Source: Syntrophaceae bacterium (GTDB taxonomy: Bacteria > Desulfobacterota > Syntrophia > Syntrophales > UBA2185). Taken from it: DNA of 50,911 bases. Positions 1-50,911 of the stretch are shown here, one piece after another. Within the stretch, counting starts at the first letter, position 1. Every line of letters begins with the position of its first letter. The DNA lies in contig PMBI01000009.1 in the NCBI GenBank assembly GCA_003153775.1, positions 1 to 50,911 of the forward strand, read 5' to 3'. The notes beneath the pieces were generated by a model that did not search any database, was not told the DNA's origin, and saw nothing but the letters and a program-made list of their open reading frames with translations. The position numbers were made by a program, and so were the translations under genes.

Positions 1-254
1 GCATGAGCGCCACGGGCAATTGCTATGATAACGCTGTAATGGAATCGTTTTTTCATACCCTCAAAACGGAAGACGTTTATTTTGAAAGATACCGGACCCG
101 GGCAGAAGCCCGGCAGAGCATCTTCGAGTATATTGAAGTCTTTTATAATCGTATCAGGAGGCATTCATCCTTAGGGTATCTCTCGCCTCTTGAATTTAAT
201 GTCCGAATGTCGGATAAAGCAGCTTAACTGTGTGTCCGCTTTTTCGGGGGAACA
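1..254 (+). mobile_element. Right end of an IS3-family insertion sequence
   Basis: The window opens inside an insertion sequence. The transposase C-terminus (to 227) is followed within 30 bases by a terminal inverted repeat which, read inward from 254, begins TGTTCCCCCGAAAAAGCGGA. This has the TG start and C-run typical of IS3-family ends. The left end lies outside the window. The element is inserted into the minus-strand DUF2971 gene that begins at 414, whose reading frame runs into the IS end. The exact target duplication cannot be read because only one end is visible. Confidence 0.8.
3..227 (+). CDS. IS3-family transposase OrfB, C-terminal 74 residues (5' end outside window)
   Basis: This is the end of a DDE integrase-core transposase. 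The motif [19 protein letters not shown] is the signature around the third catalytic acidic residue: the Glu of MESFF is the E of DDE. It is followed by the [18 protein letters not shown] block that ends nearly all IS3 OrfB proteins. The protein would catalyse copy-paste transposition via an IS circle. Only the C-terminal part is present because the window starts inside the gene; the first in-frame ATG at 3 is not the true start. Whether the complete element is active cannot be judged. Confidence 0.93.
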
Positions 255-414
255 TCATTATTCCTTTTGCATACCTAATTTCAGATAAATCATTCGTATA
301 TCTAAAATCAGTTGCCCACAAACATTGACTGTCCAATATACCCATCAATCCTTTTACATTCGTATAATGATATAAAATTTTATCTTCCACTTCTCCACTT
401 ACGGAATTTAACAT
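255..414 (-). pseudogene. DUF2971 protein, N-terminal fragment cut by the IS
   Basis: From the ATG at 414 the minus strand encodes about 53 residues matching the start of DUF2971 proteins, with the sequence LYHYTNVKGLMGILDSQCLW then ATDFRYTNDLSEI. This is the typical (Y)HYT...GI...LW.....NDPxE-like opening of that family. After residue 53-54 the frame enters the IS inverted repeat and ends about 18 residues later, so the rest of the gene is lost or lies beyond the IS. DUF2971 proteins have no established activity and are often found in accessory or defence regions (family knowledge). The gene is dead or truncated here. Confidence 0.8.
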
Positions 415-424
415 TTTAGCACCT

Positions 425-559
425 TTAAATTTTTTCTACCTTTGATTCATCAAACTTAATCACCTTTCCAGTATCTTCATATATACTTCTCAAATCATCC
501 GATTCCATAACAAAGTATTGTTCAAATGCTTTATCCCCACCATACAGGCTCAATATTTT
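425..559 (-). pseudogene. Remnant or small ORF of unknown family, upstream of the DUF2971 gene
   Basis: An open stretch of 44 codons ends at a TAA only 10 bases before the DUF2971 start. Its tail reads MESDDLRSIYEDTGKVIKF and then DESKVEKI. The first in-frame ATG is at 508, giving a possible 27-residue ORF. Further upstream, the residues LLYSNQELGEK appear in another frame up to about 597, which suggests a frameshifted remnant of a longer gene. The block at 464-508 matches 6357-6401 at 39 of 45 bases and encodes the same MExDDLRSIYxDTGK core. I do not recognise the family. Confidence 0.45.
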
Positions 560-659
560 TCACCGAGTTCTTGATTGGAATATAGAAGACAAGTAAATTA
601 ATGATTGCTTGCTCTTCACATTGATGGATGGATAGTCGTGAGATACGGTCAACTCGTTG

Positions 660-2654
660 TTAGGGCCTTCTTACAAAGATGAAATCCCCGCCTTCATCTC
701 CCGCTTCGCTGATTGCCCCGTAGAGGGGGGTCTGATGGCTGGGGCTGTTGTTTATCACCGCCTCCCTGAGGCTCGCAAAAAGCTTCTGCGTGTCCATGTA
801 TGGCTCTTTGTTATCCTTGAGCCTCTTGATAAGATACTCGAGAAACACACTGCGATCCGGAACGGTCTTCATGGCACCGCTGGTAATGGCTTTTCTGCTG
901 GGCAGTTCATAAATCTTTTCCATGGAGACCTTTTGCTTGTAGAAGGCCTCCCTCGTCTTGAAAATCCCTCCGCTGAAACAGGAATCGGCAACAAGGAGCA
1001 CGTGCTTTGCCTTTATTGCCTTTATGTAATCGCGGACGGTGCTGTTCGGAATCCAGTCTGCGGGATCGTTAATGCCCGAAGCATCTCTCGGAAGCCAGAA
1101 CCCCTGCTTCATATCGTCCAGCCAGTATCCGTGACCCGCATAGAAAATCAGCAGATTATCCCTTTCGGTCAGCTTGCTTCTTAAGGACTGCAAGGTCTTG
1201 TATATAGTCCTCCTGTCAGGATCCACAAGAGTGATAACATTCTCCCTATCAAACGTATATCGTGATACAAGAATGTCTCCCAACCCCTGCGCGTCGGAAA
1301 TGGCAAAGTCCAGTTTGCCGATCTCCCCGCTGTCATAATCCTGTACCGCGATTAACAGCGCAAAATATTTTGCAGAAGCAAGTTCCGCATGAACCGGACC
1401 TTCCTCCGCCCTCGTCGCTGCTATGTGTCCGGCTTCGCGGTTCACGGCAAATTGTTTGGTTGACTTGTTCTCAAGTACATCGATAGCCATAACTGTAACG
1501 GTGTTCTGACCGACTTTCAGAGGAATGACCGTGGAAAAACGGCCTTGCTCGTCCAGCTCCGCATCCTGGCCATTGACCGAAACATCCATGATGCCCGCCT
1601 TGCTTTCGGCGATTCCTGTAACGGTAATGTTCATCCGCTTCGCAACAACCGACACGGCCCGTGTTGTATCCGGTGCTGTGATCGTGATCTTCGGAGGCGC
1701 AATCTCCGCTTTTGCCGAGGCGGTCTTGCTCACTTCGCGATTCACGGCGAATTGTGTCGTCGACTTGTTCTTGAATACATCGATGGCTGTTACGGTAATC
1801 TTGTTTTGACCGACCTTAAGAGGAACGGCTGAAGAAAAACGACCCTTCTCACCGAGCTCCGCCTGCTGGCCATTGACCAGAACATCCATGATACCCGCAT
1901 TGCTCTCGGCTAATCCTGTAATGGTGATGTATGTCCTTTTCGCCGCAATAGACACGGTGCGTGAGATGTCCGGCGTAGTGATTGTAATCTTTGGTGATGT
2001 CTTTTCCAACACATCCGGCTTAGAAAGCTCAGGTGCTGTGCTTATGACTTTTCGGGATGTCTCTTCTGATTTAGCCGACTTTGCAGGTTCTATTGCTCTG
2101 GGAGGTGCTGTAGCTATACTGGCACTCTCTATTTGCTGAGGCTTTTCTTTGCGAGCAGGTGCTGAGGCAACCGCCGTCATGCCTTTATATCCCATGGTAT
2201 TCCATTGCCGGAGTGAATATACCGCGTCGAGAAATAACCGCGCATCGTCTTCAGATTTCCAGTATAGTGAATAAAAAGGGTGACCAAAACGAACAGTAAA
2301 AATATTTCCCTCTTTTTCAATGTACGGGTTTAGGTCACCATATGCTTTGTAGACTGTTACCCACAGTCCTCTCGTATCTTTCGCCATATTTATACGGAAA
2401 AGATTCCCTTCATGGGTGACCCCGGCTACCGTAACACTTTTTTGCATCAGGGTAAGGGAAAGCTCAACGGCATCCCGTGCTTCCTTTTCCCCCATCTTGG
2501 GAGGTGAATCGGGATTAACGCGATAAACGACCGGAACGCATCCTGCTATGAGGATTGCAGCAAAAAGACAGACGAGAATCAATGAAATTTTCATTCTTGA
2601 GAAAAATGATATCCGGCAGGAACTACCAATGATGACGCAGAATTTAGGCTTCAT
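660..2654 (-). CDS. Caspase-like (peptidase C14) lipoprotein with two Big-like repeats
   Basis: Envelope-anchored caspase-fold protein. The ATG at 2654 is preferred because GGAGGTGA lies about 8 bases upstream; another ATG at 2594 starts directly at the signal sequence. A lipobox (LIAG|C) follows a hydrophobic stretch, so a lipidated, periplasm-facing protein is predicted. Next come an N-terminal domain of about 120 residues, a Pro/Ala/Lys-rich linker, two near-identical 87-residue beta-sandwich repeats with a 100-residue period (glucodextranase-B/Big-like, motif AGIMDVxVNGQ), and a C-terminal caspase domain. The catalytic His lies in FYAGHGY and the Cys in ADSCFSGG (H508 and C559 from this start), so the site looks intact. 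It is co-oriented with the CHAT gene upstream. The substrate is unknown. Confidence 0.88.
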   Translation of the reverse strand: MKPKFCVIIGSSCRISFFSRMKISLILVCLFAAILIAGCVPVVYRVNPDSPPKMGEKEARDAVELSLTLMQKSVTVAGVTHEGNLFRINMAKDTRGLWVTVYKAYGDLNPYIEKEGNIFTVRFGHPFYSLYWKSEDDARLFLDAVYSLRQWNTMGYKGMTAVASAPARKEKPQQIESASIATAPPRAIEPAKSAKSEETSRKVISTAPELSKPDVLEKTSPKITITTPDISRTVSIAAKRTYITITGLAESNAGIMDVLVNGQQAELGEKGRFSSAVPLKVGQNKITVTAIDVFKNKSTTQFAVNREVSKTASAKAEIAPPKITITAPDTTRAVSVVAKRMNITVTGIAESKAGIMDVSVNGQDAELDEQGRFSTVIPLKVGQNTVTVMAIDVLENKSTKQFAVNREAGHIAATRAEEGPVHAELASAKYFALLIAVQDYDSGEIGKLDFAISDAQGLGDILVSRYTFDRENVITLVDPDRRTIYKTLQSLRSKLTERDNLLIFYAGHGYWLDDMKQGFWLPRDASGINDPADWIPNSTVRDYIKAIKAKHVLLVADSCFSGGIFKTREAFYKQKVSMEKIYELPSRKAITSGAMKTVPDRSVFLEYLIKRLKDNKEPYMDTQKLFASLREAVINNSPSHQTPLYGAISEAGDEGGDFIFVRRP
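1437..1997 (-). repeat. Tandem 261-bp domain repeats inside the caspase gene
   Basis: Two copies (1737-1997 and 1437-1697, period 300 bp) encode the Big-like domains. Each begins with PKITIT(T/A)PD and ends with STxQFAVNRE. The copies differ by scattered substitutions, which points to an intragenic duplication that is not very recent. Confidence 0.8.
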
Positions 2655-2727
2655 TATTGAAATCACCTCCAGTGACTTAATAACAGCGCATTTTCGCGGC
2701 ATTCAAGAGCGGAACTTGTTCTGCATA

Positions 2728-2757
2728 CTTATACGATTACGGCATAATAAATGACAA
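2728..2757 (-). promoter_or_regulatory. Predicted sigma70 promoter of the caspase gene
   Basis: Read on the minus strand: TTGTCA (2757-2752), an 18-base spacer, then TATAAG (2733-2728). Each box has five of six consensus bases. It lies about 75 bases upstream of the preferred caspase start at 2654 and downstream of the duplicated dehydrogenase tail, so the caspase gene may be transcribed separately from the CHAT gene. Confidence 0.5.
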
Positions 2758-2807
2758 CCCCGTTGAAATCAAGGGAAATATGGCCAGTATAAATGCAAGA
2801 GAGGCCA

Positions 2808-2907
2808 TCACGAAATTGTTTCGAGGTCATGAAAAACGGCGGCGCCAAGTTTCTCCTTTTTCGTGTCGAATATCCTTGTGCTCTTGCACCGCGCCTCTTT
2901 TGCTTCT
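2808..2907 (-). repeat. Duplicated 3' end of the acyl-CoA dehydrogenase gene (copy B)
   Basis: These 100 bases match 6416-6515, the 3' end of the complete dehydrogenase gene, at 90 of 100 positions in direct orientation, 3,608 bp away. The coding frame and stop survive: the remnant ends KEKLGAAVFHDLETIS and stop, against KEKLGAAVFHDLETIP in the intact gene. Most differences are silent C/T changes, so the copy diverged while still coding or came from a related genome. Homology fades above 2907. The remnant begins 31 bases after the CHAT stop codon. Confidence 0.9.
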
Positions 2908-2938
2908 TGTTGCCGTATTTTGAGTCGTCGGCAATGAA

Positions 2939-5900
2939 TCAAGGACCAGGATCACCCATCAGGACAAAAGACGCCCAGAAGAGGGGATGGGCATAGCTGG
3001 CGATGATTTTACCTGTGGTCTGTTCCTGCAGATTCTCGCTATCGATCAGGTTCAACATGGATTTCCTCAGCGCCTGCGAGCGAGTTAATTTATTGTCGCT
3101 GACCTCGAGTTCGAAAAGCCTCGTGATCAACTTTTTGGCCGATGTTGTTTCCACGGGATACATAGTAGCCAGGATTGCCCGGCTGCCGGCATAGAAAAAG
3201 GCCTGACCGAGTCCCGAAAGGGCTTCCGCGCCGGCGCCGCTCGCTGCTCCCGTGTTGCACGCCGAAAGAACGATCCAGTCGGCATTCATCTTCAACTTCA
3301 TGATTTCCGTCATCGTCAGCAACCCATCATCCTTATCTCCTGTGACAGAAGGCGAGGACAGTGCCAGCGCCGGCTGATCCAAACCATCAACGTCACCGGG
3401 AACCAGGGCATGAGTAGCAAAGGCAATGACCTTCCGGTCAGACAGGGTCATTGTCTTAATCCGGTGTTCGGAAGCTTGCTCCCGTAAAAAAACATCTTTG
3501 GCCAGATCGGCATTCAACACGCGGGCAATTGTTTTGATCTCCTCTGCCGTGTCAGGCAAACGGTTCAGGTTTTCAGTCTGAATCGAGGTGATCTTCTGAT
3601 TATCAAGGGCCCCTTTTGCGGTGACACGGATACCCCTGACCTGAACACGGCCTGCCGTTACGTTATCAGCAGAACCACCTTCTTCTGTCTTCAGCAACGC
3701 CAGTTGTTCCCGGTTAAAGAGAGGATCGCCGAATCCGAGAAATGCCTTGCGTCCAGGATCACCGGGCGGCAGCGTCCTCAGATTAACGAGCGCCGATACG
3801 GAAGGCTCCATGGTAATGGAATACTTGCGGATCAACCAGGGCGCCTGCCGGTAACGGGAAAACAGTTCTCCGCGTTCGCCGGCAAGTTGAAATGGAGTTG
3901 TCGGCAAAATAGCGAAGGGAATCTGATCAAGGGGGCTGTTGGCAATAATGAATAGGTCTGTGGCATCCTTCAATGCGGACTCCACCGGGGAAAATAACTT
4001 TGTATAAAGATCATGCGCAAGAGAGACATCAAAATCGGGGATATCTCCCAGCGTCTCCGGCTTGGGGTCAAGCGATTTTCTCAGTCCAGCCACAACGGGA
4101 ATGAGACCGTCTCGGCCTATCGCAGCTGTGGCAAATCTTGCGTTTCCTTTAGGCGGAATGGCCCAGACAAAGGTTTGATCTTTCGTTGTGTAAAGGGACA
4201 GGAGAACTTCCCCAGGCCGCAGGAAACCCTGGATGTAAGGAATGGCGCGCGGTGATGGATTGACAAAATCAGCATATTGGGGGAAGCGTTTCTTTGTCTC
4301 TTTCAAAATGGAGTCCCGGGCGCGGCGCAGATTTTCAACATCGCTTCTAAGTTTCTGGATGGCCTTTGGATCATGTTGACCGGCCGGCGCTGCCATAAGA
4401 TCAAGGATTGAGTTTTCCATTGCAAGTATCTGCCTGTCTGCATCCTGCTCTTTTCGGATCATGTCCGCAAGTTCCGGATCTGTTACCGCGGCGCGGGCGC
4501 TGCTTGCCACAAGGGCGCCCTGCACGCTCCGGCTTCGATTCGCTTCCGCCAGTTTGAATGCAGTCGCCGTCGCGTCGATCCTCAGTTCCTTCTCGATGGA
4601 GGTACCCTGAATCTTTGCAAGCAATCCGACATAGTCATCGATAATCACCCGCCGCAGTTTCTTGCGGCGGGAAAAATCACCTTTTTCTGTCCGATGTTCC
4701 ATAAGGACATCTGTCGCCGCGGAAAGATCCTGAACGGCTTCACGAACATGATTCAACCGTTCCCGGGCCATGCCCCGGAGCGCAAGCATCTCCGCCGTGT
4801 TTTCATGCTTTTCGCCGAAACGCTTCCGAAGGTTATCATAATTTTGCGATGCGAGGTTCCATGCATTTTCATGGCGGCCCGTCATAAGCATGGATAAAAC
4901 CATGGCGGGATCCTGTATGAATGACCTTTCATAGAGGAACTTATTCTCCTTCATGCCGGTTCTGGCCAGATCGTACTGAGACATGGCGCCTACGAAGTCT
5001 CCCGTCGCCGCCAGGATGTCTCCTTTTGTAACCCTGGCAAAGCCCATAGGTTGGGAATCGGCAGGAATACCGGCAGCCTCAAGAATGCGGATGGCGGCAT
5101 CGGACAGTTTTCCTGCTTCTTCCAAGCGCCCTTGCGCCTGTAAAATGCGGGTAAGCACTATAATTGCTTGACCCGTCAGCGCCGATTCTTTTCCAGCATG
5201 CGCCAATGACTCCATCAGTGCCTTTCTGGCCTCTACTTCCGACTCCATCAGTCGCTGCTGATTCAGTAAGTTTCGTGCGTGCATCATATCCACAGATATA
5301 TAAGATAAAGGATATTTTTCGAGGAACACCCGACCAGGCCCTGATCCGAGATTCTTTATGTTTTGATACCAGGTTTCAGCCCCGGCATAGTTCCCCTGCG
5401 CCTCCAAAATGCGTGCATTGATGAGTGCCAGATGCAGGTTACAAAAGTACAGATTTTGCGAATCTAATTTGCTACTGCGACAAGTCATCTCAGCTGCCTC
5501 TTTAGCGCTTTTCGCGGCATCAATGTCGCCGATTGCAGCATAGAGATTAACGAGTGCCCGGTTAGCATTAACGCGGCCAGATGAAGTACCGGTTGCGAAT
5601 CTGACAAAAGCATACTCTGAGCTTTCTTTAGTCAGTTCAATCGCCTTTTGAAAATTTCCATAAATGCTTTCTATATTGCCGAGACGGCCCTTGATAAGTC
5701 CATCGGATTTGTCCTTAATCCCATAAGCCAAAGCCCTCTGCAGATCGTCTCTGGCTTGCACATAGCGGCCCAACTGAAAGGCAGCCTCTCCTCTGTCCCT
5801 GTAAAATCCTTTCAATATCCTTGTATCTTTTGTGTCCGGCGGGGTTGCATCGGCCTGGGCCCTGAAATTTTCCGTGACCTTGGATTCAAATTGACCGGGC

Positions 5901-6085
5901 TGATCCAGAACTGACAGTATGTCGTCAATTCTGCGGGGAGGCGGGGTGAAGGCCGGCGATTCCGCCATCGAGATGGAAACCTTTTTCGCTTCCTCCAAGG
6001 ACATTTTTGTTGTGCAGCCCTGAAAGAAGATCAGTGTCAGAAGGGCAAAAATGAAAAAGCTCACCTCATTTTTGCTTTTAGTCAT
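2939..6085 (-). CDS. TPR-CHAT protease lipoprotein
   Basis: Large clan-CD protease-like protein of 1,048 residues. The start at 6085 is chosen for the AGGGGGGAT element about 7 bases upstream. The N-terminus is a lipoprotein signal (hydrophobic run, then FFQG|C), so an outer-envelope lipoprotein is predicted. Residues ~90-480 contain TPR-like helical repeats, ~540-610 a likely coiled coil, and ~620-1048 a CHAT domain. Putative catalytic His is in AFATHALVPGD (H892) and Cys in VLSACNTGA (C943). The C-terminal AHPLFWASFVLMGDPG is the classic CHAT ending. CHAT proteins are caspase relatives used in TPR-linked proteolytic switches (family knowledge). It lies between two copies of a dehydrogenase 3' end and beside a caspase lipoprotein, which suggests an acquired two-protease module. 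Confidence 0.9.
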   Translation of the reverse strand: MTKSKNEVSFFIFALLTLIFFQGCTTKMSLEEAKKVSISMAESPAFTPPPRRIDDILSVLDQPGQFESKVTENFRAQADATPPDTKDTRILKGFYRDRGEAAFQLGRYVQARDDLQRALAYGIKDKSDGLIKGRLGNIESIYGNFQKAIELTKESSEYAFVRFATGTSSGRVNANRALVNLYAAIGDIDAAKSAKEAAEMTCRSSKLDSQNLYFCNLHLALINARILEAQGNYAGAETWYQNIKNLGSGPGRVFLEKYPLSYISVDMMHARNLLNQQRLMESEVEARKALMESLAHAGKESALTGQAIIVLTRILQAQGRLEEAGKLSDAAIRILEAAGIPADSQPMGFARVTKGDILAATGDFVGAMSQYDLARTGMKENKFLYERSFIQDPAMVLSMLMTGRHENAWNLASQNYDNLRKRFGEKHENTAEMLALRGMARERLNHVREAVQDLSAATDVLMEHRTEKGDFSRRKKLRRVIIDDYVGLLAKIQGTSIEKELRIDATATAFKLAEANRSRSVQGALVASSARAAVTDPELADMIRKEQDADRQILAMENSILDLMAAPAGQHDPKAIQKLRSDVENLRRARDSILKETKKRFPQYADFVNPSPRAIPYIQGFLRPGEVLLSLYTTKDQTFVWAIPPKGNARFATAAIGRDGLIPVVAGLRKSLDPKPETLGDIPDFDVSLAHDLYTKLFSPVESALKDATDLFIIANSPLDQIPFAILPTTPFQLAGERGELFSRYRQAPWLIRKYSITMEPSVSALVNLRTLPPGDPGRKAFLGFGDPLFNREQLALLKTEEGGSADNVTAGRVQVRGIRVTAKGALDNQKITSIQTENLNRLPDTAEEIKTIARVLNADLAKDVFLREQASEHRIKTMTLSDRKVIAFATHALVPGDVDGLDQPALALSSPSVTGDKDDGLLTMTEIMKLKMNADWIVLSACNTGAASGAGAEALSGLGQAFFYAGSRAILATMYPVETTSAKKLITRLFELEVSDNKLTRSQALRKSMLNLIDSENLQEQTTGKIIASYAHPLFWASFVLMGDPGP

Positions 6086-6332
6086 TTGTGATCCCCCTAT
6101 CATATTTATTGATCTTTGCCTTGAGAAATTCCTTTGGCTTGCTCAATCGTTATGGACTTTATCACATTTTAAATTGAAGTTCCGCTTTAATATACTATGC
6201 ATTATTGCAGAGTATTTTCCGGTGGAACGTATTTTGTTTATTTACAATTGAAATCTTATATCGGCGAGCGAAATCGCAGGAAACACGACAGAGAGTATTT
6301 CTTTATGACACTACTGTCAAGTTCTTTGGATT
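6086..6332. other. AT-rich spacer upstream of the CHAT gene
   Basis: About 250 AT-rich bases without a credible gene on either strand. It should hold the CHAT promoter, but I could not find a convincing -35/-10 pair. The base composition contrasts with the GC-richer flanking genes, in keeping with acquired DNA. Confidence 0.4.
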
Positions 6333-6419
6333 CTATATTGATCTAATATTAATCAGCTTACCCGTATCTTGATATATGCTCCTCAAATCATCCGCTTCCA
6401 TATCCACTTTTATAGTCAT
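6333..6419 (-). CDS. Possible 28-residue small ORF overlapping the dehydrogenase stop
   Basis: The minus strand reads ATGA at the dehydrogenase stop and stays open for 28 codons, including MEADDLRSIYQDTGKLI. The last 45 bases of coding similarity (6357-6401) match 464-508 at 39 of 45 bases, and the shared peptide MExDDLRSIYxDTGK is conserved. This could be a translationally coupled small protein, or the stump of a longer gene cut when the CHAT block arrived. I do not recognise it. Confidence 0.35.
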   Translation of the reverse strand: MTIKVDMEADDLRSIYQDTGKLINIRSI

Positions 6420-8074
6420 GGAATTGTTTCGAGGTCGTGAAAAACGGCGGCGCCCAGTTTTTCTTTTTTCGTGTCGAATATTCTTGTGTTTTTGCATCGC
6501 GCCTCTTTTGCTTCTGCGAGGAAGTATCTCAGGAGATTGAGGTCGCCGCTCTTGGGGACGCCCGATTTTATATCCCTTGAAATCTTCGCTAACACGGAGA
6601 GGATGCCGAATGCATAAAGGCTGAGCGTGGTCATACGTCTCAGGAAGAATTGCCTCTCCACCACCTTCGCTCCATGGAGGACGGTCCCCAAAAGCAGCAT
6701 GCGTTTGATCGTCCGTGCATTGGCCTTGACCAGTCTCACTGCCTCCTGCGTGGTTTCGTCGTCGCCATCTACACGCCAGGGCATCGCCGCAAAGCTGGAA
6801 AAGAAGGCCTTTATAACGAAAGACCAGCGGGAGAAACCCTTGTGTGAGCGGAGCTCTTTATTCAGACGTCCGAGGAGGAAGAGCATGGGATAGGTGGAAT
6901 GGATTTCCGTCGTCCCCTCGAATATGGGAACAACGCGGAAATCGCGCATCCGTTTTTCATAGGGCTGGGTCGTGATATAGCCGGCGCCGCCTGCCACCTG
7001 CATGGCATCGTAGAGGACGTCCCACGCACGCGTGGAACCGTAAAGCTTGCAGTGCGATGTTTCGATCACCGGGTCTTCCGTCGGCTGGGATTCGAGGAGA
7101 TTTGCAGTGAAATAGTTAATGCAGGATGTGACGAATCCGTGAACGCGGGCATTGATTATTTTCTCCTGCACGAGAGGAAAATTCCGGATGGGGACGCCGA
7201 ACTGCATTCTGGCGCCGGCGCGCTTGAGCATGTCCTTCAAGGATACGTCTATGAGACCGGCGCCTGCGGCGCCGAGGGCGAGTCTCCCGTAGTTGAGGAT
7301 GGCGAGTGCGATCTTGTAGCCTTCTCCAGGTTTCCCCAGCATATTTTCCACCGGGACGTGAACATTCTGAAATTGAATGGTAGCTGTAGAGCTGGCCCTG
7401 ATGCCCATCTTGGGCATGTCCTTCCCGATCTTGACTCCTTCCCACGCGGTCTCCACGATGAAGGCGCCCATAAACCCGGGATGCGCCGGGTCCATCTGGG
7501 CAAAGGCGGTGAGGCCTTGCGCGTAGTTTGCGTTGGTGATGTAGGTCTTCGTACCGTTGAGGACGTAATATTTTCCATCCGCGGAGAGTTCTGCCTTCGT
7601 CTCGATGTGTCTCGCATCGGAGCCGAAATTAGGTTCCGTGAGGGCGTAAGAAAATATCATCTCTCCCGATGCAGCGAGCGGAAGATATTGGCGCTTCTGC
7701 TTCTCGGTTCCGTATAGCTCAATGCCTTTGATGCCGATGAAGAGATGGGCAAGAAAAACAACTGCGGAGGCCAGGTCCTGGGCCGAGATCTCTTCTACGA
7801 AGCGGATGCAATCGACAAGGCCGACGCCCAAGCCGCCGTAGGTTTCAGGAAGGCTGATCCCGAAGAAGCCCTTCTTTCTCATCTCCTGCAGCATCTCATG
7901 GGGAATGCGCCCTTCCTCTTCAATCTTCTGCGGGGAATGGTTTTTAAACATCTCCCGGTAGGATATGAGCAGGGACTGAACCTTTTCAGAATCTGCCGGC
8001 ATGCGGTAAGAATCAAAGGCCGTTTTATCAAAGACGCCTTCCAATATCTTCTCCATGAAGCTGCCTGATGCCAT
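6416..8074 (-). CDS. Acyl-CoA dehydrogenase, long form with C-terminal extension
   Basis: FAD-dependent alpha,beta-dehydrogenation of an acyl-CoA, passing electrons to an electron-transfer flavoprotein. At 552 residues it is about 170 longer than the common dehydrogenases, like the very-long-chain type with an extra helical C-terminal domain. Visible signatures are YALTEPNFGSDA (flavin/substrate region), MGIRASSTATIQF, LHGAK-type helices in the extension, and the catalytic base Glu386 in PIFEGTTEIH. A GAGGAGA ribosome site lies about 7 bases before the ATG at 8074. The last 33 codons are duplicated at 2808-2907. The chain-length substrate cannot be told from the sequence. Confidence 0.92.
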   Translation of the reverse strand: MASGSFMEKILEGVFDKTAFDSYRMPADSEKVQSLLISYREMFKNHSPQKIEEEGRIPHEMLQEMRKKGFFGISLPETYGGLGVGLVDCIRFVEEISAQDLASAVVFLAHLFIGIKGIELYGTEKQKRQYLPLAASGEMIFSYALTEPNFGSDARHIETKAELSADGKYYVLNGTKTYITNANYAQGLTAFAQMDPAHPGFMGAFIVETAWEGVKIGKDMPKMGIRASSTATIQFQNVHVPVENMLGKPGEGYKIALAILNYGRLALGAAGAGLIDVSLKDMLKRAGARMQFGVPIRNFPLVQEKIINARVHGFVTSCINYFTANLLESQPTEDPVIETSHCKLYGSTRAWDVLYDAMQVAGGAGYITTQPYEKRMRDFRVVPIFEGTTEIHSTYPMLFLLGRLNKELRSHKGFSRWSFVIKAFFSSFAAMPWRVDGDDETTQEAVRLVKANARTIKRMLLLGTVLHGAKVVERQFFLRRMTTLSLYAFGILSVLAKISRDIKSGVPKSGDLNLLRYFLAEAKEARCKNTRIFDTKKEKLGAAVFHDLETIP

Positions 8075-8306
8075 CTGCTGTCTCCTCTGCCTTGAGACCG
8101 TGTCTGCCGCATCTCATGGCGGTAATAATCCGGCGATAATATAGATAATGACGATTTCTTTACGTACACATCAAGTATAAGAGGCATGCATGGTAATTTC
8201 CAGCTTTTTCTGGTCATGATCGCAACAACGATCAAATGCCTGCCTCAGGCTCCCAAAGTCCCCGCTATTCGTCAAATCCGATCCCTAAATAGATTCTATT
8301 TTTCTC

Positions 8307-8335
8307 TTGCAATGGATATTTTTATATGTTAGAAA
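8307..8335 (+). promoter_or_regulatory. Predicted sigma70 promoter of the rimP-nusA-infB operon
   Basis: TTGCAA (8307-8312), a 17-base spacer, then TAGAAA (8330-8335) preceded by an extended-minus-10 TG at 8327-8328. Transcription would start near 8342, just before a hairpin leader. This is the only good promoter in the 426-base gap 8075-8500; I see no gene there. Confidence 0.5.
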
Positions 8336-8368
8336 TGCCCTGAAAATCATCGAGTACGTTACTGATGA

Positions 8369-8393
8369 GTGGGCTTATGCCCACTTTTTTTTT
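8369..8393 (+). terminator. Attenuator-like hairpin with U-tract in the rimP leader
   Basis: The stem GTGGGC/GCCCAC with loop TTAT is followed by nine T. It is a complete intrinsic terminator placed between the predicted promoter and rimP. Similar GTGGGC hairpins precede rimP operons in other Proteobacteria (recalled family knowledge), where they are thought to attenuate the nusA operon. It could control read-through into the operon by NusA-dependent feedback. Confidence 0.65.
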
Positions 8394-8500
8394 CGAAAAT
8401 GCCTGGATAGACAGGCGCAATCCGCAAGCGCGGAGATGGTTATGAGGCGGACATGCCGGGTGCGGCAAGCTTGCCTAAGCTGTTGATGGATCGGAGATAA

Positions 8501-8980
8501 ATGGCTGATAAGTCGATTACATACCGGGAAAAAATCATAGAACTCATCGAGCCTGTGATCGAATCCGAAGGCATGGAAATCGTCGATGTTGAATGCCTGA
8601 AAATGAAATCCCGATGGCTGGTGCGGATTTACATCGATAAGGAGGGAGGTGTCACCATTGCCGATTGTTCTGAAATCAGCAAACAGGCCGGCGACAGCCT
8701 TGATGTTTATGATGCACTTCCCGGCTCTTATACGCTGGAGGTTTCTTCTCCGGGCCTGGATCGTCCCCTTACGAGGGACAAGGATTTCATTAAATACCGC
8801 GGACATAACGTCCGCATCAGGACATGCGAAAAGATCGAGGGCGCGAAGAATTTTCACGGGATACTAAATGATTATCTTGATGAAAACGGCGCGAAGACTC
8901 TGGTAGTCGATGTTTCGGGGAAGATTTATCACATACCGAGGGATTTGGTGGTAAAGGCACATCTTGTTTATGAATTTTGA
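8501..8980 (+). CDS. rimP: Ribosome maturation factor RimP
   Basis: 159 residues. It assists late assembly of the 30S subunit, binding near S12. The N-terminal alpha/beta domain (DVECLKMKSRWLVRIYIDKE) and the family motif YTLEVSSPGLDRPL are clear, followed by an Sm-like C-terminal domain ending in the PRDLVVKAHLVYEF strand. A GGAG ribosome site precedes the ATG. It is the first gene of the rimP-nusA-infB cluster, 21 bases before nusA. Confidence 0.97.
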   Translation: MADKSITYREKIIELIEPVIESEGMEIVDVECLKMKSRWLVRIYIDKEGGVTIADCSEISKQAGDSLDVYDALPGSYTLEVSSPGLDRPLTRDKDFIKYRGHNVRIRTCEKIEGAKNFHGILNDYLDENGAKTLVVDVSGKIYHIPRDLVVKAHLVYEF

Positions 8981-9001
8981 TGCAAATATGGAGGACTCTC
9001 A

Positions 9002-10264
9002 ATGTTACCAGAACTTAAACGTCTGATCGAGCAGATGGGTAAGGATAGAGGTATAGACAAAGGTGTCATTATAGATGCACTGGAAACGGCCATGCTGACC
9101 GCTGCGCGGAAAAAATTAGGACTCCACGTGGAACTTGAGGCCCACTACAACGAAGAAGTGGGAGAAGTTGAGGTCTTTCAATTCAAAACCGTCGTAGATA
9201 AAGTGCTGGATAATGATGTCCAGATTGCATTAGCCGAAGCACGTCGAACCCTGGATGAAGGAGCGGAAAGGGGAGACAGCCTCGGGATGAAGATAGAAAC
9301 GAGCACCTTTGGCAGGATTGCCGTTCAGACTGCCAAGCAAATAATCATTCAAAAAGTTAAGGACGCTGAGCGGGATAACGTTTACGATGAATATAAAGAT
9401 AAGAAGGGCGAACTGGTCAGCGGCTTTGTGCAAAGGTTTGACGGCGGAAATATTATCGTCAACCTCGGGCGGGCTGAAGGCGTCATACCCACGGCGGAAC
9501 AGATCTACAGAGAATCATACAAACGAGGCGAGCGGATTCGGGCATACGTCTGCGATGTAAAAAAGATAACCAAAGGACCCCAAATCATCCTCTCCAGGAC
9601 CCATCCCAGTTTCCTCAGGGCACTTTTCGAAGTGGAAGTGCCGGAGATATCCGAAGGTCTGATCGAGATTGTGAATGTGGCAAGAGAACCGGGAAAACGG
9701 GCCAAGATATCGGTGAGAACAAAAGATAAGGATATCGATCCGGTGGGTGCATGCGTCGGCATGCGGGGTTCCCGCGTGCAAAGCGTAGTTCAGGAGCTGA
9801 GGGGAGAGAAGATAGACATTGTTCCGTACTCCGGCGATAACGCCAACTATGTCTGCAGCGCCCTCTCGCCGGCCAAGGTCAACCGCGTCATCATGGATGA
9901 GGACAGTCGCTCCATGGAGGTAATAGTTCCCGACGATCAGCTCTCTTTGGCAATCGGGAAGAACGGGCAGAATGTGAGGCTGGCGGTTAAATTGACGGGA
10001 TGGAAGATCGACGTTAAGAGCGAATCCATGGCTGCGTCACAGGAGGAGGAAGGATTCAAGTCCCTCATCAAGATTCCCGGCATCGGTGATGCCATGGCGG
10101 AAAAACTTTTCAATGAGGGCTTCAAAAGCATTGCCATGATCTCAGCAGCGGAACCTGAGATGCTGTCGGCGATTCAGGGTGTGGGAGAAAAGAGCGCGAC
10201 GCAGTGGATTGAAGCGGCAGTTAAGATTATCGATGAAGAGACGGCAGAAAAGAAAAGCTCCTGA
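9002..10264 (+). CDS. nusA: Transcription termination/antitermination factor NusA
   Basis: 420 residues. It binds RNA polymerase near the RNA exit channel and modulates pausing, termination and antitermination. Domains in order are the polymerase-binding N-terminal domain (1-~125), S1 (~135-200, with GFVQRFDGGNIIVNLGRAEG), two KH domains (~230-345, GACVGMRGSRVQSVVQEL and LAIGKNGQNVRLA), and a single helix-hairpin-helix tail (~350-415, IPGIGDAMAEKL, IQGVGEKSA). It lacks the second acidic repeat of the E. coli protein. A GGAGG lies just upstream of the start. It may act on the leader hairpin at 8369. Confidence 0.97.
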   Translation: MLPELKRLIEQMGKDRGIDKGVIIDALETAMLTAARKKLGLHVELEAHYNEEVGEVEVFQFKTVVDKVLDNDVQIALAEARRTLDEGAERGDSLGMKIETSTFGRIAVQTAKQIIIQKVKDAERDNVYDEYKDKKGELVSGFVQRFDGGNIIVNLGRAEGVIPTAEQIYRESYKRGERIRAYVCDVKKITKGPQIILSRTHPSFLRALFEVEVPEISEGLIEIVNVAREPGKRAKISVRTKDKDIDPVGACVGMRGSRVQSVVQELRGEKIDIVPYSGDNANYVCSALSPAKVNRVIMDEDSRSMEVIVPDDQLSLAIGKNGQNVRLAVKLTGWKIDVKSESMAASQEEEGFKSLIKIPGIGDAMAEKLFNEGFKSIAMISAAEPEMLSAIQGVGEKSATQWIEAAVKIIDEETAEKKSS

Positions 10265-10351
10265 GAGGGGCGTAAATTGGGGGAAAAACCCTCAAAGACG
10301 AGCTTATGAAAAGACACATTTCTACAACCATTACATGTGAGGGTCTCAAGA

Positions 10352-13060
10352 ATGTCTAAGAAAAGAGTCTACGAGTTAGCCAAGGAATTGGGTATCGACA
10401 GCAAGGAGCTGATATCTCGTTTGGAAAAATTCGGCATTGCTGTGAAGTCCCATTCGAGTACTCTGGAAGACGAAGATGTGGAGAAAATACAGAAGGATTT
10501 ACTATCAGGTGAACCACATGAAATGGTCGAGCAAAGAATAAAGTCCACAATTATAAGAAGGCGGGCGGTTCGTCCCGCTGCGGAAGAAATTACAGCAGAG
10601 CCCATAGAGGCCGAGATTCCCGCAGCGCCCGAAGAAAAGAAGATTGATTCAGGAGTATCAAAAGAGGCCAAGAAAGAAAAGGCAGGCCCCAAAGAAGTGC
10701 AGGCAAAGGCGACCGCTGCTGCTGAAAAGGCGCCAAAGAAAACTGTTCCTGCGGAAGCAATTCCGCCTAAGGTCGCCAAGCCGGAAGAACCCGCTGTCGA
10801 AGAAATAAAGGTGGAGAGCCAGATGAAGCCTGCCCTCGCAGTTGAAGAAATCGCAAAGAAGCCCAAGAAGAAGATTGAGTTGGTTGAAAAGAAGCCTGCC
10901 CCTCCGTCGACAACCCCGCAAGCGGCCCCGGAAGCAAAGGAGGCTCCTCAAAAAGAGGATAAGAAAGAAGCTGTAACTGCTCACGCGCCCAAAGAAGCCG
11001 CACCTCTGCCAAAGAAAGAGCAGCCGCAGAAGCCGACACTAAAAATAGTAAAGGAAATCACCCCTGCCAAGCCGGGGGAAAAGCCGGTTAAGTGGGAGCC
11101 GGACAAGGCCAAGATAAAGGGCAAAAAGCCTGTTGAAGTCGTGATGGAAGAATTGCCGTCTGCAAGGAAAAAAGCTTTTATCAAAAAACTCGTAGATAAG
11201 AAAGACAGACGCGAGGACCTGGACAGGGAAGAGAGAGTCAGTAAGTGGAAGGATGGCAAAAGGCAGGTAGCTGCCAAAATGAAAAAGACGGCCATCACCA
11301 CACCGAAGGCGATAAAGAGAAGGATAAAGGTAGGTGAAGTAATAACCGTCGGCGAGCTTGCAAAAAAAATGGGTGTTAAGGCGAGCGAAGTTATTACCAA
11401 GCTGATCGGACTCGGCTTGATGGCTACCATCAACCAGGCTATCGAGATTGACGCCGCAACCCTAATTGCCGGCGAATTTGGATACCAGGTGGAATCAGTC
11501 GGAGCCGAATATGATGAACCTCTCCAGAAAGTTGAGCCTCTTGCCGAAAATCTGACGACCAGGGCGCCCGTGGTCACGATCATGGGACATGTTGACCATG
11601 GGAAGACCTCTCTACTCGATGCCATAAGGCAGACCAATGTAATCGCCGGCGAGGTGGGGGGTATTACTCAAGCCATCGGGGCATACCATGTCCACATTAA
11701 AGACAGAGATATTGTTTTCCTTGATACACCGGGCCATGAAGCCTTCACGGCAATGAGGGCCAGGGGCGCCCATGTAACAGATATCGTCGTACTGGTAGTT
11801 GCGGCTGATGACGGCGTAAAGGACCAGACTATAGAGGCCATCAATCATGCGCGTGTTGCAGGAGTTCCCATAATCGTTGCCATCAATAAGATAGACAAAC
11901 CGGGAGCAGATCCGGGCAAAATCAGGCAGGTCCTCTCCGATTATAATCTCATCTCTGAAGCATGGGGAGGCGATACCATATACTGCGAGGTATCCGCGAA
12001 GAAAAAACTGGGCATAGAAGAGCTTCTGGAAATGATTCTTCTTCAAGCGGACGTCATGGATCTGCGTGCCGACGCCAACAGGCCTGCCCGCGGCGTTATA
12101 ATCGAAGCAAAACTTGATCGGGGACGCGGGCCTGTAGCGACCGTGCTCATCGAAGAAGGCACACTGAGAGACGGCGACGCCTTTGTCTCCAGAACGGAAT
12201 TTGGCAAGGTTAGGGCGCTGATTAACGATCAGGGAACGAGGGTGGAAGAGGTTGGACCGTCAATGCCGGTGGAAGTAATAGGGTTTTCAGGGGTCCCCCA
12301 GGTGGGTGCGGAGTTTATAGGTGTGGAGGATGAGAAGAAGGCCCGCAGCATTGGGGAATACTGGATAAGAAAAGAACGCGAACGGGAACTTTCCAAATCG
12401 TCAAAAATTACACTCGAGCAATTATACCAGAAAATTAAAGAAGGGGTTAAGGAGCTCAACGTCATCATAAAAGGAGACGTGCAGGGCTCTATAGAGGCTA
12501 TGGCCGACGCCTTGAATAAGCTAAGTACAGCCGATATCAAACTGAAGATTATCCACAGTTCAACAGGCGCTATTACGGAAACGGATGTCATGCTCGCATC
12601 GGCATCCAACGCCATAGTAATCGGGTTTAACGTCAGACCGGATAGCAGGGTTACGGAAATCGCCGAACAAGAGGGCGTCGAAATCAAGTTATATGAAGTC
12701 ATTTACGATGTTATTGCGGATGTGAGAGCCGCCATGGAAGGCCTCCTCGAACCTGTCTATAAAGAAACGGTAATTGGCCGAGCGGACGTAAGGGAATTAT
12801 TCAAGGTGCCGAAGATCGGAACCATCGCCGGAAGCTATGTGACGAGCGGCAAGATTGCGAGAAATGCAAATCTTAAGTTGGTGCGGGACGGGGTGCAGAT
12901 TTACGACGGCAAGTTACTCTCCTTAAGGAGGTTCAAGGATGACGCCAAAGAAGTGATGGAAGGATTCGAATGCGGTATCGGGATAGAGGGCTACAACGAT
13001 ATCAGAGTAGGTGACGTCATCGAGGCTTATATTAATGAGGAAATGGAAAGAAAGCTCTGA
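10352..13060 (+). CDS. infB: Translation initiation factor IF-2
   Basis: 902 residues. GTPase that brings initiator fMet-tRNA to the 30S subunit and promotes subunit joining. It has an N-terminal IF2N domain ([19 protein letters not shown]), a long Ala/Lys/Glu/Pro-rich linker (~70-290), a second IF2N (~320-370), and the G domain with GHVDHGKTS near residue 411, [16 protein letters not shown] and the SAKK loop. Domains II-IV end the protein. I prefer the ATG at 10352, with GAGGG about 8 bases upstream, over an in-frame GTG at 10337. The linker has strongly biased composition, as usual for bacterial IF-2. Confidence 0.97.
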
Positions 13061-13162
13061 GGCGGAAGCCTGGAAAAAACATATAGACGAAATGCATGAT
13101 TTGGATATTGGGGCCTTTCACTTGTTTGGAATTTCGGATTTAGAGTTCACTTACGATAAGAT

Positions 13163-13501
13163 ATGGTTATAGGATCCGGCATCATAGATTTGCTGATCGT
13201 CGAAAGCAGATCCCTTAAGGAAAAAAGAGGCGTCCTGAACAGGATATTGAAACGGACCCAAAACGAGTTCAATATTTCTATCGCCGAAATCGGCCAGAAT
13301 GACCACTGGAAGAGGGCACAGATCGGTTTCAGTCTTGTAGGGAATGACAGGCGTTATATAAATGGAAAAATTGACCACGTCCTGCAATTTGTCGACCGTC
13401 TTCACTTGGCTGAAGTGTTGAATTCAAAAATTGAGATAACCAATCTCCCGGATTCGATGGACCACATCGAATACAACGAGGATAAGTATAATGAGTTTTA
13501 A
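13163..13501 (+). CDS. ylxP: YlxP-like DUF503 protein
   Basis: 112 residues of the DUF503/YlxP family: the opening GSGIIDLLIVESRSLKEKRG followed by SIAEIGQNDHWKRAQIGF is diagnostic. The family sits between infB and rbfA in many bacteria, and a ribosome-associated role for it has been proposed. The stop codon overlaps the rbfA start by 11 bases, so the two are translationally coupled. No strong ribosome site precedes the ATG. Confidence 0.9.
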   Translation: MVIGSGIIDLLIVESRSLKEKRGVLNRILKRTQNEFNISIAEIGQNDHWKRAQIGFSLVGNDRRYINGKIDHVLQFVDRLHLAEVLNSKIEITNLPDSMDHIEYNEDKYNEF

Positions 13502-13862
13502 GAGGGCAACCCGCGTGGCGGATCTCATTATGGCAGATATTTCGGATATCCTCTTGAGGGACATCAGTGATCCGCGTATCAAGTCAGTTACCATTACCGG
13601 CGTAAAACTGACGGATGATCTGCGCTTTGCCAGAATATTTTTTGTCGAGATGGGCAAGGATACCTGCGACCCTCAAACCAAAACAGCCCTGGAAAAAGCA
13701 ACCGGTTTTTTGAAGAGGGAACTCGGAAAAAGACTGAGACTGCGTTATGTGCCGGATATTATTTTCGTGTGCGACGAATCTTTCGCGTACGGAAGCCGAA
13801 TAGATAAACTGCTTGCAGAAATACGAACAACAGAGGAACCGGATGCTGAAAAGAATCATTGA
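13491..13862 (+). CDS. rbfA: 30S ribosome-binding factor RbfA
   Basis: 123 residues with a KH-like fold. It is a cold-shock 30S assembly factor that binds the 16S rRNA helix-1 region. Family features include RVADLIMADISDILLRDISD, the DPRI motif, and a C-terminal RLRYVPDIIFVCDESFAYG block. It overlaps ylxP upstream and the DHH phosphoesterase gene downstream (20 bases), giving a tightly coupled ylxP-rbfA-nrnA set. Confidence 0.95.
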   Translation: MSFKRATRVADLIMADISDILLRDISDPRIKSVTITGVKLTDDLRFARIFFVEMGKDTCDPQTKTALEKATGFLKRELGKRLRLRYVPDIIFVCDESFAYGSRIDKLLAEIRTTEEPDAEKNH

Positions 13863-14805
13863 TGTGATAAATAAGCACAACTCTTTTCTTATTGTCTCGC
13901 ATGTCAGACTTGACGGCGACGCGCTGGGATCGGAGCTGGCCCTGTATCAAATGCTTTCCAATATGGGCAAGGCGGTTACAGTTTACAATCAGGATGAAAC
14001 ACCGGGCAATTATCGTTTCCTCCCCGGAAGCGATAAGATCGTACATAAGCTTCCGTCCCTTGAAAAATGTGATGTGGTATTCGTCCTCGATTGCAGCGAA
14101 TTTGACAGGATCGGAGATGAAGCTTCCCGCGTCGGTAACATGCAGCGTATCATAAACATCGACCATCATGTCTCAAACAGGAACTTTGGGAGCCTTGTTC
14201 TCATTGACCACAATGCGAGTTCCGCGGCGGAGCTGCTCTACAGGCTTATGCTGAAGATGGATGTTGATATCACGAGGGAAATAGCAACCAATCTGTATGC
14301 AGCAATTATTACCGACACGGGGGGATTCTGTTACGGAAATACCAAAAAGGACACTCTTATTGCAGCGGGAAACCTTGTGGAAAAAGGAGCCGATCCTCAG
14401 TGGATTTCAGAGAATGTGTATGAGAGCAACCCTCTTTCGAAGATAAGACTCTTGACAAAGGTGCTCGAAACGCTTGCTTTCGACTGGGACAGAAAAGTCG
14501 GCTACATGGTTGTGCACCGGAAAGACCTCAACGATGTGGGGGCGCTGGTGGAGTACACCGAAGGCTTTGTGGATATCCCCCGCTCCATTGACGGAGTGGA
14601 AGTGTCCATCCTCTTCACTGAATTATCAGAGTACCAATTCAAGTTAAGCCTTCGTTCAAAAGGAAAAGTGAATGTGGAACGTGTCGCGAGGGCATTCGGT
14701 GGAGGTGGGCATATTAATGCCGCAGCGTGCCTTATAGATGGAGACTTCAATACTGTTTTGCAGCGAGTTCTGGGCGCTGTTGCCGACCTTTCATCAAATC
14801 CATGA
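13843..14805 (+). CDS. nrnA: DHH/DHHA1 phosphoesterase, NrnA-type oligoribonuclease/pAp phosphatase
   Basis: 320 residues. It cleaves short oligonucleotides and/or 3'-phosphoadenosine phosphate and, in some members, linear di-nucleotides from cyclic-dinucleotide breakdown (family knowledge). Visible metal-binding motifs are HVRLDGDALGS, FVLDCS, the DHH triad in NIDHHVSN, and AAIITDTGGF. The C-terminal DHHA1 domain carries the FGGGGHINAA substrate loop. The ATG at 13843 with GAGGA just upstream is preferred over an earlier in-frame codon inside rbfA. Because the pilus operon here has a c-di-GMP riboswitch, a role in pGpG clearance is possible but unproven. Confidence 0.9.
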   Translation: MLKRIIDVINKHNSFLIVSHVRLDGDALGSELALYQMLSNMGKAVTVYNQDETPGNYRFLPGSDKIVHKLPSLEKCDVVFVLDCSEFDRIGDEASRVGNMQRIINIDHHVSNRNFGSLVLIDHNASSAAELLYRLMLKMDVDITREIATNLYAAIITDTGGFCYGNTKKDTLIAAGNLVEKGADPQWISENVYESNPLSKIRLLTKVLETLAFDWDRKVGYMVVHRKDLNDVGALVEYTEGFVDIPRSIDGVEVSILFTELSEYQFKLSLRSKGKVNVERVARAFGGGGHINAAACLIDGDFNTVLQRVLGAVADLSSNP

Positions 14806-14832
14806 ATAGTGACTTGATGAAGAGACACTGCC

Positions 14833-14873
14833 TGAAGGCCCGGACCCTGTAAAAAGGCGGCTTCATTTTTTTT
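14833..14873 (+). terminator. Intrinsic terminator between nrnA and truB
   Basis: TGAAGGCC (14833-14840) pairs with GGC-gg-CTTCA (14856-14865), leaving a two-base bulge and a 15-base loop, and is followed by eight T (14866-14873). It lies 12 bases before truB, so it may attenuate rather than fully stop transcription. Confidence 0.55.
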
Positions 14874-14884
14874 GCGAGCTCATC

Positions 14885-15820
14885 ATGAATGGCATCGTTG
14901 TTATCGACAAACCTCCGGGAAAGACGTCTCATGACGTGGTCGAGGACGTCAAGAAGGCCCTCTCAGTGAAAAAGGCCGGGCATGCGGGCACCCTGGATCC
15001 AATGGCGACCGGCGTATTGCCCGTTTGTCTGGAAGAGGCGACAAAGTTAGTCCAGTTCCTGTCAACGGACACGAAAGACTATACGGCGACTATGTTATTG
15101 GGGGTAAAGACAGACACCCAGGATATAGAAGGCAAGATCATTGCCCGTGATAATCCGAATGTCATGCATGAGGACATAGAAGATATTTTTTTTCGCTTTG
15201 TGGGAGAGACAGAACAGGTGCCTCCCCGATATTCAGCTATAAAATATAAGGGGAAGCCTTTATATAAATGGGCAAGGAAGGGCATCACCATTGAACCTCC
15301 GCGGAGGATTATAAAGATCTCCGCGATCACGATCGATGAAGTGAATTTACCCTATGTGACTTTCAGGGTCTCATGTTCAAAGGGGACCTATGTGAGGTCA
15401 CTGTGTTCCGACATAGGCGAAATGCTGGGTTGTGGAGCATGTCTGGCAAGCCTGCGCAGAACAAGAAGCGGCAGTTTCTTTGAGGCGTCTGCCATACCTC
15501 TTGACGAACTTGAAAATGCGGCGGGGAAATGGCCGCCAGACGGTATTATCCCTCTGATTGACGCCCTGCCTCATATCGCCGCGATTTGTGTGGATCACGA
15601 ATTCGCCAGAAAATTGAGGGACGGTTATCAGCCGGTTGCAGAAACATTGAGAATATATCAAATCCCTTCCCTTGCAGATGGAGATATGGTAAAATTTGTG
15701 GATGAAATAGGCAACCTTGTTTCTGTTGCGAAAATGCTTTGTGCATCCGACCGGATTGATTCGCTGGACGGATATAAGCAGGCGGCTAAGATCGTAAGAA
15801 TCTTTAATACCGACAAGTGA
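14885..15820 (+). CDS. truB: tRNA pseudouridine(55) synthase TruB
   Basis: 311 residues. Converts U55 of tRNA to pseudouridine in the T-loop. Motifs seen are the N-terminal NGIVVIDKPPGKTSHDVV, the catalytic-Asp loop GHAGTLDPMATGVLPV (Asp of TLDP), YTATMLLGVKTDTQD, and CSKGTYVRSLCSDIG. The C-terminal half carries a PUA-like extension with less conserved sequence. It sits in the usual order after rbfA/nrnA and before rpsO. Confidence 0.96.
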   Translation: MNGIVVIDKPPGKTSHDVVEDVKKALSVKKAGHAGTLDPMATGVLPVCLEEATKLVQFLSTDTKDYTATMLLGVKTDTQDIEGKIIARDNPNVMHEDIEDIFFRFVGETEQVPPRYSAIKYKGKPLYKWARKGITIEPPRRIIKISAITIDEVNLPYVTFRVSCSKGTYVRSLCSDIGEMLGCGACLASLRRTRSGSFFEASAIPLDELENAAGKWPPDGIIPLIDALPHIAAICVDHEFARKLRDGYQPVAETLRIYQIPSLADGDMVKFVDEIGNLVSVAKMLCASDRIDSLDGYKQAAKIVRIFNTDK

Positions 15821-15969
15821 ACTTACGACGGGCATTAAATCTATTTGGGGAAGAATGAAGTACATAAGCAGAAGCGAACCCTTAACAAGGTTGGGTAGTT
15901 TCCTGCTGCTTTCGGAATGGATATTAACAAATTATTGGCTACGACTAATTTTAGGGAGGATATAAAGCG

Positions 15970-16236
15970 GTGTTAGATTCGGTAAAAAGAAAGGACGTCA
16001 TTAACAATTTCCAATTACATGCGGTAGACACGGGTTCTCCTGAAGTCCAGATTGCTCTTCTCAGCGCCAGGATAGAATACTTGACGGAACATTTCAAGGC
16101 ACACAAAAAGGATCATCATTCGCGCAGAGGTCTTTTGAAACTTGTCGGCAAGAGAAGGCGCCTTCTGGATTATCTAAGAAAAAAGGATGTGGAGAGGTAC
16201 AGGAGCGTTATTCAGCGTCTGGGACTAAGAAAATAA
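15970..16236 (+). CDS. rpsO: 30S ribosomal protein S15
   Basis: 88 residues, full length for S15, which binds the central domain of 16S rRNA. Signatures are [41 protein letters not shown] and the terminal [12 protein letters not shown]. It begins with GTG at 15970 behind a strong AGGGAGGA. The 149-base leader (15821-15969) may hold S15 autoregulatory structure, but I could not define one. pnp follows, the usual pairing. Confidence 0.97.
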
Positions 16237-16375
16237 TCAAGCATCAAGTTCTGGAAGCTGAACGTAACTTTAGGTATCTTCCATTTCCATTGCGGAGTCG
16301 TTCGGATTTTCGTCCTTTGGTCCTATTTAAGAAACACGTATTTAGACAAAACTTTCATGAAGAGGGAACAATTAC

Positions 16376-18496
16376 ATGAACGATATATTTAGTAAGGATT
16401 TTGCGGGAAGAAGCATCTCCATCAAAGCAAACTACATGGCGCGTCAGGCCGACGGATCGGTCCTCGTAACATACGGTGACACCGTAGTCATTGTGACGGC
16501 AGTATCACTTAAGCATAAGAGGGAGGGCGTAGATTTCCTTCCTCTTACAGTCGATTATCAGGAAATGACTTTTGCAGCAGGGAAGATCCCCGGAGGGTTC
16601 TTTAAGCGTGAAGGCCGCCCCAATGAAAGAGAGGTCCTGACGTCTCGGATCATTGACAGATCCATCAGACCTCTTTTTCCAAAGAGTTACTACTTCGAAA
16701 CTCAACTCGTGGCAACAGTGCTCTCAGTCGATAATGAAAATGATTCCGTTGTGGCAGCTTTACTCGGCGCCTCTGCCGCACTGGCAATTTCCGATATTCC
16801 CTTCAACGGGCCGATTGCCAGCGTCCGCATCGGCAGGGTTGACGGCAAATTTCTCGTGAACCCGTCAGCAGAGGTTTTGGAGAAAAGCGATTTCAATCTC
16901 TTCATCGTGGGAAGGAAAGTGTCGTCCGCGCCGGGAAGCAAAGATTTTGACATTAATCTGGTTATGCTTGAGGGTGATGCACGTGAAGTAGAGGAGGATG
17001 CAATTGTAGATGCCATCAATTTCGGCCTGGAGTCGTTGAGGCCGATAATTGAATTTCAAGATCATATTCGCGAGACCATCGGGAAAGCGAAACGGGTTGT
17101 GGTTGCAGTCGCCGTCAATGAAGCCCTTTTGGCAAAGGTAACCGAGAAGGCCAAAGACAGCATGAAAGAGGCCTATACTATAGCGCGAAAACAGGATAGG
17201 CACAACATGCTTGACCTGATAAGGGAAAAGGTCATCAAAGAAGTTTGCGCCGGGGATGACAAGCTTGGTCCCGAGGTCAGCAACATGCTGTCCGACATAG
17301 AGAGGCAAGTCGTCAGGAACATGATATTGCATGACAAGAGGAGGTCCGACGGCAGAACATCTACAGAGATCAGGCCGATCAGCGCCGAGGTAGGGATTCT
17401 CCCGAGGGCCCACGGTTCTGCCTTATTTACCCGGGGTGAAACCCAGGCTCTTGCCGCCCTCACACTTGGTACGTCTTCGGATGAGCAGCGTTTGGATTAT
17501 ATAGGCGGCGAAGAAATGAGAACCTTCATCCTGCACTATAATTTCCCGCCTTATTGCGTAGGCGAGGCAAAGCCGCTAAGGAGTCCGGGAAGAAGAGAAA
17601 TCGGACACGGCGCCCTGGCCAGAAAAGCCTTGCTTCCCGTCCTGCCCTCCGAGGAAATATTCCCTTATACGATAAGGATTGTCTCTGAGATACTGTCTTC
17701 CAACGGTTCATCGTCGATGGCCACGGTGTGCGGCAGTCTGCTGTCCCTGATGGACGCGGGTGTGCCGGTAAAGGATATCGTTGCCGGTATTGCCATGGGA
17801 TTGTTAAAAGATGACAACAATGTAGTTGTCCTTTCCGATATTCTCGGAGATGAGGACCATGCCGGCGACATGGATCTCAAGGTATGCGGGACGAAGAAGG
17901 GAATCACCGCATTGCAGATGGACATCAAGATAGGCGGCCTCAACGAGGATATCCTGAGAATGGCCCTGCAGCAGGCGAAAGAGGGACGGCTCTTTATCAT
18001 TGAGAAGCTCAGGGAAACTATTGCACAACCGCGGGAGGATATCTCCAAATATGCGCCACGGATTACAACGATCAAGGTCAGGCCCGAGAAGGTAAGGGAT
18101 GTGATCGGCAGCGGCGGGAAGAATATCAGGCAGATCATCAGTGAAACTGGTGTTACCATCGACGTGGAAGATGACGGTACGGTGACCATTGCGTCGAATG
18201 ACTCAGAAGCGGCGTCAAGGGCTGTAGCCATGGTCAAGTGGCTGACCGAAGACGCTGAGGTGGGAAAGATCTACCGCGGCACCGTCAAAAAGATAGTTGA
18301 TTTTGGCGCTTTCGTAGAAATATTACCCGGCACGGAAGGGCTGGTGCACATATCGCAGCTGTCGCGGGAGCGGGTCAAGAGTGTTACCGATGTCCTCCAT
18401 GAGGGCGAGGAAGTGATGGTAAAGGTTCTTGAGATCGACAAACAGGGGAAAATCCGCCTTAGCAGGAAAGATGCACTGAGTCCCAATGCACAATAA
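16376..18496 (+). CDS. pnp: Polyribonucleotide nucleotidyltransferase (PNPase)
   Basis: 706 residues, standard length. 3'-5' phosphorolytic exoribonuclease of the RNA degradosome. Two RNase-PH domains flank a helical linker (first ~10-220, second ~310-535; GGFFKREGRPNEREVLTSR, FTRGETQALAALTLGT, and DILGDEDHAGDMDLKV). These are followed by a KH domain (~555-615, RDVIGSGGKNIRQI) and S1 (~620-690, GAFVEILPGTEGLVHIS). The 139-base gap after rpsO shows no clear RNase III hairpin. Its end overlaps the next gene by 11 bases. Confidence 0.97.
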   Translation: MNDIFSKDFAGRSISIKANYMARQADGSVLVTYGDTVVIVTAVSLKHKREGVDFLPLTVDYQEMTFAAGKIPGGFFKREGRPNEREVLTSRIIDRSIRPLFPKSYYFETQLVATVLSVDNENDSVVAALLGASAALAISDIPFNGPIASVRIGRVDGKFLVNPSAEVLEKSDFNLFIVGRKVSSAPGSKDFDINLVMLEGDAREVEEDAIVDAINFGLESLRPIIEFQDHIRETIGKAKRVVVAVAVNEALLAKVTEKAKDSMKEAYTIARKQDRHNMLDLIREKVIKEVCAGDDKLGPEVSNMLSDIERQVVRNMILHDKRRSDGRTSTEIRPISAEVGILPRAHGSALFTRGETQALAALTLGTSSDEQRLDYIGGEEMRTFILHYNFPPYCVGEAKPLRSPGRREIGHGALARKALLPVLPSEEIFPYTIRIVSEILSSNGSSSMATVCGSLLSLMDAGVPVKDIVAGIAMGLLKDDNNVVVLSDILGDEDHAGDMDLKVCGTKKGITALQMDIKIGGLNEDILRMALQQAKEGRLFIIEKLRETIAQPREDISKYAPRITTIKVRPEKVRDVIGSGGKNIRQIISETGVTIDVEDDGTVTIASNDSEAASRAVAMVKWLTEDAEVGKIYRGTVKKIVDFGAFVEILPGTEGLVHISQLSRERVKSVTDVLHEGEEVMVKVLEIDKQGKIRLSRKDALSPNAQ

Positions 18497-19742
18497 GACT
18501 GTCCTTTCGAACGGCATCAGGGTTGTTTCGGAACATGTCGATCATGTCAGGTCAATATCCATAGGGATCTGGGTCAAGTGTGGTTCACGCTATGAAGACC
18601 CTGCCACAAACGGAGCGGCACATTTTATCGAGCATATGCTTTTTAAGGGGACCAAGAACCGGTCCGCTTTTGAAATTGCGTCGGCAATTGATTCCGTCGG
18701 CGGTATGATGAATGCCTTCACCGGCAAGGAGTTGACTTCATTCTATATAAAAATACCGGACTACCACCTGCCTATGGCGGTAGACCTCCTTGCTGATATT
18801 TTCACAAACTCATGCTTTGATGAAAAAGAAATCGTGAAAGAACAATCGGTGGTCCTTCAGGAAATCAACATGACCGAAGATACCCCCGATGATTATATTC
18901 ATGATTTCTTTGAGGGCGTATTCTGGAATGGCCACCCCCTCGGTTTTCCGATCTTAGGCACCAGGAGCCTGGTAGCCTCCTTAAACAAGAAGACCCTACT
19001 GTCTTTCTTCGATGCACGCTACGGGGGTGATAATCTGGTGCTTGCGGCTGCAGGCAATCTGAAACACGATGAATTCGTTGACCTCGCAAAGAAAACATTC
19101 GGATCCATACAGGCGGGAACAAGCAAACCTCAGACAGACAAACCTGTAGTGTCGTCAAAGGTTGCCGTCCTCAAGAAAGACCTGGAACAGGCGCATATGA
19201 TCATGGGCACCCTCGCCCCTTCAGCCGTCAGCCCGGAAAGATATGCCGGCTTTCTATTGAACGCCGTTTTAGGTGGAAGTATGAGCTCGCGGTTATTTCA
19301 GGAAATCAGGGAGAAAAGGGGGCTCGCTTACTCAATCCATTCCTTTATCTCCCCGTACATGGATGTGGGCCTTCTGGGAATATACGCAGGAACCGGCGAA
19401 GAGAGAGTTCCGGTTGTCATTAATCTCATTCTTGAAGAGCTAAAGAGATTGCGTCATGAGCCGTTAACGGAAAAGGAGATGGCACAGGTCAAAGAGTTGA
19501 TCAAAGGAAATTTTCTCCTTTCTATGGAAAGCACCGACAGCCGTATGATAAGATTGGCCAAGAACGAAATTTCTTTCGGAAGGCATATCCCCGAAGACGA
19601 TGTTATTGCCGCTATAGACGCGGTTGCCGCAGAAGAAGTTAGGAAACTTGCCTTTGAAATATTCAGGCCCGGCGCCATATCCATCGCCGCCACGGGAAGG
19701 ATTTCGGAAGAGGACATTGCTATTAATTCGTATGAAGGATAA
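18486..19742 (+). CDS. M16-family zinc peptidase (processing-peptidase type)
   Basis: 418 residues. The inverted zinc motif HFIEH (H46, E49, H50) and the downstream EINMTEDTPDD region supply the metal ligands. The second half has the glycine-rich and RE-type block MSSRLFQEIREKRGLAYSI. This insulinase-like protease commonly follows pnp and resembles the mitochondrial processing peptidase beta subunit and B. subtilis YmxG. Natural substrates are unknown. It overlaps pnp by 11 bases and lies 36 bases before dut, so it belongs to the same operon. Confidence 0.93.
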   Translation: MHNKTVLSNGIRVVSEHVDHVRSISIGIWVKCGSRYEDPATNGAAHFIEHMLFKGTKNRSAFEIASAIDSVGGMMNAFTGKELTSFYIKIPDYHLPMAVDLLADIFTNSCFDEKEIVKEQSVVLQEINMTEDTPDDYIHDFFEGVFWNGHPLGFPILGTRSLVASLNKKTLLSFFDARYGGDNLVLAAAGNLKHDEFVDLAKKTFGSIQAGTSKPQTDKPVVSSKVAVLKKDLEQAHMIMGTLAPSAVSPERYAGFLLNAVLGGSMSSRLFQEIREKRGLAYSIHSFISPYMDVGLLGIYAGTGEERVPVVINLILEELKRLRHEPLTEKEMAQVKELIKGNFLLSMESTDSRMIRLAKNEISFGRHIPEDDVIAAIDAVAAEEVRKLAFEIFRPGAISIAATGRISEEDIAINSYEG

Positions 19743-19778
19743 TACTGTAAGAACGCAGGGACGAATGCCTGAGTCGCG

Positions 19779-20228
19779 ATGATAGAAGAAATTGACGTGT
19801 ATATTCAAAAGCTGCCCGGTTATTTGGACGTGTCGCTTCCTCGATACATGACGGAACATTCAGCGGGCATGGATATCTATGCAGCTGTCAAGACAGATGA
19901 GACGATACTTCCGGGACAGAGGAAGATAATACCTACAGGCATGGCGATTGCGCTGCCGGAAGGCTATGAAGCAGAAATAAGACCCCGAAGCGGCCTTGCC
20001 ATAAAAAATGGTGTGACGCTGGTCAATTCTCCCGGAACCATTGACGCGGATTACCGCGGTGAGATCGGCATAATAATGATTAACCATGGAGAAGAGCCCT
20101 TCGTCATCAGGCGCGGTGATCGCATCGCACAGATGATAATCCACAGGGTCTGCAAAGTTTCATGGATAGAGTGTCGGCAACTCGATGCAACAATTAGAGG
20201 GGATGGGGGTTTCGGCCATACTAAGTAA
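19779..20228 (+). CDS. dut: dUTP diphosphatase
   Basis: 149 residues, trimeric dUTPase fold. Hydrolyses dUTP to dUMP and pyrophosphate, keeping uracil out of DNA and supplying the dTMP pathway. The five motifs are visible: [20 protein letters not shown] (motif II), [14 protein letters not shown] (III, with the catalytic Asp), [10 protein letters not shown] (IV) and RGDGGFGHT (V, glycine-rich tail). It lies 36 bases after the M16 peptidase and 16 bases before the DUF39 gene. Confidence 0.97.
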
Positions 20229-20244
20229 GTAAGGTGAGCGCTTC

Positions 20245-21423
20245 ATGAAGAAATTCAGGGTAAATAAAACATACAAAGAGATCAACGAGAAGATCAAGAA
20301 AGGAAAAGCCGTTGTTGCAACGGCAGAAGAGATGATCGACATCGTTGAGAGACATGGTCACGTTGAAGGGGCCCGGAGAATAGACGTTGTCACAACGGGG
20401 ACATTCGCCCCGATGTGTTCATCCGGTGCCTTCCTGAACTTCGGCCATACTGCTCCGAGAATAAGGGCATCCAAAGTATGGCTGAATGATGTACTTGCTT
20501 ACGGCGGCATTGCGGCGGTGGACTGCTATATAGGAGCGACTGAGGTGGCCGAAGGCGATCCCTTGAATAGCGTCTATCCGGGGGAATTCAAGTATGGAGG
20601 CGGGCATGTGATTCAAGATCTGGTGGCTGGCAATGTAATCAGATTGCGTGCAGAAGGGTATGGGACCGACTGCTATCCTGCCAGGAGATATGAAAAAAAT
20701 ATCACGATAAACGATCTGCGGGATGCAATCCTCTTCAACCCCCGGAATGCCTATCAAAATTATAATTGTGCCGTTAACATGTCTGACAAAACAATTTATA
20801 CTTACATGGGGGTGTTGAGGCCCCGCGTGGCCAATGCCAATTATGCCACGGCGGGACAGTTAAGCCCTCTCTTTAACGATCCCCACTACATGACCATCGG
20901 TATAGGAACGAGAATTTTTCTGGGAGGGGCGCAGGGTTACGTGGCCTGGCACGGGACCCAGCATAACCCGAATGTTAAGAGGGGCAAGCATGGCGTCCCT
21001 AAAGAAGGCGCCGGAACGATTTCGGCAATAGGGAACCTTAAAGAAATGTCCTCACACTGGCTTGTAGGCGCGAGCATGTTAGGATACGGGGTTTCCCTGT
21101 ATGTTGGCATAGGCATTCCCATACCGGTTTTGAATGAAGAGATGGCAAAGTACACGGCGGTTAAAGATGAGAATATATTCACACAGATCTATGACTACAG
21201 CATGGATTATCCTAAAGGTGGTGCTCTCAAGAGTCTCGGAGAGGTTAGCTACAAAGAACTCCGTTCCGGCGAGATCGTAATAAATGGTAAGAAAGCTATT
21301 ACAGCGTCCTTATCAAGTTATTACAAGGCAAAGGAAATTGCACATATCCTCAAGGAGTGGATTGAACACGGGGATTTCCTCCTCGGGGAGCCCCAGCAGT
21401 GCCTGCCTTCTGTAATGATCTAA
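20245..21423 (+). CDS. DUF39/HcyBio homocysteine biosynthesis (aspartate-semialdehyde sulfurtransferase) protein
   Basis: 392 residues. The opening INEKIKKGKAVVATAEEM and the conserved TGTFAPMCSSGAFLNFGH mark the DUF39 (HcyBio) family. Methanogen members insert sulfide-derived sulfur into aspartate semialdehyde to make homocysteine, using reactive cysteines (family knowledge). Conserved-looking cysteines occur in APMCSSG and GGIAAVDCYIG. The protein ends without the CBS pair found in some members, so it is the short form. Families of this type are common in anaerobic Desulfobacterota. The usual ferredoxin-like NIL-domain partner is not adjacent here. Confidence 0.85.
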   Translation: MKKFRVNKTYKEINEKIKKGKAVVATAEEMIDIVERHGHVEGARRIDVVTTGTFAPMCSSGAFLNFGHTAPRIRASKVWLNDVLAYGGIAAVDCYIGATEVAEGDPLNSVYPGEFKYGGGHVIQDLVAGNVIRLRAEGYGTDCYPARRYEKNITINDLRDAILFNPRNAYQNYNCAVNMSDKTIYTYMGVLRPRVANANYATAGQLSPLFNDPHYMTIGIGTRIFLGGAQGYVAWHGTQHNPNVKRGKHGVPKEGAGTISAIGNLKEMSSHWLVGASMLGYGVSLYVGIGIPIPVLNEEMAKYTAVKDENIFTQIYDYSMDYPKGGALKSLGEVSYKELRSGEIVINGKKAITASLSSYYKAKEIAHILKEWIEHGDFLLGEPQQCLPSVMI

Positions 21424-21514
21424 TGACCGGACTTGCGAGAAGCTGAAAAAAAACATAAGACCACTCACAATACCTCTTAAGTATCTAAATACAGCTAACT
21501 TTGCTTTATACGGC

Positions 21515-21530
21515 GACGTTCAGGAACGTC
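21515..21530. repeat. Inverted repeat downstream of the DUF39 gene
   Basis: GACGTTC-AG-GAACGTC, a 7-2-7 inverted repeat about 90 bases after the DUF39 stop. No T-run follows, so it is not an intrinsic terminator. It could be part of the control region of the following operon or incidental. Confidence 0.35.
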
Positions 21531-21562
21531 AAAGCGGAGTCTTTTGCGATGTGCCATTCTTA

Positions 21563-21642
21563 ATTAATGTGCATTAATCTTAAAAAATATTTAGTATGAG
21601 TGATATTAATCACTTGACATTATTTATTTTTAGTATCATAAA
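21563..21642 (+). promoter_or_regulatory. Promoter with two palindromic sites before the XRE-ftsB-pil operon
   Basis: A consensus TTGACA (21614-21619) is followed by 17 bases and CATAAA (21637-21642). Two inverted repeats lie just upstream: ATTAATG-tg-CATTAAT (21563-21578) and AGTGAT-atta-ATCACT (21599-21614), the second abutting the -35 box. The next gene encodes a small XRE-type DNA-binding protein, so these are candidate operators for autoregulation or for an activator. Confidence 0.6.
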
Positions 21643-21682
21643 ATCGATATAAGGGTAAGGTTTTCCCAGCTTGAGGATAACT

Positions 21683-21883
21683 GTGAAAAAAAATAAGGTC
21701 AGACAATTCCGTGAAGCGATCCCTTTGAGTATTGCCGAACTCGCAAGAAGGGCGGGCTTGGCCCCCCAGACTGTGACAAAGATGGAAAAGGGATTGCCGA
21801 CAAGGAAGTACTCCGAATTGAAGGTGGCAAAGGCTTTACAAAAGAATTACGAAGACGTTTTTATATCGGATAAGGAAGCGTAG
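21683..21883 (+). CDS. Small XRE-family helix-turn-helix regulator
   Basis: 66 residues, almost entirely one HTH_3 domain: LSIAELARRAGLAPQTVTKM followed by EKGLPTRKYSELKVAKAL, with the recognition helix at QTVTKMEKG. GTG at 21683 is preferred because GAGG lies 6 bases upstream; an in-frame TTG at 21671 is an alternative. It heads a co-directional run through ftsB and pilMNOPQ and sits directly behind a strong promoter with palindromes. No ligand-binding domain is present. Confidence 0.85.
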   Translation: MKKNKVRQFREAIPLSIAELARRAGLAPQTVTKMEKGLPTRKYSELKVAKALQKNYEDVFISDKEA

Positions 21884-21933
21884 TACATATCTTGCATTGT
21901 TTCTTGGCGGCTTGTCGGAGACCAGTGGTTAAG

Positions 21934-22200
21934 ATGAAAGTGGGAAGGTATCTTGTTGTTTTTATTTTTGTGATGGGTATGCTCATCATCTTCGGTAAGA
22001 GGGGGCTCGTCGATAACTATTCCATGAAGGAGCGCTTAATGTCCCTTAAGAAGACGAATCAGGATATTTCCCTTGAAAACAAGGAATTGAATAAGAAAGT
22101 AATGTTGCTAAGAGGCGACCTTCAATATATGGAGACACTGGTTCGAAATGAACTCGGCATGGTCAGGAAGGGAGACCTCGTTTATCGATATCTGAAATAA
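21934..22200 (+). CDS. ftsB: FtsB/DivIC-type septum formation protein
   Basis: 88 residues. A short N-terminus is followed by one membrane segment (YLVVFIFVMGMLIIFG) and a periplasmic coiled coil (SMKERLMSLKKTNQDISLEN onward), ending in the family motif YMETLVRNELGMVRKGDLVY. It bridges FtsL and FtsQ in the divisome. I start at the ATG at 21934; an upstream TTG would add an unlikely leader. Its place between an XRE regulator and pilM is uncommon and might couple division to pilus expression (inference). Confidence 0.85.
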   Translation: MKVGRYLVVFIFVMGMLIIFGKRGLVDNYSMKERLMSLKKTNQDISLENKELNKKVMLLRGDLQYMETLVRNELGMVRKGDLVYRYLK

Positions 22201-22237
22201 ACCCGTACGAGAAGAAAGAACCAAGCACGGTGATCCG

Positions 22238-23365
22238 ATGTTCGACGTCAAAAATTTGTTAGCAAGCGGCAAGAATATATTCAGTCTTGATACCATCAAG
22301 AACCTGTTTCCAGCAAGCAAGAGTCTGGTCGGGCTTGACATAGGATCAAGCGCCATAAAGCTTGCTGAAATAGTCGAGACGCCAAAGGGATACATACTTT
22401 CTCGGTTTTCTCAGATACCCCTGGCAACGGGTGTGATAGTAGACGGCATTCCTGTCGAACATCAAGAACTGGCCCAGAAAATAAAACAACTATTCAAACA
22501 GTCCGGCTGCAAGAGAAAGTCCATAATCACCTCACTTTCAGGACACTCCGTTATCATCAAGAAAGTAAACTTTCCCACAATGGATGAAACAGAACTGCGT
22601 GAGCTGATAAAAGATGAAGCAGGAAAGTATTTGCCTTTTGATAGCATGGAGGCTGTAAGCTACGATTTCCAAATCCTGGGCGAGAATGAATTCAACCCCA
22701 ATCAGATGGATGTCATTATCGTTGCGGCAAAGAATGAGATCGTTAACTCCTATGCCGATGCCATTCAGCAGGCAGGGTATTCGCCGGTTATCATGGACGT
22801 AGATTCCTTCGCACTGGAGACTATGTATGAAGAGAATTACGATTTTGAAGACAATGAAATGGTCGTGCTCGTCAATATTGGGGCAAGTATCACGAATATA
22901 AATGTTCTCAGAGGCGGTTCTTCGGTCTTTACCAGAGATTTTATGCTGGCAGGAAATTCCATCACTGAGGCGATTGGGCAAAAGATGGGAATCGCCTTTG
23001 AAGAGGCCGAGAGAATCAAGATCGAAGGTCCCGGCGGAAACGAAGCAGCGGAAAAGGAATTCCGGGAAAGTCTCCTTTACTATGCTGATCCGATCTGTTC
23101 GGAAATTGAGAGGTCCGTTGATTATTTCAGATCCACCTATGGAGGGGAATTTTTGAAACGCATTCTTCTCTCCGGTGGAAGTGCAAGAATTCCGGGAATC
23201 GTGAGTGACCTCACACACAGGCTCGGCGTGGAAGCGGAAATCGCCAATCCCTTTAGAAAAATAGGCTGTGATGCAAAGGCCCTGAATCATGCTACAGCCG
23301 AAGAGATTGCACCCATCGCTGCCGTCGGTATCGGACTCGCGCTGAGAAAAGTTGGTGACAAATGA
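22238..23365 (+). CDS. pilM: Type IV pilus assembly ATPase-like protein PilM
   Basis: 375 residues with an FtsA/actin-like fold. Cytoplasmic partner that binds the N-terminal tail of PilN and links it to the motor. Nucleotide-site signatures are LVGLDIGSSAIKLAEI (phosphate 1), VLVNIGASITNINVL (phosphate 2) and ILLSGGSARIPGI (adenosine site). The stop overlaps the pilN start as ATGA. First gene of the canonical pilMNOPQ order. Confidence 0.96.
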   Translation: MFDVKNLLASGKNIFSLDTIKNLFPASKSLVGLDIGSSAIKLAEIVETPKGYILSRFSQIPLATGVIVDGIPVEHQELAQKIKQLFKQSGCKRKSIITSLSGHSVIIKKVNFPTMDETELRELIKDEAGKYLPFDSMEAVSYDFQILGENEFNPNQMDVIIVAAKNEIVNSYADAIQQAGYSPVIMDVDSFALETMYEENYDFEDNEMVVLVNIGASITNINVLRGGSSVFTRDFMLAGNSITEAIGQKMGIAFEEAERIKIEGPGGNEAAEKEFRESLLYYADPICSEIERSVDYFRSTYGGEFLKRILLSGGSARIPGIVSDLTHRLGVEAEIANPFRKIGCDAKALNHATAEEIAPIAAVGIGLALRKVGDK

Positions 23366-23910
23366 TCAGAATTAATCTTCTCCCCTACCGGGAAAGGGAA
23401 AAGAAGGAGGATATTACTCGTCAGGTCGTTATCCTTGTCATTACCCTCGGCGTATTTCTTTTAGTCATTGGTTCTCTCCAACTTTATCTCAGTATCAGTG
23501 TAAGCAGCCTTGAAAAAAACATAAAACTCCAAGAGGAAAGGCTCGTCGATCTGACAAAAACTATAGGCGACATAGAACAGTATAAATTGAATAAGTCAAC
23601 CCTGGAGAGAAAACTCGCTATAATCAACAATCTCGAAGAAAATCGTCTGGCCCCTGTCATGATGCTTGACGAAATTTCGCTGTTAGTTCCTGTAAAGGAT
23701 GTCTGGCTCGATAAGATCTCAGAGAAAGGTTTAGAAGTTACATTGGAAGGCATGGCAAGAAACAATATCGAGGTTGCGCATTTTATGAAGAATCTCTCCG
23801 GAGCCAAGTTTGTCAAAACCGTGGATCTGTTATCCACCAGGGAAAGAGAAGTCTCCGGCCTGAAATTGCAGCAATTCGTAATATCTTGTGTGAAAAAGAG
23901 GATTCCATAA
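23362..23910 (+). CDS. pilN: Type IV pilus inner-membrane protein PilN
   Basis: 182 residues. It begins with the conserved cytoplasmic tail MIRINLLPYRE, which docks into PilM, followed by one membrane segment (~residues 22-48), a coiled coil, and a ferredoxin-like periplasmic domain (~100-182). With PilO it forms the inner-membrane alignment platform. It overlaps pilM by 4 bases and lies 4 bases before pilO. Confidence 0.94.
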   Translation: MIRINLLPYREREKKEDITRQVVILVITLGVFLLVIGSLQLYLSISVSSLEKNIKLQEERLVDLTKTIGDIEQYKLNKSTLERKLAIINNLEENRLAPVMMLDEISLLVPVKDVWLDKISEKGLEVTLEGMARNNIEVAHFMKNLSGAKFVKTVDLLSTREREVSGLKLQQFVISCVKKRIP

Positions 23911-23914
23911 TTAG

Positions 23915-24619
23915 ATGGCGATTACTTTCGAAGACATAAAGAAGTGGCCCCCAAAGCGTAAGGCAATTGCTCTCGGCATTATTTATTTGCTTTTAGGCGG
24001 CGCATATTATTCGCTTTTTATGCAATCATCCATGGATCAGAAAGGGGCTTGGGAAACGAAGCTTTCCGACCTTCAGGAGCAAGTCCAGGAAAAAGAACGT
24101 CTGGCGGCCCAAAAGGGCAGATATGTGAGAGAGGTAAATACGCTGAAGGAAGCATTCAAGATTGCCTTGACGAAGCTGCCCGACCAGCGCGAGATACCGG
24201 GTCTACTATATTCTGTTGCGCAGGCCGGGAAAGATTCCGGCGTAGATTTTATCCTTTTCGAACCGAAACAAGCGGAAAAGAAATCCAGGGAAGTGGAGGA
24301 GCTCTTATTAAAGCCGGCGCCTGCAAAAGCCGCAGCACAAAAGCCGGCTGACAAGAAACCTGCCGCAGCGTCGAACCCGCAGGAAGAGCAGTTTTATGAG
24401 GAGATACCGGTTAGAGTATCGGTAAGTGGGGGCTTTCACAGCACCGTGACTTTTTTTGAAAAGGTCGCGAAGCTTCCGAGGATAGTCAATATTGAAGATA
24501 TAGCAATGTCAGAAGCGAAGGACGCAAAACGCGGGCGTGTTATTATCACGAACTGTGTGATAAAGACTTACATGTTCCTCGAAAAAATGGATGAGAAAAA
24601 AGCGGATGGAAAAAAATAG
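23915..24619 (+). CDS. pilO: Type IV pilus inner-membrane protein PilO
   Basis: 234 residues: one membrane segment (~15-38, AIALGIIYLLLGGAYYSLFM), a periplasmic coiled coil (~40-85), then a ferredoxin-like domain interrupted by an Ala/Lys/Pro-rich insert (~130-160), and a terminal GGFHSTVTFFEKVAKLPRIV block typical of PilO. It heterodimerises with PilN. The end overlaps the pilP start by about 29 bases. Confidence 0.93.
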   Translation: MAITFEDIKKWPPKRKAIALGIIYLLLGGAYYSLFMQSSMDQKGAWETKLSDLQEQVQEKERLAAQKGRYVREVNTLKEAFKIALTKLPDQREIPGLLYSVAQAGKDSGVDFILFEPKQAEKKSREVEELLLKPAPAKAAAQKPADKKPAAASNPQEEQFYEEIPVRVSVSGGFHSTVTFFEKVAKLPRIVNIEDIAMSEAKDAKRGRVIITNCVIKTYMFLEKMDEKKADGKK

Positions 24620-25139
24620 ACTCCGAGCTCATGTAATGCACATACTTCTGGCCTCAATTGCTGCTTTGTGGCTGTTAGTGTCCATATCTACAGCCGCAGT
24701 GACACAGTCACCCGAGGCAAAAGCGCAGAGTGCCGATGTGGCTGAAACGAAGATCTCTGACCTGAAAACGGTTCCTCCATACAAATACAACCCCATTGGA
24801 AAGCCCGATCCATTTAAACCTTTTATCGAACAGGAGTTGAGCCCGAAGAAGAAGACTGAATCAAGAACCCTGCCTATTTCACCCCTTCAAAGGGAAGGTA
24901 TTGAGCAGTTCAGGCTCGTTGGCGTGTCAGGTGATGACCATCATAGAATAGCCATAGTTCAGGATGTTAAAGGTAAAGCCTACCCGATTTTTTTGGGAAC
25001 GTATATTGGCAAGAACAGCGGCAGGGTAGTGGAGATACTCCCGGACCGTATCATTGTTGAAGAAAAAGGCAAAGCAGAAGACAAAGCGAAGACAAAGAGA
25101 CTGACGATTAAACTTCGCAAAGACGAAGTTGAGGAGTAA
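24591..25139 (+). CDS. pilP: Type IV pilus protein PilP
   Basis: 182 residues with an N-terminal membrane/signal segment (~12-35) but no lipobox cysteine, unlike the lipoprotein PilP of Pseudomonas. The motif YNPIGKPDPFKPFIE is the PilP linker that binds PilN/PilO. The C-terminal beta domain (GIEQFRLVGVSGDDHHRIAI onward) contacts PilQ. The start could be 24591 or the ATG at 24606; both overlap pilO, so coupling is likely. Confidence 0.92.
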   Translation: MRKKRMEKNRLRAHVMHILLASIAALWLLVSISTAAVTQSPEAKAQSADVAETKISDLKTVPPYKYNPIGKPDPFKPFIEQELSPKKKTESRTLPISPLQREGIEQFRLVGVSGDDHHRIAIVQDVKGKAYPIFLGTYIGKNSGRVVEILPDRIIVEEKGKAEDKAKTKRLTIKLRKDEVEE

Positions 25140-25141
25140 CC

Positions 25142-26947
25142 ATGAAAAGAAACATGCCCTGGTTTATAATCTTGATTGCTTGTGTAATGTTTATTGGCAG
25201 TACCGAATATGCCGGGAGTGCACCGACGGAAGATAAAACACCGCAGGAGGCCTCTCCAGCCAAGGTGCAGGGTACAGATTTCGGTTACCTGGAAGGTATA
25301 GCATTTGACAGAATAAACGGCAAGGAGCGCCTCACCATTGTTTTATCCAAACAGTCAGGTGTCGCTGTTGACTCCGTAGGTGATAAAGACCTGCTGGTAA
25401 AAATGACAAAGGTTTTTGTGCCTGAGGAGCTCAAGCGCACCTTGGGTGAAGGAAAGCTTTCCAATATAGTAAGTGTCGTGCCTTCTCAAAAGACGGTTGA
25501 CGGCGAACAATGGGCATTAATCAATATCGCTTTAAGAGAGCGCGTGCCTTACAAGGTGAATCAGGAAGGACAAAATGTCCTGATTGACTTCGACGTAAGA
25601 AGCCTTGCTGCCAAAGCGCCTGTAGCTGAACAAAGAACACCTTACATCTCTCAGGAATCTCCGAGAGCCGCAGAAGCATCCAAGGAAATGCAAAAAGTCC
25701 CGTCAGTTCCCAAAGAAGATACAATCACAATGCAGGCAAGACCTCCCTATGGCGGTCCGGCGATATCGCTCGATTTTCAGGATGCAAATATAAAGACCGT
25801 CTTCAGATTACTCTCCGAAGTGGGAGGAGTCACGATTGTGTCCGGCGACGACGTCAAGGGAAACGTGACCGTGTACATGAAGAAGGTCCCCTGGAATCAG
25901 GCCCTCGATACTATTTTAGATGTTCAGGGTCTTGTCAAGAAGCAGATGGGTGACGTGATCAGTGTCATGACCGTCGAGAAGATGAAAAAAGACGAGGCTG
26001 ACCGGCGGGCGGGAGAGGAAGATCGTATGAAGGCCGAGGCTGTTGCCAAGAAAGCAGAACAGGATCGGCTCGAAGAGAGAGGAAAACTGCGACAGATATC
26101 CATAGAGGCAAAAATCGTGGAGGCCCAGGATGATTTCGTGAGAAACCTCGGCGTGCAATGGGGCGGCGTAAACTACAATTCCCTTGGAGGCTATCCCTTT
26201 TCCTTGTCGGCGGGCACAAACCCGGGCGTAAATCCCAGCGGGAGCCGCGCTATACAGTGGGCGTATCCATCAGATATTCCGCTTCGCAATACAGACGGTA
26301 CCGCTATTATGTCAGCTGGCCTTAATTATCCAGGCACGCTGCAATCACCGACATTCGGTCTCGTCATCGGCGGGGCGAACGCCGTCATTGAAGCCCAGAT
26401 TCAGGCCCTCGAGACAAACAATACAGGGAAGATCATTTCATCGCCAAAAGTTACCACCATGGATAACGTCAAAGCAACGATAAAACAGGGGCAGGAAATT
26501 CCCTACATTACAATAGACAAGGATGGAAACAGGAGTATAACGTTTAAAGAGGCTGTCCTGAAACTCGAGGTTAAACCTAAGATTACGCCCGACGGCACCA
26601 TTTCCATGGAGATCAAGGCGACAAATGACGCTGCGGACTACGCCCAGGGAGCCTTGCTGGGAGGAAACCCGCCGATTAATAAGAATGAGGTTGAATCCAA
26701 GATTGTCGTACAGGATGGAGATACTATTGTCATCGGGGGAATTCTCAAGACATCGGATCAAAGAAACGAGTCCGGTGTTCCCTGGTTTATGAAGATTCCG
26801 ATACTGGGCTGGCTATTCAAGACTGAGGGTATAACGAAACAGCGTAAACAGCTTATGGTATTTATCACCCCGAAGATAATAGCAAAAGACGATATGGGTG
26901 CCGACAAATTCGAAAAGCCGAAGGTACCCGAAAAACCTAAGGGATAG
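25142..26947 (+). CDS. pilQ: Type IV pilus secretin PilQ
   Basis: 601 residues. A signal peptide is followed by an AMIN domain (~40-155, peptidoglycan/PilP side), an STN domain (~195-265, ISLDFQDANIKTVFRLLSEV), a charged helical linker, an N1-like KH domain, and the secretin pore (~345-590) ending with VVQDGDTIVIGGILK and LFKTEG....RKQLMVFITP. It forms the outer-membrane channel for the pilus. It is shorter than many PilQ proteins, with only one AMIN domain. The gene begins 2 bases after pilP. Confidence 0.95.
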   Translation: MKRNMPWFIILIACVMFIGSTEYAGSAPTEDKTPQEASPAKVQGTDFGYLEGIAFDRINGKERLTIVLSKQSGVAVDSVGDKDLLVKMTKVFVPEELKRTLGEGKLSNIVSVVPSQKTVDGEQWALINIALRERVPYKVNQEGQNVLIDFDVRSLAAKAPVAEQRTPYISQESPRAAEASKEMQKVPSVPKEDTITMQARPPYGGPAISLDFQDANIKTVFRLLSEVGGVTIVSGDDVKGNVTVYMKKVPWNQALDTILDVQGLVKKQMGDVISVMTVEKMKKDEADRRAGEEDRMKAEAVAKKAEQDRLEERGKLRQISIEAKIVEAQDDFVRNLGVQWGGVNYNSLGGYPFSLSAGTNPGVNPSGSRAIQWAYPSDIPLRNTDGTAIMSAGLNYPGTLQSPTFGLVIGGANAVIEAQIQALETNNTGKIISSPKVTTMDNVKATIKQGQEIPYITIDKDGNRSITFKEAVLKLEVKPKITPDGTISMEIKATNDAADYAQGALLGGNPPINKNEVESKIVVQDGDTIVIGGILKTSDQRNESGVPWFMKIPILGWLFKTEGITKQRKQLMVFITPKIIAKDDMGADKFEKPKVPEKPKG

Positions 26948-27035
26948 GACAATATCATTTTCTTGTTATCACAACATACGTGAACTTTCTTCTTTCCACA
27001 CTACCCTTTTACAATGAAGAGATGCTAAAGTGAGC

Positions 27036-27806
27036 ATGACCCGGTTAAACATAATACGTGCCGCCCTCGCGGCATGCGCTCTTGCCGTCATGGCATGCGG
27101 GACAAGCCCATGGCATCAGGAACAGGCAGATTCCCACGTCAATGTCGGAGCGGCCTATCTCGGAGCAGGACGCTCTAACGATGCCTTAAAGGAATTTTTA
27201 GAGGCGGAAAAGCTCTCTCCCCAGGATCCCAAAGTCCATTATTATATGGGGATATCGTACGTCGAGAAAGGGCTTAAGGATAACGCCGTCGATGAATTTA
27301 AGAAGGCTATCTCCCTGAAGCCCGACTATTCGGAGGCTCACAATTTTCTGGGAGTAATCTATCGCGACAAGAGACAATGGGACATGGCCATTGATGAATT
27401 TAAAAATGCCCTCTCCAATGTGCTCTATGAAACCCCTGATAAGGCAATGTTCAACATGGGGACGGTCTATAACAGTAAGGGGGATTATGAGAAGGCTCTG
27501 AAGATGTACGAAGAGGCGAAGAACAAGCAGCCGCATACAATCCCCGCCCCTGTGATAGACCTTTATATCGGCAGGAACTATCATGACCAGGGAAATTTTG
27601 AAAAGGCGGTTAGTTATTTCAAGGCAGCCCTCAAGGCTGCCCCCTCTTTATTGGAAGCCAACTACTGGATGGGGCAATGTTATATCAAACTGCGTGACCC
27701 GGTAAAGGCAAAGGCAGAGTTTAAGACCATCATCGATATAACACCGGATTCGGGTTTGGGTATAGAAGCCAAGAAGAGCCTCGATTCCATTACCTCCTCG
27801 CGTTAG
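27036..27806 (+). CDS. TPR lipoprotein, PilF/PilW-like secretin pilotin
   Basis: About 256 residues. A signal sequence ends in a lipobox-like AVMA|C. Six or so TPR units follow (~30-255), e.g. NVGAAYLGAGRSNDALKEF and MGISYVEKGLKDNAVDEF. In other bacteria TPR lipoproteins beside pilQ promote PilQ localisation and multimerisation, the role inferred here. An in-frame GTG at 27030 is an alternative start. It is the last gene of this operon, convergent with the PilY1 operon. Confidence 0.8.
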   Translation: MTRLNIIRAALAACALAVMACGTSPWHQEQADSHVNVGAAYLGAGRSNDALKEFLEAEKLSPQDPKVHYYMGISYVEKGLKDNAVDEFKKAISLKPDYSEAHNFLGVIYRDKRQWDMAIDEFKNALSNVLYETPDKAMFNMGTVYNSKGDYEKALKMYEEAKNKQPHTIPAPVIDLYIGRNYHDQGNFEKAVSYFKAALKAAPSLLEANYWMGQCYIKLRDPVKAKAEFKTIIDITPDSGLGIEAKKSLDSITSSR

Positions 27807-27904
27807 TCCGGTAAGGCGAGCCAGCCGTAAGAATTCGTTCATCTCATCATCACTATAAAGACACTGCAAGATTTCCACGCTATCTCTTCGGGTATCCCGT
27901 ACTG

Positions 27905-27961
27905 TAAAAAAATCCCCCTGCCCTTTTTCCAGCGATTTGCACCGGTGAGGGCAGGGGGATT
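27905..27961 (-). terminator. Terminator of the minor-pilin/PilY1 operon
   Basis: A perfect 14-bp stem (AATCCCCCTGCCCT at 27911-27924 with AGGGCAGGGGGATT at 27948-27961) and 23-base loop. On the minus strand it is followed by a U-run, from the A-run at 27906-27912. It therefore ends minus-strand transcription 90 bases after pilY1, and may block antisense traffic from the convergent pil operon. Confidence 0.85.
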
Positions 27962-28052
27962 GACAGGATAATATTTGTTACAATGAGATCTCTCTGCGAA
28001 GCGCGGGTAAAGCTCTTTGCAATTCTATGACCCGCGTTTCTTGAAGCTCCTA

Positions 28053-31000
28053 CTACTGTATTCTCCTATCCTTCCAGTTCAGAATGTTGACCCTGTTGGA
28101 GAGCCCCGGAGGATTGAAGTTCACGCGCTGCGTGCTCGCCGCAATACCGCCGCCGCCGCTCAGCGTTATATAGATATCCCCGATAGTCGATCCTCCCGGT
28201 TTCATGGAAATCAGGGGTGAAGAGGCTATGCCGGCTCCGAGTGACATGCTGCGTGCCGAGCCGCCGAATGCGCCGTTACCGGAGGTAAAGTATATGGCGT
28301 AGAGTGATGCTGTGCCGCCCTGCAAACAGAGATCGCCGCTCCCCGTAGGAGGGGTGTAAGTGGTAAAGTAGACCACGCCGCCAAACACGGTGGGATCGGC
28401 AAGCATCTTCTCCCCCGTTCCGGAGAGGTTGATGTAAAAGCCGTCCGCCGCTTCCGCGGTGCCATAGGTCTGTCCGGGGGTTGAAATATTCTTCAAGTCA
28501 CCGATTGCATAGGTGGTGCTCCGGTCATTGTCTTTCATGGCGAAGATCGTGTCATGGGTAGCGGTATCCTTCGGGGTCTCCTTATTTCCCGTACCCCAGT
28601 ATATCCAGAAATTCTGCTGATTATCCGTGGCAAAGCTGGCGCTCTGGAAGATGGGCTGCGCCGTGGCAGAGCTGTAAAGACGCCCGCCTGTCCAGTTGAC
28701 GGCCTGTCCGCTGATGCCGCAGTTCGGCATATCTGACGACCTGCAGAACTTGAAGCGCCACATGTTCCCGCCCAGATCCCCTACATAGGCCGTGTCGATG
28801 AAGCCGTCAAGATCTGTGTCAATTATGACGGGGCTCGCGGGCATGCTGTACTGCATATTCGCGTTATCATTTCTCGTGTAGCTCCAGAGGATCTGCCCGT
28901 TGGAGAGGTCGATGACATAAAACCCTTTCCCCCGGCAGTCACAGTCAACCCCGCAAACTTGACCGGCGGTGCAGCTCGCACCGTTGTAGCCCCCGCCGAT
29001 GAAGCCGACCCACTTCTCCTTCTCACCGCTGCTATTGTACCTCACTCTGCCTACCATCATCTTGCTCCAGGGCTGACCGAGATAGGGCTGGTTTGCCGCG
29101 CTCATGGTGCTGGTGCCGCCGAGGTGCCACTGGAAGGTACCAGGTACGGCCGCGGTGTCGGTAACGTCAAATGCATAATAGCCGCAATAGTGGTGATGGG
29201 GGTCATCTGCTGTGTCTTGAAAGTTGTTGTCGCACTGGGAATCGGAGCTCCACAGATTGACGCCCCCCTTCCCTTCACCGAAGATCGCCAGTGTATGCCA
29301 GTCCGCTTTGCTCTTGCCCGTACCGTCACCGCTCCCCAGCCATGCGTCAGCCACCGTCACCGGCCCGTCCACGAGATACTGGTGCGTTTGCGCAGAGGGA
29401 AGAGTGGCATGGGTGAGGTACTGTAGTTGGGGAAGGAGGTTGGGGGGAACGAAGCTCCACTGCTCGTTTCCGTTATTCGTGCTGAAGACATGGAACTGTC
29501 CGTCATTCGCCCCCGCTACGATACGGCGCAGGCCGTTCGTAGAGCTGCGCAGATGATCGCATCTGTGTTGGTCAAAGGCATTGGCCCGGACTGCGATGCC
29601 GCCGTAAGCATTGCACGTATACGACGCATTATAATTCTGATCGCGGTCGTCTTCGTAAAAAAGATTCGGTGTTCCCACATTGACCGGGTTTGAGTGGAAT
29701 ATGTCACCGAGCTTCCAGTTGCCGACTTCCGGGTTTTTGGCGGGGTCTCCCTGGATGTATCCCACGATGGCATTCCTCTCGGGATTCGTTCCGACATTGA
29801 ACCTGCCTTTTGCAATAGACGTATCAAAATCTATCAGGTTGCCGTTGCTGGAGGTCTTAATAGTGCGGAGAGAGAAATCCCGTCCGGCAAGATTTGCCCC
29901 TGCCTCCCAGTTGACACTGCCGAGGGTCCCATCGGCATTGATGTTGTATTGCTTTAAATAGCCCCGCCAGAAAGGATCGCTGTTTACCGGTATGAAAGAG
30001 GCCTCGTAGAGGAAGTTTTCGTCCGTGATACGGGAGGAGGCAACGGAGCTTGTGGCAAATGAATATGTCCGCGATATGATGTCCTGAGGTATGGCAGCGA
30101 GGGCCGCCGCAAGCTGCGTGGGATTATCCGCATAATAGGCATGACCGCCTATGTCCGTACCTCCGTGGACCGCCATGGCGTCGAGCTGCACCTTGGACTG
30201 GTCGGTTAAGGCCATGCCCAATACATAGGTATTTATATCGAAGGTATAACCGGGGACGGCCGTCGTCGTAAGCGTCCTCAAGGCATCGATATTGGAAAGC
30301 ACGGCAGGCATTAAGCTAGCAGCTGAGCCTTTTGTGCCGCTGTCGTTCACGCTGGGGAGCCCGTCGGTCACGTAAATGATGAAACTCTTCTGGCACCACG
30401 CCTGTATTGGGCTAGTATTGGCGATAGCGCTCTGATAGTCGGGTACACCTTGAAAGTAATTGAAGGCGGAACGGAAGGTCCCCGCCGTCGGCGTGAGGGC
30501 CGCGTCCACGATGTACGTGCAGGCATTGGGGTTGCCAGTATTCCCACAGCTCATATATCCCGCCTCGTCATTTTCATGCATGGCGAGTTTCGCCGTCAGG
30601 GCGTCCCTCTGGACGTTATTGGCCAGATTATCGGCTGCTGCCACATGGAGATAGCCGTCGCCCGGGGAGGTGTTGGCCTCCCATGTCTGCCCCGTGTGAT
30701 AACCAAACATCCGTATGCCGAATTCATTGAACCCGAGGGCCGTGTCCTCGTCCGTAGGTTGGAAGGTACCGTTATAATAGTTGTTAGAATAGTTTGCGCT
30801 AGTGTCATTCGTTCCTGTCTTTGTATGGTTGCAACTGAACACATCATAGGGAGTGGATGGATATGTTTTATCATCTGCAGCGTATGTGGTGGCATAGCAG
30901 AAGCTGTTCCCCTGATTTGCGGCTTCGTAATCTGTACCGGGGAGCTTGTAATAGACATATTTACCCGCGTCCGTGGGGTTTTCTATGCGATTCGTCTTTG

Positions 31001-31625
31001 GATAGACAAGGTCGCAGTACCTGTTACGAGGATCCGTGCTTACTGCGCTTACTGGAAAGGTTGCAACGCCGGTCGGAGTGAAGGCAAGCCAGTCATTGCC
31101 GTTGCTGGCGCTGGCCAGCGAGTAGTCCGCGTCGAAATGAACGTTGTCTGCCTGGCAGGACGCATTGCAGGAGTCGTGCAGAGTCTGACACGTGGGGCAG
31201 CCCGGATAGCCCGGTCCTGTATACGCTTTACAGTAAGCGACGCAATCCGCAGACGGATTCGGGCAGTAGGAATTATGGTTGTACGAAACATAATAAGGCG
31301 AGTTATGGAGATGCATCTTGCTGGAAGCGGGAAGGCGGAAGGACATGAGGCCGATACGCATGTTGTTCGCGTTGGCATTGACGACATTCAGCAGTTGCCT
31401 CCTGCCCTCGACGGCCCTGCTTCCCGTCGCCCAGGAACAGATGGCATTTCCGACAAAGTCCTCGTCCATGCTGTTTGAGTTATCCAGGATGAGAAGGACA
31501 TTGGGTTTCAGGTTGGCCAAGAAGATATCCGCCTCGTCTGCGTACGCGTATCTAGCGCCGCCAGGGGAATTTGTGATAACGAGCCAGATTATGACTACAA
31601 CGATATTTCTAATTATCCTGCCCAT
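28053..31625 (-). CDS. pilY1: PilY1-like type IV pilus tip adhesin
   Basis: 1,190 residues, exported (N-terminal signal to ~residue 29). A von Willebrand A-like domain starts at VLLILDNSNSM (metal-site DxSxS). The C-terminal third is the PilC/PilY1 beta-propeller (RRIVAGANDGQFHVF, MMVGRVRYN, DTDLDGFIDTAYVGDLGGNM, whose DxDxDG loop is the calcium site used in PilY1). About 25 cysteines occur, many in pairs around residues 150-190 and ~900, implying many disulfides. The protein would prime pilus assembly with the minor pilins and act in adhesion or surface sensing. AAGGAG precedes the ATG. Confidence 0.93.
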   Translation of the reverse strand: MGRIIRNIVVVIIWLVITNSPGGARYAYADEADIFLANLKPNVLLILDNSNSMDEDFVGNAICSWATGSRAVEGRRQLLNVVNANANNMRIGLMSFRLPASSKMHLHNSPYYVSYNHNSYCPNPSADCVAYCKAYTGPGYPGCPTCQTLHDSCNASCQADNVHFDADYSLASASNGNDWLAFTPTGVATFPVSAVSTDPRNRYCDLVYPKTNRIENPTDAGKYVYYKLPGTDYEAANQGNSFCYATTYAADDKTYPSTPYDVFSCNHTKTGTNDTSANYSNNYYNGTFQPTDEDTALGFNEFGIRMFGYHTGQTWEANTSPGDGYLHVAAADNLANNVQRDALTAKLAMHENDEAGYMSCGNTGNPNACTYIVDAALTPTAGTFRSAFNYFQGVPDYQSAIANTSPIQAWCQKSFIIYVTDGLPSVNDSGTKGSAASLMPAVLSNIDALRTLTTTAVPGYTFDINTYVLGMALTDQSKVQLDAMAVHGGTDIGGHAYYADNPTQLAAALAAIPQDIISRTYSFATSSVASSRITDENFLYEASFIPVNSDPFWRGYLKQYNINADGTLGSVNWEAGANLAGRDFSLRTIKTSSNGNLIDFDTSIAKGRFNVGTNPERNAIVGYIQGDPAKNPEVGNWKLGDIFHSNPVNVGTPNLFYEDDRDQNYNASYTCNAYGGIAVRANAFDQHRCDHLRSSTNGLRRIVAGANDGQFHVFSTNNGNEQWSFVPPNLLPQLQYLTHATLPSAQTHQYLVDGPVTVADAWLGSGDGTGKSKADWHTLAIFGEGKGGVNLWSSDSQCDNNFQDTADDPHHHYCGYYAFDVTDTAAVPGTFQWHLGGTSTMSAANQPYLGQPWSKMMVGRVRYNSSGEKEKWVGFIGGGYNGASCTAGQVCGVDCDCRGKGFYVIDLSNGQILWSYTRNDNANMQYSMPASPVIIDTDLDGFIDTAYVGDLGGNMWRFKFCRSSDMPNCGISGQAVNWTGGRLYSSATAQPIFQSASFATDNQQNFWIYWGTGNKETPKDTATHDTIFAMKDNDRSTTYAIGDLKNISTPGQTYGTAEAADGFYINLSGTGEKMLADPTVFGGVVYFTTYTPPTGSGDLCLQGGTASLYAIYFTSGNGAFGGSARSMSLGAGIASSPLISMKPGGSTIGDIYITLSGGGGIAASTQRVNFNPPGLSNRVNILNWKDRRIQ

Positions 31626-31655
31626 AGCATACTCCTTTACGTCATGGAAAAGCTG

Positions 31656-31979
31656 TTAACGTAAAATGACCTCTTTCAATTTGCCGTTTACAAATGTCAT
31701 GTCCGCCAGTTTCTTCTTTGCAGAGACGCGGCTCTTGCCCGTAAGGTCAATCACACTGACGCCGTCCAGATCGTAGCTTTTGTTCCCTTCCAGGTAGAGC
31801 ACGTTATTTGCTATCTTGTTTACAAACTGTGAGGATTTCTTGACCTGGTTTTGATTCGCGGGCGGGGCGCCGCTGCCGCTCACCGCACCCGTCGGCGTCG
31901 CCGCCCATGCTGCACCAACGGAAAAAATAAAGAATAAACATATAATCACAGCACATATCGTCTTTTGTTTTTGCGACAC
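31656..31979 (-). CDS. Small exported protein of unknown function in the minor-pilin operon
   Basis: 107 residues starting at GTG (31979) behind a perfect AAGGAGGTG. The N-terminus is a signal peptide cleaved near WAA|TP, followed by a Gly/Pro/Asn-rich linker and a small domain with NVLYLEGNKSYDLDGVSVID and a C-terminal MTFVNGKLKEVILR. I do not recognise the family. It lies between pilX and pilY1, 30 bases before pilY1, so a role in PilY1 export or tip assembly is plausible. Confidence 0.75.
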   Translation of the reverse strand: MSQKQKTICAVIICLFFIFSVGAAWAATPTGAVSGSGAPPANQNQVKKSSQFVNKIANNVLYLEGNKSYDLDGVSVIDLTGKSRVSAKKKLADMTFVNGKLKEVILR

Positions 31980-32119
31980 GATTCACCTCCTTGTCAATGT
32001 CCCTGAGATGAGCCCGCTTGCAGAGATCAAGTCAGAGATATATTTGTCCGCGGAAAACAGAGGAAAGAATGTCATGGCCATTACGGGATTGCCCGTTTCC
32101 CGCGTTTGCATGGGCATCC

Positions 32120-32608
32120 TTAACGCTGCATGGTGGTTCCGCCTTCAACAGGGCCATACCCGACCCCCACACCGATAGTCACCTGTGTATTGTATTCCGT
32201 ATTTCTTCCGACCACATCGACATTATATCTGCTCTGCCTCCACGGATCTGAGTAGCCCCAAATCCTGATCAATAAAGGACCCACCGTCGGGCGTGTGGCC
32301 GGATAATTAATGGTATAGCTGGACACACCATCGGCCCTGTTGGTAGTCCAGGGGGCACCGATGGGGCTCTGGGGATCAAGTCCTCCCTGTGCGACAGGCT
32401 GTGACAGGGTGTGAATGCCTGTATCCGCCGCAGCAAGGGCCCTCTTTTCACCGACAATTTTCACGCTGACCCTGATGTCCTGCGTTGACAGAGAAATAAC
32501 CAGCATCCCAAGGGCGAGGAGGATCAGGCAGGCCATGATGGCCGCAATCAGGGCGAATCCCGCCTCGGAGTTCTTTTTGGAGACCGCTGTCAATATTTTC
32601 TTATCCAT
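32120..32608 (-). CDS. PilX-like minor pilin
   Basis: 162 residues. A class-III-like leader (KKNSEAG|FALIAAIMACLILLAL) and hydrophobic N-terminal helix, then a small C-terminal domain. It lacks Glu at mature position 5 (Ala instead), as in GspK-like tip pilins, which enter the pilus first. It follows PilW in the usual PilV-PilW-PilX order. The sequence downstream of the helix (LAAADTGIHTLSQ) is typical of PilX-type proteins. Confidence 0.82.
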   Translation of the reverse strand: MDKKILTAVSKKNSEAGFALIAAIMACLILLALGMLVISLSTQDIRVSVKIVGEKRALAAADTGIHTLSQPVAQGGLDPQSPIGAPWTTNRADGVSSYTINYPATRPTVGPLLIRIWGYSDPWRQSRYNVDVVGRNTEYNTQVTIGVGVGYGPVEGGTTMQR

Positions 32609-32624
32609 GGTTTCTCCGGGATCA

Positions 32625-33377
32625 CTAGTTCATCAGGTTCTCACGGGTCTTATAGACCATCCTTCGCGTCTGACCTGTGCTCGGATCGATTTCATCCGTT
32701 TCGACCGCCAGGGTGATCTCTATCATTCGTATATCCGCGCTGCATCCCGGCAAGCACGGCCTTGCTCCGCCTGCCACTGTAAGCTCAACTCCTTGCCCGT
32801 CGAAGTAGCGGAAGACCGGAACGAGGACATCGCCGTCGGCATTGATCACCCTTACCGTCCGGGGGCGGCCGCTCGCAATTATATCCCCGAGGAAGGGCTG
32901 GGCCCCGCCGCAGTTTGTCTCTCTCGTAATATACCTGTCAGCGCCTGTCTGCACAAAGTTATACCTGATGATCTCGTTGTTTTCCGTAAGGGCGCCTTGG
33001 CCTTCAGGGTTGCCGTTTGCGTCTAAACCGCCCGATATGTCCATTTCCACGGTGATCGAATTCGCGGTAGCCTCCTGAATTCCCCGGAATCCCTGATTTG
33101 CGGACTGTGTATTGCAGAATGCGGCGCCTCCTCCCGGATTCCCATCGCTCCGCCAGACGGTCGCGGAAAATGAGGGGTTATAGGAGGCCATCTTGATCTC
33201 CAGTGCCATAATCTCGAGGGCGCCCCTCACATCCTGCTGGGCAGTAACCTTTCTTTCTATGCCGCCGGATGACCGGGATGCCGACTCGATGGCGACGCCG
33301 ATGGCGAAGAGCATGATGAGCGAGACACAAATAGTTATCGCGATCTCGACAAGTGTAAAACCTTTCGCGTCATTCAT
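32625..33377 (-). CDS. PilW-like minor pilin
   Basis: 250 residues. The prepilin leader is KG|FTLVEIAITICVSLIMLF with Glu at +5, followed by the QQDVRGALEIMALEIKMA helix and a beta-rich C-terminal domain with several cysteines. I start at the ATG at 33377 (GGGGCG upstream, short leader MNDAKG); a longer upstream reading would add 35 residues overlapping pilV. It would form the PilY1-priming minor-pilin complex with PilV, PilX and FimT. Confidence 0.88.
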   Translation of the reverse strand: MNDAKGFTLVEIAITICVSLIMLFAIGVAIESASRSSGGIERKVTAQQDVRGALEIMALEIKMASYNPSFSATVWRSDGNPGGGAAFCNTQSANQGFRGIQEATANSITVEMDISGGLDANGNPEGQGALTENNEIIRYNFVQTGADRYITRETNCGGAQPFLGDIIASGRPRTVRVINADGDVLVPVFRYFDGQGVELTVAGGARPCLPGCSADIRMIEITLAVETDEIDPSTGQTRRMVYKTRENLMN

Positions 33378-33390
33378 ACGGTTCGCCCCA

Positions 33391-33876
33391 TTAGAAACCC
33401 GCCGGCACAGCATTTGAACTATTTGCACATCCTGTCGGAAATTTGTAACCATCCTGTTGTGAAATAACGGCGCTCTCCACAAGATTCCTGTAATTGCGCG
33501 CCACTTGATCCGGCCACGTGACAGTGACTGTTACCGTCCATTGATTGATGGTACCGGCGACGGCGGTGATGTTTGTGTTCACCGTGTAGGTGGCATCCCC
33601 TCGCACTTCTGCCCCCAGGCCGCTGACGATGATGGCTTGCACAGGCCTATCCCCCAGGGGGACCACATTGCAGGGGTTCATGATCCATGCCTTCCGGAGC
33701 TCAAGCTCCCTGTGCAGTATGCCGGCGCCCCTGCCAATATAGTCTGACTTTCCTATGGTTCGCCACGCCGTTGGCTGCATTGACAGGATCGCCATGACAC
33801 CGACGGCGACCAAAAATATGGCGATCATGACTTCGATGAGACCGATACCCCGGTTAGACAATATTAAACGTGACAT
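33391..33876 (-). CDS. PilV-like minor pilin (type IV pilus modification protein)
   Basis: 161 residues. The leader SNRG|IGLIEVMIAIFLVAVG has the prepilin-peptidase glycine and Glu at +5. The following MAILSMQPTAWRTIGKSDYI block is typical of PilV. It overlaps fimT by 23 bases and lies 13 bases before pilW, giving coupled translation. Confidence 0.88.
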   Translation of the reverse strand: MSRLILSNRGIGLIEVMIAIFLVAVGVMAILSMQPTAWRTIGKSDYIGRGAGILHRELELRKAWIMNPCNVVPLGDRPVQAIIVSGLGAEVRGDATYTVNTNITAVAGTINQWTVTVTVTWPDQVARNYRNLVESAVISQQDGYKFPTGCANSSNAVPAGF

Positions 33877-34339
33877 AAGTTCTTCCCGTCATATTGACAG
33901 TAATTGTGGCTTGGGAGGCTCTGCTGTTCCGCAAAACAACGCCGTCGAGCGCGCCTCCCAGGGGTGATATGGTGCCCCTCGGGTTAAAAATAACTGTCGG
34001 CGATGCGCCCGCGCCGAATGTGGCGCTGACGATCGTTATCCCTGACCCGAACGACGAGGGTCTCTTGGTGGCCAGATCGGTAACAACCACGCCTACAACC
34101 GACTGGATCGTATAGCTCCCGGGTGCGGTAATATCAAAAGCGATTTGATATGTAATGTTATCGGAGACCGCTCTTTCCTTGAATATGGCAAAGTCAGAGG
34201 CAATATCTCTCGCGGCGCTCCTGAGATTCCTGTTTATCGTATAACTCTGCAGCCACAGTCCGGCGATGGTTGACATAAATGCCAGCAGAAAGACGACGAT
34301 CATCAATTCCACAAGCGTAAATCCCTTGGGACGTTTCAT
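33854..34339 (-). CDS. FimT/GspH-type pseudopilin
   Basis: 161 residues. The short leader MKRPKG is followed by FTLVELMIVVFLLAFMSTIA (Glu +5), then NLRSAARDIASDFAIFKERA and a GspH-like beta domain (IFNPRGTISPLGG). FimT proteins are minor pilins that in some species bind DNA. I start at the ATG at 34339; an in-frame TTG upstream overlaps the isomerase gene end. Confidence 0.88.
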   Translation of the reverse strand: MKRPKGFTLVELMIVVFLLAFMSTIAGLWLQSYTINRNLRSAARDIASDFAIFKERAVSDNITYQIAFDITAPGSYTIQSVVGVVVTDLATKRPSSFGSGITIVSATFGAGASPTVIFNPRGTISPLGGALDGVVLRNSRASQATITVNMTGRTYVTFNIV

Positions 34340-34340
34340 A

Positions 34341-35147
34341 CTATTTTTTCCCGTCAATCATATCTAAAATATCCGCCTCGGGTAACGCCCCTTTCTTGAG
34401 CCTGCCATCCGGCAGTATCATAGAGGGAGTTCCCCCGATGCCCATTGACTTGGCAAGCTTCATAGAATTAGCTATCTCCTCGGTGGCGCACTCCGTCTTC
34501 GGTATTTCCCTTTTTTCGAAGTTGTCCTCCAACATCTTTATCGATTTGTTGCAGACAATGCTCTTTGCCTTCCAGTAAGCGTCCTTATGAAACTCCAAAG
34601 GCAAAAACTTGATATAGAAAGCTATGTCCTTTCTTGCGGCTACGATCTTTTTCATCGTCTGGTGGAACTCTGCACAGAAAGGGCAATCAGGGTCTGTAAA
34701 TACCACCACTTTTTTCGCAGCACTCCTTTCCCCCAGGAAGAGGGTATCAGCAAGCGGAATCTTCGCTATGTCGATCCTCTTGTTGTCCTGAATACTGTGA
34801 ATAGTCTCCATAGTCTTGTTGGTCATGGTAGACACTTCCACCAATGGACCATTGATCAGGTAGTTTCTGTCAGCGTCAAGATAAAATATCTTCGTCTGCC
34901 CCGTGATCTCTATGACTACTTCACAGAGGCCCTTTATGGGACTTTCGGCAATGCTTACTACCTTCGCGTCAGGCAGTTTGAGCCTCCTTAATATCCCTTC
35001 TATCCCTTCCCCGCCTAAGGAGACGCATTCTTTCTTCACCTTGGCCGCTTCTCCCCCCCACGCGATGCCATATCCTGCAGGAGCGGAGACAATAAGCAAT
35101 GCACACGATATACATAAGAAAGCAGAGAATAAGCTTTTTCTTGTCAA
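34341..35147 (-). CDS. DsbC/DsbG-like thiol:disulfide isomerase
   Basis: About 268 residues. Start taken as TTG at 35147 with AGAGG 7 bases upstream; an ATG further upstream gives an unlikely N-terminus. Signal peptide (~1-30), a small dimerisation-like domain (~35-110), then a thioredoxin fold with the active site FTDPDCPFCAEFH and the cis-Pro loop GIGGTPSMI. It reshuffles disulfides in the periplasm. As first gene of the operon ending in Cys-rich PilY1, it is likely a dedicated folding helper. It is translated just behind the c-di-GMP riboswitch leader. Confidence 0.88.
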   Translation of the reverse strand: MTRKSLFSAFLCISCALLIVSAPAGYGIAWGGEAAKVKKECVSLGGEGIEGILRRLKLPDAKVVSIAESPIKGLCEVVIEITGQTKIFYLDADRNYLINGPLVEVSTMTNKTMETIHSIQDNKRIDIAKIPLADTLFLGERSAAKKVVVFTDPDCPFCAEFHQTMKKIVAARKDIAFYIKFLPLEFHKDAYWKAKSIVCNKSIKMLEDNFEKREIPKTECATEEIANSMKLAKSMGIGGTPSMILPDGRLKKGALPEADILDMIDGKK

Positions 35148-35335
35148 TACGCTACCTCTCTTGCTATTTTTTTGACACTTTTTTATCTCATAATTTCTCG
35201 GTGAAATCAAGAAATCCATTTCTTGCAAACGTCGAATGGCGCGGTATTTTACAATATAGCAGGGTTAAGACGGTCTAGATGGGGGCTCAGCGAAAGGCCC
35301 GTAGGCTAACTTCCTCACAGAAGGTCATTTCAATC

Positions 35336-35431
35336 GTCCGGCAACCCTGCCGCCGTATCCGCTTTAATAAAGAAGATTTAGGCCAGTGGCTTTACGTCCC
35401 GTCCTTTCGGACAGTTTGCCTTTTTCAGGAC
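35336..35431 (-). promoter_or_regulatory. Cyclic-di-GMP-I (GEMM) riboswitch aptamer
   Basis: On the minus strand, GTCC (35431-35428) pairs with GGAC (35339-35336) to close P1. Inside are the conserved GGCAAAC, a P2 stem capped by a GAAA tetraloop (CTGTCC-GAAA-GGACGG), GACGTAAAGCC, the tetraloop-receptor strand GGCCTAA, and the P3 arm ending GGCAGGGTTGCC. These are the GEMM-I consensus elements in order and spacing. The base before CAAAC is G, equivalent to G20 of the Vibrio Vc2 RNA, which fits c-di-GMP rather than the cGAMP variant. It lies 190 bases upstream of the isomerase start. I could not identify a clear terminator in the expression platform. Confidence 0.9.
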
Positions 35432-35878
35432 TCTTTTTATGATTTCAAAGAATATACGATTTCTTCAAGGGGTCTTGCTATTTTCCCTCTCCATATTCAT
35501 ATCGGCAATAAAAGAAAAATCTTTAGTGCTTTTCCCAAATAAAATCTGAGACTAAATATCTACGATGCAATCAGTATGCCACGCGACTGCCCGTTCGCAT
35601 CTCTGCAATGGACAAACCAAACGCCTGCAATTGTCGTAAATTGCGTTCGCCCTACAGAATGAACGAGAAAAAAACATCTCGGGGGTCTTAATAAAAATCG
35701 TTGAATTTGACGAGCCATATGTATGAAGTTCGTGTGGGAATTGGCTTATATTTACCGGATATTTTTTCAATTAAACGGCGTGGATTTCTTGCTTGACACG
35801 TTATAGGTGCTGTGTTACAGCTCACACCTATTCGGGCTGCTGCAGGAAAATTCGCTAAGATTTAAGATACATGACCAT
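35432..35878. other. Intergenic region between the divergent pilin and TPR-peptidase operons
   Basis: About 450 bases with no convincing gene. It should hold the promoter of the minus-strand riboswitch leader (just above 35431) and that of the plus-strand TPR gene. A TTGACA at 35793-35798 is the best -35 candidate for the latter, with only a weak TACAGC 17 bases later. Confidence 0.4.
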
Positions 35879-36571
35879 ATGGACGATACTGCCACCAAAG
35901 AAAGAGCGGAGTTTCTTTCGATCGCGGAAGCCTATATTGAAAAGAGTCTGTATAAAGAGGCGGCGCATATAACCGAATCATGGTTAAAGCGTTACCCCAT
36001 CGATGCTGATGCGAATATTATCCGCTGTCACGCACTGCTTAAAATGGGGAATATTGAGAAAGTCAGTGAAGTCCTCGATGACCTGGAAGCAACGGTCATT
36101 GAATTATCGCGCATCTACAATCATGTCGGTGATCTCTGCCTGAATGCAGGACTGACGAAAGAGGCAATTAAATTTTATCGGAAATTCATATTTCTGAATC
36201 CCACTGTAGCGAGTGCAAAAGGAATATACGATAAGGTCAATAACCTCGCGGCCCAAGTCGATGACCCAGAAGCTGAGCGAGATGCGGAAACGCATAGCCA
36301 TTCTGACGATGTTGTGACTGATTTCTGCACCACAACCCTGGCTGAGCTGTACATCAGACAGGGTCACTTTGATATGGCTATCAATGTGCTCCGTGAGATA
36401 CTCAAAAGAGAACCGGAAAACAGATTGGTTGCGGACAGGTTAAACGATGTAATGGCAATGCAGCATGACCGCACCGGAGAAAAGGCATCTTTACAAATAG
36501 ACGAGGCCCTAATCAAGGAGCTCACAAGATGGCTTGAAAATGTGGGCAGGTTAAGAAGCCATGCATCATGA
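35879..36571 (+). CDS. TPR protein of unknown role
   Basis: About 230 residues, cytoplasmic (no signal). The first in-frame ATG is at 35879. Two TPR groups (~10-115, ERAEFLSIAEAYIEKSLYKE; ~145-200, TTTLAELYIRQGHFDMAINV) are separated by an acidic linker. It ends in an amphipathic helix (LIKELTRWLENVGRLRSHAS). The stop overlaps the peptidase start by 11 bases, so they form an operon. No known partner can be named. Confidence 0.75.
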   Translation: MDDTATKERAEFLSIAEAYIEKSLYKEAAHITESWLKRYPIDADANIIRCHALLKMGNIEKVSEVLDDLEATVIELSRIYNHVGDLCLNAGLTKEAIKFYRKFIFLNPTVASAKGIYDKVNNLAAQVDDPEAERDAETHSHSDDVVTDFCTTTLAELYIRQGHFDMAINVLREILKREPENRLVADRLNDVMAMQHDRTGEKASLQIDEALIKELTRWLENVGRLRSHAS

Positions 36572-37649
36572 CTCTCCGGCGCCTCCGGAAAGAATGGCAA
36601 GAGTCAGGGTCATTATTCATGAACTCGATATCGATGCCCTGCTTCTTCTTGACATGAATAATATCCGGTATCTTACGGGATTCACCGGCAGTGACGGAGC
36701 GCTCGTAATAGGAGAAAACGAAGAGACACTTCTTGTTGACGGCCGCTATACTAATCAGGCAAGAAAAGAAGTCGAGGGGTGCCATGTCTCTGAGTACAAA
36801 GAAAAAATAGATGGGATCGCGGCGATTCTCTTGGATGGTAGTTTGACATCCGTCGGGTTTGAATCACAAGCGATGAATGTCAACACCTATTTGAACCTGA
36901 AGGAGAAACTCGGCGGGCTTACGTTAAACCCGCTCTCCAACGAAATCGCTGCCCTCAGGGCCGTAAAAGATGAGAAAGAAATTGCGCATATCAGAAGAGC
37001 GGCAGAGATTTCTTGTGAGGCTCTTACTGCCGTTCGTGATCTTATAAAGCCGGGCGTAAGAGAGACGGATATTGCCATAGAGCTCGATTTTCAGATGAGG
37101 CGACGCGGCGCAGAACAGGTCTCCTTCCCGACCATTGTGGCGTCAGGAGCAAACTCAGCGCAACCTCATGCGCAACCTGGATTGCGGGCAATCAAAAATG
37201 GAGATATGGTCATAATAGATTACGGCGCCGTGCATTGCGGTTATCATTCTGATGAAACCTGCACGTTTGCCGTCGGCTATAAAGACAAGAAACAGGAAGA
37301 GGCATACTCTCTGGTAAAGACCGCTCACGACCGGGCGTTGGAGGCCGTCAAAGCCGGCATCCCCTGTGTGGAAATCGATCGCATCGCCAGAGAGTGCATT
37401 GAGATTGGCAAGCTGGGCAAGTATTTTACACACGGCACGGGCCACGGTGTCGGGCTTGACGTCCACGAAGCGCCGCGGATCACAAGCAATTCGGAAATGA
37501 TCCTTGAGGCGGGGATGGTATTGACCGTAGAACCCGGTGTCTATATCCCAGACCTCTGGGGCGTCCGCATTGAGGATATGATATTGGTTAAAGGGGAAGG
37601 GTGTGAGGTCCTGACAAGAGTATCGAAGAACTTCACAGTGCTCCAGTGA
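36561..37649 (+). CDS. pepP: Xaa-Pro aminopeptidase (M24 family)
   Basis: 362 residues. Cleaves the bond before proline, releasing the N-terminal residue or splitting X-Pro dipeptides. N-terminal creatinase-like domain (~1-130), then the pita-bread domain (~135-355). The five metal ligands are visible: the Asp pair in VIIDYGAVHCGYHSDETC, His in GTGHGVGLDVHEAP, Glu in LTVEPGVYI and Glu in VRIEDM. Starts may be 36561 or a Met 11 codons later. PepQ and PepP cannot be told apart firmly by sequence alone. Confidence 0.93.
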   Translation: MHHDSPAPPERMARVRVIIHELDIDALLLLDMNNIRYLTGFTGSDGALVIGENEETLLVDGRYTNQARKEVEGCHVSEYKEKIDGIAAILLDGSLTSVGFESQAMNVNTYLNLKEKLGGLTLNPLSNEIAALRAVKDEKEIAHIRRAAEISCEALTAVRDLIKPGVRETDIAIELDFQMRRRGAEQVSFPTIVASGANSAQPHAQPGLRAIKNGDMVIIDYGAVHCGYHSDETCTFAVGYKDKKQEEAYSLVKTAHDRALEAVKAGIPCVEIDRIARECIEIGKLGKYFTHGTGHGVGLDVHEAPRITSNSEMILEAGMVLTVEPGVYIPDLWGVRIEDMILVKGEGCEVLTRVSKNFTVLQ

Positions 37650-37695
37650 TTCTAAGAAACGAATACAATAAATCTATGTATTAGGATGCCGCGAT

Positions 37696-38094
37696 ATGAA
37701 GGTATTTCCAGATGATCTTCTTTACAACAGAGAACATGCATGGGTCAGGGTTGAAGGTGAATTAGCCACCATCGGTATCACGGATTACGCCCAGGAGAAA
37801 TTGGGAGAAATCCTCGCTATAGAACTGCCCGAAGTTGACTCTTATGTGGAGAGGGACGAGCCTTTCGGAACTATTGAATCGGCAAAGGGTGTGTTCGAGC
37901 TTATATCACCCGTGAGTGGTGAGATAGTGAGTGTCAACGAAGATATATTAGACGATATTGGCATTGTCAACAGTGACCCCCATGATACAGGTTGGATGAT
38001 TACTCTGGAGATGTCGGATTCGGAAGAGCTTGACGATCTCCTGGATCCAAGAGAATACCATGACTTTGTACTTAGAGAAGCGGAGAGTGACTGA
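37696..38094 (+). CDS. gcvH: Glycine cleavage system H protein
   Basis: 132 residues. Carrier of the lipoyl arm that shuttles the aminomethyl group between the P, T and L proteins. The lipoyl-attachment lysine is in GTIESAKGVFELISPVSGE; the DYAQEKLGEILAIELPEVDS segment is also typical. gcvT and gcvP are not in this window, so it may serve a system encoded elsewhere or act as a lipoyl relay donor. It lies 9 bases before the LipM-type transferase gene. Confidence 0.95.
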   Translation: MKVFPDDLLYNREHAWVRVEGELATIGITDYAQEKLGEILAIELPEVDSYVERDEPFGTIESAKGVFELISPVSGEIVSVNEDILDDIGIVNSDPHDTGWMITLEMSDSEELDDLLDPREYHDFVLREAESD

Positions 38095-38103
38095 CCCTGT
38101 TTC

Positions 38104-38946
38104 ATGATATGGAGATTCATTTCATTTACGCGCTTGAATGCCTTTGAAAACATGGCCATTGACGAGGCCATATTCCGGGCAAACCAAAAGACAGGTTCAC
38201 CGCCCACACTCAGATTTTATAGTTGGTCCCCTCCATCAGTGTCTCTCGGATATTTTCAAGCAGCCCGTGAAGAGGTCAACGTCGAAGCGTGCAGAAGATA
38301 TTCGGTAGACATCGTCAGGCGCCCGACAGGGGGGAAGGCTGTCCTTCATGAAAATGACCTGACATACGCCGTTATTGCCAGTGACCATAATCCCCTCTTC
38401 CCACGAGACATCTTGGGAACATACAAGGTCATCAGTAGCTGCATTGCCCAAGGGCTATCGGAGCTTGGGATAGAAGCAGAGATGGAGGGCAACGGGAGGT
38501 CATATCAGGAAGACTCCCTGAAAACCGCCTGCTTTTCGACGCCTTCCCGATATGAGCTTCTGGCCAAAAATAAGAAAATATGCGGCAGCGCTCAACTAAG
38601 ATCAAAGGGAATTTTCCTTCAGCACGGCTCAATCCTGGTGGATTTTGACCCCGCGAAGACATGTGACCTGCTTCTGCCGGAGGGCGACCGGAGATGGCAA
38701 ACCGCCAAGTTGCGCAGGTCCGTAACCTCGATATATGAGCAGGTTGGCGCTCCCGTGCATGTGGAGAACATCTGCCGCGTTATGAAAAATGGTTTTGAGA
38801 AAAAACTGAATATCGAGCTGGTGGAGGGGTGTTTGACAGCTTACGAGGAGTCCTTGAAGTTACAGCTGATGAATGATAAATACATGACTGATAGATGGAA
38901 TATGGAAGGCAAGGTCGCTGCGGATGGACTTAATAACTCTGATTAA
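38104..38946 (+). CDS. Octanoyl/lipoyl transferase, LipM-like (BPL/LplA/LipB superfamily)
   Basis: 280 residues. Signatures are FENMAIDEAI, VRRPTGGKAVLHENDLTY (lipoyl-binding loop), and ICGSAQLRSKGIFLQHGSIL (second-site strand). A Cys is found in KTACFSTPSRYELL (C143), the position of the thioester nucleophile in LipM/LipL transferases and absent from ATP-using LplA. This favours transfer of octanoate from acyl-ACP to GcvH. It sits directly after gcvH, the expected acceptor. A lipoate-protein ligase role is the alternative. Confidence 0.82.
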   Translation: MIWRFISFTRLNAFENMAIDEAIFRANQKTGSPPTLRFYSWSPPSVSLGYFQAAREEVNVEACRRYSVDIVRRPTGGKAVLHENDLTYAVIASDHNPLFPRDILGTYKVISSCIAQGLSELGIEAEMEGNGRSYQEDSLKTACFSTPSRYELLAKNKKICGSAQLRSKGIFLQHGSILVDFDPAKTCDLLLPEGDRRWQTAKLRRSVTSIYEQVGAPVHVENICRVMKNGFEKKLNIELVEGCLTAYEESLKLQLMNDKYMTDRWNMEGKVAADGLNNSD

Positions 38947-39988
38947 GAAGGAAGTGCGCGAGCAGGAAGGTTATCGGGCCGACATCGTGCCCTCGCGCGC
39001 AAAAATGGATGCTAATGAGAGCCCCTTTTCGCTCCCCTCCGCGCTTAAGAAAGAACTATTTGACAAGATGCAAAACATTTCCTTGAACAGGTACCCGGAG
39101 CCGGGTGCGCCCCTGATCAGGAAACGCTTTGCCGGATACTATGGTGTAGCCGACGACATGATAATGATCGGCAACGGGTCTGATGAGCTTATTCAGATAC
39201 TCTGCACCGCTCTCGTAAATTCATCTTCTGTCGTCATGGTTCCCGTACCGACCTTTGTCATGTACAAGATTATCGCATCAAGTTCCGGTCATCGAGTTGC
39301 AGAGGTCCCACTCAGCACCTCCTTTGATTTGGACCTCCCTGCAATGCTCAGCCGGATCGCCGAGGATGCACCCGTCCTGACATTCCTGAGTTATCCGAAC
39401 AGCCCTACGTCAAACTGCTTCAGTGAAAAGAGTATCGCAACCATCATTGAAGCATCAAGAGGAATTGTAGTCGTTGATGAGGCGTATGGCAGCTTTGCCG
39501 GAAAAACATTGCTCCCCTTATTGAAGAAATATGAAAATCTGGTTATCTTGAAGACACTCTCGAAAGTGGGACTCGCCGCCATCAGGATGGGCTTCCTGAT
39601 CGGCCCCCCGACCCTCGTCCGTGAACTCGACAAGGTGAGACTCCCCTATAATATCAATACACTTTCCCAGGTAGCCGCGGGATTCTATTTGGATCACATT
39701 GATACGTTCTTGGGTCAGACAGGGGATATAATTGCCAGTCGTGAAGAGCTCCTCCGTGCTCTTGAGAAGATTCGGGGTGTGCATCCCTATCATTCAGATG
39801 CAAATTTCATTTTTTTTAGTTGCGATTTTGATACGGATCACATATACTCCCTCTTAGCTCAGGAGGGAATTCTTATTAAGAATCTTAACTCTCCCGGGGT
39901 CTTGAAGAATTGTATGAGAGTTACCGTTGGTAACCGCGAAGAGAACCAGGAATTCTTAAAGACAATAAAAAAAATCCTTCTAAAGTAA
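38924..39988 (+). CDS. hisC: Histidinol-phosphate aminotransferase
   Basis: 354 residues. PLP enzyme converting imidazole-acetol phosphate to histidinol phosphate in histidine synthesis. The opening KMDANESPFSLP, NRYPEPGAPLIRKRF, GNGSDELIQIL and the PLP lysine region VILKTLSKVGLAAIRMGFLIG identify it. Start at 38924 overlaps the transferase gene by 23 bases. Some HisC-like enzymes serve aromatic amino acids, so specificity is inferred; no other his genes are nearby. Confidence 0.9.
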   Translation: MDLITLIKKEVREQEGYRADIVPSRAKMDANESPFSLPSALKKELFDKMQNISLNRYPEPGAPLIRKRFAGYYGVADDMIMIGNGSDELIQILCTALVNSSSVVMVPVPTFVMYKIIASSSGHRVAEVPLSTSFDLDLPAMLSRIAEDAPVLTFLSYPNSPTSNCFSEKSIATIIEASRGIVVVDEAYGSFAGKTLLPLLKKYENLVILKTLSKVGLAAIRMGFLIGPPTLVRELDKVRLPYNINTLSQVAAGFYLDHIDTFLGQTGDIIASREELLRALEKIRGVHPYHSDANFIFFSCDFDTDHIYSLLAQEGILIKNLNSPGVLKNCMRVTVGNREENQEFLKTIKKILLK

Positions 39989-40027
39989 GGAGTGTGGTCT
40001 AACATAAGGTAACAGAGGGTAGTTTAC

Positions 40028-40069
40028 GGCAGAGGCGCAAATCGTCTGGTGTCGTACTGCCCTTTTTTT
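40028..40069 (+). terminator. Terminator-like hairpin between hisC and rpsU
   Basis: GGCAG (40028-40032) pairs with CTGCC (40057-40061), with an inner AGGCG/CGTCT stem, followed by seven T (40063-40069). It could end hisC transcription or attenuate rpsU. Confidence 0.5.
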
Positions 40070-40135
40070 GTCCCCTTTTGGGCTCAACGTTAAAGAAATT
40101 TATATTTCGTTATTAGAAAGAAAGGAAGGGTTGAT

Positions 40136-40327
40136 TTGGAAGTAAAAGTATATGACAATGACATTGAAAAGGCCTTGAAAATCCTGAAGAACAAGCTTTC
40201 AAAAAGCGGATTGTTTAAGGAGCTAAAGCTGCGGAGAGCGTATGAGAAGCCTTCTGTGAAGAGGAAACGCAAAGCCATTGAAGCCCGCAGACGTTATGCC
40301 AAGGTTCAGCGCCGCAGAAGTTACTGA
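40136..40327 (+). CDS. rpsU: 30S ribosomal protein S21
   Basis: 63 residues, rich in Arg/Lys. EVKVYDNDIEKALKILKNKL then LKLRRAYEKPSVKRKRKAIE are the S21 hallmark. It begins with TTG at 40136 behind AAAGGAAGGG. S21 sits at the mRNA decoding platform and helps mRNA selection in initiation. Confidence 0.95.
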   Translation: MEVKVYDNDIEKALKILKNKLSKSGLFKELKLRRAYEKPSVKRKRKAIEARRRYAKVQRRRSY

Positions 40328-40410
40328 GAGTTTTTTTCAAAGCAAGAACCATGATCACCGAGGCCGGGGTCTCCTGCCGGATGCTAAGGAAGACCCGGAG
40401 TGTATGCAAG

Positions 40411-41064
40411 ATGTCCGAGAAACAATATCTGGTTGATGCTCTGTCGATAGAGGAATCGTGGCGGATATTCCGCATCATGGCGGAATTTGTGGAAGCCATC
40501 GAAACCCTGTCCAAGATAAAAAACGGCGTTACGATTTTTGGATCCGCAAGAGTCGGGGCCGATGATCCATACTACAAGAAGGCAGAGTATCTCGCAAGAA
40601 GGCTTGCCGAAAACGGCTTCAGTGTAATTACAGGAGGCGGCCCCGGAATCATGGAGGCAGCCAATAAGGGAGCGGCAGCGGCGGGCGGCCAGTCGGTAGG
40701 CATGAACATCCGTCTTCCCTATGAGCAGAAACCAAACCCTTACGCCAATACAGTTATCGAATACAAATATTTTTTTATCCGTAAAGTAATGTTTGTAAAA
40801 TATGCCGTGGCGTATGTAATCCTCCCGGGAGGCTTCGGAACAATGGATGAGCTCTTCGAGGCCTTGACTCTGATTCAGACAAAAAGGATAAAGGGCTTCC
40901 CCGTCATACTGATGGGCAGCGAATACTGGCAAGGACTGATGGGCTGGATGAAAGACACCATGCTCGGGAACGACAGGATTGAACCATGTGATCTCGAAAT
41001 CATCCGCATCATTGATGATCCGGATGAAGTAGTAAAACATATAAAGAAATTTGTCATTCTCTAA
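40411..41064 (+). CDS. LOG-family protein (TIGR00730, cytokinin riboside monophosphate phosphoribohydrolase-like)
   Basis: About 217 residues. The LOG motifs GGGPGIMEAANKGA and PGGFGTMDELFEALTLIQT are intact, and the Rossmann-like core starts at GVTIFGSARVG. Members split nucleoside monophosphates to base and ribose phosphate. In bacteria most are thought to be purine nucleotide housekeepers (family knowledge). Start uncertain: ATG codons at 40351, 40381 and 40411 are in frame; I prefer 40411, with GGAG 10 bases upstream. Confidence 0.88.
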   Translation: MSEKQYLVDALSIEESWRIFRIMAEFVEAIETLSKIKNGVTIFGSARVGADDPYYKKAEYLARRLAENGFSVITGGGPGIMEAANKGAAAAGGQSVGMNIRLPYEQKPNPYANTVIEYKYFFIRKVMFVKYAVAYVILPGGFGTMDELFEALTLIQTKRIKGFPVILMGSEYWQGLMGWMKDTMLGNDRIEPCDLEIIRIIDDPDEVVKHIKKFVIL

Positions 41065-41257
41065 AAAGACTCTGTAAGATCACGCCTCATACCTATATCA
41101 AGTCTTGATAAAAATGGTGCTTAAATTGTCAGGCCGAGCAGAGTGAGGCCCCTTGCAATTGAGCGCATCAGGATTCCTCGCTCGTCTCGCACACGGGATG
41201 GAAGTCAATAGACACACATTCAAAATCAGAAAAGTTCACGACACCGAAGCCGGCACA

Positions 41258-42610
41258 ATGAATTTTGAAAAGATACTGATGGAATTAAAGAAAGGGAAGA
41301 CGGATCCTTCTCCCTGTTATCTCCTCTACGGTGAAGAAGACTATCTTGTCAAAGATGCCCTGAATAAAATCATAGCCGCTATCATCCCCACAGGCGACAG
41401 AGATATGAATCTCTTTTTCATGGATGGAGAGTCGGAAGACATAGACAGCCTTTGCGAAACAATCCTGACGCCACCCCTTATTCCGGGAAGAAAAGTCGTT
41501 GCGCTGACAAATACCCGTCTTTTTCAAACAAGAATTTCCCTGCCGGAGATAGTACAAAAAATTAGACAATATTTTACTAGTGACCCCAACACGGCAGTCA
41601 GATATTTTATGCAATTCCTGAAGATCACAGGCTGGAATATCGATGATCTCAGAGACGGCGGCTGGAAGAAGATTAGCAGCGATAACTGGCAAAAGATTGT
41701 TGAAGGCGACAGCGGACATGATCGGGAAACATGGCTCCCTGAAATGATCGACACCTGCATAAGCCGAGGCGCGGATATGAGCGATCAGCGGGGGAGAGCG
41801 GAACGTCTTGAAGATACCTTGAAAAAAGGCATCCCGCCGGGCATCCACCTGATCATAACCGCAGAGACGGTGGACAAGAGGAAGAGACTCTTCAAGACCA
41901 TATCCGAAACCGGGATTGTCCTAAATTTTTCTCACCCGAAAGGCGATGCAAGGCAGAAGCATGCACTCATGGATATGGCAAAAGATCTCTTAGCTCAGAG
42001 TGGGAAACGATTGACGCCGGAAGCATGGATCGCTATCGGCAGGAAGACAGGCTTTAACCTTGCCGATTCCATGAAAGCTTTGGAAAAGCTAATCACCTAT
42101 GCAGGTGACAAGAAATCGATTGACGAGTCGGACGTCGAAGAGGTCGTAGGAAAGACAAAAGAAGATACCGTTTTTGATTTAACAGGCGCCCTTGTCGCGA
42201 AGAAGCTGGATGCAGCCTTGTCAAATCTGAAAGATCTTTTCGATCAGGGTATAAACCACGTATTGATCCTGTCAATGATAGCAAGGGAAATCAGATTTCT
42301 CCTCCATGCCAAGATGTTTATCAGATCAGGCAAGCTTGGGTCTATTGAACCCAATATGGACTATGAAATCTTTCAGAGGTCAGTTTATCCGGTCATCTTG
42401 CAATGGAGAGGCGATAGAGGGGGAAAAGGTGGTCTGGACGGTCAACATCCGTATGTCATTTATAATGCCGTAAGGAATTCTTATCAATTCTCGTATGAGC
42501 GCCTGTTGAAATTTTTGGAAGACCTCGTCGACATGGACATTGCCTTTAAGACCACGGCGAAGGAGCCGAAGTTTATGCTGGAGCGCTTCATCATGGATGT
42601 GTGCAGATAA
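41258..42610 (+). CDS. holA: DNA polymerase III subunit delta, with an insertion
   Basis: 450 residues from ATG 41258, about 100 longer than the usual ~340. The N-terminal CYLLYGEEDYLVKDALNKII and LFFMDGES mark the clamp-loader delta subunit that opens the beta clamp. The middle (~110-190, e.g. DLRDGGWKKISSDNWQKIVE) is an apparent insertion not seen in typical HolA. The AAA+ lid and collar helices follow (GRKTGFNLADSMKALEKLIT, VFDLTGALVAKKLDAALSNL). The ORF extends 35 codons further upstream without a convincing start. Confidence 0.85.
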   Translation: MNFEKILMELKKGKTDPSPCYLLYGEEDYLVKDALNKIIAAIIPTGDRDMNLFFMDGESEDIDSLCETILTPPLIPGRKVVALTNTRLFQTRISLPEIVQKIRQYFTSDPNTAVRYFMQFLKITGWNIDDLRDGGWKKISSDNWQKIVEGDSGHDRETWLPEMIDTCISRGADMSDQRGRAERLEDTLKKGIPPGIHLIITAETVDKRKRLFKTISETGIVLNFSHPKGDARQKHALMDMAKDLLAQSGKRLTPEAWIAIGRKTGFNLADSMKALEKLITYAGDKKSIDESDVEEVVGKTKEDTVFDLTGALVAKKLDAALSNLKDLFDQGINHVLILSMIAREIRFLLHAKMFIRSGKLGSIEPNMDYEIFQRSVYPVILQWRGDRGGKGGLDGQHPYVIYNAVRNSYQFSYERLLKFLEDLVDMDIAFKTTAKEPKFMLERFIMDVCR

Positions 42611-42713
42611 GCAGGATTGTCGAGACTTGCACAAATTATTAAGAGCTTGTATAAGAGAAACCATCACGTAGGGTATCAAATTACGTCCTGGTAGCATTAA
42701 GAGCAAATCCAAA

Positions 42714-44675
42714 ATGCAATTAGAGAAATTGCACCTCTTAGAAAAGAAAGCCTTGAACCTCCGCAAAGAGTATTTCATCATCTTCCTCCTGATCGCGACG
42801 ACGGCAATCAGTTATTGGCAGCTAAAAAATAATGACTTTATCAATTTAGATGACCCGCAGTACATAACCGAGAATCTCCGGGTAAAAGCGGGACTCACTG
42901 TGGAAAGCGTGAAGTGGGCATTTGCTTCCACGCAGGCTCATAACTGGCACCCTTTAACATGGCTTTCCCATATGCTGGATGTTCAGCTATTCGGTTTGAA
43001 CGCCGGTTGGCATCATGTAACCAATCTTATCTTACACCTTGCAAATACCATCCTGCTCTTTCTTGTATTTTACAGGATGACGAAGGGCCTCTGGCAGAGC
43101 GCCTTGGTGGCGGCGCTGTTCGCTCTGCACCCCCTCCATGTGGAATCCGTAGCCTGGGCATCCGAAAGAAAGGATGTCCTCTCCGCCCTGTTCTGGATAC
43201 TCACAATCGGGGCTTATTCCTATTATACCGAGCGTCGTGCTCTCTGGCGCTATTTGCTTACTCTTTTATTTTTCACACTGGGTATCATGTCAAAACCGAT
43301 GGTTGTGACACTCCCTTTCGTTCTCATCCTCATGGATTACTGGCCCCTTGGTCGCTTTCAATTACCAAGCCCGAAATTGGCCGATCAAGAAAAATCCACA
43401 AAGCCGGCCAAGCGAAAGCGCAAAGGCAAAAAGATCTCCAAGAGCGAAATAATTGAGACGTCGCAAAAACAGAGAACGACGGAACCAACTAATTTATGGT
43501 CGCGCCTGGCGGAGCTTGTACGTGAAAAAATTCCTTTTTTTATTGTGTCGGCAATCTCATGTGTCATCACGGTTGTTGCTCAAAAAGACGCCATATATTC
43601 TGTGAGTGAACTGCCTCTCGGCTACAGGGTCTCAAATGCCATCGTGTCTTATGCCCATTACCTGATCAAGATGATTTTGCCGGTCAATCTGTCGGTCTTT
43701 TACCTTCAGTTGGGACAGACACCGGCATGGCAGGTCTTTGCGGCTGTGGTGCTTCTCATATTTGTAACTATTCCTGTAATCATCACAACAAGAAAATATA
43801 AATACCTTGCCGTGGGATGGTTCTGGTATTTGGGAACCCTGTTCCCCGTTATCGGCATCATGCAGGTAGGAGACCAATCCATGGCGGACCGATACACCTA
43901 TATTCCACTCATCGGAATCTTTATTATGATTGCCTGGGGTATTGGTGCTCTTTCAAACGGGTGGAGGAATCAAAAATTGATTCTCGGAGTCATCTCAGGA
44001 ATGACACTTGCTGCCTTCTCATTCGGAACATGGACGGAAGTCAGGCATTGGCAGAACAGTGAGACACTCTTTACGCAAGCGCTCGCGGCTGATGCAAAAA
44101 ATCCCAGAGCACATTCACTCCTGGCAAAGGCTCTTTCACAGAAGGATCATATAGATGAAGCAATTCAACATTATGAAGAAGCCCTGCGCATACATCCTCA
44201 TACACATGATTCCGAATTTCACAAAGATTTCGGGCGGCTTCTCGCGGCAAAAGGAGATATGGGCGCGGCGGCTTCTCATTTTCGGATTGCCTTGCAGATT
44301 AATCCTCATGACACACAGGCGCGTGAATTTCTCGAAATGAACACGGCCATAAGGGGAATTAGCACGGATGCCGTAGCATATTACCGAAAGGCCCTGCAGA
44401 CCAATCCCTCGAATCCATATGCACATTACCTGTTGGGAGAAGCCTTAGCCAAACATGGTCAATCTGAAGAGGCTCTGGCACACTTGAAAGAAGCTCTAAG
44501 GATCAAACCAGATATAGTTGAGGCCCACAATGGCATAGGAATTATTCTGGCCTCGAAAGGAAGACTGTCGGAGGCTATCGGTCACTTCAGTGAGGCTCTA
44601 AAAATAAAGCCTGATTTTACAGAAGCGAGCAATAACCTGAGAGTCGCATTGGCACAACAGAAGATGCGTCATTGA
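42714..44675 (+). CDS. GT-C-like membrane protein with C-terminal TPRs (TMTC-type), copy 1
   Basis: 653 residues. About ten membrane segments (residues ~20-450) are interrupted by a Lys-rich cytosolic loop (~220-255), followed by TPRs (~465-650). The first extracytoplasmic loop has FINLDDPQYITEN; the Asp pair D46-D47 is the likely catalytic motif of GT-C enzymes that use polyprenyl-linked sugars. HNWHPLTWLSHMLD and ALHPLHVESVAWASERKDVL are hallmarks of TMTC-like proteins, O-mannosyltransferases in animals. A role in protein or lipid glycosylation is inferred. It forms a tandem pair with the next gene. Confidence 0.85.
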   Translation: MQLEKLHLLEKKALNLRKEYFIIFLLIATTAISYWQLKNNDFINLDDPQYITENLRVKAGLTVESVKWAFASTQAHNWHPLTWLSHMLDVQLFGLNAGWHHVTNLILHLANTILLFLVFYRMTKGLWQSALVAALFALHPLHVESVAWASERKDVLSALFWILTIGAYSYYTERRALWRYLLTLLFFTLGIMSKPMVVTLPFVLILMDYWPLGRFQLPSPKLADQEKSTKPAKRKRKGKKISKSEIIETSQKQRTTEPTNLWSRLAELVREKIPFFIVSAISCVITVVAQKDAIYSVSELPLGYRVSNAIVSYAHYLIKMILPVNLSVFYLQLGQTPAWQVFAAVVLLIFVTIPVIITTRKYKYLAVGWFWYLGTLFPVIGIMQVGDQSMADRYTYIPLIGIFIMIAWGIGALSNGWRNQKLILGVISGMTLAAFSFGTWTEVRHWQNSETLFTQALAADAKNPRAHSLLAKALSQKDHIDEAIQHYEEALRIHPHTHDSEFHKDFGRLLAAKGDMGAAASHFRIALQINPHDTQAREFLEMNTAIRGISTDAVAYYRKALQTNPSNPYAHYLLGEALAKHGQSEEALAHLKEALRIKPDIVEAHNGIGIILASKGRLSEAIGHFSEALKIKPDFTEASNNLRVALAQQKMRH

Positions 44676-44694
44676 CATTGTATCTCAGACTATT

Positions 44695-44717
44695 AGCACA
44701 GAACCGAAGTCTGTGCT
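44695..44717. repeat. Hairpin between the two TMTC-like genes
   Basis: AGCACAGA-ACCGAAG-TCTGTGCT, an 8-bp perfect stem with a 7-base loop, 20 bases after the first gene. It has no T-run, so it is more likely an mRNA-stabilising or processing structure than an intrinsic terminator. Confidence 0.5.
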
Positions 44718-44841
44718 GGAGCACTTGGTCGTAGCCACCGGATGTGAACTAGCCTGATACAAATACTGAAGCCTAGTGACAGGAGTGAACTTCCCCATTT
44801 TTCCGGTTGCAAAATAACTTTTTTTAAGGAAACTTTTTCCT

Positions 44842-46764
44842 ATGTCTCAAGAAGAACCATACTATCGTCGCCAGTTACTGATCTGTCTTTTTCTCACGGT
44901 GGCAGTGCTTGCTGCCTTCTGGCAGGTTAATCGTTGCGATTTCATTAATTATGACGATGAAGACTACATCACAGAGAACAGTCATATTAAGAATGGTATT
45001 ACGACAGAGGGCATCCGATGGGCATTCACGACCAGTCACGCTGCAAACTGGCACCCCCTGACCTGGCTTTCCCATATGCTGGACTGTCGGCTCTTTGGTT
45101 TAAAACCGGGACTGCATCACCTAATGAACGTTTTCTTTCATATAGGCAATACGCTGTTATTATTTCTCATCCTCAATCGAATGACCCACGCACTCTGGCA
45201 GAGCGCCTTTGTGGCTGCTTTATTCGCACTTCACCCTCTCCACGTAGAGTCTGTCGCCTGGGTTGCCGAGCGCAAAGACGTACTCTCGACTTTCTTCTGG
45301 ATGCTCACAACGGGAGCATATATCTTTTATGTTGAACGTCCGGTACTTCAAAGATATCTGCCTGTTCTGATATTTTTTGCTTTAGGACTGATGGCTAAAC
45401 CCATGCTGGTAACTCTTCCTTTTGTCCTCCTCCTTCTCGACTATTGGCCTCTGCAGCGATTCCAGCAGAAAAGATCGCCTAAGGAGATCCAAGCGGACTC
45501 GCGTGGACCTGTGTCTGTGGTTAAGCAAAAAGGAGCTGCGAAGAAGAAGCACGCAGAAAAGTCAGAGGAGAAAGCAGAAAAACCTGTAGATTCCAAGTAT
45601 CGGTGGACATTGATTCGTCCCCTGCTCTGGGAAAAAATCCCCCTCTTTGCCTTGACGGCGCTCTCATGCATCGTAACATACGTTGTCCAGCAGAAGGGCG
45701 GCGCAGTGGCATCCATTGAGGCATTCCCCCTGAGTGACCGTCTTGCGAATGCCTTCGTTTCCTTTGTCGTCTACATCAGAAAAATGATGTGGCCAAGTGA
45801 TCTTGCCATCTTTTATCCTCATGCGGGGCTATTGCCCTCCTGGCAAGTCATAGGCGCGGTCTTGCTCCTCCTCTCCCTAACCATAGCCGTCATCCGGGCG
45901 GCAAGGGAAATCCCTTATCTGGCCGTGGGGTGGCTATGGTATGTGGGTACACTCATACCCGTCATCGGTATTGTGCAAGTCGGCGCACAGGCGCGGGCGG
46001 ACCGCTATACCTATGTCCCCCTGATCGGGTTGTTCATGATAGCGGCCTGGGGCATTCCCGAGCTCTTGAAAAAATGGCGCTACCGGAAAGAGGTGCTTTT
46101 TGCGTCCTCTGCCATCATCCTTCTATGTTGTTTCACGGTGACATGGGCACAGGTCGGGTACTGGCGAAATAGCGTGACTTTGTTTGATCATGCCTTGAAG
46201 GTTACTGATCGTAATACGCGTGCGTATATCAACCTGGCTGCCGCCTACAACGACCTGGGCAATTACAGGAAAACGATAGAGGCCTGTGACGAAGCCATCA
46301 GGCTCGATGCAAGATTTGAGAAGGCCTATTATGATCGAGGTCTTGCTTACAGCAGGCTAGGGAACTACAGGCAGGCGATCGATGATTACGACAGAGCCAT
46401 AGAGTTAAACCCGAAATATACAAAGGCCTACAATAACCGTGGCATCGCCAATGACATTCTTGGCAACCACAAACAGGCGATAGACGACCTTGATAGGGCT
46501 ATCGGGCTGAACCCAAAATATGCGGAAGCCTATTACAACCGGGGTATTGCGTATGGCAGACTTGGCACCTACAAACAGGCCCTTGGAGACTTTGACAGAG
46601 CCATCGGGCTGAACCCAAAATATGCGGAGGCCTATTACAACCGAGCGGCCTCTTATTACAGCCTCGGTAACCAAAGGCAGGCATTTGAAGATATGAAGAC
46701 AGCGGCACGATTCGGCGACGAAGATGCAAAGAACTTTTTGAGAAGCCAGGGGATGAGCTGGTAG
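44842..46764 (+). CDS. GT-C-like membrane protein with C-terminal TPRs (TMTC-type), copy 2
   Basis: 640 residues, clearly paralogous to the preceding gene: FINYDDEDYITEN (D38-D39), AANWHPLTWLSHMLD, FALHPLHVESVAWVAERKDV. The basic loop lies at ~210-250, and ~460-630 holds five TPRs. The last TPRs are almost identical in DNA (102-base period; see repeat). AAGGAAA lies 9 bases before the ATG. Roles as for copy 1: probable polyprenyl-sugar glycosyltransferase with a TPR docking domain. Confidence 0.86.
   Translation: MSQEEPYYRRQLLICLFLTVAVLAAFWQVNRCDFINYDDEDYITENSHIKNGITTEGIRWAFTTSHAANWHPLTWLSHMLDCRLFGLKPGLHHLMNVFFHIGNTLLLFLILNRMTHALWQSAFVAALFALHPLHVESVAWVAERKDVLSTFFWMLTTGAYIFYVERPVLQRYLPVLIFFALGLMAKPMLVTLPFVLLLLDYWPLQRFQQKRSPKEIQADSRGPVSVVKQKGAAKKKHAEKSEEKAEKPVDSKYRWTLIRPLLWEKIPLFALTALSCIVTYVVQQKGGAVASIEAFPLSDRLANAFVSFVVYIRKMMWPSDLAIFYPHAGLLPSWQVIGAVLLLLSLTIAVIRAAREIPYLAVGWLWYVGTLIPVIGIVQVGAQARADRYTYVPLIGLFMIAAWGIPELLKKWRYRKEVLFASSAIILLCCFTVTWAQVGYWRNSVTLFDHALKVTDRNTRAYINLAAAYNDLGNYRKTIEACDEAIRLDARFEKAYYDRGLAYSRLGNYRQAIDDYDRAIELNPKYTKAYNNRGIANDILGNHKQAIDDLDRAIGLNPKYAEAYYNRGIAYGRLGTYKQALGDFDRAIGLNPKYAEAYYNRAASYYSLGNQRQAFEDMKTAARFGDEDAKNFLRSQGMSW
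46396..46640 (+). repeat. Near-identical 102-base TPR-coding repeats
   Basis: The blocks around 46399, 46501 and 46603 are spaced 102 bases apart, one 34-residue TPR. The copies at 46501 and 46603 share GGGCTGAACCCAAAATATGC and continue almost unchanged. This suggests recent unit duplication, with scope for copy-number change. Confidence 0.8.
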
Positions 46765-46787
46765 CAGTGTCCAGATTCCTGTTCTAT

Positions 46788-47324
46788 TCAAAGCTTCCGC
46801 ATTTTTTCCATTGCCGATTTTTTTCTCCGGGAAAGTCTCCTTGACGGCCCTTTCTTTTTTGCTCGTGCTGTTGTTGCATCTTCATCTTCTTTATCTAATC
46901 GTTCTTCCTCGTGGCGGGCATTGCCGGTCATAGCGTTTTTCGCCCGTCCCATAAGCCCGTCAAACTCCTGCGATGATATTGCTGTCCCCCCCCTGCGACT
47001 GACATAATCGGCGATGTCCCTGTCCGACGTGACAACAACAACTTCTTCCGCCCTCTCTTGAACCATGCGTTTGATGACTTCATCCGCTTTCTCACCTTTT
47101 CGGGAATATATGATGTCTATGCCTGAGAGCTTATCCCTCTCTTCCTCGACAGGTCCACCCTGCCAGCCGTCGAAAACAATGGTCACCTTGTGTCCCTTCT
47201 GTTTCCTATAATGGGACACACTTTTTGCCAGGGCATTCCTGCCAGCCTCCAGGCTTAATCTCTCATGCCGTCTCAGCGCATCGGACTGTCTTATGAGATT
47301 GTATCCGTCAATGATGATGTGCAT
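46788..47324 (-). CDS. NYN-domain ribonuclease, YacP-like
   Basis: 178 residues. The PIN/NYN core shows IIIDGYNLI (D6, N9), VTIVFDGWQGG, SGIDIIYSRKGEKADEVIKR and VVTSDRDIADYVSRRG, with the acidic residues expected of a metal-dependent nuclease. YacP family members such as B. subtilis Rae1 cut mRNA in the ribosome (family knowledge). The C-terminus is a long basic tail (ARAKKKGPSRRLSRRKKSAM) suited to RNA or ribosome binding. Confidence 0.85.
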   Translation of the reverse strand: MHIIIDGYNLIRQSDALRRHERLSLEAGRNALAKSVSHYRKQKGHKVTIVFDGWQGGPVEEERDKLSGIDIIYSRKGEKADEVIKRMVQERAEEVVVVTSDRDIADYVSRRGGTAISSQEFDGLMGRAKNAMTGNARHEEERLDKEDEDATTARAKKKGPSRRLSRRKKSAMEKMRKL

Positions 47325-47491
47325 GATGGATGGTGTCCGCTTTAGTTCATCAAGTAATAATTTCGGGCGGGAAGGATGCCTTTTCCACAGCCACGCAGTG
47401 GTTACTATGCAAACCTTTTCTCATGCGAATTTCAAGACTCACAGGAAATGGAGAATGCGCTTTTTCTTTATACAAATCTTGCCGGGAAACA

Positions 47492-48151
47492 TTATCGTAA
47501 CTTCTTGCCGCGAGGTCTATCTTTGACGGCGACCCCATGCAAAAATATATTCACTACCTCATTGATGATTTTGTCCATCGCCAGTGGAACAACGTCTTTT
47601 CCTTGCAAGATTTCCTGGGAATAAAGAAAGCCGTATAGCATGTTGTGAAAGATATGTGCCTGAATATAGGGATCGCCCTTCCTTATAAGACCCTTGTCTT
47701 GAAAAGTCTTGAAATAAACGGCAATATTCTCCATTAATCGATGACGGACTTTCCGATAATATTCTTTGCCGAATTCTTTATTGAAAGCCGACTCTGAGAC
47801 TACGAATCTAATCATCGGAATGCGTTGCTCAAGCTTGCCAAAATATTTCTTCCCTATGGAGTGCATAAAATCCCTCGGGCTTAGTTTCGCAAGCGTATCG
47901 TCACCTATTGATTCTATGAAACCGGTAGCGCCCGTTATTCCAATAAGTTCCATAGCCAGTGTTCTCTTATTGGGAAAATAGCGATATACAGTCCCATGCG
48001 CTACGCCCGCGAGGGCGGCAATATCCGACATCCTACCTTGGTGATAGCCACGTTTAGCGAAAATCTCGAGCGCGGCCTGTAGAATATCTTCGCGGCGCTG
48101 CTTCTCCGGTAAAACCGTCCTTTTCCTCTTTTTCTTATTTCTTAAATTCAT
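47492..48151 (-). CDS. TetR-family regulator, divergent from an acyl-CoA dehydrogenase
   Basis: About 219 residues. The N-terminal HTH is clear: ILQAALEIFAKRGYHQGRMS followed by DIAALAGVAHGTVYRYFPNK. The C-terminal ligand-binding helices are of the type found in fatty-acid-responsive TetR proteins (FadR/PsrA-like). The basic start NLRNKKKRKRTVL is unusual but plausible. Start ATG at 48151; an in-frame GTG lies at 48163. The 500-base gap to the divergent dehydrogenase holds a candidate operator, so acyl-CoA sensing is inferred. Confidence 0.88.
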   Translation of the reverse strand: MNLRNKKKRKRTVLPEKQRREDILQAALEIFAKRGYHQGRMSDIAALAGVAHGTVYRYFPNKRTLAMELIGITGATGFIESIGDDTLAKLSPRDFMHSIGKKYFGKLEQRIPMIRFVVSESAFNKEFGKEYYRKVRHRLMENIAVYFKTFQDKGLIRKGDPYIQAHIFHNMLYGFLYSQEILQGKDVVPLAMDKIINEVVNIFLHGVAVKDRPRGKKLR

Positions 48152-48502
48152 TTCTTGCCCCACACATTCTGTATTTCACAAGGTTGTATTTAACACAAAA
48201 GTCCGATGATTATGAATTTGTTTGTACCCTCTACAGCGCCTTCTAATATTTGTCAAAGTCATAATATGCCTTCTTGAAATTCAGGGTGCGACGATCCGCA
48301 AGATTCCCATCAGCCCGCAGAATCATTGGCTGCTGATCGGGCATTCTTGAAAATACTTCACGTTGAATGTATTGCCCGGGTAAAGATCACGCTATGAACC
48401 CGATGTTGTACATTACCGGCTGCTGTGATTAATATCCCTCGATGCAATCCATATCGCTTTTTTGCATATGCAAAATTTGTCATTATATCATGCTTAATGT
48501 CG

Positions 48503-48581
48503 TTGACTTTAGCCATAACCGAAGGTATAGACAGACGGACCAGAGGGATATACCAAAGTACGGCGGACCTGACCGATACCT
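48503..48581 (+). promoter_or_regulatory. Promoter and candidate TetR operator of the acyl-CoA dehydrogenase gene
   Basis: TTGACT (48503-48508), exactly 17 bases, then TATAGA (48526-48531). An imperfect inverted repeat (AGGTATAG..ACGGACC at 48523-48541 against CGGACCTGACCGATACCT at 48564-48581) overlaps the -10 box and start site, and CGGACC(A/T)GA occurs twice in direct orientation. The rest of the 513-base gap 48152-48664 shows no gene. Confidence 0.5.
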
Positions 48582-48664
48582 CATTATTGATGGAATGCCC
48601 AATACCAAGGTGAGTAAAATTAATAAGAATCAGTTGAGAAAACTAATGGTTAGGAGGGCGAAAA

Positions 48665-49807
48665 ATGGATTTTGAATTGAACGATGAATTGAAAATGTTG
48701 AAAGAGATGTCGTACAAATTTGCCCAAGCTGAATTTACCGGGATATCCCACGAATGTGACGAGGGCGAGAAATACACCCCGGATATTCGCAGAAAGGCCG
48801 CTGAAAATGGTCTTGTCGGGGCATGGATCCCCGAAGAATATGGCGGCGCAGGGGCTGGTTACTTGGGCAACACCATCATCACGGAAGAACTGTCCAAGGT
48901 TGATATGGGGATCGGCTTGAATGTAGTTGCCGCCACATTCGGCTGCGAATCCATACTGCAGTTCGGATCGGAAGAGCAAAAAAAGACATATCTCCCTCCC
49001 GTATGCAGGGGTGAACAGGTAAGCGCGGGAGCGTTTACGGAACCCAACGCAGGCACAGATGTGGCAGGATACAGAACGAAGGCCGTCAAGGACGGAAGTG
49101 ACTACGTCATCAGCGGAAACAAGATGTTCATAACCAATGGAAGCGTCTGTGACTTCATGGTAGCTCAGTGCATCACTAATCCGGAGGAAAAAAAGCATAA
49201 TAGCTTCAGCCTTATAATAGTTCCCGCAGGTACCCCGGGAATAACAAGAAACAAGATTCACGGGAAAATGGGTATCCGTTCCAGTGACACGGCAGAAATC
49301 GCTTTTGAGGATGTGCGGGTTCCCCGGACTAACCTCGTCGGCAAGGAGGGCAACGGCTTCCGCCAGTTGATGCACTTCTTTGATACGACAAGGGTGATGG
49401 TCGCTGGCCAGGCCCTCGGCCTTTCCGAAGGTTGTCTGGAGACAAGCATCAAATACGTCAAAGAGAGAACAGCTTTTGGAGCCCCCCTGGGTTCATTCCA
49501 GCTGACACAGATGAAACTGACGGAAATGGCAATCAAGATAGAGTCTCTACGGGGCCTTATTTATAAATCGGCATGGCTTCTTGATCAGGGCAGGCCGGAC
49601 TATACCCTGGCTGCGATGGCAAAATTCTTGGGAGGTCAGACCGCGGTGTTCTGTGCGAACTACGCCGTGGAATTGCACGGTGGGTATGGCTACATCGACG
49701 AGTACAGCGTCCAGAAGTGGTACCGGGACGCCAAAATTCTCGAACTTTATGAGGGGACCAAAGAAGCTGAAATCATGACCATCGGCAGGATACTGCAAGC
49801 ACGGTAG
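48665..49807 (+). CDS. Acyl-CoA dehydrogenase (short/medium type)
   Basis: 380 residues, standard length. Signatures are AFTEPNAGTDVAGYRTKAVK, KMGIRSSDTAEIAFEDVRVP, the C-terminal HGGYGYIDEYSVQKWYRDAK and the catalytic Glu363 in ELYEGTKEAEIM. It oxidises an acyl-CoA with FAD and passes electrons to ETF. GGAGGG precedes the ATG. The divergent TetR gene and promoter overlap suggest substrate-induced control. Specificity is unknown. Confidence 0.93.
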   Translation: MDFELNDELKMLKEMSYKFAQAEFTGISHECDEGEKYTPDIRRKAAENGLVGAWIPEEYGGAGAGYLGNTIITEELSKVDMGIGLNVVAATFGCESILQFGSEEQKKTYLPPVCRGEQVSAGAFTEPNAGTDVAGYRTKAVKDGSDYVISGNKMFITNGSVCDFMVAQCITNPEEKKHNSFSLIIVPAGTPGITRNKIHGKMGIRSSDTAEIAFEDVRVPRTNLVGKEGNGFRQLMHFFDTTRVMVAGQALGLSEGCLETSIKYVKERTAFGAPLGSFQLTQMKLTEMAIKIESLRGLIYKSAWLLDQGRPDYTLAAMAKFLGGQTAVFCANYAVELHGGYGYIDEYSVQKWYRDAKILELYEGTKEAEIMTIGRILQAR

Positions 49808-49813
49808 TCGTAC

Positions 49814-49862
49814 AAAAAATGCCCCCATCCCCGCCTTGATAGACACGGAGATAGGGGCATTT
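49814..49862. terminator. Terminator between the convergent dehydrogenase and rpe
   Basis: AAATGCCCC (49817-49825) pairs with GGGGCATTT (49854-49862), with an A-run on the left giving a U-run for the minus strand. Best suited to ending rpe transcription; it may also work in the other direction with the weak TTT tail. Confidence 0.7.
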
Positions 49863-49879
49863 CCAATTTTAAGTGGAGA

Positions 49880-50536
49880 TCAACCGCCTATTAGGGCTTT
49901 CATGGCCCTGATGGTGTGAGCATAGTCTCCGCTCCCGAAGATGGCGGCGCCCGAAACCATGACGTCTGCACCGGCTTCGGCAACCAATCCAATATTATCA
50001 ACAGTTATGCCACCGTCAACTTCGATGGCGACATCAGGTGAAACGGTATTCACCATCTCTCTGGCCTGCGCTATCTTCGGCAGGACGTGCTCTATGAATT
50101 TTTGTCCCCCGAATCCCGGATTAACGGACATGACAAGAAGGAGATCAATATCTTTCAGAATCGGCTCAACCTGAACGAGCGGTGTGGCAGGATTGAGAGA
50201 CACACCCGCCTTGACGCCCCGGTCCTTTATCTGGGCAATTGTCCTGTGGAGGTGCGATGCCGTCTCGACATGAACTGTTATGACATCACTTCCAGCCTCG
50301 GCAAAGGAGTCTATGTAACGCTCCGGATTTGAAATCATGAGATGCACATCGAAAGGAAGTCTCGTGATTCTTCGGAGCCATTTGACCGGACCCGGCCCGA
50401 TTGTGATATTGGGGACGAAATGACCGTCCATTACATCTACGTGTATCCAGTCGGCGCCCGCCGCTTCCACAGCCATGATTTCTTCACCGAGCCTGCTGAA
50501 GTCAGCGGAAAGAATGGACGGGGCAATTTTTTTCAT
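49880..50536 (-). CDS. rpe: Ribulose-phosphate 3-epimerase
   Basis: 218 residues, TIM barrel. Interconverts ribulose 5-phosphate and xylulose 5-phosphate. The metal-site motifs are intact: SILSADFSRLGEEI, HVDVMDGHFVPNITIGP, FDVHLMISNPERYI, VMSVNPGFGGQKFI, EVDGGI. An AGAAGGC lies about 7 bases before the ATG. Confidence 0.96.
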   Translation of the reverse strand: MKKIAPSILSADFSRLGEEIMAVEAAGADWIHVDVMDGHFVPNITIGPGPVKWLRRITRLPFDVHLMISNPERYIDSFAEAGSDVITVHVETASHLHRTIAQIKDRGVKAGVSLNPATPLVQVEPILKDIDLLLVMSVNPGFGGQKFIEHVLPKIAQAREMVNTVSPDVAIEVDGGITVDNIGLVAEAGADVMVSGAAIFGSGDYAHTIRAMKALIGG

Positions 50537-50738
50537 TACATGCCTTCTTTTCCGTTCTCATGAGACTTATGAGAAAACTTATCTTTTGTCATTCTTGAAA
50601 GATGACTATTGACAAAGTGTCTGTACACCATCAATGCTGACGTGTCAATAATTACTGAAAGGGAGAAAAGACCCTTGACAAAATAATTGCAAAAGCCCAT
50701 GCTTCCGGAAAAATCCAATCACATAATTGCAATCACAA
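50537..50738. other. Control region between rpe and waaA
   Basis: About 200 AT-rich bases between divergent genes. A TTGACA at 50675-50680 has only a weak CATGCT 17 bases later on the plus strand. No structure or gene is evident. Confidence 0.3.
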
Positions 50739-50911
50739 ATGTACCTTCTTTATAACATTCTATTAGTAATGGCAGCCCTGCTGGCTCTCCCCTACTATGC
50801 GATCAAAATGGCGCTGACGGGAAAATACAGAAAAAGCATGGGGCCGAAATTTGGGCTTGTCCGGCCTTCAACCTTTGCGGAGATGAAGGGCAGCCCCAGG
50901 ATATGGATACA
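50739..50911 (+). CDS. waaA: 3-deoxy-D-manno-octulosonic-acid (KDO) transferase, N-terminus (runs off window)
   Basis: The first 57 residues are seen: MYLLYNILLVMAALLALPYY, then KMALTGKYRKSMGPKFGL and a terminal RIWIH. This is the membrane anchor and opening of WaaA/KdtA, which adds KDO to lipid A precursor. It shows the organism makes lipopolysaccharide. The 3' end lies outside the window. No clear ribosome site precedes the ATG. Confidence 0.82.
   Translation, partial: MYLLYNILLVMAALLALPYYAIKMALTGKYRKSMGPKFGLVRPSTFAEMKGSPRIWI

Follow-up and report, generated by a model that had tools for sequence, protein, structure and literature searches.

In most discussions, proteases of the CHAT and caspase families figure as conflict effectors in the cytoplasm. 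The involvement of both domains in conflict systems is well described (PMC7159879, PMC10907252), and caspases include an EACC1-associated group (PMC7159879; NCBIfam NF047832). Csx29, the protease of the type III-E CRISPR system Craspase, is a cytoplasmic protein without an export signal in which a TPR solenoid is combined with a CHAT protease carrying a His/Cys dyad, and separase (peptidase family C50) likewise consists of a helical solenoid and a CHAT-like protease. A CHAT protein with a part in envelope signalling is already known in DdvA, a transmembrane anti-sigma factor with a TPR-CHAT body (PMC4374960). HetF of Anabaena, which also combines TPRs with CHAT, is a membrane-associated component of the divisome with a non-defence role in cyanobacterial development and division (PMC8406250). 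Prokaryotic metacaspases and orthocaspases (family C14) are characterized by a p20-type domain with a His/Cys dyad and a DxC motif; forms with an N-terminal signal or transmembrane segment, some of them probably exported, were noted in 2012, as were multi-metacaspase operons in Deltaproteobacteria, where metacaspases are frequent (PMC3501461). In the accessible literature, with subscription papers mostly outside its scope, we came across no account of exported CHAT and caspase proteins that occur as a pair, none of an order in which lipid-anchored TPR-CHAT proteins predominate, and none of CHAT-caspase gene clustering in the order analysed here, Syntrophales.

The window, that is, the whole stretch of DNA analysed, is a complete contig of 50,911 bases from a 3.13 Mb assembly, and the relatives recovered by sequence are Syntrophaceae/Syntrophus assemblies. 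The minus strand at 660-6085 contains two long ORFs, one for a caspase-domain protein and the other for a TPR-CHAT protein, with 237 nt between them. The features of this region are:

3-227, plus strand: 3' end of an IS3-type transposase gene (Pfam rve_2, 7.3e-16; rve_3, 1.1e-13), cut by the contig end
196-414, minus strand: gene fragment, from translation; sub-threshold Pfam match to Tox-ART-HYD1 only
456-509, minus strand: copy A of a 54-nt direct repeat, on the outer side of the caspase gene, 87% identical to 6349-6402
660-2594, minus strand: caspase-domain lipoprotein, 644 aa (Pfam, motifs, fold model)
2808-2907, minus strand: orphan duplicate of the final 100 nt of the acyl-CoA dehydrogenase gene, 90% identical to 6416-6515, between the CHAT and caspase genes
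2939-6085, minus strand: TPR-CHAT lipoprotein, 1048 aa (Pfam, motifs, alignment, fold model)
6349-6402, minus strand: copy B of the 54-nt direct repeat (repeat search), the dehydrogenase gene ending 13 nt away
6416-8074, minus strand: acyl-CoA dehydrogenase gene (Pfam Acyl-CoA_dh), its 3' end being the border of the variable segment; outside the protease function

The 54-nt repeats flank the whole segment comprising the caspase and CHAT genes; neither these repeats nor the dehydrogenase-tail copy appear in the earlier note on this DNA. That note placed the pair among IS and DUF2971 debris: the transposase end, a gene cut by the contig end, accounts for the first, and the second finds no support in Pfam, with the fragment at 196-414 matching Tox-ART-HYD1 alone, below threshold. 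A terminator and promoter scan of the region yields little above shuffled sequence, and no strong terminator is detected between the CHAT and caspase genes on their strand, so that co-transcription is possible.

The TPR-CHAT protein is encoded by the ORF at 2939-6103 (minus strand), with the best start at 6085, and its lipid-anchor residue is Cys24, in LIFFQGC. A TPR solenoid (residues ~70-465), matched by TPR families of Pfam, is followed by a helical linker and the CHAT domain (~689-1045), which is recognized by PF12770 at 6.3e-47 (160.8 bits against a cut-off of 24). The catalytic dyad comprises His892 in FATHALVPGD (3410-3412) and Cys943 in LSACNTG (3257-3259), both of which are invariant in all 24 of 24 CHAT homologues, down to ~25% identity; Cys24 is conserved among the orthologues. 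The gene is under purifying selection (dN/dS of 0.20 against the closest relative, G003), and the family spans the order at ~50-80% identity. Pfam, the motifs and the homologue alignment thus agree with the lipobox, TPRs and intact dyad that the earlier note had read in this protein. A viral origin was set aside, since viral contigs searched with the CHAT alignment contained no homologue.

When the model of this protein, built on the 24-sequence alignment (mean pLDDT 79.7), is compared with solved structures, the best match is Csx29 (Z 25.8), with the separase protease at Z 25.4 (rmsd 3.2 A over 318 residues) and DdvA (PDB 8rot, 8rw5) at Z 19.7 over 644 residues. Compared to Csx29, the window protein has a lipoprotein signal and a longer TPR part, shares ~10% sequence identity, and is not matched by the NCBIfam Csx29 model; neither Cas7-11 nor Csx30 was recognized beside the two genes within the window. 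In contrast to separase, the window protein is bacterial, exported and without a cohesin context. In a sequence search of the PDB, TPR matches swamped the results for the full CHAT alignment, and the CHAT domain alone gave a weak match to DdvA (0.036) in which the His and Cys motifs align. However, DdvA spans the membrane, whereas the window protein is a lipoprotein without a cytoplasmic part or an adjacent sigma factor: the Pfam scan reveals no sigma-binding cytoplasmic domain, and the TPR part directly follows the signal. HetF differs in its domain order and in having a transmembrane segment.

The caspase ORF occupies 660-2702 (minus strand), with the best start at 2594, and its product begins with the signal MKISLILVCLFAAILIAGC, in which Cys19 is the lipid-anchor residue, conserved among orthologues. 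Two Big-like Glucodextran_B domains (Pfam, 2.3e-20; ~202-387), which set this protein apart from the metacaspases, lie between the lipid anchor and the Peptidase_C14 domain (~412-625; 6.4e-12, 46.1 bits against a curated cut-off of 21.4). The dyad consists of His488 in FYAGHGY (1131-1133) and Cys539 in ADSCFSGG (978-980); G003 and G008 have orthologues that retain it as AGHG and D[SA]CFSG, and in G007 a remoter relative carries SGHG with DSCYSG. The model of the caspase domain (mean pLDDT 67.7) resembles MALT1 (Z 16.0) and plant metacaspase-4 (Z 14.8). Against the EACC1-associated family, NF047832, the protein scores 68.7 bits, below the cut-off of 140, and no EACC1 gene was recognized beside it. 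The gene is under purifying selection, with dN/dS against G003 of 0.10 in the C-terminal part and 0.29 in the N-terminal part. Here, too, Pfam, the motifs and conservation in orthologues bear out the original description of a lipobox, two Big-like domains and a His/Cys pair. An Asp, Asp537, is located two residues ahead of Cys539 (DSC), as in orthocaspases, which suggests, by analogy, specificity for a basic P1 residue. Both dyads are conserved in orthologues, so that a lack of such conservation in close relatives, named in the earlier note as grounds for refutation, is not seen; the two proteins look like functional proteases, and each is probably active.

By sequence, both window proteins are exported lipoproteins. 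To judge from a crude signal rule, export is the norm for CHAT and caspase proteins in this order: a lipobox is present in 61 of the 89 full-length CHAT ORFs, compared to 40 of 591 other long ORFs at the same loci, and all 17 of 17 caspases have an export signal. CHAT proteins of two relatives contain an OmpA domain, which is peptidoglycan-binding. Together with the conserved lipid Cys residues and the order-wide export signals, these OmpA-bearing forms support a periplasm-facing location for both window proteins, and the residues at position +2 after the lipid Cys (Val and Thr) suggest, under the E. coli rule, sorting to the outer membrane. The contrast with cytoplasmic CHAT systems that was originally drawn for this locus holds with respect to Csx29, given the conserved lipobox and predicted export. 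Across the entire order, the main CHAT and caspase form appears to be an exported, often lipid-anchored protein, with a fold common to separase, Csx29 and DdvA.

Conservation of the pair was examined in nine genomes of the family, several of which are fragmented assemblies. Orthologues of the CHAT gene are present in G001, G003, G004, G007 and G008, interrupted in G001 and G007; for the caspase gene, there are orthologues in G003 and G008 and a remnant in G002. Members of the caspase family are often truncated where a relative retains CHAT genes. Nowhere in the relatives examined are orthologues of the two genes adjacent, some neighbours being hidden by contig ends. The CHAT orthologue loci have no neighbouring caspase of the window type, and the loci of the window caspase orthologues contain no CHAT gene within the available flanks; of these orthologues, three from G003 run up to a contig border. 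A different caspase lies ~1.9 kb from one CHAT orthologue (L117/L216). The surroundings of the CHAT orthologues differ, too: a threonine synthase and a pilin-like gene are common to two of them, an enoyl-CoA-hydratase-like gene to two (names read from translations), and the remainder share little. A conserved caspase-CHAT pair is accordingly rejected; the earlier note counted rare adjacency of homologues as a refutation, and the specific pair does not pass that test.

The borders of the segment point to the way in which the two genes came together. DNA similarity to G003 covers the CHAT gene (2946-6274), and on the caspase side stops at 2784. The acyl-CoA dehydrogenase gene has a 94% orthologue in G002, is truncated in G001, and has no match at E 1e-60 in the six other relatives searched; because the G002 contig ends ~80 nt past this gene and the G001 gene is truncated, a clean empty site cannot be demonstrated. 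Since a copy of the dehydrogenase tail separates the two protease genes, insertion at a variable site is the probable origin of the pair, and the genes probably became neighbours recently. In the simplest history, each gene would have inserted independently at this one site, and recombination would have brought the two together. The acquired function suggested in the earlier note is in line with this variable, IS-flanked insertion site.

These findings bear directly on the proposal, made in that note, that the two lipoproteins could operate as a single module outside the cytoplasm, one protease activating the other. The shared strand and predicted compartment, the short distance between the ORFs, the lack of a clear terminator, and the general enrichment of CHAT-caspase neighbours described below, with an overlapping lipoprotein pair in G036, are all compatible with such a cascade. 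However, this specific pair is conserved in none of the relatives examined, the orphan dehydrogenase tail marks the junction as recent, and caspases are often truncated where CHAT genes persist. A fixed two-protease unit is not supported, and we consider the cascade improbable; the window pair exemplifies gene shuffling at a variable site and is not evidence of a cascade.

The reading that we favour, with reasonable though far from full confidence, is that the locus encodes two clan-CD cysteine proteases, lipid-anchored and facing the periplasm, which were acquired separately, are neighbours by insertion and each work alone. The most likely role of both is conditional proteolytic processing in the cell envelope, their location and activity being predictions from sequence and models. 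By likeness to separase and Csx29, the TPR solenoid would bind a protein partner or an exposed segment of the envelope and present it to the CHAT active site, with partner binding possibly activating the protease. The caspase domain, held off the membrane by the two Big-like sandwiches, would cleave a second substrate. The setting could be conditional processing or turnover of envelope proteins, perhaps during stress or lysis, with a putative role in envelope stress or cell death. The pair most likely belongs to a genome-wide set of about nine CHAT and about nine caspase genes, mostly exported and tending to cluster (genome matches: 9 CHAT and 8 caspase, the window's own caspase being left out of the 8).

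Known conflict systems use CHAT and caspase domains as effectors (PMC7159879, PMC10907252), and the locus lies at an IS-flanked variable site; both points could also fit anti-phage or abortive-infection proteases within a defence island, defence being one of the functions suggested in the earlier note. PADLOC, however, gives weak matches only (BovA, 1.4e-6; caspase, 7e-7) and no system; no recognized defence genes lie beside the pair, and the scanned viral contigs contain no CHAT homologue. Envelope export is unlike cytoplasmic effectors, and the order-wide distribution of the CHAT family at its observed level of identity also argues against this possibility. The defence role thus finds no support, and we regard it as very improbable indeed.

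What the reading of two proteases each working alone fails to explain, if taken as pure independence, is an approximately fourfold clustering of CHAT and caspase genes in general. We assessed such neighbours in three samples, with the window pair excluded from all. Among 100 genomes of the order, there are 5 CHAT-caspase pairs whose starts lie at most 6 kb apart (1.54 expected); 108 genomes of the phylum contain 3 pairs within 6 kb, two of these at one locus (0.48 expected); and 3 of 46 CHAT loci outside the order have a caspase within 3 kb (0.50 expected). Pooled, 11 pairs are observed against ~2.55 expected by random placement (Poisson P ~7e-5, or 3e-4 with the shared locus counted once), on counts that are small, at distances picked after viewing the data, and in fragmented assemblies. 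The genome-wide caspase counts are somewhat low, since weak members, the window's own among them, escape the searches. An initial HMM count in CHAT flanks gave 10 pairs within 5 kb (9 without the window) against 1.33 expected; the stricter, position-only tests are preferred because that expectation uses genome counts that miss weak caspases. The question whether such genes are neighbours more often than chance, raised in the earlier note, accordingly receives a split answer: any CHAT with any caspase, yes, but not the specific pair, whose orthologues are not adjacent in the relatives examined.

Such clustering without a fixed pair is what would be expected if exported CHAT and caspase proteases were interchangeable and contributed, in varying combinations, to one shared pathway such as lysis or a response to envelope damage. 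The pairings do involve different subfamilies of CHAT and caspase, members of both classes are mostly exported, and in the order the control pairs caspase-OmpA (0 against 0.91 expected) and CHAT-CHAT (0 against 0.57) are not enriched. On the other hand, CHAT-OmpA pairs exceed expectation as well (2 against 0.56, not significant), so that a shared neighbourhood of envelope or accessory genes may explain part of the clustering, and the small counts, the post hoc radii and the low caspase counts weigh against this interpretation, too. We view it as a possibility to be taken seriously, if clearly the less probable one. More doubtful still is the broader conjecture that Syntrophales and some other Proteobacteria possess a periplasmic clan-CD protease network that executes an envelope damage response or programmed lysis, with many lipid-anchored, separase-like TPR-CHAT proteins and caspases as its members in variable neighbouring combinations. 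The neighbour enrichment, if it holds up, would point to a shared extracytoplasmic role, and the clustering is the part worth following. Caspase-caspase pairs in the order also cluster (5 against 1.07 expected), and the clearest single case of CHAT-caspase proximity is in G036, where a gene for a WD40-caspase lipoprotein overlaps that for a TPR-CHAT lipoprotein by 4 nt.

The segment of the window that carries the caspase and TPR-CHAT lipoprotein genes borders on the acyl-CoA dehydrogenase gene (6416-8074, minus strand), and diverged direct duplications mark a variable insertion site there:

2808-2907 and 6416-6515, end of the acyl-CoA dehydrogenase gene
456-509 and 6349-6402, short flanking piece

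Elsewhere in the window, two tandem membrane proteins (42714-44675 and 44842-46764) each combine a PMT_2-like part with C-terminal TPRs.

In related genomes the window caspase has multiple orthologous copies, often truncated, that lie at contig ends or survive as remnants, and this pattern suggests duplication and decay:

L046, L047 and L050, loci in genome G003
L044, L045 and L051, loci in G008
L048, locus in G002

The orthologues of the window TPR-CHAT protein have only two neighbourhoods in common, one in loci L069 and L072, and the other in L040 (10637-15701) and L041 (7484-12375), from G008 and G001, where pilin-like and threonine-synthase-like genes flank the CHAT orthologue.

The earlier note proposed that the caspase and CHAT lipoproteins could form a two-protease module. 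An operon-like caspase-CHAT pair of this type, from subfamilies that differ from those in the window, is found in genome G036, where the two genes overlap by 4 nt:

L141 4945-7368, WD40-caspase lipoprotein gene
L141 7365-9776, TPR-CHAT lipoprotein gene, same strand

Two further TPR-CHAT proteins contain the peptidoglycan-binding OmpA domain, inserted within the CHAT region:

L052 7844-11794 (G005), minus strand
L199 6377-9775 (G004), plus strand

In L112 (4938-16264), caspase and CHAT genes lie immediately upstream of ORFs that, judged by eye, are candidates for a type II CRISPR effector and accompanying cas1- and cas2-like genes. G242, a 4.8 Mb genome from the phylum sample, has 19 CHAT matches, several of them clustered, and 3 caspases, and Candidatus Achromatium palustre (3.6 Mb, the source of locus L114) has 41 Peptidase_C14 matches.
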